A DNA stretch of 64,000 nucleotides from assembly GCF_003555505.1 (NCBI RefSeq), contig NZ_CP032152.1, forward strand, positions 992,001 through 1,056,000, read 5' to 3'. Under the pieces are notes generated by a model, which saw only the letters and a list, made by a program, of their open reading frames with translations, was not told where the DNA came from and searched no databases. Shown here in pieces: positions 1 to 64,000 of the stretch. Every line of letters begins with the position of its first letter. Position 1 is the stretch's first letter. Origin of the DNA: Thermosynechococcus sichuanensis E542. Its GTDB lineage: Bacteria; Cyanobacteriota; Cyanobacteriia; Thermosynechococcales; Thermosynechococcaceae. The translations under genes and the position numbers were made by a program.

Positions 1-752
1 TCGCTATTAATGTAGTCCACCATTGCTGCAAGGGTGGTGGATTTCCCAGAACCCGTGGGCCCTGTCACCAGAATCAGACCCTTGTGGTAGTGGCAGAGAT
101 CCTTGAAGACCGGCGGCAAATTCAACTGCTCTAGTGTCAGAATCTTCACGGGAATCAAGCGCAGCACCATGGCGGGGCCTTTTAGGGCGACAAAGATGTT
201 GATCCGCACACGGCACAACCCCTCGTACTGGTAGGCACCATCGTATTCAAGGTGGGTGCGAAACTGCTCAATTTGTTGGGGGGTCAGCAGTTCATTCAGC
301 CAGTAGTTAAAGGTTTCCTCATCGGTAACGGGATAGTTGGTAATCTCTAACCGCCCGCGATCGCGAAAGCGCGGTGCTTCGCCAACCCCAACATGAATAT
401 CAGAATAGCCGTGCTCAAAGGCCTCCCGCACCAGTTGTTCCATCGTCGGGCCAGAAATGCGCGCTGCCGGTGTCGGCATCGGTTGGGTCGGTACTGCCTG
501 TTGGGGCATTCCCGGCTGCGGCGGCATGGGGCGTGGGGGCATCCCCGGTTGCGGGGGCATGGGTCGAGGGGGCATTCCCGGTTGCGGGGGCATCCCTTGG
601 GGAGGCGGCGGAGGGGCAGGACGGGGGGGCGCCATGCCGGGTTGCGGGGGCATGGGGGGAACACCCCCACCCATGGGTGGACGGGGCGGCGGCATCGGAG
701 GTGAATTGGGAACACGTGGCGGTGGAGGAGGAGGACTTGGGGGATTGGTCAT
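1..752 (-). CDS. pilT: PilT-type twitching motility ATPase (3' part beyond the window)
   Basis: Hexameric ATPase of the type IV pilus that drives pilus retraction at the cytoplasmic face of the inner membrane. The reading frame starts at ATG 750-752 and runs off the left edge after about 250 codons. Residues 1 to about 85 are a Pro/Met/Gly-rich tail built on repeats of MPPQPGMPPRP. The PilT N-terminal domain follows (MEQLVREAFEHGYSDIHVGV), and the Walker A motif GPTGSGKS lies near the window edge. Walker B and His boxes are outside. The proline-rich tail is longer than in canonical PilT, so this may be the PilT2-like paralogue rather than the main retraction motor. The upstream gene is co-directional with an 83-base gap. 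Confidence 0.88.
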   Translation of the reverse strand, partial: MTNPPSPPPPPPRVPNSPPMPPPRPPMGGGVPPMPPQPGMAPPRPAPPPPPQGMPPQPGMPPRPMPPQPGMPPRPMPPQPGMPQQAVPTQPMPTPAARISGPTMEQLVREAFEHGYSDIHVGVGEAPRFRDRGRLEITNYPVTDEETFNYWLNELLTPQQIEQFRTHLEYDGAYQYEGLCRVRINIFVALKGPAMVLRLIPVKILTLEQLNLPPVFKDLCHYHKGLILVTGPTGSGKSTTLAAMVDYINS

Positions 753-835
753 AGGGAGACTCGTGAGAGGGCTAGGAATGGATCAGGTATTTTCAGTGTG
801 CCACTGTTCTTGGAAAAGGAGAGCAATCATTAGCG

Positions 836-1819
836 TTATGTTAAAACTTGACGGCACAGGAAAACCCACAGGGGCAAGACCACGACAAAACTAAGAGTGC
901 TTAGGGCGATCACTGCCGGTGGGATCTCCGTATTGAGTTCGTATTCTTCTGCCAAAATTAAGGCCGCAAAGGCCGTCGGCGTACCCGTCATAATCGCGAT
1001 CGCTAGCAAGGTGTCGCCTCGTAATCCTAAACCATAGGCGATCGCCATCATCGTCAACGGCAACAAAAGCGTTTTCACCACCATCGGCAGCAACGCCATG
1101 CGAAAGCTCTGCCAGCCGGGGAGCCGACTGAGGCGAATTCCGGTGAGGACAAAGGCAAAGGGAATCACCAAGTGAATATCCATCTCACACAATCTCTCGA
1201 TCGCCTCGGGAAAGGAAAGATCATGGGTGGCAAAGCCCGCCATTGACGCCCAAAGGGTCGGCACGGTTGGAATCACCGCCAAGGCTCGCCACCAAGGTTG
1301 ATCATTGCCCTTACCGTAGTACTGACCAAGGAATGAACCTAAGCCGTAGGTACCGAGGGCATTTTGGGTGATGGCATAGAAGGCTGCCCAGGGCAACGCC
1401 GTGGCACTTAGAAGAGGAATCGCAACCCCCAAGCCCACAAAGCCGGTGTTGCCGAGAATGCTGGCAATCAGATAGCTCCCCTGAAAGCGGCAACTTTCTC
1501 CTTCGGGAACTGTACTTGTTATGAAGGGGGGGGTGTATTGCAGCCATTGCGGTTGAAAGTAACGTTTCTGCCAATGGTAGAGGCCTTGGGCAAGAATATA
1601 GCCGACAATCAGCGCCACAAAGGCCAGCACCGGTGCCAACCAAATAAGTCCTGCGAAGTTGGTCTGCCGCACCAAGGCAAAAATTTGAATGGGCACCCCG
1701 ACCCAATAGAGGCCGCGTCCCAACCATTGGGGAATCACCGCTGGCAACCAACGGCCACAGATGAACCCCAGACTTGTCCAAATGACTAAGGGGCTAGCTG
1801 CGCTGAGTGCATCTGCCAT
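836..1819 (-). CDS. AEC family (auxin efflux carrier-like) transporter
   Basis: Predicted inner-membrane permease of 327 residues with about ten hydrophobic segments and almost no soluble domain, the size and pattern of the AEC/membrane transport protein family. The C-terminal half has the family-type stretch with TGTPTAFAALILAEEY, where a TP pair breaks a membrane helix. The substrate is unknown; bacterial members carry small carboxylates or are uncharacterised. It is divergent from the MFS gene at 1883, sharing a 63-base promoter gap with a HIP1 site. A run of eight C on the coding strand (1526-1533) encodes part of a Thr-Pro-Pro loop. Start ATG 1817-1819. Confidence 0.75.
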   Translation of the reverse strand: MADALSAASPLVIWTSLGFICGRWLPAVIPQWLGRGLYWVGVPIQIFALVRQTNFAGLIWLAPVLAFVALIVGYILAQGLYHWQKRYFQPQWLQYTPPFITSTVPEGESCRFQGSYLIASILGNTGFVGLGVAIPLLSATALPWAAFYAITQNALGTYGLGSFLGQYYGKGNDQPWWRALAVIPTVPTLWASMAGFATHDLSFPEAIERLCEMDIHLVIPFAFVLTGIRLSRLPGWQSFRMALLPMVVKTLLLPLTMMAIAYGLGLRGDTLLAIAIMTGTPTAFAALILAEEYELNTEIPPAVIALSTLSFVVVLPLWVFLCRQVLT

Positions 1820-1882
1820 CGCGATCGCCCGTTAACGATTCTCCAAACAATATACTGTGGACATTCCTAAAGGAGTTGACTG

Positions 1883-3046
1883 ATGGTATTACAAAAGGGG
1901 TCAGCCCTGAGTTTTGTCATCCTACTGGGAGTCGTCTCCCTTTGTGCCGACGCCACCTATGAAGGCGCACGCAGTCTCACGGGGGTCTATTTAGGGGTCT
2001 TAGGTGCCAGTGGTACCGTTGTCGGCCTCGTGGCGGGTTTGGGGGAGTTCATTGGCTATGGTCTGCGCCTCGTGATTGGCTATGTGAGCGATCGCACCCG
2101 TGCCTATTGGCGCATTACCACCCTTGGTTACGCCATCAATACCTTGGCTGTGCCCCTCATGGCCTTGGCCAATCGTTGGGAAGTCCTAGCGGGATTCATG
2201 ATTGCCGAGCGCACTGGCAAAGCAATTCGTACACCGCCCCGCGATGTTTTGCTCTCCTATGGTGCCAGTCAAGTGGGTCGTGGCTTTGGCTTTGGCCTCC
2301 ATGAGGCGATGGATCAAGTGGGTGCTGTCGTCGGGCCGTTGCTGGTGGCCGGCGTCTTTGCCCTCACCCAGCACTATCAATGGAGCTTTGCCATTCTTGC
2401 CATCCCTGCCCTGATGGGTTTGGTCGTTTTATGGGTAACGCAGCAGTGGTACCCAGCGCCACGGGACTTTGAAACCGTGGTTCAAGATCTGGATACCAAA
2501 AGACTACCAACGCTGTTTTGGATTTACCTCTTAGCCGTGGCCTTTCTGGGGGCCGGTTATGTGGATTTTCCTTTGATTGCCTTTCATTTACAGCAGGCAG
2601 ACAGTCTGCAAACGAGTCAAATCCCGCTGCTTTATGCCTTGGCAATGGGGGTTGATGCCGTTGCCGCCCTGCTGTTTGGATACCTACTGGATCGCATTGG
2701 CATCATGGCCTTGATCCTTGCGGTCGTGTTCTCGGTGGGCTTTGCTCCCTTGGTTTTCCTGAGTTCTGCCGTAATTTGGGGCATGGTGCTGTGGGGCATT
2801 GGCATGGGTGCCCAAGAATCCATCGTGCGGGCGATCGTTGCTAACCTCGTCCCCCCAGAACGGCGGGGGTCGGCCTATGGGATTTTTAGCACTGGCTATG
2901 GCTTAGCGTGGTTTCTAGGCAGCTTACTCATGGGCGTCCTCTACGATCGCTCCTTGGGTCTGTTGGTATTGGTGTCGGTGGTGCTGCAACTGCTGGGACT
3001 GCCGCTGCTATTGTGGATTAGGCAAGGGGTGAGGCATCGTGCTTAG
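1883..3046 (+). CDS. MFS transporter
   Basis: Major facilitator superfamily permease of 387 residues with about twelve hydrophobic helices. The loop between helices 2 and 3 has a variant of the MFS signature (GYVSDRTRAYWRITTLGY), and the second half repeats it (GYLLDRIGIMALIL). Substrate cannot be told from sequence; cyanobacterial relatives are listed as efflux or sugar-type MFS proteins. The start at ATG 1883 is supported by AAAGGAG about seven bases upstream. The last 29 bases overlap the tail of the convergent ABC transporter gene. Confidence 0.85.
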   Translation: MVLQKGSALSFVILLGVVSLCADATYEGARSLTGVYLGVLGASGTVVGLVAGLGEFIGYGLRLVIGYVSDRTRAYWRITTLGYAINTLAVPLMALANRWEVLAGFMIAERTGKAIRTPPRDVLLSYGASQVGRGFGFGLHEAMDQVGAVVGPLLVAGVFALTQHYQWSFAILAIPALMGLVVLWVTQQWYPAPRDFETVVQDLDTKRLPTLFWIYLLAVAFLGAGYVDFPLIAFHLQQADSLQTSQIPLLYALAMGVDAVAALLFGYLLDRIGIMALILAVVFSVGFAPLVFLSSAVIWGMVLWGIGMGAQESIVRAIVANLVPPERRGSAYGIFSTGYGLAWFLGSLLMGVLYDRSLGLLVLVSVVLQLLGLPLLLWIRQGVRHRA

Positions 3047-4844
3047 GGGCGGCTTCTTCGGCGAGGGACTGCAAGCGATAGAGATGGGCGTACACCCCAT
3101 TGCGAGCCAAGAGTTCACTGTGGGTTCCCTGCTCCACCAGTTGTCCCCGTTTGAGCACCAAAATGCGATCCACATGGCGGATCGTGGCAAGGCGGTGGGC
3201 AATAATAATAGCGGTTCGATTCACCAACAGGCGGTTCAAGGCCTCCTGAATCATCACCTCTGTGCCCACATCCAAATTGGCCGTTGCCTCATCAAGGACA
3301 AGGATTTCTGGATTGCGAATGGCTACCCGCGCAAAGGCCAAAAGTTGCCGCTGTCCTGCTGAGAGATTCGTGCCCCGCTGCCGCAGGGGGGTGTCGTAGC
3401 CTTGGGGTAACTGCTCAATAAAGTCAGCAATATTCATTTCGGCGGCCACCCGCTGAATGTCGGCAAGGGTGTAATTGTCGCCAAGGGCAATGTTGCTTTT
3501 CACATCCCCCGCAAAGAGGAAGCTCTCCTGCAAAATCACGCCAATGTGCTGCCGCAGTTCTGCTTGGGTAAAGTCGCGGACATTGCGACCGCCAACGAGC
3601 ACTTCACCGCGCGTTGGATCATAGAGGCGACAGAGCAGGCGAATAATCGAACTTTTGCCCGCGCCCGTGGGGCCGACAATGGCCACCTTCTCGCCAGCAT
3701 GGATTTGAAAGGAAAGCTGCTTGAGGACATAGTCATCGTCTTTGTAGGCCAGCCAGACATCGCGAAACTCAACAGCAGCGGCTGTATTTTCTGCCTTGGG
3801 CAAAGGCAAAAAGGTGCGGTCGGGATCCTGAATTTCAATGGGTTCTGAGAGCAGATCATGGATGCGTTCAATGGCGGTTAAGCCCGCTTGCACCGTGGTA
3901 AATTTCTCCGCCAACTGCCGCAATGGATCAAAGACGCGCTGCGAAAAGAGGATAAACGTGGCCAAGGTACCAAAGTCAATCGTGCGCTGCTCCACCAAGG
4001 CACCGCCGAGCCAGAGAACCCCCGCGATCGCCACAAAGGCAATCCACTCCAAGGTGGCTGATACTGCCGAATCATAGAAAATCGTCCGATCCACCTCTTT
4101 GATATAGCGTTGATTGCGCCGCCGAAACAGTTGGCTATTAAAGGCCTCACGGCGAAATAATTGCACCACCGTAATGCCGACAATGTTTTCCTGAAGATCG
4201 GCATTCAGTAGCGACAGCTCCTCGCGGGATTTGTAGTTGGCCACGCGGTAGCGATGTTGAAAATAGACAATCAGGGCGGTGATCGGCAGGACCAAGGCCA
4301 GCAGCAGCGTTGCCAGCAGGCGGTCAATGAAAAACATAGTCAGGATGACCACCAGCATTGAGAAGACATCGCTGAGAACCCCCACGGCGCCAGTGGCAAA
4401 CACATCCCCCAGAGCATCCACATCACTGGTCAAGCGAGTAATGAGCTTACCGACGGGAGTGCGGTCAAAAAAACGCGATGACAACCGCAGCACATGGTCA
4501 AATAGATCGTGGCGAATATCAGCAGTAATGTTTTGACCAATTTTTTGAATCCAGTACCCCTGCACCGCCTGCACCCCAAAGCGCAGCACTACTGTCACTA
4601 GCAGCGCCATGCTCAGTAGGTCAATCCCTTGGGTTAGAGTTAAGGTTTTCAAAAAACTGTAGGTACTCTCTTCCCCCTTGAGGAAGGCGATCGCCTGACC
4701 AATAATGATGGGTTGCAATGCCGCTGCTGCTGCCAAGGGAATCAAGAGCAAGCCACTGCCCACCAGTCCCCAGCGATAGGGCTTGAGGTAGGGAATCAGT
4801 CGTTGCAAAAGTTGCCAATCCGTGGAGCGTGTTGCCGCTGTCAT
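3018..4844 (-). CDS. ABC transporter, fused permease and ATPase (exporter half-transporter)
   Basis: 608-residue ABC exporter half-molecule expected to work as a homodimer in the inner membrane. Residues about 25 to 330 form the six-helix membrane domain. The ATPase domain begins near residue 370 (VEFRDVWLAYKDDDYVLKQL) with Walker A GPTGAGKSS, Q-loop (ILQESFLFAGD), signature NLSAGQRQLL, Walker [13 protein letters not shown] and an H-loop IIIAHRLAT. All catalytic residues appear present. The substrate is unknown; close relatives are annotated as lipid A/multidrug-type exporters. It stands alone, convergent with the MFS gene. The upstream 419-base gap belongs to the next plus-strand unit. Confidence 0.9.
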   Translation of the reverse strand: MTAATRSTDWQLLQRLIPYLKPYRWGLVGSGLLLIPLAAAAALQPIIIGQAIAFLKGEESTYSFLKTLTLTQGIDLLSMALLVTVVLRFGVQAVQGYWIQKIGQNITADIRHDLFDHVLRLSSRFFDRTPVGKLITRLTSDVDALGDVFATGAVGVLSDVFSMLVVILTMFFIDRLLATLLLALVLPITALIVYFQHRYRVANYKSREELSLLNADLQENIVGITVVQLFRREAFNSQLFRRRNQRYIKEVDRTIFYDSAVSATLEWIAFVAIAGVLWLGGALVEQRTIDFGTLATFILFSQRVFDPLRQLAEKFTTVQAGLTAIERIHDLLSEPIEIQDPDRTFLPLPKAENTAAAVEFRDVWLAYKDDDYVLKQLSFQIHAGEKVAIVGPTGAGKSSIIRLLCRLYDPTRGEVLVGGRNVRDFTQAELRQHIGVILQESFLFAGDVKSNIALGDNYTLADIQRVAAEMNIADFIEQLPQGYDTPLRQRGTNLSAGQRQLLAFARVAIRNPEILVLDEATANLDVGTEVMIQEALNRLLVNRTAIIIAHRLATIRHVDRILVLKRGQLVEQGTHSELLARNGVYAHLYRLQSLAEEAAPKHDASPLA

Positions 4845-4927
4845 GTCCTGCTGAAACTTCTGAACATCTTTTTCCCAGTCTAGTGGGTGCTTGTAATTGT
4901 TTGTAACAATTTACCCCCTGTAGGGAG

Positions 4928-4956
4928 TTGTCATTTAGCCATCCCTTAGCTAAACT
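4928..4956 (+). promoter_or_regulatory. Candidate sigma70-type promoter for leader RNA
   Basis: TTGTCA at 4928-4933, a 17-base spacer, and TAAACT at 4951-4956 make a well-spaced housekeeping promoter. Transcription would begin near 4962, just before a chain of hairpins and 300 bases ahead of the next coding region. The position, just before a structured leader, is what makes it credible; no start-site mapping is available. Confidence 0.5.
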
Positions 4957-4961
4957 AAAGG

Positions 4962-5110
4962 TAGTTCGGGCTATTCAATCCCCCGCATAGCCCTACTAAA
5001 ATCCCCGAAAAGGTAAGTTACGCCGAAAGGGTAACGCACAAATCAAGGATCCTGTAGCCGCCGCTTCAGAAAATGGTATGGATGTCCTTGATGCCGAAGG
5101 GATTTTTTCC
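4962..5110 (+). ncRNA. Candidate structured leader RNA (riboswitch-like three-way junction)
   Basis: This part of the 419-base non-coding gap can fold into an ordered structure. A first hairpin pairs GGGCTAT (4968-4974) with ATAGCCC (4987-4993). Then AAAATCCC (4998-5005) pairs with GGGATTTT (5099-5106), closing a junction that holds two hairpins. One is GTTAC(G)CC-GAAA-GGGTAAC (5017-5035) with a GNRA tetraloop. The other is ATCAAGGA (5042-5049) with TCCTTGAT (5085-5092). Inside the latter, CCTGTAG (5051-5057) faces TATGG (5077-5081), resembling an 11-nucleotide GAAA-tetraloop receptor. Further down, TAGTGG/CCACTA (5171-5190) forms a hairpin with a HIP1 octamer overlapping its loop. I cannot assign it to a known family; the docking layout recalls c-di-GMP-I riboswitches, but the core sequence does not clearly match. 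Confidence 0.45.
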
Positions 5111-5263
5111 AAGCTTTTCAACAGCTCTAAACTTAGGGTGTAGATCAGTTTGCCCTTCGATTAGGTAGGATAGTGGAGCGATCGCCACTAGCTCCCTATC
5201 ACTCTCTTGAAATCGCAGTAGGCTAGAATTAGCGGCACTCTTACTCCATCTCCATTAAAAATT

Positions 5264-6895
5264 ATGAGTGATTCCCGTTTGCTCGATATTGCGCGGCAGG
5301 GCGACCCCCGTGCCATTGGTACGCTGTTGAATGCTGTCCTCCTGCCAAAGCGGGTAAAGGCGACCGTGGTGCGTCAGGCCGAGGAGCTAATGATCACTCT
5401 CCATTCAGAAAAAATGCTCAATCAAGGCGCCGCCGTAACCCTGATCCGCACCGCCTTAGAAAAATTGCACCTGCCAGAAATTCAACGGGTCTTTATTGAG
5501 TCACGGGTGTTGGGTGTTCCCCTCTGGGAAAGTCATTTTGCATTACAAGTCGTACCTCCCGTTCAACCCCCGCCGCCAGCGATCGCAGATCCATGGGTCA
5601 CGGAAACTGCACCACCTGAGCCATCCCCCCCTGAACCGACGCTGCTGGATGTGATGTCCGCTTTTATGACTGCCGAGGTACCTGCCACATCTGACAGTCA
5701 GGATGCCGTGGCGCGATCGCCCCAAGAGGAGGAACAACCTATTCCATTAGAGACGACACCTGAATACGGAAATATTGTCCCCCCTGAAGCAGCTCCTCCC
5801 CTAGAGGAAGTCCCTGAGGATGGGACAGGGGCAGAACCCGTCAGTGAGCCACAGGCAAGTTTCCTAGATGAAATTCCAGAAATTGACCCTGACGAAGACA
5901 TTAGCTTGGCAGATTTGGCGGCTGCCTTTGACCCCAACCCACCCTCACTAGAACCCAACACTGACCGTGAAGAATCTACCTCTGAGCCGCTCCCCCTTCA
6001 AGAGGAACCCAGTGAATTCAACACCCTTGATGGGTTCTCCGCGGAATTGCCAGTCCTAGAGGTCGCTGCTGAACCACCCCTAGACGCCCCTGAGTCCCTA
6101 GAAGAGAGCATTGCAACACCAGAAGCCCAAGCAAGTGTTGCTGAGATGCCTGAACTAGCCCCTGAACTCTCTGAAGTCACCCTAGAGCAACCGCCCCTTG
6201 AGGCATACGACTTCCCTGAACCAACGGCTGAGGACATTGCCGCCCTAGAAGCCTTAGAGGCGGAGATTAGCCCAGAAACCCCAATAATCCCTGAGACGAC
6301 TGCTGAAGCTGAATCCTCGCCGGAGGGGGCGATCGCCCCAGAAACTTTCCCCGTTGTTGAGGATCCGTGGGCTGTCTCAGAGCCGTTGCCCGCTGCATCC
6401 ACAGCCGAACCCCCTCCTCCAGCTCAAAAACCGGTTGACTATCCCCCCCTTCGCGATCCTTGGTTAGAGACTGAGCCTGCACCGCAAGTGAAGGCAGACA
6501 AAACCCAAGAAACCCCACCGCCACCCGCAACGCCCACAGAACCCCCACAGCCTTCCTCGGAATCGGAGATTTACACCACTCCAACGATTGAAAAAGTGCC
6601 CCGCGATGATCAGTCGAAGGTGGCAGGTATTGCCGGCCTAGTTATGGGGCTAGGCTTTTGTGCCACGGGATTAGGAACAATTATTGGTCTGCCGATGGTC
6701 GTAGGCAGTATGTGGATGCTTGGGGATGAGGAAGTATGGAGTGGTGAGTGTCCCCATTGTCATCAGCCACTCAAAATTCCGGTGGGTAAGTTGTGGCGCT
6801 TTAGTTGTGAGAAGTGTCAGGGGTTGATAGAAGTAAAACATGGTCGCTTCTACGCACGCCAAGCCCCCCTGCGTCCTAATCCAAATCTAAATTGA
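5264..6895 (+). CDS. Acidic proline/glutamate-rich protein with C-terminal membrane segment and zinc ribbon
   Basis: 543 residues, function unknown. Residues 1 to about 92 form a folded alpha/beta domain that I recognise from other cyanobacterial proteins of unknown function (QGDPRAIGTLLNAVLL to VLGVPLWESHFAL). Residues about 95 to 435 are low-complexity and strongly acidic, rich in Pro and Glu and surely disordered. A hydrophobic stretch near 450 to 480 (IAGLVMGLGFCATGLGTIIG) looks like one or two membrane helices. The C-terminus carries a zinc ribbon with two CxxC pairs (CPHCHQ and CEKCQG). The layout suggests a membrane-anchored scaffold with a long tether. It follows the structured leader, which may control it. 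It overlaps the convergent YbjN-like gene by 20 bases. Confidence 0.75.
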   Translation: MSDSRLLDIARQGDPRAIGTLLNAVLLPKRVKATVVRQAEELMITLHSEKMLNQGAAVTLIRTALEKLHLPEIQRVFIESRVLGVPLWESHFALQVVPPVQPPPPAIADPWVTETAPPEPSPPEPTLLDVMSAFMTAEVPATSDSQDAVARSPQEEEQPIPLETTPEYGNIVPPEAAPPLEEVPEDGTGAEPVSEPQASFLDEIPEIDPDEDISLADLAAAFDPNPPSLEPNTDREESTSEPLPLQEEPSEFNTLDGFSAELPVLEVAAEPPLDAPESLEESIATPEAQASVAEMPELAPELSEVTLEQPPLEAYDFPEPTAEDIAALEALEAEISPETPIIPETTAEAESSPEGAIAPETFPVVEDPWAVSEPLPAASTAEPPPPAQKPVDYPPLRDPWLETEPAPQVKADKTQETPPPPATPTEPPQPSSESEIYTTPTIEKVPRDDQSKVAGIAGLVMGLGFCATGLGTIIGLPMVVGSMWMLGDEEVWSGECPHCHQPLKIPVGKLWRFSCEKCQGLIEVKHGRFYARQAPLRPNPNLN

Positions 6896-7442
6896 TCTGA
6901 CCCCGTTGGCGACGGGCTTCAAGGGCTTGGGCAATGAGATCCAATAGCCCCGGTGCCTCTTCTTGAATCGTCAGCAGGAGACGTTCGCCCATGGCCAAAT
7001 CTGTATCTTGAGGGGGTGGTTCTTCTTGAACCAACTGCCGCAGCCGAGGTACCGTATTGTCAACAATTTCCACCAGTGCCCCCAAGCAGCGAAAAAACTG
7101 CCGTTCGGTGAGGGTGCTATCCTCAATCGGGAATTCAATCATCGCCCGCACTTCACCCTCGTTGGGGTCGTACTCCCACTGCAACATTTTGGTTTGCCAC
7201 GAAATGCACAGCAGGGTTTGCAAAATGGCATCGCGAAAGGGATGGGTTTTAATCCCCGGCAAGAGATTGGGGGCATAGAGCTTAAAAAACTCGCCTCCTT
7301 CATCTAGCTCAATGACGACAATAAATCGCTCAAGGTGATCGCCGTTGACGCCCGTAATGATTTGGTGATGGGTTGCATTTAACCGATAGTTCAGTTGATG
7401 CCGTTGGAGATATTGGGCAATTTGGCTGAGGGCGATCGCCAT
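6876..7442 (-). CDS. YbjN-like / secretion-chaperone-fold protein
   Basis: 188-residue soluble protein. The N-terminal two thirds show the alternating strand pattern of the YbjN/type III chaperone-like fold (QHLNYRLN-type opening, then FIVVIELDEGGEFFKLYAP, WEYDPNEGEVRAMIEFPIED). The C-terminal 50 residues are acidic and helical. No catalytic residues can be named. In cyanobacteria such proteins are widespread and mostly uncharacterised; they may act as small binding or chaperone modules. It is followed, 12 bases upstream in the same direction, by the DJ-1/PfpI gene, so the two may be co-transcribed. Start at ATG 7440-7442, preceded by a HIP1 site inside the coding end. Confidence 0.65.
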   Translation of the reverse strand: MAIALSQIAQYLQRHQLNYRLNATHHQIITGVNGDHLERFIVVIELDEGGEFFKLYAPNLLPGIKTHPFRDAILQTLLCISWQTKMLQWEYDPNEGEVRAMIEFPIEDSTLTERQFFRCLGALVEIVDNTVPRLRQLVQEEPPPQDTDLAMGERLLLTIQEEAPGLLDLIAQALEARRQRGQINLDLD

Positions 7443-7454
7443 GCCACTGCCATC

Positions 7455-8048
7455 CTAAACAGTTACCTGATGGCTAATTTTGGTGCCCAAAACCTCTAAA
7501 AATGCCGCTAACCAACGCGGATGAGCCGGCCAAGCTGGGGCTGTGACCAGATTGCCATCCACCACCACGTCATCCACCGCCACACTGGTAAAGTTGCCGC
7601 CGGCACTCACGACCTCAGGACTACAGGCCGGATAGGCCGTACAGGTTTTACCCGCTAGCACCCCCGCCGCTGCCAGCAGTTGAAGGCCATGACAAATCGC
7701 TGCAATCGGTTTTTGGGTCTCGCCAAAGTGCTTGGTGATTTCCAGTACCCGTGGATTAAGGCGCAAATACTCTGGGGCGCGACCTCCCGGCACCACTAAG
7801 GCATCATAGGTACTGGGATCAATGTCTGCAAAGGTGGCATTGAGCGTAAAGTTATGACCCCGTTTTTCACTGTAGGTTTGATCCCCCTCAAAATCATGAA
7901 CGGCTGTGCGAACGCTATCGCCAGCAACTTTATCCGGACAGACGGCATGCACCCTGTGACCCACCATTTGCAAGGCTTGGAAGGGCACCATCACCTCGTA
8001 GTCTTCAACATAGTCACCCACGAGCATCAGAATACGTTTGCCACTCAT
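7455..8048 (-). CDS. DJ-1/PfpI family protein (class I glutamine amidotransferase-like)
   Basis: 197 residues with the full DJ-1/PfpI fold. The opening [20 protein letters not shown] gives the conserved acidic residue of the active site, and the nucleophile elbow [14 protein letters not shown] supplies the cysteine followed by histidine. [14 protein letters not shown] is the typical third motif. Members act as glyoxalase III/deglycase-like or chaperone-like stress proteins; the sequence alone does not decide which. Probably in a two-gene unit with the YbjN-like gene. It is divergent from cobM. Confidence 0.87.
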
Positions 8049-8144
8049 AATTCTTTGCCTCTTGCATTGACCTGTCTTGATCCTGACACAATCCTGTCCC
8101 CTCCAAAAGTTACGCTTAAAAAGCAGATAGTCAGGTAGAGTCTA

Positions 8145-8930
8145 ATGGTCGAAAGCAAGACTGCTGCCGGGGTTTACTTTGTGGGTGCTGGCCCCGGTGA
8201 TCCAGAGTTACTCACCCTCAAGGGGCAACGGCTCATTCAAGCGGCCGATGTGATTCTCTATGCCGATTCCCTAGTGCCGATGGGGATTTTGCAGTTTGCG
8301 CCGCCGAGTGCCACCTGTATTCCCACTGCCGCAATGACCCTCGAAGAGATCATTCCCCTCATGGTTGCAGCGGTACAGGCGGGTAAAAAAGTGGTGCGGT
8401 TGCAATCGGGAGATCCCAGCCTCTACAGTGCCATTCACGAGCAGATTGCCCGCCTTGTAGAAGCAGGCATTACCGTTGAAGTGGTTCCCGGAATTAGTGC
8501 CTATCAATTGGCCGCCGCCCGCCTCAATGCCGAACTGACGCTACCCGAATTGGTACAGACAATTATCCTCACCCGTGCCAGTGGCCGTACGCGAGTGCCA
8601 CCAACGGAAGAGTTGGCCAGTCTAGCTGCCCACAAGGCCAGCCTCTGCCTCTACCTGAGTGCGAATTGTGTCCACCGTGCCCAGCGAGATTTGCTTCAGC
8701 ACTATCCGCCCGAAACCCCAGTTGCTGTGGGCTACCGCTTGGGATGGCCCGATGAGCAGTTGTGGCTGGTTCCCTTGGCTGAAATGGCGGCGTTTAGTCA
8801 GCAGCAGCGATTGACGCGCACCACCCTTTACCTGATCAGTCCAGCCTTGGCAGTACAACATCAAAGCAGTGGCTCATTGCGTTCCTGTCTCTATAGTCCA
8901 GAGCACCACCATCTATTTCGCCCTCATTAA
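8145..8930 (+). CDS. cobM: Precorrin-4 C11-methyltransferase
   Basis: 261-residue SAM-dependent tetrapyrrole methylase that methylates C11 of the corrin ring during cobalamin synthesis in the cytoplasm. Seen are the family glycine-rich start VYFVGAGPGDPELLTLKGQR, the second motif VVRLQSGDPSLYSAIHEQ, and EVVPGISAYQLAAARLNAELTLPE, which together fit CobM/CbiF better than other methylases of the group. The length is normal. No other cobalamin genes are nearby, as is usual in cyanobacteria, and no cobalamin riboswitch is seen upstream. Confidence 0.88.
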   Translation: MVESKTAAGVYFVGAGPGDPELLTLKGQRLIQAADVILYADSLVPMGILQFAPPSATCIPTAAMTLEEIIPLMVAAVQAGKKVVRLQSGDPSLYSAIHEQIARLVEAGITVEVVPGISAYQLAAARLNAELTLPELVQTIILTRASGRTRVPPTEELASLAAHKASLCLYLSANCVHRAQRDLLQHYPPETPVAVGYRLGWPDEQLWLVPLAEMAAFSQQQRLTRTTLYLISPALAVQHQSSGSLRSCLYSPEHHHLFRPH

Positions 8931-8966
8931 CCTGCTTATAATTGGGATAGGTTGTAGGCAAAGGCT

Positions 8967-9224
8967 GTGGACAATTGGCTCAGCAAAGCACTGATTCTCT
9001 TGATTCGCGCTTATCAGCGTTGGATTTCACCCTTATTTTTGCCCACCTGTCGTTACACGCCCACTTGTTCTGCCTATGCCGTTGAGGCGATCGCCCGATT
9101 TGGGGCAGTGAAGGGAACCTACCTAGCCATTCGCCGTATCCTACGCTGCCATCCCTTTGCCACTGGCGGTTATGACCCTGTGCCCGACCACAATAACTCT
9201 GTACCTCCCACTCCCTCTTGTTAG
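8967..9224 (+). CDS. yidD: Membrane protein insertion efficiency factor YidD
   Basis: 85 residues with the strongly conserved YidD core [19 protein letters not shown] and a C-terminal [12 protein letters not shown]. YidD is a small amphipathic protein on the inner face of the membrane that helps YidC/Sec-dependent insertion. The start is GTG 8967, giving [20 protein letters not shown]. It lies 36 bases behind cobM in the same direction and is convergent with the coiled-coil gene at 9238, with 13 bases between the stops. Confidence 0.9.
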
Positions 9225-9237
9225 TGTTTGGGAGACC

Positions 9238-10122
9238 CTATAGACCTTCGACAGCATCGGCATAGCTATAGATTTCAATGCCCAGTGCTTCAGCAACGGG
9301 TCGTGCTCGGGGATCCACCATTGGCGAGATCACGATTTTACGGTCAATTTGGCGTTGGTGGTGTCGTGCATAAAAAGTCACCTTGCGATCAAAGATATAC
9401 ATCCCTGCCTTGTCAATTGAAGATTTGATTTCACAGGCGATCGTCAGACCATTCTTGATGATCAAGTCCAGTTCCACTTGATCCGGCCGACCCAACACTT
9501 CCCCCTCATGGTCATAAAGGGTCAAGTTGAGCACTTCAACCCCAAAGGATTCCGTCAAGATACCCGCAAGGGCATTCCGAAAACTAGTTTCAGAGGCAAT
9601 GCCCCACCGCGCACTTAGGGCACCGATCGTACTTTCAAACCGTTTATCCAGACGGCGAATTTCCGCAAGTTGCTCATGCCAGCGTCGATCCTGTTCTTCC
9701 CACCTGCGGTCTTGCTCGTGCCAACGACGGACTTGTTCTTCCCACTTACGCTCTTGTTGTTCCCAACGACGGACTTGTTCTTCCCACTTACGCTCTTGTT
9801 GTTCCCAACGACGGGCTTGTTCTTCCCACCTGCGATCTTGCTCGTGCCAACGATGGACTTGTTCTTCCCACTTGCGGTCTTGCTCGTGCCAACGATGGAC
9901 TTGTTCTTCCCACTTACGCTCTTGTTGTTCCCAACGGCGAGACTGCTCTTCGCGATCGCGCCGCAGTTCTTCTAAGATGCGATCAAACTTAATGTCTGCC
10001 TCTCGACGAGGAAGGTATAATTCTGAAACTGTGCGCAGCACAAAGTCCCTCAGGCTAGGGTCTTGAGCCACGAGCCGAGGTAACTCCTGTTGAATGAGGG
10101 CAATAATCTCTGCCTGCTCCAT
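9238..10122 (-). CDS. Coiled-coil protein with C-terminal PD-(D/E)XK nuclease-like domain (DUF3782-like)
   Basis: 294 residues. Residues about 45 to 155 are a run of heptads built on R-[RK]-W-[EH]-[EQ]-Q-[DEV], predicted to form one long charged coiled coil with a Trp in each unit. The C-terminal domain (about 160 to 294) has VELDLIIKNG followed by IACEIKSSID, the D...ExK pattern of the PD-(D/E)XK nuclease fold. Activity is unproven. It has the same design as the paralogues at 32520, 35500 and 36401, but its repeat sequence is different. An intact frame through about 15 near-identical repeats suggests selection. Candidates for its role include DNA handling or a defence function; neither is shown. 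Confidence 0.7.
   Translation of the reverse strand: MEQAEIIALIQQELPRLVAQDPSLRDFVLRTVSELYLPRREADIKFDRILEELRRDREEQSRRWEQQERKWEEQVHRWHEQDRKWEEQVHRWHEQDRRWEEQARRWEQQERKWEEQVRRWEQQERKWEEQVRRWHEQDRRWEEQDRRWHEQLAEIRRLDKRFESTIGALSARWGIASETSFRNALAGILTESFGVEVLNLTLYDHEGEVLGRPDQVELDLIIKNGLTIACEIKSSIDKAGMYIFDRKVTFYARHHQRQIDRKIVISPMVDPRARPVAEALGIEIYSYADAVEGL
9690..9945. repeat. Tandem 21/42-base repeats encoding Trp-containing heptads
   Basis: Direct repeats in the coding sequence of the coiled-coil gene. On the plus strand they read as variants of TTGTTCTTCCCACTTACG joined to TCTTGTTGTTCCCAACGAC or GTCTTGCTCGTGCCAACGA. Two sub-types alternate (WEQQE and WHEQD heptads), suggesting duplication of multi-heptad blocks. 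All units are multiples of 21 bases, so gain or loss keeps the frame. Confidence 0.85.
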
Positions 10123-10165
10123 GAGGTGCTTCTAGGTGAGCTATCTCTAATTCTAAGGGGGGGCT

Positions 10166-11329
10166 TTAAGCTAGCACTTGTTTGAGCGCTTGAATCACTT
10201 GATCCTGTTGGGCAAGGGTGAGTCCATAGTACAGGGGCAAGCTGATGGCTTCTTGGTAATAGGCTTCGGCGTTGGGAAAGTCTCCCCATTGAAATCCCAA
10301 TTGCTGATAGTAGGGTTGGGTATGTACAGGAATGTAGTGGAGATTCACCCCAATTCCAAGGCAACGAAGGGCTTCAAAGACCTCTCGATGGGAAGCTTGA
10401 ATTTGGTCTCGCTTCAGGCGAATGATGTACAGATGCCAACTGGAGCGGGTATCGGGGTGCTGAAATGGAAGCGTGAGGGGCAAATCAGCAAGGTATTGGT
10501 GGTAGCGTTGGGCTAAAAAACGCCGCCGCTCGACAAACTGATCGAGGCGTTGCAGTTGCCGTAGGCCAAGAGCCGCTTGCAGGTCGGTCATGCGGTAGTT
10601 AAAGCCCAGTTCCAGTTGTTGGTAGTACCAAGAACCGTGGGAGTCGCCCACCATTTGCTGGGGATCGCGGGTAATACCGTGGCTACGCAGACGGATGAGG
10701 CGCTGGTAGAGGTCTGGATTGTTGGTGAGAATAGCACCCCCTTCACCTGTAGTGATGATTTTGACGGGGTGAAAGCTAAAGACGGCCATCGTGGAGAATT
10801 CACAGCAGCCGATAGGTCGGCCACGGTACTGACCGCCAATGGCATGGGAGGCATCTTCAATCAAGGTAAAGCCATAGGTCTGCGCCAGTTCGGCAAGAGC
10901 CGCCATCTCACAGGATTGTCCGGCGAGGTGAACAGGAATGACAACTTTGGGGAGGGTGCCCTGTTTCTGTGCGACTGCTAGTTTTGTGGCAAGGGCAGAA
11001 ACGCTGAGGTTATAGGTGTGGGGGTCAATATCGACAAAGTCCACCGTGGCACCACAGTAGCGGCCACAATTGGCGGAGGCAACAAAGGTAATCGGTGATG
11101 TCCACAGGCGATCGCCCGCCTTTAGCCCCGCTGCTATACAGGCGAGATGAAGCGCTGCTGTGGCACTACTGACCACAACGGCATACCGCGCACCACAATA
11201 ACTCGCCAGTGCGGCTTCAAATTCAGGAATCTTGGGGCCTTGGGTCAGCCAGTCCGATTGCAGAACTTCAACGACAGCCGCAATATCCTCTGGGGTAATG
11301 TCTTGACGACCGTAGGGAATGATGCTCAT
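10166..11329 (-). CDS. pseC: UDP-4-amino-4,6-dideoxy-beta-L-AltNAc transaminase
   Basis: 387-residue PLP aminotransferase of the DegT/DnrJ/EryC1 family and second enzyme of CMP-pseudaminic acid synthesis: it aminates C4 of the keto-sugar made by PseB. The N-terminus IPYGRQDITPEDIAAVVEVL is typical of PseC. The PLP lysine is in FSFHPVKIITTGEGGAI, after the family motif LIEDASHAIGG. The gene follows pseB directly (the stop TAA abuts the ATG), so the two are translationally coupled. They point away from the rest of the pse genes, which lie on the other strand 5.5 kb away. Confidence 0.92.
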   Translation of the reverse strand: MSIIPYGRQDITPEDIAAVVEVLQSDWLTQGPKIPEFEAALASYCGARYAVVVSSATAALHLACIAAGLKAGDRLWTSPITFVASANCGRYCGATVDFVDIDPHTYNLSVSALATKLAVAQKQGTLPKVVIPVHLAGQSCEMAALAELAQTYGFTLIEDASHAIGGQYRGRPIGCCEFSTMAVFSFHPVKIITTGEGGAILTNNPDLYQRLIRLRSHGITRDPQQMVGDSHGSWYYQQLELGFNYRMTDLQAALGLRQLQRLDQFVERRRFLAQRYHQYLADLPLTLPFQHPDTRSSWHLYIIRLKRDQIQASHREVFEALRCLGIGVNLHYIPVHTQPYYQQLGFQWGDFPNAEAYYQEAISLPLYYGLTLAQQDQVIQALKQVLA

Positions 11330-12358
11330 TTAGCCCCTGCCCGGCACAAAGTTGGAGTCAACATGTTGGCGAATTAGGGCGCGTAGCTCCTCTACACTGA
11401 GGAAGCGATCGTTGCTCCCCGAATTGTAGCTAAACCCCGGCTTGACCCGTGTTGCGCCGGTTTGGGCACAGTACTCCTCTATCGTGAAGCGTCCTTGGGT
11501 AGGCAAAATGGCGTAGTACTGGCCTAAATCAACGGTGGTATAAGAGTCTGAAGTGGTAATCATCTCTTCGTGGATTTTCTCTCCTGGGCGAATGCCGACG
11601 ATCGCCTGCTCACACTCAGGGCAAATTGCCTCTGCCACATCCAAAATCCGATAGGAAGGGATTTTAGGCACAAAAATTTCGCCCCCCCAACTGTTTTCGA
11701 GTGCCCACAGCACCATTTCTACCCCCTCTTGGAGGGAGATATTAAAGCGGGTCATAGCTGGATCTGTAATTGGTAGGCAGCCCTCACAGCGCTTCTTCAA
11801 GAAAAAAGGAATCACGGATCCCCGCGACCCCATGACATTGCCATAGCGAACCACACTGAAGCGCAGATCACGACCTGCAAAGTTATTGGCAGCGATGAAA
11901 AGTTTGTCACTACAGAGCTTTGTGGCTCCATAGAGGTTGATGGGTGCCGCCGCCTTGTCCGTAGAGAGGGCAACCACCTGTTTGACATTGGTATCAAGGC
12001 AAGCCTGAATGACATTTTCGGCTCCCATGACATTGGTGCGAATAAACTCAATGGGATTGTATTCCGCCGCAGGCACTTGCTTGAGGGCAGCCGCATGAAC
12101 TACGATATCAACCTTGTTCAGAGCACGGCGCAGGCGATCGCGATCCCTGACATCGCCGATGAAGTAGCGAATCCCCGGATACTTCTTGTCGGGGAACTCC
12201 TGTGCCATCTCAAATTGCTTTAGCTCATCACGGCTAAAAATTACCAAGCGGCGAATATCGGGAAACCGCCGCAACACCTCCTTGACAAAGGCACGGCCAA
12301 ACGACCCTGTACCCCCCGTCACCAGTACGCCACTTTCTCTCGTCAGTCCTTGAGACAT
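11330..12358 (-). CDS. pseB: UDP-GlcNAc 4,6-dehydratase (inverting)
   Basis: 342-residue short-chain dehydrogenase that starts the pseudaminic acid route: dehydration of UDP-GlcNAc with C5 inversion. Residues about 12 to 25 hold the NAD(P)-binding GGTGSFGRAF loop. The catalytic Tyr-x3-Lys pair is in NLYGATKLCSD. AALKQVPAAEYNPIEFIRTN and FVPKIPSYRI are typical of PseB/FlaA1 proteins. It is the first gene of a pseB-pseC unit transcribed toward yidD. The intergenic 146 bases to the plus-strand island genes mark the switch from normal base composition to AT-rich DNA. Confidence 0.93.
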   Translation of the reverse strand: MSQGLTRESGVLVTGGTGSFGRAFVKEVLRRFPDIRRLVIFSRDELKQFEMAQEFPDKKYPGIRYFIGDVRDRDRLRRALNKVDIVVHAAALKQVPAAEYNPIEFIRTNVMGAENVIQACLDTNVKQVVALSTDKAAAPINLYGATKLCSDKLFIAANNFAGRDLRFSVVRYGNVMGSRGSVIPFFLKKRCEGCLPITDPAMTRFNISLQEGVEMVLWALENSWGGEIFVPKIPSYRILDVAEAICPECEQAIVGIRPGEKIHEEMITTSDSYTTVDLGQYYAILPTQGRFTIEEYCAQTGATRVKPGFSYNSGSNDRFLSVEELRALIRQHVDSNFVPGRG

Positions 12359-12504
12359 CCTAATAGACCCTCTACGACATCCGCATAGCTATAAATTTGA
12401 GTTCCTCAGCAAGCGCCTAGGGAACCTATTTTACACGGACTTGCCCTCTTGCAATCGTGTTAAAGTTCATCTAGGATATGGTTAAGCTTTACTGAACATG
12501 AATC

Positions 12505-14025
12505 ATGAATAATATTAGGTTACTTTACAAATGTAATCGGGGGCATAACATTAAAATCATTAAGCATATTATGTCTAAATATAATATCAACATATTACAC
12601 TTTACAGCAGTTATAGAGAATAAGTATAAGAAAACTAAGAATATCAATGCGGAGCTTAATGATTTAAACGTTAATTTGATAAGCCATGAAAAAGCTATAA
12701 GGTGCGATTATAGTGATTACGCCAAAGGATTGTTAATTCCGCTCAATATAGACATTTTTAATCAAATGAAGCCATATGAAAGTCAGATCATATCTTCTAT
12801 TTACAGATGGCGCTTTAGTGATTATGTGACGTTACAACAAGAATACATAGAGCATCTTAAGTTTTGGTATTGGTATTTAGTTGAGAATAAGATTAACCTA
12901 TATATAGACCTTGTGCCTCATGAGATTTATACAGGTGTTATTTACTATTTATCTAAAATTCTGAATATAAAAACCATATTAATACATCCATCTCCTGTTT
13001 ATGGCTCTTTTATATTGATGGAAGATTGGCGTGAATCATCAAAGGAAACTCAGCAGCTGTACCTAAATATTAAAAACCCAAATATGGATTTGAACTATAA
13101 TTTTGTTAATTTTGAAAGTGAAAAACCGAATTACTGGAATCCTATCTTTACTGATTTTCTGAAAAAACAAGAGTTAGAAGAATATCCTGTATATATGAAA
13201 GGTAAAATTTCAAAAAACAAGAAAATAAACAATCGATTTATCCTAAAGATTAACAAACCTTCGCTAGAAAAAATTGCCAAAATCACAGAATGGTTATTCA
13301 TGAAAACTTATAATCTTTCTAGGAAAACGAACCGAATTCTTCATCCTATAGTAAACTTTGTTTTTTCAAATTATCTAGAAAGTATTTCAGTTGATTCTAT
13401 AAATAATGAAGAGAAATATATTTACTTTCCTCTGCATTATCAACCAGAGTGTACAACGTCACCTCTTGGAGATGTTTTTGAAAATCAGTTAATTGCTATT
13501 GAGTGGATAATTTGCTCAAAACCAAAAGATGTGCTTTTGTACGTCAGAGAGCATCCTGCTCAAAATTTTGATACTAACACAATCCGATACAAATCGCTTA
13601 AAGTATATAAAAGGATTGCTTCTATGCATGAGGTTAAGTTTATATCGAGAAACATAAGTACATTTGAGTTAATTCGTAAAAGCTGTGCAGTAGCAACAAT
13701 AACAGGTACTGTAGGACTTGAAGCTATTTACAAAGAGAAGCCTGTTTTAATGTTTGGTTATCACGTTCATCAATATGCGCCTGGCGTATTCCCAATAAGA
13801 ACTTTAGATGATTGTAGCCTAGCAATGGAAAAGATATTTAAAGAGGGGTTCAAGCCTAGTAAAAGAGATGTATTCTTCTTCTTAGCAGCGTTACAAGAAA
13901 CATCTGTACCGGTAAACTATTTTTCTGAGAAAGAAATGAATGATATTAAGAAAACTAATAAATTCTCGGATTTCCTATATGCCTTTATTAAAAAATTAGA
14001 AATCTGTAATAGCAATTCTAGTTGA
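12505..14025 (+). CDS. Capsule polysaccharide biosynthesis-type glycosyltransferase-like protein
   Basis: 506 residues, unlike its neighbours in being strongly AT-rich (roughly 30% GC by eye). The C-terminal third carries a pattern known from capsule-polysaccharide (Kdo-transferase-like) proteins: YFPLHYQPECTTSP, then VREHP, then ATITGTVGLEAIYKEKPVLMFG. That points to a GT-B-type transferase or surface polysaccharide processing protein. The N-terminal part has no motif I recognise. The ATG at 12505 is the only workable one; an ATG at 12498 hits a stop after four codons. The base composition and lack of HIP1 sites suggest acquisition by transfer. The stop TGA overlaps the start of a short remnant frame at 14025. 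Confidence 0.6.
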   Translation: MNNIRLLYKCNRGHNIKIIKHIMSKYNINILHFTAVIENKYKKTKNINAELNDLNVNLISHEKAIRCDYSDYAKGLLIPLNIDIFNQMKPYESQIISSIYRWRFSDYVTLQQEYIEHLKFWYWYLVENKINLYIDLVPHEIYTGVIYYLSKILNIKTILIHPSPVYGSFILMEDWRESSKETQQLYLNIKNPNMDLNYNFVNFESEKPNYWNPIFTDFLKKQELEEYPVYMKGKISKNKKINNRFILKINKPSLEKIAKITEWLFMKTYNLSRKTNRILHPIVNFVFSNYLESISVDSINNEEKYIYFPLHYQPECTTSPLGDVFENQLIAIEWIICSKPKDVLLYVREHPAQNFDTNTIRYKSLKVYKRIASMHEVKFISRNISTFELIRKSCAVATITGTVGLEAIYKEKPVLMFGYHVHQYAPGVFPIRTLDDCSLAMEKIFKEGFKPSKRDVFFFLAALQETSVPVNYFSEKEMNDIKKTNKFSDFLYAFIKKLEICNSNSS

Positions 14026-14120
14026 TGAATCAAAATGAAAGTAGAATAGCCATTTTTAGTTTCGCTACACCTTCAAGGAGCATTTTAGTGGCAAACGCAT
14101 GCATTTCTCTTACTCACTAA
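14025..14120 (+). pseudogene. Possible 5' remnant of a lost gene
   Basis: A 31-codon frame starts in a TGATG overlap with the preceding gene, the classic arrangement of coupled genes, and reads MNQNESRIAIFSFATPSRSI and so on before TAA. The beta-strand-like opening RIAIFSFATP would suit the N-terminus of a glycosyltransferase or similar Rossmann protein, but it then ends. The following 50 bases show nothing. I read it as a truncated gene start, with low certainty; it could also be chance. Confidence 0.25.
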
Positions 14121-14172
14121 TTAGAAGCATAGCATCGAAACTACTTTCTAGAAGTCTAGTATGTAACCTTCT

Positions 14173-15030
14173 ATGAAATCCCTAATACCTAGCTTAGTTT
14201 TGAAAGAGCTTCATCCCAATGAAATAGCTTGGCTTGAAAGTACTTTTTGTCGGTTTAATAATCAATACCCATCCTTAGAAGAGTTATGGAAATTGATGGA
14301 TGAAGTATGGGATCAACTAAACTGTGATCCGGAAATTTTTGATAATAGAATAACAAGGTTTTATAATCACCCTATCTGGCTTCTTAACGGTCTATTTATT
14401 GAGCATCATGAAATTAGTTTGATGTATAGAAGAATTTTTACAAAATGGATTGTCAAACATTCCCCCCAACGTGTAGCAGATTATGGTGGTGGTTTTGGAA
14501 CACTAGCACGGATGATTGGTCAAGCATTACCTAGCACAATGGTGGAGGTAATTGAGCCTTATCCCCATCCAGCGGCAGTTGCCTTAGCTGCTCAAACTGC
14601 AAACGTCCGATACTGCCAAGACTTAAACGGAAGTTATGATGTTATTATTGCAACTGATGTTTTTGAGCATGTATCTGATCCACTAGGGTTGGTTTTTCAA
14701 ACTGCTCAGCATCTTAAGCCTGCTGGATATTATTTGATCGCTAATTGTTTTTATCCTGTAATCCGTTGTCACCTGCCTCAAACTTTTCACTTTCGATTTA
14801 CATGGAATACTATTCTTGAAAATATGGGACTGATTCCGATAGAGCCAGTTGCTTATGGTCATGCTTTTCAGCGAAATAATGAGTTATCTTTAAGTAATGC
14901 AAGGAAATTAGAAAAAGAATCTATAAGACTTTTTAGCTTTAGTAAGAACCTTCCTAACTTCGTTAATAAATTTCTATGGACACTATATTTAAAAATGAAA
15001 TTAGAAAATGACAATAGTGTTGAATGTTAA
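14173..15030 (+). CDS. Class I SAM-dependent methyltransferase
   Basis: 285 residues. The SAM-binding motif I is VADYGGGFGTLARMIG near residue 100, followed by motif II VEVIEPYP and the motif IV region YDVIIATDVFEHVSDPL. That is the pattern of methyltransf_11/23 proteins that modify small molecules or sugars. An N-terminal helical domain of about 95 residues has no motif I know. Its position between two glycosyltransferase-type genes suggests methylation of a surface sugar. AT-rich like the rest of this block. The 195 bases after the stop hold no convincing gene. Confidence 0.75.
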   Translation: MKSLIPSLVLKELHPNEIAWLESTFCRFNNQYPSLEELWKLMDEVWDQLNCDPEIFDNRITRFYNHPIWLLNGLFIEHHEISLMYRRIFTKWIVKHSPQRVADYGGGFGTLARMIGQALPSTMVEVIEPYPHPAAVALAAQTANVRYCQDLNGSYDVIIATDVFEHVSDPLGLVFQTAQHLKPAGYYLIANCFYPVIRCHLPQTFHFRFTWNTILENMGLIPIEPVAYGHAFQRNNELSLSNARKLEKESIRLFSFSKNLPNFVNKFLWTLYLKMKLENDNSVEC

Positions 15031-15225
15031 GATTTTAAGACTTGGTACCCAAATATGCATTGGATGTGTTGATACAAAATTCTCTTGCCTGTTGGCATCA
15101 TTGTTATTAATACTGGGATTTAGTTGCAAGAAAGAATGAATATTTAATTCTTCTCTTAAGTATTGTGTCGAGATGCAACACCATTGAGAAAATGAATTAA
15201 ATAGTTAACTTTTGTAGAGGAGAGA

Positions 15226-16494
15226 ATGATAAAAAGTATCCACCTTAATACTTTAGATATAGGCGGAGCTGCAAAGGCTGCTTTAAGAATTTGTCAATCT
15301 CTCCGAAGTATTAACTGTAATGCCTCGATGGTTGTTGCTGCCTCTCAAATCAGAGAGCCTTATATCTTTTCTGATAGGAATCTACCTAATCGTATCAAGT
15401 ATAGACTATTTAATGACTTTTCTAAAATTTTTATCAAACTATCTGGCTTCAGAACAGAAAACAAAATTCTTCATAGCCCTAATCTATTTTCCTGTTATTC
15501 CGCAGCATTTCTACAGTCATTAACGCCTGATATTATCCATCTTCACTGGATTGCAGCAAATCTGTTAAGCATTGAGGAAGTTGCTAAATTAAGACAACCA
15601 ATTGTTTGGACACTCCATGATATGTGGGCGTTCTGTGGTGCAGAACATTATACAGAGGATTTTCGTTGGAAAGATGGCTATTATCCCCATAACCGCCCTT
15701 CCTACGAGAAGGGTTTTGATCTGAATCGCTGGATATGGGAGCGTAAGCGTAAGTATTGGCAGAAACCGATGTATATTGTTGCACCTAGTCAGTGGCTTGG
15801 TGAATGTGTTCAGCAAAGTGCTCTGATGAGAAACTGGCCTGTCAGTGTGATTCCAAATCCGATTAACACTGAACAGTGGCAGCCATATGACAAGAAGCAA
15901 ATACGTCAGGAGCTTGATTTGCCAGTAGAGATGCCTCTTGTCCTTTTTGGGGCAATGGGTGGTGGCAAAGATCCGCGCAAGGGGTTTGATTTGCTCAAGA
16001 AAGCTTTAGGCTATCTGAAAAATGAAAATCAGCAGTTGCAGCTTGTAATTTTTGGCGAAGCTCAGCCCCACCAAGTGCAAGATTTCGGGTTTCCAGTCCG
16101 TTACACAGGTCATGTTAAAGATGAAAGCTATCTCTGTAAGCTCTATAGTGCAGCAGATGTAATGATTGTTCCTTCTCGCCAAGATAATTTGCCAAATACA
16201 GCGGTCGAAGCTATTAGCTGTGGCACACCTGTTGTGGCCTTTCAAGTCGGCGGCTTGCCAGACATTGTCGTACACCAAAAAACGGGTTACTTAGCGCATC
16301 CTTTTGAACCTATTGATTTAGCTTATGGGATTCAGTGGGTTTTAGAAGACCCGCAGCGCCATATTCAACTATGTGCTCAAGCTCGTGCCCATGCAGTTGA
16401 GAAGTTTGCTTACCCTGTTGTCGCTAAGCAATATCTTGCTCTTTATGAGGAAGTGCTAGAGCGTCACCGTCAAGAACAGTCGCCTGAACGCTAG
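15226..16494 (+). CDS. Family 4 glycosyltransferase (GT-B fold)
   Basis: 422-residue retaining glycosyltransferase expected at the inner face of the membrane. The N-terminal acceptor domain opens with HLNTLDIGGAAKAALRICQS. The C-terminal donor domain has VLFGAMGGGKDPRKGFDLL and the E-x7-E region PNTAVEAISCGTPVVAFQVG. Sugar and acceptor are unknown; the pse context makes a surface glycan likely. AGAGGAG five bases before ATG 15226 is a strong ribosome-binding site. Composition rises from AT-rich to host-like along the gene. The last 71 bases overlap the 3' end of the convergent histone-deacetylase-family gene. Confidence 0.88.
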   Translation: MIKSIHLNTLDIGGAAKAALRICQSLRSINCNASMVVAASQIREPYIFSDRNLPNRIKYRLFNDFSKIFIKLSGFRTENKILHSPNLFSCYSAAFLQSLTPDIIHLHWIAANLLSIEEVAKLRQPIVWTLHDMWAFCGAEHYTEDFRWKDGYYPHNRPSYEKGFDLNRWIWERKRKYWQKPMYIVAPSQWLGECVQQSALMRNWPVSVIPNPINTEQWQPYDKKQIRQELDLPVEMPLVLFGAMGGGKDPRKGFDLLKKALGYLKNENQQLQLVIFGEAQPHQVQDFGFPVRYTGHVKDESYLCKLYSAADVMIVPSRQDNLPNTAVEAISCGTPVVAFQVGGLPDIVVHQKTGYLAHPFEPIDLAYGIQWVLEDPQRHIQLCAQARAHAVEKFAYPVVAKQYLALYEEVLERHRQEQSPER

Positions 16495-17407
16495 CAACTA
16501 CCGATCGCCCCAAGGCATCAAGGTCATACCCCCCCTCTAAACCAACAACAATGCGGTGAGTGATCTGTAAGCACTGGTGCATCATCCAGCCATAGTCGGC
16601 TTCTTCGAGTTCAATGCTAGAAAGGGGATCGTCGCGGTGGGCATCGTAACCTGCACTGATAATCAGTAGGTCTGGGTTAAATTGCTGCAAAAAAGGAATG
16701 ACCTGATCTTGAAAAGCGGCTCGGTAGGTTTCCCCAGTAGAGCCTGTGGGCATGGGCAGGTTTAGGACGTTGTTGTGATGCCCGCGATCGCCCCCATCGC
16801 CTGTGTAGGGGTAAGCTGGAAACTCATGGAGCGAACAATAGGCGATCTGAGGATGATCCTCAACCAGTGCTTGGGTCCCATTGCCATGGTGCACATCCCA
16901 ATCGAGAATGGCCACTCGTGTGATCTTTGGCAAACTAAGGGCATAATGACTGGCGATCGCCCCATTGGCCAAGAGACAAAAGCCCATTCCCCGCTCCCGT
17001 AGGGCATGGTGGCCAGGAGGACGCGCCAAGACAAAAATCGGTTGCTGCCGCTGTACGGCCAAATCCACCCCATCTAGCCAAGCCTGTACCGCTAACCGCG
17101 CCACGCGATCGCTCTGGTCATTGAGATAGGTATCGGGATCCAGCCAGCCGCCCCCCTCTGCCGCAATCCGTGTCAATTGCTCTAAATACACCCGACTATG
17201 TACCTTCTCCAGCCACGAGGTTAATCCCTCGCCCACCGGTGTCGGTTCGCGCCACTCTGCTCTTGGAAATGCCTCCTGTAAATGCCGACAGATGGCTAAT
17301 AGGCGTTCTGGTCGCTCAAAGTGAAACTGGCGACAACGGTGTTCGAGAAAGCGATCGCTATAGATAAAGACAGGGGGAAACATAGGCACTCGGTTAGGCG
17401 AGGTCAT
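16424..17407 (-). CDS. Histone deacetylase family protein (acetoin utilisation/acetylpolyamine-type hydrolase)
   Basis: Zinc-dependent deacetylase of the arginase/HDAC fold. Seen are FVLARPPGHHALRERGMGFC, VAILDWDVHHGNGTQ (zinc Asp and His) and LLIISAGYDAHRDDPL (zinc Asp). Substrates of bacterial members include acetylpolyamines and acetylated proteins. I placed the start at ATG 17407, overlapping the upstream DUF29 stop by 14 bases; ATG 17383, eight residues on, is equally possible. A longer reading to 17608 would lie inside the DUF29 gene and is unlikely. Host-like composition with HIP1 sites, in contrast to the genes on either side. The C-terminus is encoded by bases shared with the glycosyltransferase gene. 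Confidence 0.85.
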   Translation of the reverse strand: MTSPNRVPMFPPVFIYSDRFLEHRCRQFHFERPERLLAICRHLQEAFPRAEWREPTPVGEGLTSWLEKVHSRVYLEQLTRIAAEGGGWLDPDTYLNDQSDRVARLAVQAWLDGVDLAVQRQQPIFVLARPPGHHALRERGMGFCLLANGAIASHYALSLPKITRVAILDWDVHHGNGTQALVEDHPQIAYCSLHEFPAYPYTGDGGDRGHHNNVLNLPMPTGSTGETYRAAFQDQVIPFLQQFNPDLLIISAGYDAHRDDPLSSIELEEADYGWMMHQCLQITHRIVVGLEGGYDLDALGRSVVASVQATVLDGDALALPHKEQDIA

Positions 17408-17858
17408 CCCAATCACCGCTTGTATCACAGAGAAACGTGGGATCGAGTACCTGCTCAAATGTGTAGGGACAAATCTCTGGAAAAACCCGCAGCGGTAGCA
17501 GCGTCTCTCGCAAAGCCAAATCCACACCCCCTTCAAAGCCATCGTTGAGGGCTTCAGCCGCCAAGGCACGCAGACTGGGACTCCGACGCAAATGTCGCCG
17601 AATTGCACGGCGTTGTTCTCGAATCGTCAGAAACCAACTACGGCACCGTCCTTCTGGTTGGTACTCCCACTTGAGCAAATGCCCAATCAACACAGTTAAG
17701 CGACTCACCAGCTCACGATATTCCTGCTTACCCAAGGACTCAACTTCTTTTTGGAGATTTGACCAATCCAAGTCAGCCCATGCCTTATTGGCAAGAGCTT
17801 GGCACTGCTGTTGCGTCCATGCATAAAAGTCGGTATCGTAGAGCGCAGGATCACCCAT
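17394..17858 (-). CDS. DUF29 domain protein
   Basis: 154 residues in the DUF29 family, abundant in cyanobacteria and of unknown function. The conserved opening is LYDTDFYAWTQQQ, followed by VESLGKQEYRELVSRL, LLKWEYQPEGR and SWFLTIREQRRAI. ATG 17858 places this opening at residue 5 as in other members; an upstream TTG at 17870 is in frame but less likely. It is the upstream partner of the deacetylase gene in one transcript. A second member at 23477 has the same orientation and borders the other end of the pseF-pseI block. Confidence 0.8.
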   Translation of the reverse strand: MGDPALYDTDFYAWTQQQCQALANKAWADLDWSNLQKEVESLGKQEYRELVSRLTVLIGHLLKWEYQPEGRCRSWFLTIREQRRAIRRHLRRSPSLRALAAEALNDGFEGGVDLALRETLLPLRVFPEICPYTFEQVLDPTFLCDTSGDWDDLA

Positions 17859-17906
17859 AAGTAGAACCAAGAAACTAGTGAATTATATTGCAACCCTAAC
17901 ATAAGT

Positions 17907-18620
17907 ATGAAAGTTGCTATTATTCCTGCGCGAGGAGGCAGCAAGCGAATTCCTCGTAAAAACATCCGTGACTTCTGTGGCAAGCCGATGATTGCTTACG
18001 CGATCAACATTGCTCAAAACTCTGGCTTGTTTGATCGGATTGTTGTTTCCACCGAAGACCCAGAGATTGCTAGTGTTGCTTCTCAATGGGGTGCAGAAGT
18101 TCCTTTTATGCGGCCAGCATCATTAGCCGATGACTATACAGGCACCACACAAGTCATTGCCCATGGTATTCAAGTATTGCAAGAGCAGGGTTATCATCCT
18201 GAGCTAGTGTGCTGCATCTACCCCGCCGTTCCTTTGCTACAAGTTGATGATCTCAAAGCCGCCTTTGACATGTTAGTTAGTTCTGACGCACCCTATGTTT
18301 TTCCAGTAACGACCTTTCCTTCTTCCATTCAGCGAGCTTTACGCCGACAGCCCTCTGGGCAGATGGAGCCTTTTTATCCAGAGTATGAGCAAGAACGCAC
18401 CCAAGACTTAGAACCTGCTTACTATGACGCGGGGCAATTTTACTGGGGAAGGGCTGAAGCGTGGCTTGCAGATATGAGTATTCATCGGCAGGGCATTGGA
18501 TTGGTTATTCCCCAATGGCGAGTTGTTGATGTTGATACCCTTGAGGATTGGCAACGTGCTGAGCTGATTTATCGAGCACTATACTCTAATCAGTTGGGGC
18601 AGGAGCAAGTCACATGTTAG
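17907..18620 (+). CDS. pseF: Pseudaminic acid cytidylyltransferase
   Basis: 237 residues, last enzyme of the pathway: CTP plus pseudaminic acid gives CMP-pseudaminic acid. The nucleotide loop is AIIPARGGSKRIPRKNIRDF at the N-terminus, followed by PMIAYAI and VVSTEDPEIA. AYYDAGQFYWGRAEAW is typical of PseF rather than of NeuA. ATG 17907 is seven bases from a weak purine-rich site. It overlaps pseG by seven bases, and near-normal GC distinguishes it from pseG and the genes beyond. Confidence 0.93.
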   Translation: MKVAIIPARGGSKRIPRKNIRDFCGKPMIAYAINIAQNSGLFDRIVVSTEDPEIASVASQWGAEVPFMRPASLADDYTGTTQVIAHGIQVLQEQGYHPELVCCIYPAVPLLQVDDLKAAFDMLVSSDAPYVFPVTTFPSSIQRALRRQPSGQMEPFYPEYEQERTQDLEPAYYDAGQFYWGRAEAWLADMSIHRQGIGLVIPQWRVVDVDTLEDWQRAELIYRALYSNQLGQEQVTC

Positions 18621-19678
18621 TTGTTTTCCGTGTGGACTCTGCGACTCAGATCGGTACAGGGCACGTCATGCGTTGTTTAACCCTAGCGGAAGCCCTAAGG
18701 GAACAGGGAGCGCACTGTACATTTATTTGTCGAAATCACCCCTCCAATATCTATTCGTTAATTGAGAAAAAGAACTTTCCGCTATACTTACTGAAAAATC
18801 CCTCAGATTGTACCTCATCCAACGACAACTGGTTGGGAGTATCACAGATTGATGATGCTGAAGAAACAATAGAAATTATTAAATTCTTAAAAATTAAACC
18901 CGATTGGCTCATTGTCGATCATTATGCAATAGATGTCACTTGGGAAAACAGGCTGAGAGGTCATACAAAAAAAATTATGGTCATTGATGACCTCGCCAAT
19001 CGAGTCCATGATTGTGATGTACTACTAGACCAGAACTATACTAATTGTTGGAATAAGTATGAGAGATTAGTCCCAAAGAATTGCCGTGTTTTATTAGGGT
19101 TAGAATACGCTCTTTTGCGTCCGCAATTTATTAACGCTCGCCAAAAGTTAGAGCAAGAGGGCAGACACTCTTTGGATTATCGTAAAGTTTTTATTTTTTT
19201 TGGAGGAGTGGACAAAGAAAACTACACAGGCAAAGCATTAGACATACTACTAGAACTAGGAGACTTTGCTCCAGAAGTGGTGATTGGTTGTCAAAACCCC
19301 CACCATGAAGTTCTTCAGGAAAAAATGTACCAGTTTCCCAATGGTCATTTACATGTTCAAGTAGATAACATAGCAGAAATTATGATGCGTTGTTCTTGGT
19401 ACCTAGGAGCGGGTGGATCGATCACTTGGGAGCGAATGTGTTTGGGACTGACTGGTATTGTCATTCCTATTTCTGATAATCAAATTGAATTCTCAAACGC
19501 CTTAGATTCTGATGGTTTTCATCGGGTAATTAGAGATTTGTGTACTGAGGAATTAAGAAAAAATTATCAAAACTATATCCTTGATCTGAGTTTCAAAGAG
19601 TCTATTTACAAAAGCTATCTACTATTTGACGGAGAAAGTACAATTAGGGTCGTTAATCACTTGTTCCAAATACATTAA
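18614..19678 (+). CDS. pseG: UDP-2,4-diacetamido-2,4,6-trideoxy-beta-L-altropyranose hydrolase
   Basis: 354-residue GT-B-fold hydrolase that removes UDP from the PseH product. Seen are the N-terminal FRVDSATQIGTGHVMRCLTL, WLIVDHYAIDVTWE and the C-terminal AGGSITWERMCLGLTGIVIP, all typical of PseG. The frame overlaps pseF by seven bases, so translation is probably coupled. A run of eight T at 19194-19201 inside the gene is a possible slippage site. AT-rich composition starts here. Confidence 0.9.
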   Translation: MLVVFRVDSATQIGTGHVMRCLTLAEALREQGAHCTFICRNHPSNIYSLIEKKNFPLYLLKNPSDCTSSNDNWLGVSQIDDAEETIEIIKFLKIKPDWLIVDHYAIDVTWENRLRGHTKKIMVIDDLANRVHDCDVLLDQNYTNCWNKYERLVPKNCRVLLGLEYALLRPQFINARQKLEQEGRHSLDYRKVFIFFGGVDKENYTGKALDILLELGDFAPEVVIGCQNPHHEVLQEKMYQFPNGHLHVQVDNIAEIMMRCSWYLGAGGSITWERMCLGLTGIVIPISDNQIEFSNALDSDGFHRVIRDLCTEELRKNYQNYILDLSFKESIYKSYLLFDGESTIRVVNHLFQIH

Positions 19679-19696
19679 CTGCTGTGGGAGACTAAT

Positions 19697-20305
19697 ATGA
19701 AGGTACTTATTCTTTCAGACAATAATAATGAGTATAGTAGAGAATTGATTCACTGGTTTCAGGGCATAGGTGAAGATATTTTTGTCCGTGAAGACCCAAT
19801 TGATCTACAAACAGTCAAAGAACTTAGCCCAGATTTTGTAATTAGCTATAATTATAAACATATTATTTCCAAAGATATTGTTGCTTGCTACTATCCTAGA
19901 ATAATTAATCTCCATATTTCGCTCCTGCCGTATAATAGAGGATGCTATCCAAATGTTTGGAGTTTTTTAGAGAACACACCTAAGGGAGTAACTATCCATT
20001 TGGTTGATGAGAATGTAGATACGGGGGATATTCTTTTACAGAAAGAAGTTTTTATTGATGAAGAAACGGAAACCCTAAGAAGTTCTTATCTGAAATTACA
20101 TAGAGAGATTCAGCAACTTTTTAAGAGTAACTGGGAAGCTCTTAAGCTAGGACAGATTCATCCCGTTAAACAAGAGGGGGGGGGGACAAGACACTACAAA
20201 CGAGAATTTATTCATTTCGTCCAGCCCCTTATCGGAGAAAAAGGATGGGATACACCCATTCGAGAACTTAAGGAGAAATATAGAACTTGGCGAAGTACAG
20301 CTTAA
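19697..20305 (+). CDS. Formyltransferase-fold protein of the pse locus, with in-frame G10 tract
   Basis: 202-residue protein of the methionyl-tRNA/GAR formyltransferase fold. The catalytic triad is Asn71 and His73 in NLHISLLPYNRG and Asp108 in NVDTGDIL, with the usual spacing. Such enzymes in nonulosonic acid loci put an N-formyl group on an amino sugar; the exact substrate here is inferred. In this sequence a run of ten G (20176-20185) encodes Gly-Gly-Gly, and the frame after it reads a normal family tail (GWDTPIRELKEKY). One G less would instead open a frame that runs without stop into pseH. It is 18 bases behind pseG. Confidence 0.8.
   Translation: MKVLILSDNNNEYSRELIHWFQGIGEDIFVREDPIDLQTVKELSPDFVISYNYKHIISKDIVACYYPRIINLHISLLPYNRGCYPNVWSFLENTPKGVTIHLVDENVDTGDILLQKEVFIDEETETLRSSYLKLHREIQQLFKSNWEALKLGQIHPVKQEGGGTRHYKREFIHFVQPLIGEKGWDTPIRELKEKYRTWRSTA
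20176..20185 (+). repeat. Homopolymeric G10 tract inside formyltransferase gene
   Basis: Ten consecutive G in a gene that is otherwise strongly AT-rich. It is the longest such run I see in the window. Tracts of this kind are classic slipped-strand mispairing sites in surface-sugar genes of Campylobacter and Helicobacter. In the present phase the formyltransferase frame is intact. Confidence 0.9.
20270..20275 (+). promoter_or_regulatory. Strong ribosome-binding site without a standard start codon (pseH)
   Basis: AAGGAG lies four bases before an ATA codon at 20280-20282 that is in frame with pseH. The frame from there reads IELGEVQLKNFIHLDPDEKE and then joins the pseH sequence without stop. 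This suggests either AUA initiation or a mutated ATG. Confidence 0.45.
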
Positions 20306-20339
20306 AAACTTTATTCATCTAGACCCTGATGAAAAGGAA

Positions 20340-20804
20340 ATGGTCAGGCGGTGGAGAAATCATCCAGAGGTTAAAAAGTGGATGTATTCAGATCATGAGA
20401 TTAGTGAAGGAGAGCACAGTCGATTTATTGAAAAATTAGCTGATAGCGTAAAGGATTTTTACTACCTCGTTTATAAGCGGGAAAAAGCTGTAGGTGTTCT
20501 ATACCTGAGTAAAGTAGATTTTTGTCATCAAAATGCATATTTTGGTATCTATGCCAATCCTGAACGATTAGCTCATGGTGCAGGTGTCATTTTAGAAAAA
20601 TCAGCTTTGTATCTCGCTTTTGGTATAGCGAAATTTCACACCCTTAAGCTAGAAGTTATTGAGAATAATAAAAGAGCTATAAACTTTTATAAGCGTATGG
20701 GTTTTCAGGAAGAGGGTAGGCTAAAAGAGTTTGTATTCAAGGAAGGCAAGTGGCAAGATGTCATTATCATGGGAATGCTTTCGATCGCTGACTCGTCTAA
20801 ATGA
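20340..20804 (+). CDS. pseH: GNAT acetyltransferase, PseH type
   Basis: Third pathway enzyme: N-acetylates the 4-amino group of the PseC product using acetyl-CoA. Seen are MVRRWRNHPEVKKWMYSDHE, typical of PseH, and the C-terminal GNAT part LEVIENNKRAINFYKRMGFQ. The first ATG is 20340, giving 154 residues. The family N-terminus clearly starts earlier: the upstream codons read LKNFIHLDPDEKE, so the real protein probably includes residues from about 20280, where AAGGAG precedes an ATA codon. No ATG, GTG or TTG exists in that frame back to the G tract at 20176. Expression may therefore rely on AUA or AUU initiation, or on frameshifting from the formyltransferase gene. Confidence 0.85.
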   Translation: MVRRWRNHPEVKKWMYSDHEISEGEHSRFIEKLADSVKDFYYLVYKREKAVGVLYLSKVDFCHQNAYFGIYANPERLAHGAGVILEKSALYLAFGIAKFHTLKLEVIENNKRAINFYKRMGFQEEGRLKEFVFKEGKWQDVIIMGMLSIADSSK

Positions 20805-20856
20805 TCGAAATCAAGTTATGTTAGGATACAAGAGCTTGTTGTAGGAGGGAGCTAGA

Positions 20857-21084
20857 ATGACCAAAACAATAAAAGTAATAGTTGAGAAACATCATGATGG
20901 CTATGTTGCGTATCCAATCGGCTTAAAAGGCGTAGTTGTTGGGCAGGGTGATTCATACGAAGATGCACTTGTTGATATAAAATCCGCTATAAACTTTCAC
21001 ATTCAGACATTTGGTGAAGAAGTGTTTACCAGTGATTCATCAGTTTTAGAAGTTTTTATTGCCGAAACAGGAGTTACTGCCTAG
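20857..21084 (+). CDS. hicB: HicB family antitoxin
   Basis: 75 residues with the short HicB fold: IKVIVEKHHDGYVAYPIGLKGVVVGQGDSYEDAL, then a helical segment typical of the partial RNase-H-like domain. It would bind and silence HicA. GTAGGAGGGAG precedes ATG 20857. Its stop TAG overlaps the GTG start of the next gene by one base, and the antitoxin-first order is a common arrangement. It probably also stabilises the surrounding acquired DNA. Confidence 0.82.
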   Translation: MTKTIKVIVEKHHDGYVAYPIGLKGVVVGQGDSYEDALVDIKSAINFHIQTFGEEVFTSDSSVLEVFIAETGVTA

Positions 21085-21323
21085 TGAGCAAATTTCCTGT
21101 TGATGCAACAAAGTCTCGAGTTATCAAAGCTTTCAAAGTTTTGGTTTTTTCTTTAGTGCGTGAAGCAGAACATATATCAATGATTCGAGAAAATCCAAAC
21201 GGAAGCAGGACACCTTTAACTATGCCAAACCATGCATATATTAAGTCCTCTACATTGCGGACAATTTGTACTCAAGCAGGGACAACTAGAGAAGAGTTCA
21301 TCAATGCTTATAATAAAACCTAG
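21084..21323 (+). CDS. hicA: HicA family mRNA interferase toxin
   Basis: 79 residues. The double-stranded RNA-binding-like HicA fold is shown by REAEHISMIRENPNGSRTPL and the C-terminal SSTLRTICTQAGTTREEFIN. The catalytic histidine would be the one in AEHI; the more common GSH motif is replaced, as in the cyanobacterial subgroup with GEHI. HicA cleaves mRNA to stop growth when free. GTG start coupled to hicB. Confidence 0.8.
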   Translation: MSKFPVDATKSRVIKAFKVLVFSLVREAEHISMIRENPNGSRTPLTMPNHAYIKSSTLRTICTQAGTTREEFINAYNKT

Positions 21324-21334
21324 CATATAAACTT

Positions 21335-22039
21335 ATGAACATATTTGTTGTAGCGGCTTACCCTGATGATGAAATTCTTGGCTGTGGGGGCACAATGGCT
21401 CTACACTCTGCACGGGGTGACAAAGTAACAGTGCTCATCATGGCAGAGGGGATCACTAGTCGGCTACAAGTGCGTGATGTGGTTTCTTGTCGAGAAAATT
21501 TAACAAAATTACAACAAACAGCCATAGAAGCGAATAAAGTCGTAGGTGTATCAGATGTCCGCTTTGCAGGGTTGCCTGACAATCGCATGGATAGTGTGGA
21601 TTTACTGGATGTTGTCAAAATTATTGAAAAAGTGATGGATGACATCCAGCCAGAGATCATTTATACTCACCATCATGCTGATCTAAACATAGACCATCAA
21701 ATTACCCATCAAGCTGTTATGACTGCTGCACGTCCACTACCAAACAGCCCTATCAAGGAAGTTCTCTTTTTTGAAGTCCCTTCAGCAACAGGCTGGAATA
21801 CACCTATAAGTGGAAATGCATTTATACCTCAGTACTATGTTGATATTTCACAAAATATTAATGATTTTTATACTGCTCTTGACCTTAAGATAAAAGCACT
21901 AGAAGTTTACTCTAATGAAATGCGATCGTATCCTCATGCTAGATCAATTGAGTCAATAAAAGCGTTAGCAGATTTTCGAGGATCATCAGTAGGTTTTCTG
22001 CATTCAGAATCATTTCAAGTAGGAAGAATTTTAATATGA
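21335..22039 (+). CDS. PIG-L family deacetylase (LmbE-like)
   Basis: 234-residue zinc-dependent N-acetylglucosamine-type deacetylase family member. The first metal motif, normally AHPDDE, reads AYPDDEILGCGGT here, with Tyr replacing the first zinc-binding His. The second region THHHADLNIDHQITHQAV keeps its histidines. PIG-L genes occur in nonulosonic acid and surface-sugar loci, where they deacetylate nucleotide sugars. The substitution may reduce or abolish activity. The gene is tightly packed: 11 bases behind hicA, with its end overlapping the next frame by four bases. Confidence 0.82.
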   Translation: MNIFVVAAYPDDEILGCGGTMALHSARGDKVTVLIMAEGITSRLQVRDVVSCRENLTKLQQTAIEANKVVGVSDVRFAGLPDNRMDSVDLLDVVKIIEKVMDDIQPEIIYTHHHADLNIDHQITHQAVMTAARPLPNSPIKEVLFFEVPSATGWNTPISGNAFIPQYYVDISQNINDFYTALDLKIKALEVYSNEMRSYPHARSIESIKALADFRGSSVGFLHSESFQVGRILI

Positions 22040-22462
22040 GTAATAAATCTATTATTATTGTGACAAATAGGAAGCGTAATGAATTTTTATCTCAATCTAT
22101 TTCCAAAAAATTATCACTTAAAACATACTTAATCACAAAAGAAAGTGAGCTTAACTATGAAAAAATTTCTAAATTAGATCCAAGCTGGATAAAAGCCACA
22201 ATTAGGTAAAGTTACTTACTTCCAACGTCGTAGACCTGAACAGAGTAGAATTGATTTGAATGAAGTTAAAAGCTTAGATAATCTTTATGACTACATTCGT
22301 ATGTTAGATGGTGAAGGTTATCCTAATGCTTTTATAGAAGCTGGTAATTTTCGCATTTCCTTTCACTCTCCTCACATCTGCGATGGATTTATAGAAAGTC
22401 AGGTTAAAATTGAACTCATTAAATCATTCGAGAGTCTAGAGCATGATCCTGAACAACAATAA
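22036..22462 (+). pseudogene. Internally deleted second formyltransferase
   Basis: An ATG overlapping the previous stop opens a frame of 57 codons (IIIVTNRKRNEFLSQS to KISKLDPSWI) that matches the N-terminus of sugar formyltransferases found in pse loci. It stops at 22209. From 22193 another frame reads KPQLGKVTYFQRRRPEQSRI to DNLYDYIRMLDGEGYPNAFIE, the C-terminal part of the same family. The catalytic centre between them, about 130 residues, is missing and the frames differ. A single internal deletion explains this. It is not expected to give a functional enzyme. Confidence 0.7.
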
Positions 22463-23474
22463 AGCAGTTCCTTTCGTCATTGCTGAAATGTCAGGGAATC
22501 ATAATCAATCCCTTGATAGAGCTTTGGAGATCGTTGAAGCGGTAGCTAAGTCTGGTGCTCATGCTCTAAAACTTCAGACTTACACGGCTGACACAATGAC
22601 GATCCGCTGTGAGAAACCTCATTTCTTTATCAGTGATGAGAGTAGTTTATGGAAGCAGGAATATCTCTATGATCTCTATCAAAAGGCTTATACTCCTTGG
22701 GAGTGGCATGAGCCTATTTTCAAGAAAGCCAAAGAGCTAGGCCTGATTGCATTCAGTACGCCTTTTGATCTGACGGCAGTAGATTTTCTTGAAGAATTAG
22801 ATTGTCCAATCTACAAGATCGCCTCATTTGAAAATGTGGATTTACGCTTGATTCGGCGAGTGGCAGAAACGGGTAAGCCGATTATTATGTCCACAGGTAT
22901 GGCTACCCTTGCTGAACTGGATGAGGCGGTGCGAACGATTCGAGCCACAGGTAATGATCAAATTGTCTTGCTGAAATGCACCAGTACGTATCCTGCGGAT
23001 CCGGCTGACTCTAATTTACGCACGATTCCCCACCTGAAGGAACTCTTTGGCTGTGAGGTGGGACTCTCGGATCACACCCTCGGAATTGGTGTGGCGGTAG
23101 CAGCGGTGGCTTTGGGGGCAACGGTCATTGAAAAGCACTTTACACTGAGTCGCGCTGAGGGCGGGGTAGATGCTGCCTTTAGTTTGGAACCCCATGAGAT
23201 GAAGCTATTGGTGGAGGAAACGCAGCGTGCCTATCAAGCCTTGGGTCGGGTACACTATGGCCCCACGGAAGCTGAGAAGAAGTCGTTGGTTTATCGCCGC
23301 TCATTATACTTTGTCAAAGATATGGCAGCAGGCGAGGTGATTACGCCAGAGTGTATTCGCTCGATTCGCCCTGGGTATGGGTTGCCCCCTAAATATTATG
23401 AGGTACTTCTAGGTAAGCGAGTGAATCAGGCCATTGAGCGGGGTACGGCTGTGGCATGGGAGCATATTGGCTGA
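22443..23474 (+). CDS. pseI: Pseudaminic acid synthase
   Basis: 343-residue NeuB-family enzyme that condenses the PseG product with phosphoenolpyruvate. The TIM-barrel part shows FVIAEMSGNHNQSLDRALEI, LKLQTYTADTMTI, IYKIASFENVDLRLIRRV, STGMATLAELDEAV and EVGLSDHTLGIG. The C-terminal SAF (antifreeze-like) domain begins near residue 290 (SLYFVKDMAAGEVITPECIR). PseI fits better than NeuB by the KLQTYTADTMTI motif. The gene start overlaps the deleted formyltransferase by 20 bases. The 5' part is AT-rich and the 3' part host-like. Confidence 0.93.
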   Translation: MILNNNKAVPFVIAEMSGNHNQSLDRALEIVEAVAKSGAHALKLQTYTADTMTIRCEKPHFFISDESSLWKQEYLYDLYQKAYTPWEWHEPIFKKAKELGLIAFSTPFDLTAVDFLEELDCPIYKIASFENVDLRLIRRVAETGKPIIMSTGMATLAELDEAVRTIRATGNDQIVLLKCTSTYPADPADSNLRTIPHLKELFGCEVGLSDHTLGIGVAVAAVALGATVIEKHFTLSRAEGGVDAAFSLEPHEMKLLVEETQRAYQALGRVHYGPTEAEKKSLVYRRSLYFVKDMAAGEVITPECIRSIRPGYGLPPKYYEVLLGKRVNQAIERGTAVAWEHIG

Positions 23475-23476
23475 GT

Positions 23477-23905
23477 CTAGAGGTGGAATGGCTCTTCAAA
23501 AATTTGTGCTTCCGAAAAGGGGCATGTTTGGGGCAACGTTTCAGGGTCAAGGGGGGTTTCTTGTCCCACTAGGTCAAGGGCTGTTTCGTAACTGAGGCAA
23601 ATGGCCTCTGGTAGGTAGGACTTGAGGCTGGGGTTTTCTTTGAGGTGGCGTTCTATGCGACGCCGCTGCTCACGAATCGTGTAAATCCAGCTTTTTGAAC
23701 GCTGTTCAGGCTGGTAGTACCACTTAATCAAATGCGCCAGTAAAACTTCAAGGCGGCTGCGCAATTCCCGTTTCTCTTGCCTACCCAAGGATGCAATCTC
23801 CTCACTCAAGTTCTCAAGGTCGAGGAGTTCAAATTTGCCTTGGCGGAGGTATGTGGCTTGTTGTTGCGTCCAAGCATAAAAGTCAGTTTCATACAGTGTG
23901 CTCAC
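23477..23905 (-). CDS. DUF29 domain protein
   Basis: 142 residues, unknown function, same family as the gene at 17394 (LYETDFYAWTQQQ, IASLGRQEKRELRSRLEVLL, LIKWYYQPEQRSKSW). I chose GTG 23905 because GGAGG lies ten bases upstream and the product starts VSTLYETDF, in line with the family. Longer readings to 24145 would overlap the cheW gene. It converges with pseI, two bases between the stops. Confidence 0.8.
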   Translation of the reverse strand: MSTLYETDFYAWTQQQATYLRQGKFELLDLENLSEEIASLGRQEKRELRSRLEVLLAHLIKWYYQPEQRSKSWIYTIREQRRRIERHLKENPSLKSYLPEAICLSYETALDLVGQETPLDPETLPQTCPFSEAQIFEEPFHL

Positions 23906-23945
23906 GGCTGGTTCGCCTCCAAATATATCTAGGAATGCAGTCAGG

Positions 23946-24443
23946 TTATTGCATTTTGAGGGTGTGGAGTACCTGCTCAATATCAACGATAAAGATGGGG
24001 GGTAACTCCTGATCTGCTTGACTACTGACCATGAGGGAACTGACGTTGTGGATGCTCCCCCAGTGGAGATAGTTGCTGGGAATGGGATGAATGGCATCCC
24101 GTGGGATGCGCTCAATGACCGGGGGGTCTGTGAGGGGGAGGCCAAGCCATTCCCCTTCTAAGCGGGGCTGGAGAATGAGCAAAAATTTCAGCTTCTGGGT
24201 TTCTGAGGTTGAGAGGGGATCGTCAAAGAGACAGCAGCCAATATCAATCACTAGAATTTCGTGGTTTTCATAGGTGACAAGGCCAATCCCTCGCTGGTGT
24301 GGATCGCCATGAATGGGGGGCAAAGGAATAACCCGATAGGCCTGTGCCATGGGCACGGCAAACTGTTCTTGACGCACGATAAAGGTCAGGAATTGCTCTA
24401 AAACAATGGGCTGGCTCTGGCGGCGACGGCGGCTTTTAAGCAT
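23946..24443 (-). CDS. CheW-like adaptor at the end of the pix operon
   Basis: 165-residue CheW-domain protein. The core strands are recognisable (FLTFIVRQEQFAVPMAQAYR, VTYENHEILVIDIGCCLF). It should couple a chemoreceptor to a CheA-type kinase, but could also act alone as an extra adaptor or antagonist of PixI. It overlaps pixL by eight bases and is the last gene of the unit. Little else in it is diagnostic. Confidence 0.75.
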   Translation of the reverse strand: MLKSRRRRQSQPIVLEQFLTFIVRQEQFAVPMAQAYRVIPLPPIHGDPHQRGIGLVTYENHEILVIDIGCCLFDDPLSTSETQKLKFLLILQPRLEGEWLGLPLTDPPVIERIPRDAIHPIPSNYLHWGSIHNVSSLMVSSQADQELPPIFIVDIEQVLHTLKMQ

Positions 24444-27219
24444 GGCGGATCAACTGATCAAGGGTGGCCAAGAGGTCACTTTCGCGGAAGGGTTTGCTAA
24501 AGTAGGCGGCTGCCCCTAGGCGTTCTGCAAGCTGGCGATGTTTTTGACCTGTGCGGGAGGTCAGCATCATCACGGGGGTATTTTGGCACTGGGGAATACG
24601 GCGAATCTGAGTAAGAACACCAAACCCATCGAGGCGAGGCATTTCAATATCACAGATGAGGGCGTTGACCTGTAGTCCCCCTTGGAGTTTATCAATGGCT
24701 TCCTGACCATCTTTGGCCTGCTCAACCCGATAGCCAGCTTTTTCGAGGGTACTGGCAAGAAAGCGCCGCACGTTTACTGAATCATCAACCACAAGGACGG
24801 TGTCTTGGCTAGGGGCAACGGGGCTAGCCACAGGGGTATGGGGACGCTCCTGTTCTGACCAATCAAAGAGAGCAAGGGGATCGAGTAGGGGGACAATGCG
24901 ACCATTCCCTAAAATAGTGCAACCACTCAAGCCTTTGGGGAGGGCTAATTCTCCTTCGACTTGGCGAATGGTGACTTCCTGCTCGCTCCAATAGCGATCG
25001 ACCCGCAGAGCAAGGGCACTGTCCCCTTGACTGACAATCATCAGTGTTGGCTCGTTAATGGTGGGTGCTCCCTCCATTTCCACGGGATGATAGGGGCGCT
25101 GAAAGTGGAAAATCTGCCTCAGATCAATCAAAGGAATGAGATAGCCTTCCCAGTCAATTAGGGTTGAGCCAAGGGTTTCGATGGCAGGGTAGCGATCGGC
25201 CAGCACCATTTCCTCGATTTCTTCGGTTGGTACCGCCAAGAGCATGCCAGCGGCCTCCACCAAGAGTACCCGAACGACGGAGAGGGTGTAGGGAATCGTA
25301 ATCGTAAATCGCGTGCCTTGGCCGGGAATACTGTGGATCTGGATGTCTCCACGAATTTGCCGCAAATTGGTGCGCACGATGTCCATCCCAACGCCACGCC
25401 CAGAGAGCTGTGTCACCTGCGAGGCGGTGGAAAAGCCCGGCTCAAAAATCAGTGGCCAAAGATCGCGATCACTCGCCGTTTCCAGCCAGTCCCGCGCTAA
25501 GCCCAGTCGCCGTGCCGTTTGGCGAATTTTCTCTGGATTGAGGCCTCGACCATCATCCGCCACAGTAATCACGGTTTGGTTGCCGCGATAGGCCGCCTTG
25601 AGGGTAATGGTTCCGGCGGGGGGTTTACCGAGGGCTTGGCGTTCTTCGGCGGGTTCAATCCCGTGATCAAAGGCATTGCGGACAAGGTGCAAGAGGGGAT
25701 CCGCCAACACACTCAATACCGTCCGGTCAATGAGAACGTGACTGCCCTCAATTTCCAAGTTGACTTTTTTGCCATGCTCACGACTTAACTCACTAATGAG
25801 GCGAGGATAGCGGTTGGCTAAATCCGCAAAGGGGCGCATCCGCACTTGGGTAAAGCGAGCTTGCAGTTGCTTGGCGGTGCGGTTGAGATCCCGACCTGTA
25901 CGTTCAGTCTCTTCTAAGCTCAACTCCAGATCACTCATGATTTCCTGCACTTGGACAATCGTTTCCATCACCTCTTGGGAGAGCAGGTGCACATCAGTGT
26001 AGCGATCGAACTCGAGGACATCGAAGCCATGCTGATTTTGGGGATTAAAGTGATGGGGGGCACTGACACGGTCATACTCTGTGCGCAGACGAAAGTTGGC
26101 ACGCTCAAGGGCACGCACCTTTTGCTTGAGACCCGCTAGCAGGTCGTGGAGGCGTTCCCGTTGCAAATCCAGACCATTACACTCAATGAGCAATTCCCCC
26201 ATCAGATCACTCAGTTGATCCAACTGCTGCCCCGGCACCCGCACGGTCATTTCTTTGGGTTCTTGGGGTTGGGGCTGGGGAGTGACTGGGGGGGTCTCAG
26301 CCTCTGGCGTAGGGGAAGGGGGCTGTGGGGGGGACAATAAATTCCCTAAGGAGAAGGCCTCCACTTCAGCATTGGCAAAGTCCTCGACCCCTAATTCTTC
26401 ATTGAGGTTTGCCAGCGGTAAATCAATAATGGTTTGATCCTCGTCCTCTTCTGCGTCAGCGGTTTCCGGGGTTTCCAAGCGCGTGGGCAGAGCGTCCAGT
26501 TGACCCGTAATCACAAGGGCTTGGCAGCGGCGCCATTGCTGGATGATGCTCGCACCCGCTTCGCTGAGATCACAGTTGGGTTGCTCGAGATAGGCACTGA
26601 CGGAGGCACAAAACTCAGCAAATTGAGGCAGTTCGAGCATTTGGCCGAGGCCTTCCAATTCTTGGGCAGCGATCGCCAGCTCCTCCCTGAGGCAGGGTTG
26701 ACCGGGGGTTTGCAGAACGGTTTCCAAGCGTTGTAGGCAGGCCTCCACTTCGGTTTCAAAGAGAACCACCCGCATCTGCTGGCCATCATCGCCACTGAGG
26801 AGCGCCAGATCATCCTCCGCCGTCGGATCCCCCAGCCGTCCCTGTAAATCATCCAAAATTGGCTCGACTTGGGTGCGCCACCAGCCCTCATTGGGTTCAA
26901 CCCCTTGGCGATGGAGGGTAATGACTGCTTGCAGTTGATCCACCGCTTTCAGCAGCAGGTGTTGCACCTCGACATCGTCGCAGGGGCGGGATTTCAAGAC
27001 CTTGAAAAAATCCTCAAGGCGATGCGCCAGTTCACTGAGGGACATAAAGCCCATCATCGCTGCCCCCCCTTTAATGGAGTGCGCTGCCCGCAGTACGGCA
27101 TCAATCACCCCCGGCTGGTGGGAGAGTTCCAGTATCCCTGACTCCATCGTTTGCAGGTAGTCCTGAGCCTCCTCAAGGAACTGGAGACGAATCGTTTCCT
27201 CAACGCCGGGTTCGGGCAT
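24436..27219 (-). CDS. pixL: CheA-type hybrid histidine kinase PixL
   Basis: 927 residues. The domain order is Hpt (His47 in RAAHSIKGGAAMMGF), a variable helical and Pro-rich linker to about 325, dimerisation and ATPase domain (HLVRNAFDHGIEPAEER, then TVADDGRGL and GRGVGMDIVRTNL), a CheW-like domain, and a C-terminal receiver with Asp in NALICDIEMPRLDGFG. It phosphorylates PixG/PixH-type regulators in response to PixJ. It is three bases behind pixJ. The receiver fusion is normal for cyanobacterial phototaxis and pilus-type CheA proteins. Confidence 0.92.
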   Translation of the reverse strand: MPEPGVEETIRLQFLEEAQDYLQTMESGILELSHQPGVIDAVLRAAHSIKGGAAMMGFMSLSELAHRLEDFFKVLKSRPCDDVEVQHLLLKAVDQLQAVITLHRQGVEPNEGWWRTQVEPILDDLQGRLGDPTAEDDLALLSGDDGQQMRVVLFETEVEACLQRLETVLQTPGQPCLREELAIAAQELEGLGQMLELPQFAEFCASVSAYLEQPNCDLSEAGASIIQQWRRCQALVITGQLDALPTRLETPETADAEEDEDQTIIDLPLANLNEELGVEDFANAEVEAFSLGNLLSPPQPPSPTPEAETPPVTPQPQPQEPKEMTVRVPGQQLDQLSDLMGELLIECNGLDLQRERLHDLLAGLKQKVRALERANFRLRTEYDRVSAPHHFNPQNQHGFDVLEFDRYTDVHLLSQEVMETIVQVQEIMSDLELSLEETERTGRDLNRTAKQLQARFTQVRMRPFADLANRYPRLISELSREHGKKVNLEIEGSHVLIDRTVLSVLADPLLHLVRNAFDHGIEPAEERQALGKPPAGTITLKAAYRGNQTVITVADDGRGLNPEKIRQTARRLGLARDWLETASDRDLWPLIFEPGFSTASQVTQLSGRGVGMDIVRTNLRQIRGDIQIHSIPGQGTRFTITIPYTLSVVRVLLVEAAGMLLAVPTEEIEEMVLADRYPAIETLGSTLIDWEGYLIPLIDLRQIFHFQRPYHPVEMEGAPTINEPTLMIVSQGDSALALRVDRYWSEQEVTIRQVEGELALPKGLSGCTILGNGRIVPLLDPLALFDWSEQERPHTPVASPVAPSQDTVLVVDDSVNVRRFLASTLEKAGYRVEQAKDGQEAIDKLQGGLQVNALICDIEMPRLDGFGVLTQIRRIPQCQNTPVMMLTSRTGQKHRQLAERLGAAAYFSKPFRESDLLATLDQLIRHA

Positions 27220-27221
27220 GG

Positions 27222-30044
27222 TTATCCCTCAGCAGTCACCTTAAAGATGTTGACGGAGTTTTGGAGTTCCTGAGCCATGTCCACCGTGGCTTGCAGAGAC
27301 TCAGAAATCTGCTTGGACGTGGCCGACATGCCCTCGGAGACCTTGGCAAAGTCTTTCATGAGGGTATTGACGGTGTTGGAGGTGCGGGCTTGGGAGACAG
27401 TGGCTTGGGAAATGGACTGCACCAGTTCGTCAATGTGCTGCGACACCTGCACAATTTCTTCGAGGTTCTGCTTGGTTACCTCCACAAGGCGCGTGCCTTC
27501 AACCACCTGAGCCGTACCAGTTTCCATAGCACTCACTACCTCGTGGGTCTCCTGCTGAATGGTTTCCACGATTTGCTCAATTTCACGGGTGGCCGCTGCC
27601 GATCGCGCCGCTAGTTCACCCACTTCTTCGGCAACCACAGCAAAGCCTCGACCCTCTTCACCGGCACGCGCCGCCTCAATACTGGCATTGATGGCCAAGA
27701 GGTTCGTTTGCAGAGCAATTTGATTAATTAGCGAAACCACTTTGGAAATTTGTTGCGAAGATTCCCCTAAGCGTTTCACTTTCTTGGCGGTTTCGGCCAC
27801 GGTTTCCCGCAGGTGGAGAATACTCTCCACAGTGGCATCCATTGTTTGACCACTGGTGACTGCTCGCTCTGAGGCTTTGCGCGCCACTGCTGCTGCCTCG
27901 TTGGCACTATTGGCCACGGATTCAATCGAGCTGGACATGGCTTCGACGGCCTCTAGCATCCGCTTCACTTTCTTGGCTTGCCGCAGGGATTCTTCCGCTA
28001 GTTCGATCATGGCGTTTTCATCCGCCAAGAGGGCGGTGTTCACTTTTTCCGTGGTTGCTTTCACTTGCACCACCACATCCCGCAGACTCTCAATGAGCGA
28101 GTTAAAGATGTCAGCAACGGTACCGATTTCATCGGCAGTGATGTCGGCTCGTACCGTCAGATCCCCTTGGGAGGCCGCCTCGACTTCCGTGAGCAGGTTA
28201 ATCAACTGCATTTGAATGCGCTCAGTCCGCTGCTGTTGCTCTTGGGCAAGGCGTTCTGCTTCTTTTTGAGCGGCGGTGGTCTGCTCAAGGAATTTGCTGC
28301 GCTCTAGCACCAGTCCTGCTTGGTTGGCCAATTGCAGAAAGGCATCAATTTCGGGCTGTTGCCACTGACGCGGCTCACTGCACTGGTGCGCAATTAAAAG
28401 CGCGACCAGTTTTTTCTCCACCAACACAGGAACGACTAAGTTAGCTCGCACCTTCAGGGGAGAGAGTTGTTTGAGGTGGCACTCCGTCAGACCAGCATTG
28501 AGAATGTCTGTCGTGGCTTGCACGCGCCCTTTCGTGTAGGCGTCAACCCAATTTTGTCGGAAGCAGGGATCGTCAATCACCTGTTGGAGGGCTTGGGGCC
28601 AACCGTCGGCGACAGACTCGGCAACGACTTTACCAACATAGTTTTCATCAAATTCATAGAAGATCACGCGATCGCACCCCAAAAGCTGGCGCCCTGCGTT
28701 GACGAGATTATCGAGAATTGAGGGGCGATCGCTCTGCTGGGTCAAACGAAAGACACTATCGCGCAACTGTTGGGCGCGCTGGGCAGCCAGTCGAGCTTCT
28801 GTCAGGGATTGTTCCAACTGTTCTGCCATTTGGTTAATGGTGCGGCTGAGGGTCGCCAGTTCGTCATCCCCCTCCACGGGGAGGCGGGTTTGGAGATCCC
28901 CTTCACCAATTTTCGTCACCGCCTTGGTGGCTCGCAGCAGGGGTTGAATGCCGCGATCGCTGAGGTAGATGGCGATCGCCCCCGCCACAATTGCCGTCAC
29001 CACAACCCCCGACAGGAGCGTCCATGTCAGGTTTCTTAGAGGTTTAAGGGCATAGTTTTGGTCGGTGCCGAGGACAATGGAGGCAAAGGGTTGGGAAACA
29101 GTGGTGTAGCTAAGAATTTGGGACTCGCCATCAGAGCGGCGCCGTTCTGTCAGCGTACTTGCTGGGGTATTGTCCCTAAACTGAGCCAGTTTTGGAAAGA
29201 CTTCCTCTAGGGGTTTACCCTGCAATGCTGGAATGGAAGCCGCAAAGATCCTTCCCCCCGGCTCTACGAGATAAAAACTCTGCTGCTGATCCCGATCATA
29301 GGTTTTCAGAAATTGCTGAATACTGCCTTTCGGTACCCGTAGCCGCAGCACTGCTATAATTTGCTGGTTTTGGGGATTCATCAGCGGTACTGCTAAAAAC
29401 ATGCCTAAGGGGCGCTCCGGCAGTGACAGCGTTGGCTCAACGGTTAAAACCGCACCGCGAGTTTGGATCGCCAGCTTAAAGTACTCTTGATTTTGGAGAA
29501 TATTGTTGGCGAGACGATTTCCCGCTGAGGATTGAGCAATGACCGTTCCTTGGCCATTGTGGGCAATGATTGCTGCATTGTCGTAGGCCACGTAAGCATC
29601 AAGGAACTGATCGAGAACGGCTTGCAGTTGGGCGCGATCGCCCCGCTGAATTTCACTGCTATAACGATTATTCAAAACCGAAGCCAAGACTCGCGCATCC
29701 CCTCGGCGATCGCGCAGATAATTATCAAATTGGAGCGCTGCACTACTGGCTTCCTGCTGCTGGAGTTGCAAGACCTGCGCCATCAGTTGCTGACGCGCCA
29801 CTTCATTTGCCGCCAAGCCCACACCAATCATTGGCAGGGTGGCAAGGGCAACGGCACTGGTAATCAGTTTCGGACGTAAGCCCCAAAATTTGCGGCGTGG
29901 CGGGGGTGGGGATACCGGTTGTTCAGGGGATTTGCCGTTGGTCGCTGCTTTTTTCTCCTCTAGGGGAGGGAGTTGGTAGTTCAATACCGACGGTGGCAAA
30001 GGAGGAATATCAACGGCGGGTTTGGCAGTGGTCATGGTTGGCAC
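27222..30044 (-). CDS. pixJ: Phototaxis receptor PixJ (DXCF cyanobacteriochrome MCP)
   Basis: 940-residue transmembrane photoreceptor and chemoreceptor. Pro-rich tail, membrane helix at about 57 to 78, extracytoplasmic sensor region, second helix at about 341 to 360, HAMP, one GAF domain (about 435 to 585), a HAMP-like segment, and the MCP signalling domain with its hairpin [20 protein letters not shown]. In the GAF domain DDPCF gives Cys494 and ECHLKQL gives Cys522. These are the two bilin-linking cysteines known from T. elongatus PixJ, a blue/green-reversible receptor carrying phycoviolobilin. The GTG start at 30044 gives that numbering. It is followed by pixL after two bases. Confidence 0.96.
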
Positions 30045-30068
30045 ATCCTAACAGCATTAACAGCAGTC

Positions 30069-30599
30069 CTATCCAACATCAACAGTAAGAACACTAGAGT
30101 AAGACCTTTCGGCGATCGCGGCCCCATCGAGGATAAAGAACAGCTCCTCCCCTAGGTGACAACAACCCTTCAGGTAGGGAACCAGCGCCGCACTCACTGT
30201 ACCCACAGGCGATTGAATGGCTCCTTCCGGCAGACGGATAATCCCGCGTACTTCCTTTAGCGCCAATCCCAAATACCCCTTGGCTGTTTGCAATACAGCA
30301 ATAGTCAATAGGGGAGTATCCACCTCTAGGGGGTCTAAATGAAGTAACTGAGCTAAATCCAGCACCCAAACAATGCGGTTACGAAAGTTCAGCAGTCCCA
30401 TCACCACTGCAGCCATATTGGGAATCACCGTGAGCTGTTGCGGCGGAATCACCAACACCTGCTGGATCTCAGTCATTGGCAGCAATGCCGTTAATTGGTC
30501 GTGGACAAACAGACGCAAATAGGGCGCCCCTTGGGGGCGATCGCGTAGTGTACCGCCCCGCCCTTCACCATGATTCAACGAAGGTGCTGCCCCAAGCAT
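30069..30599 (-). CDS. pixI: CheW-like adaptor PixI
   Basis: 176-residue CheW-domain protein that should connect PixJ and PixL at the membrane. Seen are YLRLFVHDQLTALLPMTEIQ, NFRNRIVWVLDLAQLL and KGYLGLALKEVRGIIRLPE, a full CheW pattern with a short N-terminal extension. It lies two bases behind pixH and 24 bases before pixJ. Confidence 0.85.
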   Translation of the reverse strand: MLGAAPSLNHGEGRGGTLRDRPQGAPYLRLFVHDQLTALLPMTEIQQVLVIPPQQLTVIPNMAAVVMGLLNFRNRIVWVLDLAQLLHLDPLEVDTPLLTIAVLQTAKGYLGLALKEVRGIIRLPEGAIQSPVGTVSAALVPYLKGCCHLGEELFFILDGAAIAERSYSSVLTVDVG

Positions 30600-30601
30600 C
30601 G

Positions 30602-30976
30602 CTACACCACCACCGACTTCAGTGCCCGCAGTAGATCCTCACGACTGAAGGGCTTCGTGACATAGGCATCTGCCCCCTGCTTCATTGCCCAAAGGCGGTC
30701 TAGCTCTTGGTTTTTCGACGTGCAGACAACAATCGGGAGCTTTTCTGTTTCTGGGTTTTTCTTGAGACTGCGGCAGAGTTCAAAGCCACTCATCCCTGGC
30801 ATCACCACATCCGTCACCACCACATCCGGCTTGTACTGCGTGACTTTTTCTAGCGCCTCCTTGGCATCAGTGGCCGCAATGACGGTATAGCCAGAGTCCT
30901 TAAGAAACGAGGTAATCAGCGCCATTTCCGAGGGGGTATCTTCCACCACTAAGACCGTCGTCATGTCATCTCCCAA
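30602..30976 (-). CDS. pixH: CheY-like response regulator PixH
   Basis: 124-residue single receiver domain. The acidic pair is in VLVVEDTPSE, the phosphorylated Asp in DVVVTDVVMPGMSGFELC, the conserved Thr/Ser in VVCTSKN and the Lys in VTKPFSREDL. It is the stand-alone regulator between PixG and PixI, thought to be a phosphate target or sink that acts on pilus motor choice. A 54-base gap separates it from pixG. Confidence 0.9.
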   Translation of the reverse strand: MGDDMTTVLVVEDTPSEMALITSFLKDSGYTVIAATDAKEALEKVTQYKPDVVVTDVVMPGMSGFELCRSLKKNPETEKLPIVVCTSKNQELDRLWAMKQGADAYVTKPFSREDLLRALKSVVV

Positions 30977-31030
30977 ATGTCAATTCAAATAATCGATTAC
31001 TGTCAATATACTGCCCACAGGTTGCCTGTA

Positions 31031-32263
31031 CTACGTCAAGTACTGAAACACCATTTTGAGAAGTTCCGCTTGGGTAAAGGGCTTGGTCATATAGTCTGTT
31101 GCTCCCACGAGGCGGGCTTTGGCGCGGTCAATGAGGCCTGTGTTACCTGTTACCATAATGACCGGCACGGACTTAAAGCGTTCATGGTTGCGAATGACTT
31201 TACAAAACTTATAACCGTCAATGTTGGGCATGCCCACATCCAGCAGGATTAGATCTGGATTGAGGCGCATCACCTCCATCAGGGCTTTTACAGAATCATT
31301 CAGGGCAATGACTTCAAAGGCATCATCTGCCAAAAACCGCTTAATTTCATTGAGCATGGTCGGACTATCGTCAATGCAGACAATGCGATAGGTGCGGTTG
31401 GGCACTTGGGAGGTAAAAAAGCCACTGCCTAAGTCGCCACTCTCCTCTGCTGCTGTGGGTGTAGGTTCCTGCCACAAACTGGCATCAAAACTCGGCAGCA
31501 AATCAAAGGGGTGTTGCGGCTCACGAACGACCACGGCTCCTTTCTCAATCAAGGGTAAGAGGCTACGCACCAAGGCAATCTCATTTTGGTTCATGAGCAC
31601 TGCCAAGTGGCGAAAGCTAAACCCCCGCAACATCGACCCCAAACGTTGTTGTTGCTCTGGCGTTAAATTGACTTGGGCACTCCTAAAGAAGTAGGGGCGC
31701 TGAAAAGGCGAGACAATTTTGTGGCCAAGGCTCAACCACTGCTGAATTCGGGATTTGCACTGCTGAATCAGCCGGGTGGCGTCAAAGCGGCTGACAATCG
31801 GCACTTCGACATAGGGCACAAGTTGATGGTGACCACTTTTGAGATACAAGAAGGACTCTAGGACTTCAACGATCAGCCCCTCCACCAGTTGACTAAACTG
31901 TTCTAGGGTAATAACTTGCTGTGTGAGCAACCAGCGCAGACTCTCATACTCATAGATCGGGGTGGGGGTATTGGTCTGTTCCCAGTGCTGTCGGACTTGG
32001 GCACGCAACTCGCGATCCAGGGCAGGCACACGTTGGCTGAGTTGCCGTAGATGTCGTTCAAAGCGATCGCCCGGTTCAATCGTGTGGGTAGCATAGACAA
32101 TACTTCCCTGATCAAAGTAGAGAAACCACTGCTCCTTCACGGTCACCTTGAAGCAACCTGTGCCTCCTGAAGTGCTGAGTTGCTGGAGTAATCGTTCGGG
32201 CTGAAGTGTTTCTGTAAACTCTGATGTTCCCCCGCCACTAAAACCGCGATCTGATGTCATCAT
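31031..32263 (-). CDS. pixG: PatA/PixG-type response regulator
   Basis: 410 residues. The N-terminal and middle parts (about 15 to 250) match the PATAN region seen in PatA/PixG proteins (ETLQPERLLQQLSTSGGTGC, WFLYFDQGSIVYATHT). The C-terminal receiver starts near 285 (YRIVCIDDSPTMLNEIKRFL) with phospho-Asp in LILLDVGMPNIDGYKFC and Lys in YMTKPFTQAEL. In phototaxis systems PixG is the main output that reaches the type IV pilus machinery. It is the first gene of the operon; a 10-base inverted repeat lies about 95 bases upstream. Confidence 0.9.
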   Translation of the reverse strand: MMTSDRGFSGGGTSEFTETLQPERLLQQLSTSGGTGCFKVTVKEQWFLYFDQGSIVYATHTIEPGDRFERHLRQLSQRVPALDRELRAQVRQHWEQTNTPTPIYEYESLRWLLTQQVITLEQFSQLVEGLIVEVLESFLYLKSGHHQLVPYVEVPIVSRFDATRLIQQCKSRIQQWLSLGHKIVSPFQRPYFFRSAQVNLTPEQQQRLGSMLRGFSFRHLAVLMNQNEIALVRSLLPLIEKGAVVVREPQHPFDLLPSFDASLWQEPTPTAAEESGDLGSGFFTSQVPNRTYRIVCIDDSPTMLNEIKRFLADDAFEVIALNDSVKALMEVMRLNPDLILLDVGMPNIDGYKFCKVIRNHERFKSVPVIMVTGNTGLIDRAKARLVGATDYMTKPFTQAELLKMVFQYLT

Positions 32264-32356
32264 ATTAACCTCCGAGCTGCTACCCCCACCGAAGCCTCGT
32301 GCTACTTCGGCAGCAACCAGCGATATTTGACAATAAAACCAATTGGGATATGGAGC

Positions 32357-32387
32357 TATTCTTAAGTGAGAGTTGTGCTTAAGAATA
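32357..32387. promoter_or_regulatory. Perfect 10-base inverted repeat upstream of pixG
   Basis: TATTCTTAAG (32357-32366) and CTTAAGAATA (32378-32387) are exact inverted copies, 11 bases apart. They lie in the 256-base divergent gap between pixG and the plus-strand coiled-coil gene. No T-run follows on either strand, so an intrinsic terminator is unlikely; an operator or a leader hairpin fits better. The rest of the gap is AT-rich and shows no gene. Confidence 0.6.
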
Positions 32388-32519
32388 CCAATGTGTTGAT
32401 TATATTAAGCAGTACTGGCGAAAAGATGAAAGAAAACTTCAGAAAAGTTAATGACTTTTACAAAGGATAGTAAAGCAGACCTGTTTTCTCAATGATGCCT
32501 CTATAATTGTCAATTATCT

Positions 32520-33302
32520 ATGACCTCGGTTCTTGAAGAAAAGCTACGGACGGTATTCTCGCCAGAACAGGCACACCTACTGGCAGAGGTGATCCGTGAG
32601 GCCTATGACGACTTGGTGAAGGCCAAAGACTTCAACGAACTAAAGTCGATTGTGGCCGATCTGGCTCAAGCTCAGAAACGTACAGAAGAACGGGTAGAAG
32701 AACTTACTCAAGCTCAAAAACGCACCGAAGAACGGCTCGAAGAACTTGCTCAAGCTCAGAAACGTACGGAAGAACGAGTTGAAGAACTCGCGCAAGCTCA
32801 AAAACGCACCGAAGAACGGCTCGAAGAACTGGCGGCAGCACAAAAGCGTACGGAAGAGCGAGTGGATCAACTGGCAGCCGCGCAAGAACGCACCGAGCGA
32901 GCGGTGAGACAACTGGCACGCCAAGTGGGCGGCCTCAGTGAGGCCTTGGGTGGGTCGCTGGAAGACCTTGCGCTGGAAGTGGTGCCCGAAATTCTAGAGT
33001 ATCGCTGGGGCATGGAAATTGAGTTCTGTGACCGCGACACCCTACCCCTGCGCAATGGAGAGTATGAATTTGATTTAGTCATCCGTGGCCAAGTGCATGG
33101 AGAGCCACTTCTGGTGCTGGGGGAAGTGAAAAGCAATATCACCGCCGAGGTGGAGCGATTTTTGAATCTGGTAGCTCAGGTGGAAGCGTCTGAGGAGATT
33201 CGCCCCCTCTTTTTTGGCTATCGCTTAGAACGGGCAGCCAAAGACTTGATTCGCGATCGCGGTGCCGTGATGGTCACCACCCGCGGTAAATACTTTCCAT
33301 AA
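32520..33302 (+). CDS. Coiled-coil / PD-(D/E)XK-like protein, copy 1 (DUF3782-like)
   Basis: 260 residues, function unknown. Residues 1 to 45 are a conserved head ([20 protein letters not shown]). Then six 14-residue units of the type [14 protein letters not shown] form a coiled coil. From about 130 a folded domain ([20 protein letters not shown]) ends in the D...ExK pattern EFDLVIRG and [10 protein letters not shown]. This copy reads NITAEVER where copies 2 and 3 read NITESEVER, an in-frame loss of one codon just after the putative catalytic Lys. Two further copies lie beyond the porin gene, and a distant relative at 9238. Confidence 0.75.
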
Positions 33303-33330
33303 AAAATCCCCCTCCCCAGGGGAGAAGGAT
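33301..33330 (-). terminator. Intrinsic terminator of the porin gene
   Basis: On the minus strand ATCCTTCTCCCC pairs with GGGGAGGGGGAT (two G-U pairs) and is followed by TTTTTT. It sits 24 bases after the porin stop and abuts the stop of the convergent coiled-coil gene. Confidence 0.8.
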
Positions 33331-33353
33331 CTAGGGTGGAAAACTTACCCGCT

Positions 33354-35186
33354 CTAGAACGTGAATGTGGTACGAATCACACCTTGCAGAATCGGCTGAC
33401 CAGAAATAACCCCACTACCATTGGTGTTGTTGGGATTGATGATCGCCGTAAAGATCGGCGTGATGCTGATGTTATCGCTGATGGGGAACTTGTAGAAGGC
33501 CTCAACGTTGACTTGGGTGGCATTGTTAGCCTGAAAATTGGGGTTATTATTGGGATCGGGAATAAATGAGGGGGCACTATTTATAAACGGAGCGCCCGCA
33601 GCAACTGCCAGCACAGAACCCGGCACCAGCAAGTCTTTGTAGCCAATACCCGCCATAAAGTTGTAAGCCATCATGCCAGAAGCTCCAGCGGGCGGATTAG
33701 AGAATGGTAGTGGAGAAACATTCGGGAAGTAACTGCTTGGAATACCAGCCACACCAGCACGACCAAAGATACCTAGGCGACCAAGGTTTAGTTCAAAGTT
33801 GATACCACCCGCTTGAGCCTCAATGCCATAGGTTTTGGAGTAGGTGCCTTGGAGCTTGACGGCATAGCTGTTACGACCATTGCCGAAGGTATTGGCATAC
33901 TCCAATTCAAGGGAGGCTTGGAACGGATCACCGCCAAAACCGCCACCTGGGCTAGGAACATTAGGAGCAATGCCAGAAGTTGCTCGCCCTGCTTCAGCCG
34001 CAACATAGAGCGCGCGAACTGTGAATGGCCCTTCGTTTGGATTCCATTGGATAGCAGCACCTGCACCCCCGAGAAAGTTCATTGCATAGGGAACAATGAA
34101 GGGGTTGTTGATGAAGAAGTAGGTGCCAAAGTCACTGGCGGGAGAGTTGGCCCAGCTATTGGTATCAATGATGTCACTGGGATAGAACTTAGGCCCTGCG
34201 GTAATTGTGATGTCTTGAGTGGGCTTGAAGCTGTAGGCTAAACGATACAAATTAACACCGGAACCAAAGTCAGCCCAGTAATACTGGCTAGGATTAAAGT
34301 AGGGAAGAGGGGCACCGAAAGTGTTACCTAGTCCAAGGGTTGACCCAGTTTGCAATCCTAAGCCATAGGTACTAATAGCATCACGACCTGCATTTCCTGT
34401 TGAAAGACTGGTTTGTAGGAGATCTGTACCGGTGAAGCTGGTGTTGAGGTTAAGGATGACTCCAGCAATGACAGTGGGGTTGGGACGCCCAGAGGCAAGC
34501 GAGAAAGTATTAAAAATATTGTTGCCTGGATTATCAGTATCAGGAACAGGACGAACAGAACGGAAGAGAGAACTGCTATTAGGCCGCCCTCCTGCTTGTA
34601 CAGACATCACTGCTGTGGCAGTCAGTTTAGTGGTAGTGGAGAATTGAGTCGCTTCAAGAGCAGCGGTGCGGGCTTCGAGGTTGTCCACGCGACCGCGCAG
34701 GGTGGCAAGTTCGGCAGCGAACTCATCCATCAGTTTTTGCAGGGTGGCAAGGTCTTCTTTGGTGGCAAAGCGATCGCTGATGACATCCAAGCAGGCGTTC
34801 AGTGCCGCTGCCATTTCAAAACGGGTGGCAGCACGGTTGCCCCGGAAGGTACCGTCGGGATAACCTGCGATACAGCCGTATTTTTCAACCAAGGAAGCGA
34901 GTGCTTGGTAAGCCCAGTCGGTGGGGCGGACATCGGAGAGTTGGGAGACAGAAGTCACCTGCCCCATGGACTCTTCATTGGCCAGAAGCTCATTCACAGA
35001 GGTAATGGTGCTGGATGCATCTGCAATAGCGTTAGGAGCAGGCAGTGCTTCAGAAACTTGGAGATTCTGTGGTTCAGCAGCAATCAGGTTTTCAAGGTTG
35101 GTGGGTTCATTGGCGGTAGCAATGTTAGCCCCTGCGACCACACCCAGTAGGCTCAAGCTACCTGCTAACAGGTAAGTCTTTTTCAC
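33354..35186 (-). CDS. Cyanobacterial outer-membrane porin with SLH domain
   Basis: 610-residue outer-membrane porin of the SomA/iron-uptake porin group. The signal peptide is KKTYLLAGSLSLLGVVAGAN. An S-layer homology domain follows (VRPTDWAYQALASLVEKYGC, AGYPDGTFRGNRAATRFEMA) that anchors to the cell wall. Then comes a coiled coil (LQKLMDEFAAELATLRGRVD) and an OprB-like beta-barrel ending in the C-terminal Phe of GVIRTTFTF. I chose GTG 35186: AGGAG lies seven bases upstream; an in-frame GTG at 35201 overlaps that site. Downstream is a clear terminator. The upstream gap holds TTGCAA with a TA-rich -10 region about 85 bases from the start. Confidence 0.92.
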   Translation of the reverse strand: MKKTYLLAGSLSLLGVVAGANIATANEPTNLENLIAAEPQNLQVSEALPAPNAIADASSTITSVNELLANEESMGQVTSVSQLSDVRPTDWAYQALASLVEKYGCIAGYPDGTFRGNRAATRFEMAAALNACLDVISDRFATKEDLATLQKLMDEFAAELATLRGRVDNLEARTAALEATQFSTTTKLTATAVMSVQAGGRPNSSSLFRSVRPVPDTDNPGNNIFNTFSLASGRPNPTVIAGVILNLNTSFTGTDLLQTSLSTGNAGRDAISTYGLGLQTGSTLGLGNTFGAPLPYFNPSQYYWADFGSGVNLYRLAYSFKPTQDITITAGPKFYPSDIIDTNSWANSPASDFGTYFFINNPFIVPYAMNFLGGAGAAIQWNPNEGPFTVRALYVAAEAGRATSGIAPNVPSPGGGFGGDPFQASLELEYANTFGNGRNSYAVKLQGTYSKTYGIEAQAGGINFELNLGRLGIFGRAGVAGIPSSYFPNVSPLPFSNPPAGASGMMAYNFMAGIGYKDLLVPGSVLAVAAGAPFINSAPSFIPDPNNNPNFQANNATQVNVEAFYKFPISDNISITPIFTAIINPNNTNGSGVISGQPILQGVIRTTFTF

Positions 35187-35408
35187 GATGTTACTCCTCA
35201 CTCACGAGCGTCTGGGTTCGGCAGAGCGATCAATTCATTCTGCTGTCCCCTACTACTTAGCTTACACAATATGGCTTAAATGTGTTGCAAGCCGATTATG
35301 CAAGTCTCGATAGATTTTAAGTGCTTCCCCTTTGATTTGTCAAATACTTTGTTTTGATTTGTTGACACTGAAGTTTCATTCGTCTCGCCGGGGTGTTAGG
35401 AGTCCGCA

Positions 35409-35481
35409 CAAGGAGCTTTCTTGATAGAGGGCATAGAAACCAGAGAAGCCCTGTTCGTTCGATAGAATACAAAGTACAGCC
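35409..35481 (+). repeat. Duplicated upstream region of coiled-coil copy 2
   Basis: 73 bases that align without gaps to 36306-36378 in front of copy 3; about two thirds of positions are identical, starting with CAAGGAGCTTTC and ending with AGTACAGCC. Both contain TAGAAT as a likely -10 element about 30 bases before the ATG. It shows that the promoter was copied with the gene. Confidence 0.75.
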
Positions 35482-35499
35482 AAGATTTCTATAGATGCA

Positions 35500-36267
35500 A
35501 TGACCTCTGCCCTCGAAGAAAAGCTGCGGGCGGTGTTTCCTCCCGAACAAGCGCACCTATTGGCGGAAGTGATCCGCGAGGCCTATGATGATTTGGTCAA
35601 GGCCAAGGACTTCAACGAGCTAAAGTCAATTGTGGCGGATTTGGCTCAAGCCCAAAAACGCACTGAGGAGCGAGTCGAAGAACTAGCTCAAGCCCAAAAA
35701 CGCACTGAGGAGCGAGTCGAAGAACTAGCCCAAGCTCAAAAACGCACTGAAGAACGGGTGGATCAGCTAGCCCTTGCTGTTGCAGAACTGGCGGCAGCAC
35801 AAAAGCGCACCGAAGAACGAGTGGATCAACTGGCAGCGGCGCAAGAGCGTACAGAACGAGCGGTGAGACAACTGGCACGCCAAGTGGGCGGCCTCAGTGA
35901 AGCCTTGGGTGGGTCGCTGGAAGACCTTGCGCTGGAAGTGGTGCCCGAAATTCTAGAGTATCGCTGGGGCATGGAGATTGAGTTCTGTGACCGCGACACC
36001 CTACCCCTGCGCAATGGGGAGTATGAGTTTGATTTAGTAATTCGCGGTCAGGTGGAAGGACGACCAGTCTTGGTACTTGGCGAAGTGAAAAGCAACATCA
36101 CCGAATCCGAGGTGGAGCGTTTTTTGAATCTGGTAGCTCAGGTGGAAGCGTCTGAGGAGATTCGCCCCCTCTTTTTTGGCTATCGCTTAGAACGGGCAGC
36201 CAAAGACTTGATTCGAGAGCGGGGAGCCGTGATGGTCAGCACAAGGGGTAAGTACTTCCCTGAGTGA
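35500..36267 (+). CDS. Coiled-coil / PD-(D/E)XK-like protein, copy 2 (DUF3782-like)
   Basis: 255 residues, nearly identical to copies 1 and 3 at both ends. The coiled coil differs in length: five 14-residue units plus one 7-residue half unit (LALAVAE). The catalytic-looking motif is EFDLVIRG then [18 protein letters not shown] stretch after it (VEGRPV) differs from the HGEPL of copies 1 and 3. Its own promoter-like region is shared with copy 3 (35409-35481). Function unknown; a nuclease role is inferred from fold only. Confidence 0.75.
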
Positions 36268-36305
36268 ATAGGGTACCCATCAGGCTTCTGAGGTTGGGGT
36301 ATGCC

Positions 36306-36378
36306 CAAGGAGCTTTCCTGAGAGAATCTGTGAAAACCAAGGAGGCATTGTTTAGTCGCTAGAATGTAGAGTACAGCC
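36306..36378 (+). repeat. Duplicated upstream region of coiled-coil copy 3
   Basis: Partner of the 73-base segment at 35409-35481, with TAGAAT conserved near its 3' end. It lies in the 133-base gap between copies 2 and 3, so copy 3 probably has its own promoter. Confidence 0.75.
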
Positions 36379-36400
36379 GCAATTCAGCACTCTAAACGTA

Positions 36401-37126
36401 ATGAGCTCTGTCCTCGAAGAAAAACTGCGGGCGGCGTTTCCTCCCGAACAAGCGCACCTATTGGCGGAAGTGATCCGCGAGGCCTATGATGATTTGGTCA
36501 AGGCCAAGGACTTCAACGAGCTAAAGTCAATTGTGGCGGATTTGGCTCAAGCTCAGAAGCGCACTGAAGAACGAGTCGATCAACTGACGGTGACCGTTGC
36601 AGAACTAGCTGAGGCTCAGAAGCGCACTGAAGAACGAGTCGAAGAACTTGCCCAAGCCCAAAAGCGCACCGAAGAACGAGTCGATCAACTGGCAGCGGCG
36701 CAAGAGCGTACAGAACGAGCGGTGAGACAACTGGCACGCCAAGTGGGCGGCCTTAGTGAAGCCTTGGGTGGGTCGCTGGAAGACCTTGCGCTGGAAGTGG
36801 TGCCCGAAATTCTAGAGTATCGCTGGGGCATGGAAATTGAATTTTGTGACCGCGACACCCTACCCCTGCGCAATGGAGAATATGAATTTGATTTAGTCAT
36901 CCGTGGCCAAGTGCATGGAGAGCCACTTCTGGTGCTGGGGGAAGTCAAAAGCAATATCACCGAATCCGAGGTGGAGCGATTTTTGAATCTGGTGGCTCAG
37001 GTGGAAGCGTCTGAGGAGATTCGCCCCCTCTTTTTTGGCTATCGCTTAGAACGGGCAGCCAAAGAGTTGATTCGCGATCGCGGTGCCGTGATGGTCAGCA
37101 CAAGGGGCAAATATTTTCCTGATTAG
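36401..37126 (+). CDS. Coiled-coil / PD-(D/E)XK-like protein, copy 3 (DUF3782-like)
   Basis: 241 residues, the shortest copy: four 14-residue units plus one half unit (LTVTVAE), exactly 14 residues shorter than copy 2. The head ([20 protein letters not shown]) and C-terminal domain match the others. [20 protein letters not shown] followed by VKSNITESE keeps the D...ExK pattern. The C-terminus [12 protein letters not shown] is almost the same in all. Convergent with lipA, 45 bases apart. Confidence 0.75.
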   Translation: MSSVLEEKLRAAFPPEQAHLLAEVIREAYDDLVKAKDFNELKSIVADLAQAQKRTEERVDQLTVTVAELAEAQKRTEERVEELAQAQKRTEERVDQLAAAQERTERAVRQLARQVGGLSEALGGSLEDLALEVVPEILEYRWGMEIEFCDRDTLPLRNGEYEFDLVIRGQVHGEPLLVLGEVKSNITESEVERFLNLVAQVEASEEIRPLFFGYRLERAAKELIRDRGAVMVSTRGKYFPD

Positions 37127-37171
37127 ACCGTTACCAGAGTGGCGGGGACGAGAAAGTGAATCGAGGGTCTA

Positions 37172-38059
37172 TCACGCTTCTTGGGTTGGTGTGGCGTCTG
37201 CTGCATGATAGGAACTGCGTACAAGGGGACCCGATCGCACGTGGGAAAAGCCTAGTTCCCGTGCAATATTGCCCAAGGTGTTAAATTCTGCGGGTGTCCA
37301 ATACTTAACTACCGGTAAATGATTCAACGATGGGGGCAAATATTGTCCCAAGGTCAGGCGATCGCACCCCACGGCTCGTAAATCCTTTAAGGTTTGAATC
37401 ACCTCTGCTTCAGTTTCTCCTAAGCCCAACATGAGTCCTGATTTGGTGGGAATCGCTGGATTAAGTTCTTTAACCGTGGCTAAGACCCGCAGCGAACTCT
37501 CATAGGTGGCACCGCGTCGCACAGGGCCTTGAAGGCGGCGGACAGTTTCAAGGTTGTGGTTGTAGCAGGCAGGTTGTGCCGCCACAATTTGGGCAATGCA
37601 GTCCCGTTGAGAGACCCGACCCCGATCCATGCGAAAGTCGGGGGTGAGGACTTCTATTTCGGTGCCGGGGCAGCGTTGGCGAATCGCCTGCATGGTGGCC
37701 ACAAATTGACCTGCCCCCTGATCCGGCAAGTCATCGCGAGCCACAGAGGTTAAAACCACATAGCGCAACCCCAACGTAGCCACCGCGGCGGCAATTTTCA
37801 CGGGTTCCTCTGGATCAACCGCAGCGGGAGCATGACCTTTCTCGACTTGGCAAAAGGCACAGGCACGGGTACAGGTGGCACCCAACAGCAAAAAAGTGGC
37901 GGTTTTTTGGGCATAGCATTCGCCGCGATTGGGACAGCGCCCTTCTTCACAGATGGTGTGGATGCCATAGTGGCGCACGAGGCGTTGAACGGTGGAGAGT
38001 TCACTGGCTTTGCCAAGGGGTTTGCGCAGCCACGGCGGCAGGGATTGGGAAATGGTCAT
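37172..38059 (-). CDS. lipA: Lipoyl synthase
   Basis: 295-residue radical SAM enzyme that inserts two sulfur atoms into octanoyl groups on lipoyl-carrier proteins. The radical SAM cluster is bound by C-x3-C-x2-C in [10 protein letters not shown]; the auxiliary cluster by C-x4-C-x5-C in [12 protein letters not shown]. The C-terminal arginine-serine motif appears in [11 protein letters not shown]. Cyanobacteria often have two lipoyl synthases; which one this is cannot be told here. Divergent from por, with a 172-base gap that holds a HIP1 site and no recognised element. Confidence 0.94.
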
Positions 38060-38201
38060 AGAGTGGGGTTAATCCTGAAAATAGGAAAGAGGCGAGCTAG
38101 ACACAAAACTTGATTAACTATCGAGTCTATTTATTAAGTAACTGTAAATGATCGCTGGGGGGGCGCCTAGGGGGCGATCGCTTCTATGGCAGGATCAATA
38201 G

Positions 38202-39200
<999 letters not shown>

Positions 39201-39279
39201 AAGTTAATACCTTCTTCCATTCCTCTGGCTGAGCTTGCCGCTATGGTGGAAGTGATCCTTGCCATTGCAGGACAGATGT

Positions 39280-40722
39280 ATGTCACAGCAAGATTTTGGC
39301 GTCATTGGCCTCGCTGTCATGGGGGAAAACCTTGCCCTCAATGTGGAGCGCAATGGATTCTCAGTGGCGGTTTATAATCGCACCCCCGCCCGCACCGAGG
39401 CTTTCATGGCCGAACGAGCCGCCGGCCGTCGCTTCAAGGCCACCTATAGTCTTGAGGAATTTGTTGCCTCCCTATCGCGTCCCCGCCGCATTTTGGCGAT
39501 GGTCAAAGCTGGCAAACCTGTGGACGACCTGATCCAGCAGCTCAAGCCACTCCTTGAACCGGGAGACATCCTCATTGATGGGGGCAACTCCCTCTACACC
39601 GATACCGAACGCCGCGTTGCTGAAATGGAGGCGGCAGGACTGTGCTTCTTTGGTATGGGCGTCAGCGGTGGTGAAGAAGGTGCCCTCAATGGCCCCAGTC
39701 TCATGCCCGGCGGTAGTCGTGAGGCCTATCAAGCCCTCGAACCGATTCTCACCAAAATTGCGGCGCAAGTGGATGATGGCCCCTGTGTCACCTACATTGG
39801 ACCGGGGGGGTCGGGGCACTTTGTGAAGATGGTGCACAATGGCATTGAGTATGGCGATATGCAACTCATTGCCGAGGCCTATGACCTACTGAAAAACCTC
39901 CTTGGCCTCAATCACCAGCAACTCCATGAGGTCTTCAAAAGCTGGAATGAGACTCCTGAACTCAACTCATTTTTGATTGAAATCACTAGCCAGATTTTCA
40001 CCTACATTGACCCGGAAACCCATCTACCCCTTGTGGATGTGATTGTGGATGCAGCAGGCCAAAAGGGAACCGGTCGCTGGACAGTAGAAAGTGCCCTTGA
40101 AATGGGAGTGGCGATTCCAACGATTACCGCTGCTGTGAATGCCCGCATCATGTCCTCCATCAAAGCCGAACGGATGGCGGCTGCCCAAGTCCTCCCCGGC
40201 CCTGCGGCTCACTTTAGCGGCAACACTGAAGAATTCATTGGTAAAATTCGTGATGCCCTCTACTGCTCAAAAATCTGCTCCTATGCCCAAGGGATGGCTC
40301 TGATTGCCAAAGGCTCCCAAGAACTTTTTGATCATCAACTGCATCTTGGCGAGATTGCCCGTATCTGGAAAGGGGGCTGTATTATCCGCGCTGGCTTCCT
40401 GAATAAGATCAAGCAGGCCTACAGCGAAAATCCTCAACTGGCCAATCTGCTGCTGGCGCCGGAGTTTCGGCAAACCATCCTCGATAAACAGGCGGCGTGG
40501 CGGGAGGTCTTGGTGGAAGCGACCCGTGCCGGGATTGCCGTGCCTGCCTTTAGTGCGTCCTTGGAGTACTTCGATAGCTATCGGCGCGATCGCCTGCCGC
40601 AAAATCTCACCCAAGCACAGCGGGATTTCTTTGGTGCCCACACCTACGAGCGCCTCGATAAACCGGGAACCTTCCATACGGAGTGGGTACCGATTCAGGA
40701 GGCAGGAAAAGCATCCGTTTAA
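39280..40722 (+). CDS. gnd: 6-phosphogluconate dehydrogenase, decarboxylating
   Basis: 480-residue enzyme of the oxidative pentose phosphate pathway, converting 6-phosphogluconate to ribulose 5-phosphate with NADP. Seen are GVIGLAVMGENLALNVERNG, ILAMVKAGKPVDDLI, MGVSGGEEGALNGPSLMPGG, and the catalytic region GSGHFVKMVHNGIEYGDMQ. ATG 39280 (MSQQDFG) is preferred over an in-frame TTG 21 bases upstream because it matches the family start. Confidence 0.95.
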   Translation: MSQQDFGVIGLAVMGENLALNVERNGFSVAVYNRTPARTEAFMAERAAGRRFKATYSLEEFVASLSRPRRILAMVKAGKPVDDLIQQLKPLLEPGDILIDGGNSLYTDTERRVAEMEAAGLCFFGMGVSGGEEGALNGPSLMPGGSREAYQALEPILTKIAAQVDDGPCVTYIGPGGSGHFVKMVHNGIEYGDMQLIAEAYDLLKNLLGLNHQQLHEVFKSWNETPELNSFLIEITSQIFTYIDPETHLPLVDVIVDAAGQKGTGRWTVESALEMGVAIPTITAAVNARIMSSIKAERMAAAQVLPGPAAHFSGNTEEFIGKIRDALYCSKICSYAQGMALIAKGSQELFDHQLHLGEIARIWKGGCIIRAGFLNKIKQAYSENPQLANLLLAPEFRQTILDKQAAWREVLVEATRAGIAVPAFSASLEYFDSYRRDRLPQNLTQAQRDFFGAHTYERLDKPGTFHTEWVPIQEAGKASV

Positions 40723-40800
40723 GAGGCAGGTAGGAGAGGTGAAGGCGTTGTTCCCCAAGGGGGCAATTCTTTAGCCTATCTTAAGAATTAGGCGAGTGAT

Positions 40801-42609
40801 GTGCTTGCCCGCGATCATCCTGCACTTTGGGGAGGCCAAGAAGCCTTGCATCCGTTTTTACGACTCCTGCACCACAGCCAACGCTACCAACGCCAAGTGG
40901 CGCTTGCCTCCCTCTACTCTATCCTCAATAAAATTTTTGATCTCGCTCCCCCGGTTCTGATTGGCATTGCTGTGGATCTGGTGGTGAAGCGGCAGGATTC
41001 CCTCTTTGCCCGCTGGGGGCTAGCAACCTTTGAGCAGCAACTGTTGGCCTTGGCGGGTTTATCCTTTGTGATCTGGAGCTTGGAGTCCCTCTTTGAGTAT
41101 GCCTATGCCCGCAGTTGGCGGAACTTAGCGCAGCAGATTCAACACGACCTGCGCCTTGAGACCTATGCCCATGTCCAAGAGATGGATTTGGCGTTTTTTG
41201 AGGAGCGTAGCAGTGGGGTCTTGCTCTCGATTCTCAACGATGACATTAACCAACTGGAGCGATTTTTGGATGGTGGTGCCAACGAAGTGTTGCAAGTCAC
41301 AACCACCGTTCTGGTCATTGGGGGGATTTTCTTTTATTTGGCGCCCAATGTGGCGATTTGGGGGATGCTGCCGATGCCTTTTATTCTCTGGGGATCCGTG
41401 ATCTTTCAGCGGCGGTTGGCGCCGCGCTACGCGGATGTACGGGAAAAGGCGGGACTCCTCAATGAACGCTTGGCCAACAATATCACGGGCATTCAAACGA
41501 TCAAGAGCTTTACTGCCGAAGCCTACGAACTAGAGCGCCTGCGCTGGGATAGTGCAGCCTACCAACAGAGTAATCGCCGTGCCATTCGTCTGAGTGCCGC
41601 CTATATTCCCCTGATTCGCTTTGTGATCCTCTTTGGCTTTACGGGGACTTTGGTGCTGGGGGGCTTTGCCGCCTTTCAGGGACGCTTGGATGTGGGTGCC
41701 TACAGCACGATGGTCTATCTGATTCAACGCTTGCTCTGGCCCCTCACTCGTTTGGGGGAAACCCTAGATCAATATCAGCGAGCCATGGCCTCAACGCAGC
41801 GGGTGCTGAATTTGCTGGAAACGCCGATCGCCATTCGTACGGGCGATCGCCCCCTAGATCCGCGCCACGTCAAAGGGGAGGTGCACTTTGAAGGCGTCAG
41901 CTTTGCCTATGCTGGGCGTGGCCCTGTCCTAAAAAATGTCAGTTTACACGTGCCTGCGGGTCAGACGATCGCCATTGTCGGCTCCACCGGCTCCGGCAAA
42001 AGTACCCTCGTCAAATTGTTACTGCGGTTCTATGAGGTGCAAGAGGGATGCATTCGCATTGATGGGGTAGATATTCGGGAGTATCGGCTGCGGGACTTGC
42101 GCGCTGCCATTGGTTGGGTGAGTCAAGATGTTTTTCTCTTTCACGGCACGGTGTTTGAAAACATTGCCTATGGCAGTCCCGCGGCAACCCTTGCTGATGT
42201 CATCCACGCCGCAAAACTGGCTGAAGCCCATGACTTTATCGAGCAACTGCCCCAGGGCTACGACACAGTGGTGGGGGAGCGGGGTCAAAAACTCTCTGGC
42301 GGTCAGCGGCAGCGGTTGGCGATCGCCCGCGCGATTCTTAAAGACCCGCCAATTCTTGTCCTCGATGAAGCCACCTCAGCCGTGGATAACGAGACGGAAG
42401 CCGCCATCCAGCGATCGCTGGCCCACATTACAGCGCATCGCACCACGATTGCCATTGCCCACCGCCTCTCCACTATTCGCCATGCCGACCGCATCTATGT
42501 CCTTGAGGGCGGTGAAATTGTGGAACAGGGAACCCACGAGGCACTCCTTACCCAGCAGGGAGTTTATTACGGCCTTTGGCAGGTTCAAGCAGGAATTCTC
42601 GAGACTTAG
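40801..42609 (+). CDS. ABC transporter, fused permease and ATPase
   Basis: 602-residue exporter half-transporter. A six-helix membrane domain (about 30 to 330) is followed by an ATPase domain with Walker [13 protein letters not shown]-loop [13 protein letters not shown], signature [11 protein letters not shown], Walker [13 protein letters not shown] and [10 protein letters not shown]. Substrate unknown, not the same subgroup as the gene at 3018. The GTG start at 40801 is the only start that keeps the N-terminal helix; its ribosome-binding site is weak. The end overlaps glgB by four bases. Confidence 0.88.
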
Positions 42610-44906
42610 GACTTGAGGTTATAGCGTGCCCGCTCCGCCGCTGTCTTCTCGCGATCCAGTTTCAAGATCAGCACCGCCAAGGGGGGCAAGCACAGATCAA
42701 GGGAATAGGGACGGTTGTGGTAGGGCCACTCATCTGCCCATTTGCCGCCTAGGTTGCCCATATTGCTGCCGCCATACTCGCGAGCATCGCTGTTAAAGAG
42801 TTCGCTATAGAAGCCATGCTCTGGGACACCAATGCGGTAGTGGCTATGGGGCTGCGGTGTAAAGTTACAAACAACAACGACAAAATCTTGGTAGTCCTTG
42901 TCCCAGCGGATAAAGGACACAATGCTATGGCGGTTATCACTACAGTCAATCCACTCAAAGCCCTCCCGTTTGAAATCTTGGGTATAGAGGGCAGGTTGTG
43001 AACGGTAGAGGTGATTGAGATCCGTAAAGAAGCGCTTAATTTGCTGGTGGGGTTCGTATTGCAGCAGATGCCACTCTAGATCACTCCAGACATTCCACTC
43101 GCTCCATTGGGCAAACTCCATCCCCATAAACATTGTTTTCTTGCCGGGGTGGGTAAACATATAGGCAAATAAACAGCGCAGGTTGGCAAATTTCTGCCAG
43201 CGATCGCCCGGCATTTTGCCAATGATGTTACTCTTGCCGTGCACCACCTCATCGTGGGAGAGCGCCAGCATGAAGTTCTCGCTGTGGTGATACCACATAC
43301 TAAAGGTGACATTGTTTTGGTGGAACTGGCGGAACCACGGATCCATGCTGAAGTAGTCGAGAATATCGTGCATCCAGCCCATATTCCACTTCAGGTTGAA
43401 GCCCAAGCCCCCCATGTAGGTTGGCCAAGAGACCATCGGCCACGCCGTTGACTCCTCGGCGATCGAGAGAATCCCCGGAAAATAGCTAAAAATCACATGG
43501 TTGACTTGGCGCAGAAAGTTGGCCGCCTCTAAATTCTCCCGCCCGCCATATTCATTGGGAATCCACTCTCCCTCCTTGCGGGCATAGTCCAGATAGAGCA
43601 TCGAGGCCACGGCATCTACGCGAATACCGTCAATGTGGTACTTGTCAAACCAAAAGAGGGCATTGGCAACCAAAAAATTACGCACTTCGTGGCGACCATA
43701 GTTAAAGACAAGGGTGCCCCATTCCTTGTGTTCGCCCTTACGCGGATCCGCGTGTTCGTAGAGGTGGGTGCCATCAAAGAAGGCGAGGCCGTGACCATCC
43801 TTCGGAAAGTGCCCCGGTACCCAATCGACAATGACACCAATGCCATTTTGGTGACACTGATCCACGAAATACATGAAGTCTTGGGGACTGCCATAGCGAG
43901 AGGTGGGGGCGTAGTAGCCCGTGACTTGATAGCCCCAAGAGCCATCAAAGGGATGCTCGGCAACGGGCAAGAGTTCAATGTGGGTATAGCCCAATTCCTT
44001 AACGTAGGGAATCAGCTTGGCCGCCAATTCGCGATAGGTGAGAAAGCGTGCCCAAGGCTTGAGTTCTGCCACCTGTACCGGTTCCTGGGGTTGGCCATCG
44101 GCACCAATGGGTGGATCCTCCATTGAGGCATGGAGCCACGATCCTAAGTGCACCTCAAAGACCGAAATCGGTTGGGTAAGGGGGTCGGTGTGGCGGCGTT
44201 TTTCTAGCCAGTCGTTATCGCCCCATTCGTAGCTATTGAGGTCAGTGACAATGGACGCAGTCTTGGGGCGCGGTTCTTGGTAGAAGCCGTAGGGATCGGA
44301 TTTCTCGTAGATGTGGCCGTCTTGGTTTTTAATTTCGTATTTGTAGTGCTCGCCGACACCCAAGCCGGGGATAAAGAGTTCCCAGATACCATTGCCGCGT
44401 CGTGCCATTTGGTGTTTGCGGCCATCCCAGTGGTTAAAGTTGCCAATAACGGAGACGTTGCGGGCATTGGGTGCCCAGACAGCAAAATATACCCCTGCAA
44501 CGCCATCAACTGTCAGCAGGTGTGCCCCCAGTTTTTCATAAATGCGGTGGTGATTGCCCTCGGCAAAGAGATGAATGTCAAAGTCCGTCAGCCTTGAGGA
44601 GCGGAAGGCATAGGGGTCGTAGATCACCCGCTCGTGGCCATTTTCGTAGATTTTCAGTTGGTAGTTGTTGAGTTCTGCTACGGGAATGCGACACTCAAAA
44701 AAGTGGGGGTGGTGAACCGGCGTCATTGGATATTCTTGCCGTTGCTCTGGACAGAGGACACTCACCCGCTCGGCATTGGGTAAATAGGCGCGTACCGCCC
44801 ACACGGATTGGCCATTCTCACTGATCTGGTGACAACCCAAAATTTCAAAGGGGTCGTGATGCTGGTTGGAAACAATGCGGTCAATCTGTTCGGGCGAAAC
44901 GGTCAT
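42606..44906 (-). CDS. glgB: 1,4-alpha-glucan branching enzyme
   Basis: 766-residue GH13 enzyme that introduces alpha-1,6 branches into glycogen. N-terminal carbohydrate-binding modules are followed by the barrel with nucleophile Asp in [15 protein letters not shown], acid Glu in [10 protein letters not shown] and the transition-state His-Asp in [13 protein letters not shown]. Length fits the cyanobacterial type with an extra N-terminal module. The 83 bases upstream are AT-rich and could hold its promoter (TATATT is visible). Confidence 0.96.
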
Positions 44907-44989
44907 ATTTTTATACTGTTGTAAAATATAGGGACAATACTATAGAAAAGTTAACAATCAGAATGCTCCCCTTGACAAGGGTATAGCGG

Positions 44990-46096
44990 CTATTTCTCTG
45001 ATTTCTCTTGATCGGCTGCGTGGTCTAAGTGGGTTAACAATCCTTTGAGCAACTCCCGTAATAGGCTCGGCCCTTGGTAAATCCAGCCGGTGTAGAGCTG
45101 CACCAGTGTGGCACCGGCCGCTAGTTTTTCAATGACATCCTCTGGGGTGAAAATCCCGCCCACACCAATAATCGGCAGAGTACCTTGGGTCTGTTGATGG
45201 ATAAAGCGAATCACAGCGGTGGCGCGATCGCGCAAGGGGGCACCACTGAGACCTCCTGCCTCCTCCCCTGGCGATCGCCCCGTTTGAGGAATTATCTCGG
45301 TCTTTAGCCCCTGCCGTGCCACTGTAGTATTGGTGGCCACAATGCCGGCGAGTTCATAGGTTTGAATCAGATCAAGGATCGCCGCAATCTGCTCCCAACT
45401 CAAGTCGGGGGCAATTTTCAAAAGCAGGGGTTTGCGGGGGCTGTTGGCGGTTTGGAGTGCCTCTAAAATGGGTTCCAATTGTTCCTTGGCTTGCAGATGC
45501 CGTAATCCGGGTGTGTTGGGAGAACTCACATTAATCACGAAATAATTCCCAAAGGGATGGAGGCGGCGAAAGCTGGCTAAGTAATCCTCTTTTGCGGCGT
45601 CCAAGGGGGTCATTTTTGACTTGCCCAAATTGATACCGATGGGAATCGTCGAGTCGGGCGATCGCTCCAAAAGGGCGGCCATAGCTTCTGCGCCGGCATT
45701 ATTAAACCCCATGCGATTAATTGCTGCGCGATCGGCCGGCAGGCGAAAGAGGCGCGGCTGCGGATTTCCTGGTTGGGGATGCCAAGTAACAGTACCCAAC
45801 TCCGCAAAACCAAAGCCAAAGGCCGACCAGACACTACGGGCGACACCATTTTTATCAAAGCCAGCCGCTAAACCAATGGGATTGGGAAAGCGTAGTCCCC
45901 ACACCTGCCGTTCTAAACGGGGATCTGAAAGGGCATAGCGTTGCTGAAGTTGCTGCCGCAGCCAAGTGGTCAGGGCACGATCCTGATTGAGCCAGCCACA
46001 GAAGGAGATAAACTGCTGGTGCAGAAATTCTGGATCCACCTGCAACCCGGAAAAAAGCAGTGGCCGCAGCAGGTGGCGATAGGGATCAATGGCCAT
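44990..46096 (-). CDS. pyrD: Dihydroorotate dehydrogenase (quinone), class 2
   Basis: 368 residues; oxidises dihydroorotate to orotate in pyrimidine synthesis, coupled to the membrane quinone pool. An N-terminal helix of about 40 residues for membrane contact precedes the flavin barrel. GLRFPNPIGLAAGFDKNGVA and FVINVSSPNTPGLRHL are class 2 marks, with Ser as base. GVGGIFTPEDVIEKLAAGA closes the FMN site. Complete. Confidence 0.95.
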   Translation of the reverse strand: MAIDPYRHLLRPLLFSGLQVDPEFLHQQFISFCGWLNQDRALTTWLRQQLQQRYALSDPRLERQVWGLRFPNPIGLAAGFDKNGVARSVWSAFGFGFAELGTVTWHPQPGNPQPRLFRLPADRAAINRMGFNNAGAEAMAALLERSPDSTIPIGINLGKSKMTPLDAAKEDYLASFRRLHPFGNYFVINVSSPNTPGLRHLQAKEQLEPILEALQTANSPRKPLLLKIAPDLSWEQIAAILDLIQTYELAGIVATNTTVARQGLKTEIIPQTGRSPGEEAGGLSGAPLRDRATAVIRFIHQQTQGTLPIIGVGGIFTPEDVIEKLAAGATLVQLYTGWIYQGPSLLRELLKGLLTHLDHAADQEKSEK

Positions 46097-46146
46097 CTAA
46101 ACTGCCATTCCCCCACCTAAAGGGTTGAATTGTCAACACTGTAACT

Positions 46147-46689
46147 CTAGTCCAGATAGCCCATGAGAACGGGTGAATCATCAATGATATTGGAAGCCAC
46201 AGGACGTTCCCCAGCGGAATAATAGGTTTCAGCAATGTGCAGGCCACTGGTGGTAATCGGACGAATGCCCATCCAATTCACGGTTTCGACAATTTCAAAG
46301 TCATTGGCAGCCACGGGGCGCACCCCCATGATGTTCAGGGTTTCCACCACCCGGAAATTGGTCGCCACAATGGGGCGAATCCCTGCAGAGTTGATGCTGT
46401 CATAGATTTGTAGGCCACTGCTGAGCACAGGACGCTCGCCAGCATCTTTGATCATGTGCACCACTTGCACGGGACTGGCTTCAATGGGACGCAAGCCGGC
46501 ACTATTAAAGGTTTGCCACACCACAATGTCACTGGCTGTGGTTGTGCCTGCGGGGGCGAGGGCGGTTTTTTCGGCAAGGGAGACCATTTGACCGCTATTT
46601 TCCTTGGCGGGCGGGTTGCTGCGACGGGCGGGACGGGCAGCTTTAGCTGTGGGTTCTTCGGGGGGTGGGGTTTGAGGCGTTTCCGTCAT
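46147..46689 (-). CDS. Small protein with six tandem 19-residue GxRP repeats
   Basis: 180 residues, function unknown. After a Pro/Ala-rich tail (about 1 to 50), six repeats follow from residue 58, each with a hydrophobic strand and a G-[LIVE]-RP centre: QTFNSAGLRPIEASPVQ, HMIKDAGERPVLSSGLQ, DSINSAGIRPIVATNFR, ETLNIMGVRPVAANDFE, ETVNWMGIRPITTSGLH and ETYYSAGERPVASNIID. The spacing of 19 residues points to a solenoid-like fold. I know similar unnamed proteins from other cyanobacteria. It stands alone, with a HIP1 site just upstream. Confidence 0.7.
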   Translation of the reverse strand: MTETPQTPPPEEPTAKAARPARRSNPPAKENSGQMVSLAEKTALAPAGTTTASDIVVWQTFNSAGLRPIEASPVQVVHMIKDAGERPVLSSGLQIYDSINSAGIRPIVATNFRVVETLNIMGVRPVAANDFEIVETVNWMGIRPITTSGLHIAETYYSAGERPVASNIIDDSPVLMGYLD

Positions 46690-46833
46690 GGCGATCGCTC
46701 CTAATGCAATAATTCAATCCTACAGGTGAATTCGTATGCAAGCATTCTATAATCTCTAGTCCTTGATCATAGCAGCCAAAGAGGGGTGCCAAAGGCTTAA
46801 GAGATCCCTTTCGGCGCAAGAATGGTTGGCTTT

Positions 46834-47520
46834 TCAGGCGTGCAACAGAGGGATCATGTCAGCGGCTGCCCCTTGGCCAATCACTTTGCCGCGATCCAGC
46901 ACAATGGCACCATCTGCTTGCGCCAGTTCATCGAGACGATGGGTGACCCACAGCGCTGTTATCCCTTGGGTGTTGACCAGTTGGCGTACGTAGCCCAAGA
47001 GTTCCCCCTGGCTATCGGGGTCAAGGAGGGCCGTGGGTTCATCGAGCAATAGCACCCGACAGTGGCGAGCGATCGCCCCGGCAATGGCCACCCGCTGTTT
47101 TTGGCCCCCACTGAGGGCATAGATGGGACGGCGTTCTAGCCCCTGTAAATTTACCGCCTGTAGAGCCGCACTGACCCGCTCGCGCACCTGCCAATAGTTG
47201 AGAGACTCACCATTGAGACTAAAGGCAATATCCGCACCAACACTGGGCATCACCAGTTGGTGATCGGGGTTCTGGAAGACAAAGCCAAGGGGCTGCTCCA
47301 CATAAACTTCGCCACTTTGCGGCTGCAACAGCCCCCCCAAAATCTTCACCAGTGTTGACTTGCCACTGCCATTGCGGCCAAGGAGCATCCACAGTTGTCC
47401 CCGCGGAATTTCTAGGGACACCCGATCCAGCACTGGAACCTCTGGCGACCAGCCAAAGGAAACCTCTTTGAGATGAATTGCTGGGGGGATTGCCGCCATG
47501 GCTTTTTGGACAATGCTCAT
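46834..47520 (-). CDS. ABC transporter ATP-binding protein (ECF/CbiO-like)
   Basis: About 228 residues, ATPase subunit alone. Walker A GRNGSGKSTL, Q-loop FVFQNPDHQLVMP, signature ALSGGQKQRVAIAG and Walker B VLLLDEPTALLD are seen. FQNPDHQLVMPSVGADIAF is typical of energy-coupling factor (EcfA/CbiO) ATPases, so the partner is probably an unlinked EcfT-type permease for a vitamin or metal. ATG 47520 is chosen; the longer reading to 47589 would overlap the divergent sucrose gene and its ribosome-binding site. Confidence 0.82.
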   Translation of the reverse strand: MSIVQKAMAAIPPAIHLKEVSFGWSPEVPVLDRVSLEIPRGQLWMLLGRNGSGKSTLVKILGGLLQPQSGEVYVEQPLGFVFQNPDHQLVMPSVGADIAFSLNGESLNYWQVRERVSAALQAVNLQGLERRPIYALSGGQKQRVAIAGAIARHCRVLLLDEPTALLDPDSQGELLGYVRQLVNTQGITALWVTHRLDELAQADGAIVLDRGKVIGQGAAADMIPLLHA

Positions 47521-47583
47521 GTTTTTCGGTAGGGTGAGGATGACCCCCAATTGGGTTGTCGTGCACCAAGGAAGGGAGCGGCT

Positions 47584-49734
47584 ATGCAAGAGGGATTATA
47601 CATTGTCCTCATCAGTATTCATGGTTTGATTCGGGGCGATCGCCTTGAACTAGGACGAGACGCCGATACGGGAGGGCAAACGCGCTATGTGGTCGAACTG
47701 GCAAAAACCCTTGCCGCCCATCCCCGGGTCGCACAGGTAGATTTGGTCACTCGTCTGATTCCGGATGCCAAGGTCAGTCCCGACTATGCCCAGCCCATTG
47801 AGCGGATTGGCGATCGCGCCCGCATTGTCCGCCTAGCCTGTGGCCCTCGCCGCTACTTGCGCAAGGAAGTGCTTTGGCCCTATCTAGACGTATTTGCCGA
47901 TGAACTGTTGCGCCATCTGCGCCAAAGTGGCCGCATGCCTGATGTTATCCACACTCACTATGCCGATGCCGGTTATGTGGGCTGCCGTGTTGCCGGCTGG
48001 CTAGGGGTTCCTCTTGTTCACACAGGGCATTCCCTCGGCCGGGTGAAGCGACAGCGACTCCTTGCCCAGGGCAGTAAACCCGATGCCATTGAGGAGCAGT
48101 TTCACTTTACGACTCGCATTGAGGCCGAGGAGCAAACCCTTGCCAGTGCGGCACTGATTATTGCCAGTACCCATCAGGAGGTCGAAGAGCAGTATCGTCT
48201 CTACGATCAATACGACCCAGTACGGATGGCGGTGATTCCGCCGGGGGTGGACACCAGCCGTTTCTATCCAGCCCCTGTGCCAGCGGATTTGCCGTTTCGT
48301 CAGGAATTGCGTCGCTTTTTAGTGGAACCGGACAAGCCCTTTATCTTTTGCCTCTCCCGCCCGGTACCGCGCAAGAATGTTGCCGCCCTGCTCAATGTCT
48401 ATGGCAGCGATCCCTTTTTACAGGAGCGAGCGAATCTCGTCTTAGTGCTCGGCAATCGCACCGATATCAGCAAGATGGAAGCCAGCCCTCGCCAAGTGCT
48501 GACAGAACTCTTTTTGCTGGTCGATCGCTATGACCTCTATGGTAAAGTCGCCTATCCGAAAACCCATACCAGCGATGAAGTCCCCGATCTCTACCGTTTA
48601 GCGGCACAGCAGCGGGGGGTGTTTATCAATCCGGCCCTTACTGAGCCCTTTGGCCTGACGCTCATTGAAGCGGCGGCCTGTGGATTACCGATTTTAGCCA
48701 CGGCGGATGGCGGTCCCCAAGAGATTATCCGCCACTGTCGCAATGGGTTGCTTTTTGATGCCCTTGATTTAGAAGCCATTCGCAGTGCTTTGCATCAAGC
48801 CTTTCAAAGTGATAGCCAATGGCAGACTTGGGCAGACAATGGCCTTAAGGGGGTACAAGCTCACTACTCTTGGCGCAGTCATGTCGAGATGTATCTGCAC
48901 GCCCTTGATCAACTGGCGGAAAAATCAGTCTTGCCCGTGTTGAGTGTGCAACGCCAACCCGCTCAGTACCAAAGCAATAAACTGCCAACCACGCTGACAC
49001 GGAACCGCCTGCTCACCCTCGAACGCCTGTTGATTAGTGATATTGACAATACGCTGATTGGCGATCGCGCCGCCCTTGAGCGACTATTGAGCCTTCTGCA
49101 ACGCCGTCCGGAAATGGGCTTTGGGGTGGCAACGGGGCGTCACCTCGAAATTACCCTAGAGGTACTCCATGAATGGGGCGTGCCGATTCCCGATGTTTTA
49201 ATTACCTCCGTCGGCAGTGAAATTCACTATGGCCCTCACTTGGTTCCCGACACCAGTTGGCAGCAGCACATTAGCTATCGCTGGGAACCGCAACGGGTCA
49301 GAGACACCCTTGCCGATGTGGCGGGTCTAACGCTGCAACCCCCAGAAAATCAACGCTCCCACAAGATCAGCTACAACGTGGATACCACGGTTCTCCCCAG
49401 CATTACACCCGTGTTGCGTCTGCTCCGGCAGCAAAAACTGCACTGTCGGCCGATTTTCTCCCACAACCAGTTCCTAGATATTTTGCCCCTACGTGCTTCT
49501 AAGGGGGATGCCCTGCGCTACTTAGCTCTCAAGTGGGGCTATCCACTGCAAAAACTGTTAGTGGCTGGCGATTCTGGCAATGATGAGCAAATGCTGACGG
49601 GCAATACCCTTGCCGTTGTTGTGGGCAATCACAGTCCTGAATTGGAAAAGCTGCGCGATCGCCCCCACATTTACTTTGCTCAAGGTCACTATGCCCAAGG
49701 GATTCTCGAAGCGATTGAACACTATGGCTTCTAA
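47584..49734 (+). CDS. sps: Sucrose-phosphate synthase with C-terminal HAD phosphatase domain
   Basis: 716 residues. The N-terminal GT-B domain (about 1 to 460) starts LISIHGLIRGDRLELGRDAD and has PALTEPFGLTLIEAAACGLP, joining UDP-glucose (or ADP-glucose) and fructose-6-phosphate. The C-terminal part (about 480 to 716) is a sucrose-phosphatase-like HAD domain with SDIDNTLIGD, KGDALRYLALKWG and VAGDSGNDEQML, so the catalytic Asp residues and Lys look intact. It makes sucrose as an osmolyte. ATG 47584 follows AAGGAAGGGAG; an upstream start at 47551 lacks support. Confidence 0.93.
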   Translation: MQEGLYIVLISIHGLIRGDRLELGRDADTGGQTRYVVELAKTLAAHPRVAQVDLVTRLIPDAKVSPDYAQPIERIGDRARIVRLACGPRRYLRKEVLWPYLDVFADELLRHLRQSGRMPDVIHTHYADAGYVGCRVAGWLGVPLVHTGHSLGRVKRQRLLAQGSKPDAIEEQFHFTTRIEAEEQTLASAALIIASTHQEVEEQYRLYDQYDPVRMAVIPPGVDTSRFYPAPVPADLPFRQELRRFLVEPDKPFIFCLSRPVPRKNVAALLNVYGSDPFLQERANLVLVLGNRTDISKMEASPRQVLTELFLLVDRYDLYGKVAYPKTHTSDEVPDLYRLAAQQRGVFINPALTEPFGLTLIEAAACGLPILATADGGPQEIIRHCRNGLLFDALDLEAIRSALHQAFQSDSQWQTWADNGLKGVQAHYSWRSHVEMYLHALDQLAEKSVLPVLSVQRQPAQYQSNKLPTTLTRNRLLTLERLLISDIDNTLIGDRAALERLLSLLQRRPEMGFGVATGRHLEITLEVLHEWGVPIPDVLITSVGSEIHYGPHLVPDTSWQQHISYRWEPQRVRDTLADVAGLTLQPPENQRSHKISYNVDTTVLPSITPVLRLLRQQKLHCRPIFSHNQFLDILPLRASKGDALRYLALKWGYPLQKLLVAGDSGNDEQMLTGNTLAVVVGNHSPELEKLRDRPHIYFAQGHYAQGILEAIEHYGF

Positions 49735-50729
49735 CGAAACGCCTGCGACAGCGTCAAACTAGAAATGCCCTTGGCGTGATAATCGGCAAGAATTTGATCC
49801 AGCGCCTCCACCGTCCGTTGCCGACTGGGATTGAGTTGGGGGTTTTGCTGCAGGGCTGGGTTAAATTCAGTGCCATCGTGCATCAGCACCAGTTGGCGAT
49901 CGCCCCCCTGAATCACACTGTTGGCAATCATGGTTGTGGTTGTTTCAATATTCCAATCTTGGGTATCCAATGACCAAAGGGCAGAATTCATCCCCAAAGC
50001 CTTCACATAGGCTAGTACTTGAGCATTTTGATCGCCATAGGGGGCACGAAACCAACGTGGGTAATAGTTGACACCAATTTGTTGCAAGCATTGATGGATT
50101 TGCTGCTGATTTTTTGCCAACTGTGCCCACTGCGCCTCTGAGGATTCTTGGGTTAAGAGCAGATGATCGTAGGTGTGATTGCCAATTTCATGCCCCTCCC
50201 GATAGATCTGCTGCAAAATGTCGCAATGCTGAGCCACTCGTCCGCCAATCACAAAAAAGGTTGCCTTCATACCGTACTGGCGTAACTTCGCAAGGATAGG
50301 CAGCGTGTATTCTGGTGTTGGGCCATCATCAAACGTGAGTGCTACATAATTAGCAGGAATTTTGGCTGCGTAGATTTCAGCATTGTCGTAGTTAATGTTG
50401 ATAAATTCACTTGGCGTCGGCAGCGGTTGATGGTTTCTTGATGGTGGTAGTGGCGGAGATTGTCGAGAATTCATTGGTACTTGTGTTTGTCTTGGTACTG
50501 CCTGTGTCTGATTTGTTATTGCCCTTGAATTTGGTTCTGCTGCTGGGGGTGTTGCTGGCTGGTTTGCGGACTGAGAGCCATAAAGGCGAAAGAGCGCAGT
50601 GCTGATGAAGATTACTAGAATGGTTGCTACTGCGAAAGATACAAATTTGATCAACTTCTGAGAGCGAGTATTTCCAGCCTTTTGCAACAGCGGTTTAGCT
50701 TGAGGTCTGATGTTATTTAATCTACCCAT
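49731..50729 (-). CDS. Membrane-anchored polysaccharide deacetylase
   Basis: 332 residues of the NodB/CE4 family. An N-terminal signal anchor (LIKFVSFAVATILVIFISTA) is followed by a Ser/Pro/Gln-rich linker and the deacetylase domain from about 125. TFDDGPTPEYTLP has the catalytic Asp, and HEIGNHTYDHLLLT the zinc His pair. It should remove acetyl groups from peptidoglycan or another wall glycan outside the membrane. It overlaps the kinase gene upstream by 13 bases, and the sucrose gene downstream by four. Confidence 0.88.
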   Translation of the reverse strand: MGRLNNIRPQAKPLLQKAGNTRSQKLIKFVSFAVATILVIFISTALFRLYGSQSANQPATPPAAEPNSRAITNQTQAVPRQTQVPMNSRQSPPLPPSRNHQPLPTPSEFININYDNAEIYAAKIPANYVALTFDDGPTPEYTLPILAKLRQYGMKATFFVIGGRVAQHCDILQQIYREGHEIGNHTYDHLLLTQESSEAQWAQLAKNQQQIHQCLQQIGVNYYPRWFRAPYGDQNAQVLAYVKALGMNSALWSLDTQDWNIETTTTMIANSVIQGGDRQLVLMHDGTEFNPALQQNPQLNPSRQRTVEALDQILADYHAKGISSLTLSQAFR

Positions 50730-52759
50730 GTTGGTTCACCCACGTAGAAAGAATACCCACTTTCTTGGCTCAGCGAATTGGCAAAAGCTTCGGCATCTTC
50801 CTTTGAACGAAAACTCGCTACTTGAGTTTGGCCACCGACAATAATGGCATCACCACAATAACGCTCTTTGACAATACCTAGTGCAGCACTTGGCCCTCGC
50901 ACCGGCCACCAATAAGCTCCAGGAGCATAGCTGGAACCACAGGCAGATTTCCACGACAATTTGGCTGTTCTAGGCGCGGGGGTGTCTATTTCCTCAATGG
51001 GTGAAGGAGTGGCTGTGGGGGTCGCGGTGGCTGTTGGCGTTGGTGTATCTGTTGGCAAAGGCTTCGGTTCTGGCGTGGGCGATGGCGATTCAACAGGGGG
51101 GGATGGCTCGGGTGTTGCCACAACTGGCGGTGGATTGGTCGGGGAAGATGAATGCAAGGGGAGTGTTGGTGAAGGGCGAGGTTCGAGGCGGTTCCACAGC
51201 AAAATCAGCGCGATCGCTGCAAACATACTCCCAAATGCGATCAGTAGTGAGACGAGAACTAGCCATGGCGGTAATGATGGCTGGCCTGTGGGTACGGGCT
51301 GCGTTACAGAGAAGGGTTGGCTTGTCGGGGTGTTAGGAAAGGGTTGAGGTGGAGCAACGGGTTCGTGGACAACACTTCCCGTCTCAAGAATCCTCCAGCA
51401 TTGATCCTGCCGTTCGACTCGTGCCGGCTTCAGGAGTTGCCCTGACTTTTCACTGGGGTGCTGGGGTAAGGTTCGCCGAAATAGATAAGGATCGAATTCC
51501 CCCTTGTGCAAGGGAATGAGCCAAGACTGCTGATTGACATCTGTGATAACGAAATAACTAGAATTAGAACTACTCTCAGTAAAAACGAGTTCTTGACTTT
51601 GGGGACTCAAGGGATGGATAGGGGCAACCCGTGTGGCATAGTTCTGGAGCTCTAGCCAATCACTATGGAGGCCACTGTTGTACTTTTCAAGCAGCCAATT
51701 GACCGATGGCACTAGCCGTGGTGAATAGGACTGCTCATCAATGACTGTTGTTTCTAGCTCTTGGGTCTCTGGCGCTTTTGGGTCTTCTATTTGTATTTCT
51801 TCTAGGGCAGCTTCTACTTCTTTGGCAGATTGATAGCGATCGCTGGGGGCAACAGCCAGCATCTTCGCTAAAATACTGCGAAACTTAGGTGTAACTTGAA
51901 CGTACTTGTGCCAGTTCCAAGCGTGATGATAGTTATCAAATAATTCTCTAGGGTCTTTGCCAGTGAGTAAGACAATACAGGTCACGGCTAAGGCATACAG
52001 ATCAGAACTCGGAAAAACCTGCTCACCTCTCTGTTGCTCTGGTGCTGCATAATGCGCCGTATAAATTTTTGTATGTCCCTTGGCGACTTCCGTAACACGA
52101 GAAATCTCTTTGACTGCACCAAAATCAATCAGGTAAAGGCGACGTTGCCCCGGAAATTTACTGTTTTTTGCCGATTGGCGGATAATATTTGCTGGCTTAA
52201 TGTCTCGATGAATCGCTCCTTGATCGTGGATGTACTGCAAAACAGGTAGGAGATCCTTCAAGACACCCTGAACTTCCCGCTCACTCAAAGAACTGCGATG
52301 GACTAGTTCAGACTCCAGCGTATCGCCATCAATAAATTCCTGAACTAGATAAAAATAGTTTTGCTCCGCTTCTCCTGTGGTGCTGCTCACCCGCTCTTGA
52401 AAAAAGGCAAAGAGAGTAGGAATTTGGGGATGCTCTCCTAGTTTTTCTAGGAGTCGTGCTTCTCGCTTGAATAAATCTTCTGCTTTTTGCAAGAGAGCCG
52501 GGTTAGAGGTTTCTACTTGCAGTTGCTTGATCACACACTGGCGTTTGGCGGGGGTATCTAAATCCCGTGCGAGGTAGGTAATCCCAAAGCCGCCTTGTCC
52601 CAAAACTTGTTGAGCAACATAGCGCCCCCGCAAAATTAAAGGCATGCCGCAGTTGGCACAGCACTTTTGGCCAATGCTGTCAGCAGAGACATCCCCATCT
52701 AGTTCAGGCAGGTCATTGTAGGGGCGGGAACACTGGGGGCGGGTGCAGTAAATAAGCAT
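50717..52759 (-). CDS. Serine/threonine protein kinase, membrane-anchored
   Basis: 680 residues. A short zinc-ribbon-like N-terminus (CTRPQCSRP, CCANCGMP) precedes the kinase domain (about 45 to 320) with VLGQGGFGITYLARD, IHRDIKPANII and YLIDFGAVKEI. A linker, one membrane helix (LPPWLVLVSLLIAFGSMFAA) and a long Pro/Thr/Ser region follow, ending in an about 75-residue domain outside the membrane (AKLSWKSACGSSYAPGAYWW). This is the usual build of cyanobacterial SpkB/C-like kinases. The overlap with the deacetylase gene suggests that both are co-expressed. Confidence 0.88.
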   Translation of the reverse strand: MLIYCTRPQCSRPYNDLPELDGDVSADSIGQKCCANCGMPLILRGRYVAQQVLGQGGFGITYLARDLDTPAKRQCVIKQLQVETSNPALLQKAEDLFKREARLLEKLGEHPQIPTLFAFFQERVSSTTGEAEQNYFYLVQEFIDGDTLESELVHRSSLSEREVQGVLKDLLPVLQYIHDQGAIHRDIKPANIIRQSAKNSKFPGQRRLYLIDFGAVKEISRVTEVAKGHTKIYTAHYAAPEQQRGEQVFPSSDLYALAVTCIVLLTGKDPRELFDNYHHAWNWHKYVQVTPKFRSILAKMLAVAPSDRYQSAKEVEAALEEIQIEDPKAPETQELETTVIDEQSYSPRLVPSVNWLLEKYNSGLHSDWLELQNYATRVAPIHPLSPQSQELVFTESSSNSSYFVITDVNQQSWLIPLHKGEFDPYLFRRTLPQHPSEKSGQLLKPARVERQDQCWRILETGSVVHEPVAPPQPFPNTPTSQPFSVTQPVPTGQPSLPPWLVLVSLLIAFGSMFAAIALILLWNRLEPRPSPTLPLHSSSPTNPPPVVATPEPSPPVESPSPTPEPKPLPTDTPTPTATATPTATPSPIEEIDTPAPRTAKLSWKSACGSSYAPGAYWWPVRGPSAALGIVKERYCGDAIIVGGQTQVASFRSKEDAEAFANSLSQESGYSFYVGEPTWVD

Positions 52760-52793
52760 TGTCCTATGTTAAATAGCACCAACTTATCCACAA

Positions 52794-54836
52794 TTAAAGC
52801 TGATCGAACACCTGAGTGACAACTTCGGGGCTAACGGAGATACTGTCAAGACCTAAGTCAGTTAACCACGGCAACCAATGGGGATAACGGGTGGGGGCTT
52901 CACCACACAAACTACAGCCTAAATGGTGGGCTTTGGCCTCCTGAATGAGTTGGGCGATCGCCCCCCGAACGGCAGGATGGTCTTCATTTAGCTCGGGTAG
53001 TGCTATTTCCCGATCAATCCCCAAGAGGAGTTGGGTCAGATCATTGGTGCCAATGGTAATTCCAGCAACACCAAGATTAGCTAGATCAGACAGTAAAAAT
53101 AAAATGGCCGGCACTTCCGCCATGACCCACAGTTCCACACCCGCATTGGGGGCGAGGCCATGCTCCGCAAGTGCCTTTTGACAATAGGCCACTTCACTGA
53201 CACTGCGCACAAAGGGCAGAACAATCCGCAGGGGGCACGATTCTTCTAAACGGTGGGCGATCGCCAGCGCCGACAGTTCTAAGTGAAAGAGGTCTGGGCA
53301 GTGAGGATAGCGACTCACGCCCCGCAGCCCCCAGTCGGTTTCCGGTTCAAAGCGATGCCCCCCCAACAGTTGCCGATAATCCGCTGGCCGCAAATCCAAC
53401 GTGCGATAAAAGAGGGGACGAGGGGCGATCGCCCGCATAAATTCACACAGGTGCTGCACCCAGCGATCGCGCAACTGCTCAGTTTCCCCCTGCTCTAACC
53501 AATGACAGGGATGGCGATGATCCAAAAAGGCGAGCAGCATTAACTCTGAGCGCAACAGGCCAATGCCATCACAGGGGAGCGATCGCAACAACCGCAGGGC
53601 ACTCACTTGACTCACATTGACCATAACCTGCAAGGGCAACCGCTTGACTGCTTGGGGTGAGGGCGTTTGGAGAGAGGGGGTAGCCACCACTGGCAATGGC
53701 TCTGGGGGCAGTTGATAGATAGACCCCCGATGACCATCGAGAAACAGCGTCATTCCCGAACTAATCTGTTGAGTGGCATTGGCCACACCCACCACCGCCG
53801 GCCGTCCCAATTCCCGCGCTAGAATCGCTCCATGACTGGTTAGCCCCCCTTGCTCACAAATCACACCAACAGCAGCATTCACGAGGGGCAACCAATGGGG
53901 GGGAATACTTTTGCTGACTAAAATCCGTCCGGCAACGGCAGCGGGAGCACAGGGATCTGTAACCACAATGGCGGGGGCAATCGCCTGCCCGGGAGCAGCG
54001 GGAATCCCTTCAGCAAGTAATGTGTGTGCTACTGTCTGCGGCGCAGGAAGAACCGGCAGAGGCTCTGCCAAACACTGCCCCCACCAAACCTGTGTCTGGC
54101 TGCGATGCCAAACCCATAGATGGGACGCCCCACCGCGACAGGCTTGATGCAACTGTTGCTCCTCTGCGGGCGTCAGCTCAACTCCCCTCGGTGGCAGGGG
54201 AATGCCTTGATGAGGGAGAGCCACACCACTGGCGATCGCCCGCAACGTTGGCTCCGTTCCTCTCCACCAGCCTGAGGCAACAATCGTACTCAAGGGGTAG
54301 AGTAAAATCCCTGCTTTAACCTGACAAAAATCCCATCCCTGCTGCCAGTAGGTATAGAGATTCTTGGCTCGCACAAGGGTAGCAAAGGCAGCTTCGATTG
54401 CCTGATGACACAGGGGTAAACTGGGGTCGTTTAATACCGCTCCACGGCCTAGTCCCCAAGGTAAGTCCGCAGATTCCTGCCAAAGATAGGTAGTAAGAAC
54501 AAGATGACACTCTCCCCCCTGTTGTTGCCAAAAGTGATGACAAGCAGCAAAAACCGTTTCTAGCTCTCCCACATCCAAGGGGGGTAATTGATGGGTCATC
54601 TCCAGAGCCAGTGCTTTGAGATCAGTGCTATTGGGGGGAATTTCCTGCCAGCGATCGCAGGCCGCCTGCCACAGCGGAATCACTCCAGAGCGCAACTGCT
54701 GCCAAACACTGGTGGCAATCAACCACACAGGATGAGGTGGCGGCAAGACTTTTTGTGTCTCTTGCAGGGCAACCAACGTAGGAGAAAGGGCTTCCGCTGG
54801 GTACTGCTGTAGGGGTTCCAAAAGGAGCGATGTCAC
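52794..54836 (-). CDS. PEP-utilising enzyme family protein (EI/PEP synthase-like)
   Basis: 680 residues. The phosphohistidine swivel domain (about 300 to 375) has VGVICEQGGLTSHGAILARE with the active His. The PEP-binding barrel (about 405 to 680) shows GIGLLRSELMLLAF, GVELWVMAEVPAILFLLSDL, ITIGTNDLTQLLLGIDRE and the C-terminal Cys in CSLCGEAPTRYP. The first 270 residues do not show the ATP-grasp motifs of PEP synthase. It could be a degenerate PEP synthase, or a PTS enzyme I-like protein; cyanobacteria generally lack a sugar PTS. GTG start with GAGGA about 13 bases upstream. Confidence 0.72.
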   Translation of the reverse strand: MTSLLLEPLQQYPAEALSPTLVALQETQKVLPPPHPVWLIATSVWQQLRSGVIPLWQAACDRWQEIPPNSTDLKALALEMTHQLPPLDVGELETVFAACHHFWQQQGGECHLVLTTYLWQESADLPWGLGRGAVLNDPSLPLCHQAIEAAFATLVRAKNLYTYWQQGWDFCQVKAGILLYPLSTIVASGWWRGTEPTLRAIASGVALPHQGIPLPPRGVELTPAEEQQLHQACRGGASHLWVWHRSQTQVWWGQCLAEPLPVLPAPQTVAHTLLAEGIPAAPGQAIAPAIVVTDPCAPAAVAGRILVSKSIPPHWLPLVNAAVGVICEQGGLTSHGAILARELGRPAVVGVANATQQISSGMTLFLDGHRGSIYQLPPEPLPVVATPSLQTPSPQAVKRLPLQVMVNVSQVSALRLLRSLPCDGIGLLRSELMLLAFLDHRHPCHWLEQGETEQLRDRWVQHLCEFMRAIAPRPLFYRTLDLRPADYRQLLGGHRFEPETDWGLRGVSRYPHCPDLFHLELSALAIAHRLEESCPLRIVLPFVRSVSEVAYCQKALAEHGLAPNAGVELWVMAEVPAILFLLSDLANLGVAGITIGTNDLTQLLLGIDREIALPELNEDHPAVRGAIAQLIQEAKAHHLGCSLCGEAPTRYPHWLPWLTDLGLDSISVSPEVVTQVFDQL

Positions 54837-54887
54837 AGATCATCTTCCTCAATCACCTGTAGGCAGTCACCAATCCAACGCTGACGC

Positions 54888-57119
54888 CTAGGCGGATGCA
54901 GTTTCTGTTTGTTGACGACGGCGAACATTAAGTACGTCCGTGATTTTCCTAATCTGTGCCAAGATGTGATCCAACTGTTTGGCATTCACAATATCAATAC
55001 ACAGATCAATGATGGCAGTGCGTCCCGGATCTGTATGCACATTGGCTCGTCGCACATTGATTTGGTGATCACTCAAACGGGTCAGAATGTCCTTGAGAAT
55101 ACCGACTCGATCAATCACCTCAATTTGCACATCCACGGGGTAGGTTTGGGGTCGGCGTTGATTGGCCTTGGTATTCCAACTTACAGGAATCAGGCGATCG
55201 CTCGACACTGACTCTAGGTTGCTACAGCCCTGACGATGAATGGAAATACCCCGACTCCCCAGCGTCACCACGCCAATAATTGGTTCATCGGGCACAGGAC
55301 AACAGCAGCCAGCAATGTGATACACCAAACCCTCCACCCCCAGAATCGGAGAATCACTGGGTTTTGTAGTGACGGGGACACGGTTAACAGGGGTAGATTC
55401 CGAAGGCAATTCGGGTGTAGTTGTCTCTGGACGCGCTAGGGTAATTGCCCGCAGCCGATTCACCACCAAATTCAGCGTAATTTCGCCATAGCCCAAGGCG
55501 GCCACGAGATCATCCACACTCTGGTAGTTGCTGCGCTCCGCCACCTGTTGCATCTGCGGTGACTTGAGAAGAGCCTCCAAACCGGCTTTACCCAGTTCCT
55601 TCTCCAGTAATTCCCGTCCCCGTTGCAGGTTTTCATCGCGGCGCGATCGCTTGTACCACTGCCGAATGCGGTTGCGTGCCGTTGTGGTCTTAACAAAGTT
55701 CAACCAATCCAAACTGGGGTGGGCAGTTTTCTGGGTAATAATCTCAACAATGTCGCCATTGCGCAGGGGCGTATCCAAGGGCACGATCCGCCCATTCACC
55801 CGTGCCCCGGCACAGTGATTTCCCACATCCGTGTGAATATGGTACGCAAAGTCGAGGGGCGTGGCTCCCTGTTGCAGCGCAAGGACATCCCCTTGGGGTG
55901 TAAAGACATAGACCTCCTTATCAAAGAGATCATCGCGAATGCTGTCGAGATATTCTTGGGCATCCTTAAGATCGTTTTGCCAATCCAGCAGTTGCCGTAG
56001 CCAAGTGAATTTTTGATCGCGGGCACTCCACTGTTGCGGCAAGGAATGACCCGTTTCTTTGTACTTCCAGTGGGCAGCAATCCCATACTCTGAGACATGG
56101 TGCATCGCCAACGTGCGAATTTGCACCTCTAGGGGGCGGCCACCGAGACCAATCACAACAGTATGCAGGGACTGATATTGGTTGGGTTTCGGCAGACTAA
56201 TGTAGTCTTTGAATCGCCCCGGCACCGAAAGAAAACAGTCATGGACAACCGCCAGAGCACGGTAGCACTCATCCTTGGTGGCCACGAGGATGCGAATGCC
56301 CGCCACATCATAGATTTCATGGAATTCTTTTTGCTGCCGCATCATTTTTTGGTAGATGCTGTAGAGGTGTTTGGGACGGCCACTAATTTCTAGGTAACCA
56401 AAGCCCATCCCTGATAGTCGTTCGTGCAGAATTTGAATTGCCTGCTGGAGTTGTGCTTCGCGATTGGCGCGTTTTTCGGCTACCAGTTCCTGAATGCGAC
56501 GGTAGGCCTCTGGCTCTAAATACTTAAAGGCCAAATCCTCCAGTTCCCATTTGATCCGCCAAATCCCCAAGCGGTTGGCTAAAGGAGCAAAGACATCACG
56601 GGTTTCTTGGGCAATGGCACGGCGGCGGTCTTCAGGCAAATACTCAAGGGTGCGCATATTGTGCAGGCGATCGGCTAGCTTAACCACAATGACGCGAATA
56701 TCTTGCGCCATCGCCAAAAACATCCGTCGGAAACTTTCCGCCTGCCGCTCCGTCTTGCTGGAAAAGTTAAACTTCGAGAGTTTGGTGACCCCCTCCACCA
56801 GTCGCCGCACCTCGGCACCAAATTGGGCTTCTAGTTCCTCTGCTGTAACAGCCGTGTCCTCAATCACATCGTGGAGAAGCCCTGCCGCTAAAAGTGCTGG
56901 CCCACCGCCTAAATCCCGCAAAATACTGGCAACTGCCACAGGATGAGCGATGTAGGGTTCCCCAGAAGCCCGCCGCTGTCCTTGGTGTAGGTCGTAGGCA
57001 AATTGAAACGCTCGACAAACCAAATCATCTCCATTCTCAGGATTTGGCTCTCGCAGGCACGTCGCTAACCAATCGGGTAATTCAATATCAGTCGGTAAGC
57101 TAGGTGCAAAAGCGTTCAT
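54888..57119 (-). CDS. spoT: (p)ppGpp synthetase/hydrolase, RelA/SpoT type
   Basis: 743-residue bifunctional stringent-response enzyme. HD hydrolase domain with HPVAVASILRDLGG and LLHDVIEDT, synthetase domain with PNQYQSLHTVVIG, TGS domain (VYVFTPQGDVLALQQGATPL), a zinc-finger-like CCCPVPDEPIIG segment and a C-terminal ACT domain (VEIIDRVGIL-type, here IEVIDRVGILKDILTRL). Both active sites look intact. ATG 57119 (MNAFAPS) preferred; GTG 57146 is in frame. The 130-base divergent gap upstream shows no further gene. Confidence 0.94.
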   Translation of the reverse strand: MNAFAPSLPTDIELPDWLATCLREPNPENGDDLVCRAFQFAYDLHQGQRRASGEPYIAHPVAVASILRDLGGGPALLAAGLLHDVIEDTAVTAEELEAQFGAEVRRLVEGVTKLSKFNFSSKTERQAESFRRMFLAMAQDIRVIVVKLADRLHNMRTLEYLPEDRRRAIAQETRDVFAPLANRLGIWRIKWELEDLAFKYLEPEAYRRIQELVAEKRANREAQLQQAIQILHERLSGMGFGYLEISGRPKHLYSIYQKMMRQQKEFHEIYDVAGIRILVATKDECYRALAVVHDCFLSVPGRFKDYISLPKPNQYQSLHTVVIGLGGRPLEVQIRTLAMHHVSEYGIAAHWKYKETGHSLPQQWSARDQKFTWLRQLLDWQNDLKDAQEYLDSIRDDLFDKEVYVFTPQGDVLALQQGATPLDFAYHIHTDVGNHCAGARVNGRIVPLDTPLRNGDIVEIITQKTAHPSLDWLNFVKTTTARNRIRQWYKRSRRDENLQRGRELLEKELGKAGLEALLKSPQMQQVAERSNYQSVDDLVAALGYGEITLNLVVNRLRAITLARPETTTPELPSESTPVNRVPVTTKPSDSPILGVEGLVYHIAGCCCPVPDEPIIGVVTLGSRGISIHRQGCSNLESVSSDRLIPVSWNTKANQRRPQTYPVDVQIEVIDRVGILKDILTRLSDHQINVRRANVHTDPGRTAIIDLCIDIVNAKQLDHILAQIRKITDVLNVRRRQQTETASA

Positions 57120-57345
57120 GGCGGCAGGCGATCGGGAGAGCAGCACAGTGGATTCGAGTACGTATATTTTAGTTCAATTTCAGGCTCACAGCCCTTTTCA
57201 CCAAGATGTTATGCGGTTAACACTGTGAAAACCTCTATAGACAACCATTACCGGTATTGCAGAAAAGGGTTGTGCTGTGTGGGCTGAAGCATTGCTCCCT
57301 TTTAACATAGGAAGCAGTGTGTTCATCAAGAGGGGGAAGGTAATC

Positions 57346-58050
57346 GTGGCAGCTTCGCTCACACCCATGACTCGCCACTATATTCTGCGCTTACTCAATC
57401 GGGGAAGTGATATTTTTGCATTAGCTGGTCAAAGTTTAGAAAAAGCAGTGGGCGATCGCGAGAACGACATTCTGAATCGCCTAGAATCCCTTGCCCCCTC
57501 AGAACTAGCGGCTCTGGAAATGATTGTTCGTCTCCACCGCTCTCTCACCCATAGTGGCGAGGAAGATGATCACCAAAAACTACAATTAAAAAGCCTTGAA
57601 GAAAAGCTACGGCGGATTTTGGGTATGGACTTCCTTTCTGAGAGTCCTCAAGATATTGCTCAAGACCAAGTCCGCCCTGCAAAAGAACAATCATCTCTGA
57701 CAGTGGCTCAGGCCCTCAATCACTTGAACCGCGTCAGTGAATTAGCCCAAAAATACCTTGGCAAAATCATCGTCGCAAATTATTGGCGAGCCTCCCGCCC
57801 TTCCACAAGTTGGTTTGCTGATTTTGTGGTTACCGATGATGGCTACATCACCTACCACGGGTCTTTAGCGGCTGGAAAGACTCTTGTGAACCCAACTCAA
57901 CAGCAGCAGTTGGAAATATGGTTAGTGGCGTTTATCGATCAGTGTTGCCGCATTCTCCCCCTCTTTCGACATGATCTGCAAAAAGCAAGGCTATCGGGTT
58001 CTTCCCTAGAACCTGAATCAGGGATTACTGCTGTTGCAGATAAGCACTAG
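57346..58050 (+). CDS. Hypothetical protein
   Basis: About 234 residues, not recognised. N-terminal half is helical and charged ([20 protein letters not shown], then [11 protein letters not shown]); a linker follows; the C-terminal domain has [20 protein letters not shown] and [20 protein letters not shown] 57346 is preceded by GGGGAAGG; a longer reading would start at 57277 (GTG) and a shorter one at ATG 57367. The gene is divergent from the ppGpp enzyme and overlaps the purE tail by 26 bases. Relatives may be restricted to cyanobacteria. Confidence 0.6.
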
Positions 58051-58546
58051 CCCCTAGGGTTTGCAGTTTTTGATTCTTGGCGGTCACCGTCGCGGCCAAC
58101 TCTTGACGATAGGCAATGACTTGCTCTAGCAGTTCTGGATTATGACTGGCCAATAGTTGGACGGCCAATAGGCCTGCATTTTGGGCATTGCCAATAGCAA
58201 CCGTCGCCACGGGAATCCCAGCCGGCATCTGCACAATTGAGTAGAGGGAGTCCAGCCCCTGTAAGTGTCGGCTCGGTACGGGTACACCAATCACGGGTAG
58301 AGGTGTTAGCGATGCAATCATGCCGGGTAAGTGGGCGGCTCCCCCAGCACCAGCAATAATGACTTTCAGACCCCGCTGATGGGCATTTTGGGCAAACTCC
58401 ACCATGGCAAGGGGAGTGCGGTGAGCTGAGAGGATGGCTACTTCATGGGGAATGCCAAAGCGTTCACAGAGGGCGATCGCCCCCTGCATGGTCGGCAAAT
58501 CGGAATCACTGCCCATGACAATGGCAACCAGCGGCGTCTCTGACAT
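58025..58546 (-). CDS. purE: N5-carboxyaminoimidazole ribonucleotide mutase
   Basis: 173-residue purine enzyme that converts N5-CAIR to CAIR. Seen are [24 protein letters not shown] and [20 protein letters not shown], with the C-terminal [15 protein letters not shown]. Octamer-forming cytosolic enzyme, normal length. It is divergent from queG. Confidence 0.96.
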
Positions 58547-58610
58547 CCCTCTTTCCTAAGTTTGCAACAAACTGTTTATCAATCCCACTATCGCAACATA
58601 TCATTTCTCT

Positions 58611-59549
58611 ATGATCACTGCTGCTGCAATTAAGGCATTTGCCCATCAGTTGGGGTTCCATCGGGTGGGAATTGTGGATTTGCGCACCTATACCCATGAC
58701 CATCCTTCCGGCGTGGCTGCCCTACAACGCTGGTTAGCCCAAGGCTTCCAAGGAGAGATGGCGTGGATGGCCAACCCTCGGCGACAGGAGATTCAATCGG
58801 TCCTGCCGGGAGCGCAATCGGTGATTTCCGTTGCCCTCAATTACTACCAGCCTGATCCCCAGCCGCCCCCGAAGGCGAAAATTGCCCGCTATGCTTGGGG
58901 ACGAGACTACCATCGCGTCTTGGGAAAACGCTTGCAAGCTTTGGGGCAATGGCTTCAATCGCAGGTGCCAGACATGGCCTATCGCTGGTATGTGGATACA
59001 GGCCCTGTGCAGGATAAAGTTTGGGCAGAGCAAGCCGGCATTGGTTGGATTGGCAAGCACAGTAATGTCATTTCGCGGCAGTATGGCTCGTGGATTCTCT
59101 TAGGAGAGTTAATCACCACGTTGGAGTTGACGGGCGATCGCCCCCACACCAATCATTGCGGCACCTGTACCCGTTGCTTGGTCGCCTGTCCCACCGGCGC
59201 CATTGTTGAACCCTATGTGGTGGATGCCAACCGCTGCATTGCCTATCACACGATCGAAAGCCGTGCCCCCGAACTCCCCCCCGCCATTGCCGCTCACTTA
59301 GAAGGCTGGGTTGCCGGCTGTGACATCTGCCAAGAGGTGTGCCCTTGGAATCAGCGCTTTGCTCAACCCACGGATGTGGCCGACTTTGCCCCGCGATCGC
59401 CCCTCTTGAATACTTCCCCCGAGGAACTGGCCACCCTCAGTGATGAAGCATGGGATGAACTCACCCGTGGTTCTGCCCTACGGCGAATGAAACCCGCCCA
59501 ATGGCGCCGCAATGCCCAAGCGGTGCTGTCTGGCAATCGGTATGATTGA
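58611..59549 (+). CDS. queG: Epoxyqueuosine reductase
   Basis: 312 residues. Last step of queuosine synthesis in tRNA, using cobalamin and two 4Fe-4S clusters. Seen are [17 protein letters not shown], the cluster motifs [17 protein letters not shown] and [14 protein letters not shown], and the family [16 protein letters not shown]. The C-terminal HEAT-like extension found in some members is absent. Its end is 26 bases before the VKOR start. Confidence 0.94.
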
Positions 59550-59575
59550 AAGTGATTCAATGCGGAGGCTCACCT

Positions 59576-60475
59576 ATGGTTCGACGACGCTCCACCCCTT
59601 GGATTCATCGTTGGTCACGCTGGTTGATTGGCGGGGTTGCCCTTGCTGGCATGGCAGTGACTGCCTACCTGACGATCGCCAAGTTCACCAACCAAGATGT
59701 AACCTGCCCCACTGATGGCTGTGATATTGTCCTCAATAGCCCTTGGGCAACCGTGTTTGGCATTCCCCTCTCCCTCATTGGGTTTGTTGCCTATACGGGG
59801 ATGTTGTCGTTGGCGGCTCTGCCCCTGTTGTTGAACCAGCCGCAGCAAAAAGAACTCCGCCGCAATGCTGAAAACACCACTTGGCTTTTGCTCTTTCTGG
59901 GGGCAACGGCCATGGCCAGCTTCAGCAGTTACCTGATGTATATCTTAGTTACAGAGATTAAGGCGAGTTGTCCCTATTGCATTGCTTCGGCCATCTTTAG
60001 CTTTACATTTTTGATCTTGACGATTATTGGTCGTGAATGGAGCGATCGCGGCCAACTCTTTTTTAATGGTGTCATTGTTGCTGTGATTACCCTCGTGGGA
60101 GTCTTTGGCATCTACAACGCCCGCATGGCTAATCCCGACGGCCCCGGCATCCCCATCGTCAATACCTCAGGTCCTGCGGAAATTGCCCTTGCTCGCCATC
60201 TCACCCAAGTGGGAGCAGTCATGTATGGTGCCTATTGGTGTAGTCACTGCCACGATCAAAAGGAACTCTTTGGTAAGCAGGCGGTGCGGGAACTCAACTA
60301 TGTTGAATGTGACCCCAATGGTGCCAATCCGCAGGTGGAACGCTGCCGTGCTAAGGGAATTCAGGGCTATCCCACATGGGAAATTAACGATCAGCTTTAC
60401 TCCGGCACGCGATCGCTAAGCGAACTCAGTCAACTCAGCCAATACACAGGCCCGATGAACTTTAAGAACCAATAG
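59576..60475 (+). CDS. Vitamin K epoxide reductase-thioredoxin fusion
   Basis: 299-residue membrane protein that forms disulfides in exported proteins and passes electrons to quinone. VKOR part of four to five helices with CPTDGCDIVLNSPWATVFG and the active-site CPYC in SCPYCIASAIF; the C-terminal thioredoxin domain has YWCSHCHDQKELFG. ATG 59576 follows GGAGG by seven bases; a TTG at 59546 is unlikely. It probably shares a transcript with queG. Confidence 0.92.
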   Translation: MVRRRSTPWIHRWSRWLIGGVALAGMAVTAYLTIAKFTNQDVTCPTDGCDIVLNSPWATVFGIPLSLIGFVAYTGMLSLAALPLLLNQPQQKELRRNAENTTWLLLFLGATAMASFSSYLMYILVTEIKASCPYCIASAIFSFTFLILTIIGREWSDRGQLFFNGVIVAVITLVGVFGIYNARMANPDGPGIPIVNTSGPAEIALARHLTQVGAVMYGAYWCSHCHDQKELFGKQAVRELNYVECDPNGANPQVERCRAKGIQGYPTWEINDQLYSGTRSLSELSQLSQYTGPMNFKNQ

Positions 60476-60530
60476 GCGTAAGGAACCGCAGTGATAGAAT
60501 GAAGCCAACAGGGCACTACGCAGGTTTTTT

Positions 60531-61301
60531 ATGCTTTCTATTGATACCCTCGCCGAACCCGCCAAGGCTCCTTTTGCCACACCCCCTGCCCTTGCCAACA
60601 TCTTAGTGGTTGAAGATGAAGAGCTGATTCGGGAAACCCTTGTCCTTGCTTTGCAGGAGGAAGGCTACCATACCCTTGTGGCCAGCGATGGTTATGAGGC
60701 GCTCAATCTCATTAATACCTATCTCTTGATGGAGCCTAATCCTGAAAATGCAGAGGTGCATTTAATCATCTTGGATGTCATGCTACCGGGCATCAACGGA
60801 TTAGACCTGTGCCGCTTGATTCGCCGTGAAGGCTGCACGGTTCCCATTCTCATGATCAGTGCCAAAGGGAGTGAAATTGATCGAGTGGTTGGTCTTGAAA
60901 TCGGTGCCGATGACTACTTGGCGAAGCCCTTTGGCATGCGAGAGATGCTGGCGCGCTGTCGTGCCCTATTGCGGCGGACACAAATTCAACAGGCCACGGT
61001 GCCAACGGTTCTGCGCTTTCGCGATCTCTGCCTTTACCCCCAAGAATGCCGCGTAACGCTGCGGGGCGAGGAAATTAATCTCTCCCCCAAAGAATACAAA
61101 CTGCTTGAGCTGTTTATGCGCCACCCCCGCCGTGTTTGGCCACGGGAGCAGTTACTGGATCAAGTGTGGGGGCATGACTTTATTGGCGATAGCAAAACCG
61201 TTGATGTCCACATCCGCTGGTTGCGGGAGAAAATTGAAACCGACCCTAGCCATCCCCAGTACATTCTTACGGTGCGGGGGTTTGGCTATCGCTTTGGTTG
61301 A
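60531..61301 (+). CDS. OmpR/PhoB-type response regulator
   Basis: 256 residues. Receiver with EDEE acidic pair (ILVVEDEELIRETLVLAL), phospho-Asp in LIILDVMLPGINGLDLC, Lys in DDYLAKPFGMREML; then a winged-helix DNA-binding domain ending in TVRGFGYRFG. GSEIDRVVGLEIGADDY is like SphR of cyanobacteria (phosphate control), but no partner kinase is next to it, so I leave the symbol blank. An insertion (LMEPNPENAEV) in the receiver is unusual. Confidence 0.88.
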   Translation: MLSIDTLAEPAKAPFATPPALANILVVEDEELIRETLVLALQEEGYHTLVASDGYEALNLINTYLLMEPNPENAEVHLIILDVMLPGINGLDLCRLIRREGCTVPILMISAKGSEIDRVVGLEIGADDYLAKPFGMREMLARCRALLRRTQIQQATVPTVLRFRDLCLYPQECRVTLRGEEINLSPKEYKLLELFMRHPRRVWPREQLLDQVWGHDFIGDSKTVDVHIRWLREKIETDPSHPQYILTVRGFGYRFG

Positions 61302-61476
61302 GGGTCAGTAAAACAATCGCCATCAAGGCTGCTGGTAGAAGGAGCAATAAAGAAATTACACCGAAAGTTGGCGGCAAGGGATAGAGGGGCGCCGCAAATT
61401 TAATCCCTAGGGACATGAGCAGCGACACAAGCAAAACCACTGATAACCACCTCAGTTCTGACAGCCAAGGTGCCAT
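61267..61476 (-). CDS. Small membrane protein with two helices
   Basis: 69 residues, two clear hydrophobic helices (LSVVLLVSLLMSLGIKFAAP and GVISLLLLLPAALMAIVLLT). Its start abuts the aroE stop, which supports it as a real gene in the same transcript. The last 35 bases overlap the convergent regulator. No known function. Confidence 0.6.
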   Translation of the reverse strand: MAPWLSELRWLSVVLLVSLLMSLGIKFAAPLYPLPPTFGVISLLLLLPAALMAIVLLTLNQSDSQTPAP

Positions 61477-62337
61477 TTATTTCTCCACCGCTAGGGCAGC
61501 TTCAAGGGCAGTGGCCATGATGGCCGTGGGGGCGGGTTGGCCAATCCAGTATTCCAAGGCTGCGGCTCCCTGATGGAGAAGCATAGCAAGGCCGTCGAAG
61601 GTTTGCAGTCCCCGTGCCATCGCTAATTGCAAAAGAAGGGTAGGGCGAGGTTTGTAGATGAGGTCATAGACAATGGCGGAGGTGGGCAATTTTGCCAAAT
61701 CCTCGGCTGTGAGGGGGGTGGCGCCAGTCTGGGGACTCATGCCAAGGGGGGTGGTATTAACCACAAGACTGACTTTCTCTAAACAGGTGGCACGCTCCGA
61801 CCATGGCAAGGGATAAAGGGTCATCTGGGGCCAACTGGCCACAAAGGCCTCTAACCGTTCCCCTTGGCGACCACTGATATAGATCTGCCGACAGCCCAAG
61901 TCATAACAGGCCGTGACCACGGCGCGCGCGGCACCCCCATAGCCCAAGACTAAAACAGCAATCTCCGACCACCGGCAGGATTGTTGCCGCAGTGGTGCCA
62001 AGAAGCCATGCACATCGGTGTTAGTCCCCACCCATCCCTTTTCACTGCGATAGACGGTGTTGACCGCCCCCACCTGCTGGGCGAGGTCGCTGACATCTGC
62101 CAAATAGGGAAGGATGGTTTCCTTGTGGGGAATGGTGACATTAAAGCCAACGACGTTGAGGGCATCTAGGCCAGCGATCGCCACCCCCAACTGCTGTGGC
62201 TTCACCCAAAAGGGCACATAGACATAGTTCAATCCCAAATGCTCCAGCGCTGCATTGTGCATTGCTGGTGAGAGAGTGTGCGCAATCGGGTCGCCAATCA
62301 CCCCCAGAAGCTGCGTGTGGCCAGAGATCTTCGGCAT
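61477..62337 (-). CDS. aroE: Shikimate dehydrogenase
   Basis: 286 residues; reduces dehydroshikimate with NADPH in aromatic amino acid synthesis. IGDPIAHTLSPAMHNAALEH, VTIPHKET (catalytic Lys), GTNTDVHGF and VLGYGGAARAVVTACYDLG are all present. The start is six bases behind the glnB stop. Confidence 0.95.
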   Translation of the reverse strand: MPKISGHTQLLGVIGDPIAHTLSPAMHNAALEHLGLNYVYVPFWVKPQQLGVAIAGLDALNVVGFNVTIPHKETILPYLADVSDLAQQVGAVNTVYRSEKGWVGTNTDVHGFLAPLRQQSCRWSEIAVLVLGYGGAARAVVTACYDLGCRQIYISGRQGERLEAFVASWPQMTLYPLPWSERATCLEKVSLVVNTTPLGMSPQTGATPLTAEDLAKLPTSAIVYDLIYKPRPTLLLQLAMARGLQTFDGLAMLLHQGAAALEYWIGQPAPTAIMATALEAALAVEK

Positions 62338-62343
62338 CCGCCC

Positions 62344-62697
<354 letters not shown>

Positions 62698-62747
62698 CTA
62701 TGGCGACGGGCTAATCTTTATTTAGCACTGGTGAAAGACTATATCGT

Positions 62748-62761
62748 GTAGCAATGATTAC
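62748..62761 (-). promoter_or_regulatory. NtcA-binding site of glnB
   Basis: GTAATCATTGCTAC on the minus strand is an exact GTA-N8-TAC box. A TAAATA -10-like element follows about 23 bases downstream, the spacing of NtcA-activated class II promoters. Confidence 0.8.
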
Positions 62762-62844
62762 ATTATCCTCGATCCTCAGGCGATCCTCGCGATAGCTCCA
62801 GAAAATAAGCTCTAATAGGGAAGGTGATTGAGAGAGGATGAAGC

Positions 62845-63573
62845 ATGGGGTGGCAGCGACCCGATGGCCGTCAACCACAGGAATTGCGATCGCACCGGTT
62901 TCAGCGGCATTTCACCCAATTTGCCTTAGGATCAGTCCTCGCTCAAGCAGGGCAAACCCAAGTGCTGTGCACCGTCAGTCTCAAGGAAGGGGTACCCAAG
63001 TTTTTAGAAGGCACAGGCCAAGGCTGGCTGACAGCGGAGTACCGCATGCTGCCCAGTGCAACGCGGCCGCGGCAAGAGCGAGAATTTCTCAAACTCTCTG
63101 GGCGCACCCAAGAAATCCAGCGTCTCATTGGTCGCAGTTTACGTTCGGCCTTGGATTTGTCTCTACTAGGGGAGCGCACACTGATTGTGGATGCCGATGT
63201 GCTCCAAGCCGATGCCGGCACGCGATCGCTGGCAATTACAGGAGGCTACATTGCCCTTGTGGATGCCCTCAGTGCCCTACTTCAGCAAGGGGTACTCAGT
63301 GAATCTCCCCTGTGTCATCAAGTGGCAGCAGTCTCCGTGGGGTTGATTGACGGCGAACCCTATTTGGATTTGAGCTACGCTGAGGATGTTGCTGCCAGTG
63401 TAGACTTCAATGTGGTGATGACCGCCAATGGTCAATTCATTGAGGTTCAAGGCACAGCAGAGATGGGTTCCTTTGATCGGCCAACCTTGGATCGCCTTCT
63501 GGATGTCGCCAGCCAAGGGATTCAAGAACTCATTGAGATTCAACAGCACGTCTTAGCTGCCAGCCATGAGTGA
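62845..63573 (+). CDS. rph: Ribonuclease PH
   Basis: 242-residue phosphorolytic 3'-5' exoribonuclease that trims tRNA ends. [39 protein letters not shown], the phosphate-site [20 protein letters not shown] and [19 protein letters not shown] are present. Normal length. The next gene starts eight bases before its stop. Confidence 0.95.
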
Positions 63574-64000
63574 GCAGGCCATTTACCTCGGACACATCGT
63601 CAAGTCCAACTCCCACTGCGATTATGTGGCGCAACTAGTGGATCGCTTGGATGTGCCCCACCCCCCCGCCCCAGAAGACTATGGCTTTGGTCGTTTTGTC
63701 AAACTAGAGGATGAGCAGCGCCACTGGGCAGTCGGCGTTATTTACAACTCTCAACTGTTGAATCCCCAGTTTCATCAAATCAGCCCTCGCCTCACCACTA
63801 GTGCTGACACCTTGCTCAGTCCCGATTTAGTCAGTGAAACCCGCACACTGCTCTGGATTGCCCTTATTGGTCATTTAGTGGCTGCGGAGGGTCAGACCTA
63901 CGGCCAGCAGGGGATGCCCACCCTTGTGGTGCCTGTGAATACGCCTGTGTGGCAATTGACAACCACTGAGGTACTCGCCTTTCATCGCAATGCCCAAGGT
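63566..64000 (+). CDS. HAS-barrel-like protein (3' part beyond the window)
   Basis: First 145 codons of a protein that overlaps rph by eight bases. [20 protein letters not shown] and [10 protein letters not shown] read like the small barrel domain found at the N-terminus of HerA-type ATPases and in stand-alone cyanobacterial proteins. The rest is not visible, so no function can be given. Confidence 0.6.

Follow-up and report, generated by a model that had tools for sequence, protein, structure and literature searches.

This locus raises the question of what a run of ten G (20176-20185, + strand) does inside an open reading frame of 202 codons (19697-20305) in Thermosynechococcus sichuanensis E542. 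All positions refer to the window, the whole stretch of 64,000 nucleotides that was analysed. A reading of the sequence alone had described the run as a G10 tract within a strongly AT-rich formyltransferase gene of a pse locus, and in this it was right: the ten G are present, the gene is of the PseJ type with a GC content of 36%, and pse genes surround it. At the composition of the PseJ gene 5.7e-4 runs of at least ten G are expected under a first-order Markov model, or 7e-5 with the run itself excluded from the estimate. The 2.65-Mb genome contains 17 runs of G or C of at least nine nucleotides, three of them of length 10. The 16 others of length 9-10 have no known switch, which counts against interpreting the tract as one, and 14 of them are within open stretches of at least 300 amino acids (judged from open frames). 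A search of the window for eight G gives a number of matches at chance level (4 vs 4.39 expected). As the genome has many G/C runs and the eight-G count is that of chance, the homopolymer by itself is weak evidence and the evidence has to come from the surrounding reading frames.

The tract-bearing gene is located among genes for pseudaminic acid biosynthesis, each identified by an NCBIfam match over cutoff. Upstream on the same strand are pseF (pseudaminic acid cytidylyltransferase, 17907-18620, TIGR03584) and pseG (UDP-sugar hydrolase, 18614-19678, TIGR03590), and downstream is pseI (pseudaminic acid synthase, 22443-23474, TIGR03586). On the minus strand are pseC (10166-11329, TIGR03588), the aminotransferase making the amine that PseJ and PseH use, and the dehydratase gene pseB (11330-12358, TIGR03589). 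A PIG-L type deacetylase (PF02585) is encoded at 21335-22039 (+). GC content is 35-44% at 12001-16000 and 18001-24000 vs 49-56% in the rest of the window.

The 202-residue protein (Pfam Formyl_trans_N) belongs to the PseJ family of sugar N-formyltransferases. Its family profile matches the solved PseJ structures 6ci2 and 6ci4 with E-values of 7.9e-69 and 1.1e-68, and the single sequence matches over residues 15-194 (E 6.5e-42). The AlphaFold2 model (pLDDT 87.5) aligns with 6ci4 in VIA-align with a Z-score of 22.3 (189 residues, 2.4 Å, model residues 1-197), so both sequence and fold match solved PseJ over nearly the whole chain. Residues N71, H73, and D108, which we take to be the Asn-His-Asp catalytic residues, are invariant in all eight aligned sequences. 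The part encoded after the tract (residues 164-202) is modelled as one strand and two helices, and structural alignments extend into it, to residue 197 with PseJ and to residue 202 with the LgrA formylation domain. Because this part forms secondary structure and aligns with both proteins, it is part of the enzyme, and the fusion described below lacks it. The PseJ of Anoxybacillus kamchatkensis (6ci2, 6ci4, 6ci5, 6edk) is of the same family over nearly the full length, post-tract part included; we know of no tract or PseH fusion in it. The 6ci4 crystal was soaked with UDP-4-amino-4,6-dideoxy-L-AltNAc, the same amine that is named in the title of the PseH family TIGR03585, and the protein encoded here is predicted from its sequence to N-formylate UDP-4-amino-4,6-dideoxy-AltNAc.

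A second enzyme is encoded across the tract in the +1 frame relative to PseJ. This frame is open from stop to stop between 20151, before the tract, and 20804, and it encodes a linker and PseH (TIGR03585, 166 bits, cutoff 93.1), the sole match to that family over cutoff in the genome. The PseH core occupies 20304-20801, with the profile starting at 20304. The two frames diverge at the tract, and 20186-20305 (+) codes both for the PseJ C-terminus in frame 0 and for the linker and N-terminal part of PseH in frame +1. In the window, the PseH frame contains no ATG, GTG, or TTG before 20340, approximately position 13 of the PseH profile, and no translation start of its own gives a complete PseH domain. 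The homopolymer is within coding sequence and a change in its length shifts the reading frame, as in slipped-strand loci. In silico, tracts of G7, G10, and G13 give PseJ (202 residues at G10), G9 and G12 give a PseJ-PseH fusion of 368 and 369 residues, and G8 and G11 come to a dead end after 190 and 191 residues. The choice of product therefore depends on tract length modulo three, and this two-product design is conserved.

PseJ-like loci were collected from one scan of genome contigs (five loci) and from phylum-wide genome searches (the rest), which covered 386 genomes of the window's phylum, 296 of the phylum of L044, 395 of that of L040, and 136 of that of a Persephonella metagenome-assembled genome (MAG). 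Searches of 230 genomes of the class of L040 found no further tract locus, and order-level searches added nothing. A tract of at least seven G is found at the equivalent place in seven loci, window included. Three are in the PseJ setting: the window (G10), L040 (G9, a Nitrospiraceae MAG), and L127 (G9). The other four are in the fusion setting: L044 (G8, a Ca. Geothermocultor MAG, assigned to Actinomycetota in NCBI taxonomy), L128 (G7 then C), L129 (G8), and L124 (G8, from the phylum of L040). L127-L129 are from Aquificota, the phylum of the Persephonella MAG, and L127 and L128 are on contigs of 1.69 and 1.81 Mb. Tract lengths thus range from G7 to G10 with both settings represented, and this is variation between species rather than strains. 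L127 and L128 are in opposite settings while being 87% identical in amino acids before the tract and 95% in PseH.

The second domain is in the same relative frame in all seven loci, reached with one nucleotide fewer than in the PseJ setting. It is PseH over cutoff in L128 (180 bits) and L044 (164 bits) as in the window, and PseH-like by eye in L127 and L129. In L040 it is a divergent GNAT protein below the PseH cutoff (60 bits vs 93.1), and in L124 (1495-2826) the same tract design has a methyltransferase in place of PseH. An overlapping domain is present in 7/7 PseJ-like genes with a tract of at least seven G and in 0/12 without one. The tract-less L126 was scored from its own frames: its formyltransferase match begins at query residue 43, and its open segment of 246 amino acids is the next gene, pseI. 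Of the weaker cyanobacterial matches, L047, L048, and L049 were inspected and not counted, and L050 to L073, like the 32 viral loci, are outside this table of 19 genes. After the tract-less PseJ-like gene of L119, at about 2041-2110, a short stub resembling the start of PseH was seen by eye in the +1 frame, followed by a stop; judging by its sequence, it is possibly a trace of a lost PseH.

All seven tract loci keep both frames open through the overlap, and a stop ends the third frame within 3-27 codons. When the fusion frame is randomly recoded with synonymous codons, the PseJ frame stays open in 0.03-2.5% of trials (0.1-2.5% in the four fusion-setting loci), and in those four loci the PseJ C-terminal frame is nevertheless still open and conserved. 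In the reverse test, in which the PseJ frame is recoded with its amino acids kept, chance alone preserves an open fusion frame in 1.8-17% of trials, depending on the locus. In the overlap, third positions of the PseJ frame are second positions of the fusion frame. In the seven tract loci their divergence is 0.548 upstream and drops to 0.363 within the overlap (p=1.1e-4), compared with 0.573 and 0.560 (p=0.70) in seven tract-less controls, where p-values here and below are guides, as third-position pairs and columns share ancestry and are not independent. The controls were L041, L042, L043, L119, L123, L130, and L132 (7 of the 12 tract-less genes); being distant or incomplete, L045, L046, L074, L125, and L126 did not enter this comparison. 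Where two genes encode one and the same amino acid, the codons of tract loci differ in 1062/2115 comparisons upstream and in 144/433 within the overlap, and those of controls in 904/1781 and 104/225. Pair by pair, third-position divergence is lower in the overlap in 21/21 tract pairs (p<0.05 in six) and in 13/21 control pairs (none at p<0.05). The strongest tract pairs are the window with L127 (5/29 vs 92/157, p=3.7e-5) and with L128 (p=2.3e-4).

A conserved frame transition at a homopolymer, with both frames constrained, is also what would be expected of programmed transcriptional slippage (ribosomal frameshifting is less likely), by which PseJ and the fusion would be made side by side in every cell from a constant DNA tract. 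Such slippage predicts the dual coding equally well, conservation of the two frames extends to all tract loci, and homopolymers are a known substrate for it (PMC3711429). However, recoding should leave the zero frame the same in every genome, and the genomic setting varies (3/7 PseJ vs 4/7 fusion). Because settings differ among genomes, close relatives included, a change of tract length in DNA is a better fit than recoding from an unchanging zero frame. The well-known bacterial cases of slippage use A/T runs, and we find this explanation rather doubtful here. It is also unlikely that switching has ceased, with the tract a hotspot of slow indels and every lineage fixed for one form, either PseJ alone with a dead PseH or the fusion. 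Each genome provides one sequence, L128 with its G7 then C may be fixed as a fusion, and L119, a tract-less formyltransferase with a short PseH-like stub (by eye), indicates that lineages can leave the arrangement. But the frame of a dead product should decay, and both frames stay open although pairs of loci have diverged at 13-44% of the residues preceding it. The constraint on the overlap, absent from the controls, is likewise not expected of fixed lineages.

Two further explanations would make the tract incidental or its length wrong. PseH could be an ordinary separate gene starting at ATG 20340, or at a rare AUA (20280) behind the AAGGAG motif at 20270-20275, which itself speaks for such a start. 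A counterpart of ATG 20340 is present in 5/7 loci. Further start codons occur in the fusion frame of some relatives: L127 has an ATG at the tract, L127, L128, and L129 each have a TTG about ten codons past the tract (about nine in L040), and L127 and L128 have GTG or TTG codons 11-19 residues ahead of the WRN motif. To judge from these codons, some independent translation of the second domain is possible in those relatives. A separate gene is still very improbable, because a start at 20340 cuts off about the first 12 PseH profile positions, which upstream residues of the frame supply, because four relatives are open fusions, and because no start codon ahead of the core is common to all loci; there is none in the window, and L124 has no ATG, GTG, or TTG between the tract and the methyltransferase domain. 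Homopolymer counts are error-prone, and if G10 were a sequencing error for G9 the real gene would be a fixed fusion. This is hardly credible, as L040 and L127 are in the PseJ setting too and the PseJ C-terminus is common to tract-less PseJ-like genes and solved PseJ. An assembly error of one G could mis-set a phase in L040 and L044 (both MAGs), L124, and L127-L129, but would not create conserved frames.

On balance, the G tract is probably the hinge of a dual-coded switch between PseJ and a PseJ-PseH fusion, its length changed most likely by slipped-strand replication (phase variation). At G10, or another length in the same frame, a cell would make complete PseJ and no PseH, whose core has no start codon before it. 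With one G fewer or two more, the ribosome would enter the overlapping frame, the last ~40 residues of PseJ would be replaced by the linker, and translation would run on through PseH to give one fusion protein of 368-369 residues, presumably without PseJ activity; the third frame would be a dead end. The structure of the fusion, modelled for L044, was predicted poorly (pLDDT 68). PseJ and PseH would share a target, the 4-amino group of UDP-4-amino-4,6-dideoxy-AltNAc. As they would compete for one amino group and this PseH is the sole one over cutoff, the predicted effect of a switch within a population is formyl vs acetyl at C7, the cell changing between 7-N-formyl and 7-N-acetyl pseudaminic acid.

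Slipped-strand phase variation, as proposed in the sequence-only reading, is a reasonable candidate, but the outcome looks like A or B (PseJ or the fusion) plus one dead-end frame rather than ON or OFF. The frame was called ON, which is true for the formyltransferase alone, as no start codon precedes the PseH core in this setting. That reading was also wrong in one detail: in silico, the loss of one G or the gain of two does more than alter the last 40 residues and fuses the protein to PseH. Nor is the arrangement peculiar to a cyanobacterium. We lean slightly towards a general form of the switch, in which the same dual-coded design in Cyanobacteria, Aquificota, Nitrospirota, and an Actinomycetota MAG would let one G exchange the PseJ C-terminus for an entire further enzyme, be it PseH, a divergent GNAT, or a methyltransferase, and cells would alternate between chemically different nonulosonic acids instead of turning a sugar on and off.

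A search of open-licence literature (titles and abstract openings, among the matches listed) found no description of a PseJ/PseH tract switch. Campylobacter CFT03427_1556, whose tag we take to be that of C. fetus, is one of the phase-variable genes that resemble the gene studied here. It has a formyltransferase domain and a poly-G tract of 9-10, and in the portions of the source used it is catalogued as tract-bearing, with no mention of a swap to another enzyme (PMC6321876). Tract-bearing Campylobacter genes also act in the modification of glycans with pseudaminic acid (PMC3068675). The nearest precedent is the C-terminal poly-G switching of Helicobacter canadensis, where eight genes have tracts of G10-14 near the 3' end that vary in reads, with ranges between G8 and G17 (PMC2823697). 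As here, one of them is a formyltransferase with a 3'-end tract (HCAN_0643, G11, G8-14 in reads), for which alternative tails of 17, 18, and 22 residues are given, and for HCAN_0660/0661 a tract possibly merges two coding sequences (CDSs), both hypothetical (PMC2823697). Going by the description in the parts of that paper used (PMC2823697), the HCAN genes differ from the present loci, where in four phyla the sequence for the C-terminus of the first enzyme also codes, in another frame, for part of a conserved domain of a second one. The GeneTack catalogue of reading-frame transitions similarly includes homopolymers where such a transition is conserved and assigns the cases to programmed frameshifting or to phase variation, and the words formyltransferase and acetyltransferase are absent from the main text of that paper as available to us (PMC3711429).

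Simple-sequence contingency loci are thus known already, as are C-terminal and CDS-merging poly-G switches in H. canadensis, formyltransferase included. The new elements are conserved dual coding, an either/or choice between enzymes that share a substrate, a second domain that can be exchanged, and the set of phyla. If the switch is real, it would suggest that pressure on surface sugars, for example from phages, also favours such a device in free-living bacteria away from animal hosts, a hot-spring cyanobacterium among them. It would also provide an unusually clear example of selection maintaining overlapping frames, with a single nucleotide deciding which of two enzymes that compete for the same substrate is made.

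The PseJ of the window was found in none of 10 other genomes of the genus (best match 40% identical over residues 39-138). On viral contigs, 32 PseJ-like relatives have no G run longer than six within 400 bases of the match and no WRN-type motif within 600 bases. Among plasmid records 153 match the formyltransferase and 68 the PseH frame, and the best formyltransferase match of the 153 (S. fredii, L074) is without a tract. A pseudaminic acid cluster has been mentioned as common to CL-1 and SCTE542 (PMC7005997). The congener G003 has pseB, pseC, and pseF at 89-96% identity to the window but a different cassette with another PseG (28%) and PseI (49%), and no PseJ or PseH match was found within the 50 kb searched. 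With the same pseB, pseC, and pseF beside a different cassette, this comparison of sequences suggests a replaceable surface-sugar cassette. In G003 (L151 12000-17700, equal to G003:C1:137000-142700) methyltransferase-like and amidinotransferase-like genes were seen by eye, and the different cassette is flanked by the same pseF on one side and, on the other, by a stretch of 97 residues that matches the end of pseI in the window.

Some minor features were seen in and around the pse operon of the window. Between pseH and the PIG-L gene (20857-21323) is a HicA-like toxin gene (PF07927), preceded by an ORF of 75 amino acids that is HicB-like by eye and has no Pfam or NCBIfam match. A probable remnant of a second formyltransferase is found at 22039-22462; its N-terminal piece has no Pfam match and its C-terminal piece matches Formyl_trans_C_2. 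A DUF29 gene (PF01724) is beside the locus at 23477-24145 (-), and an ORF just upstream of pseF (17394-17870, -) resembles a DUF29 gene by eye.
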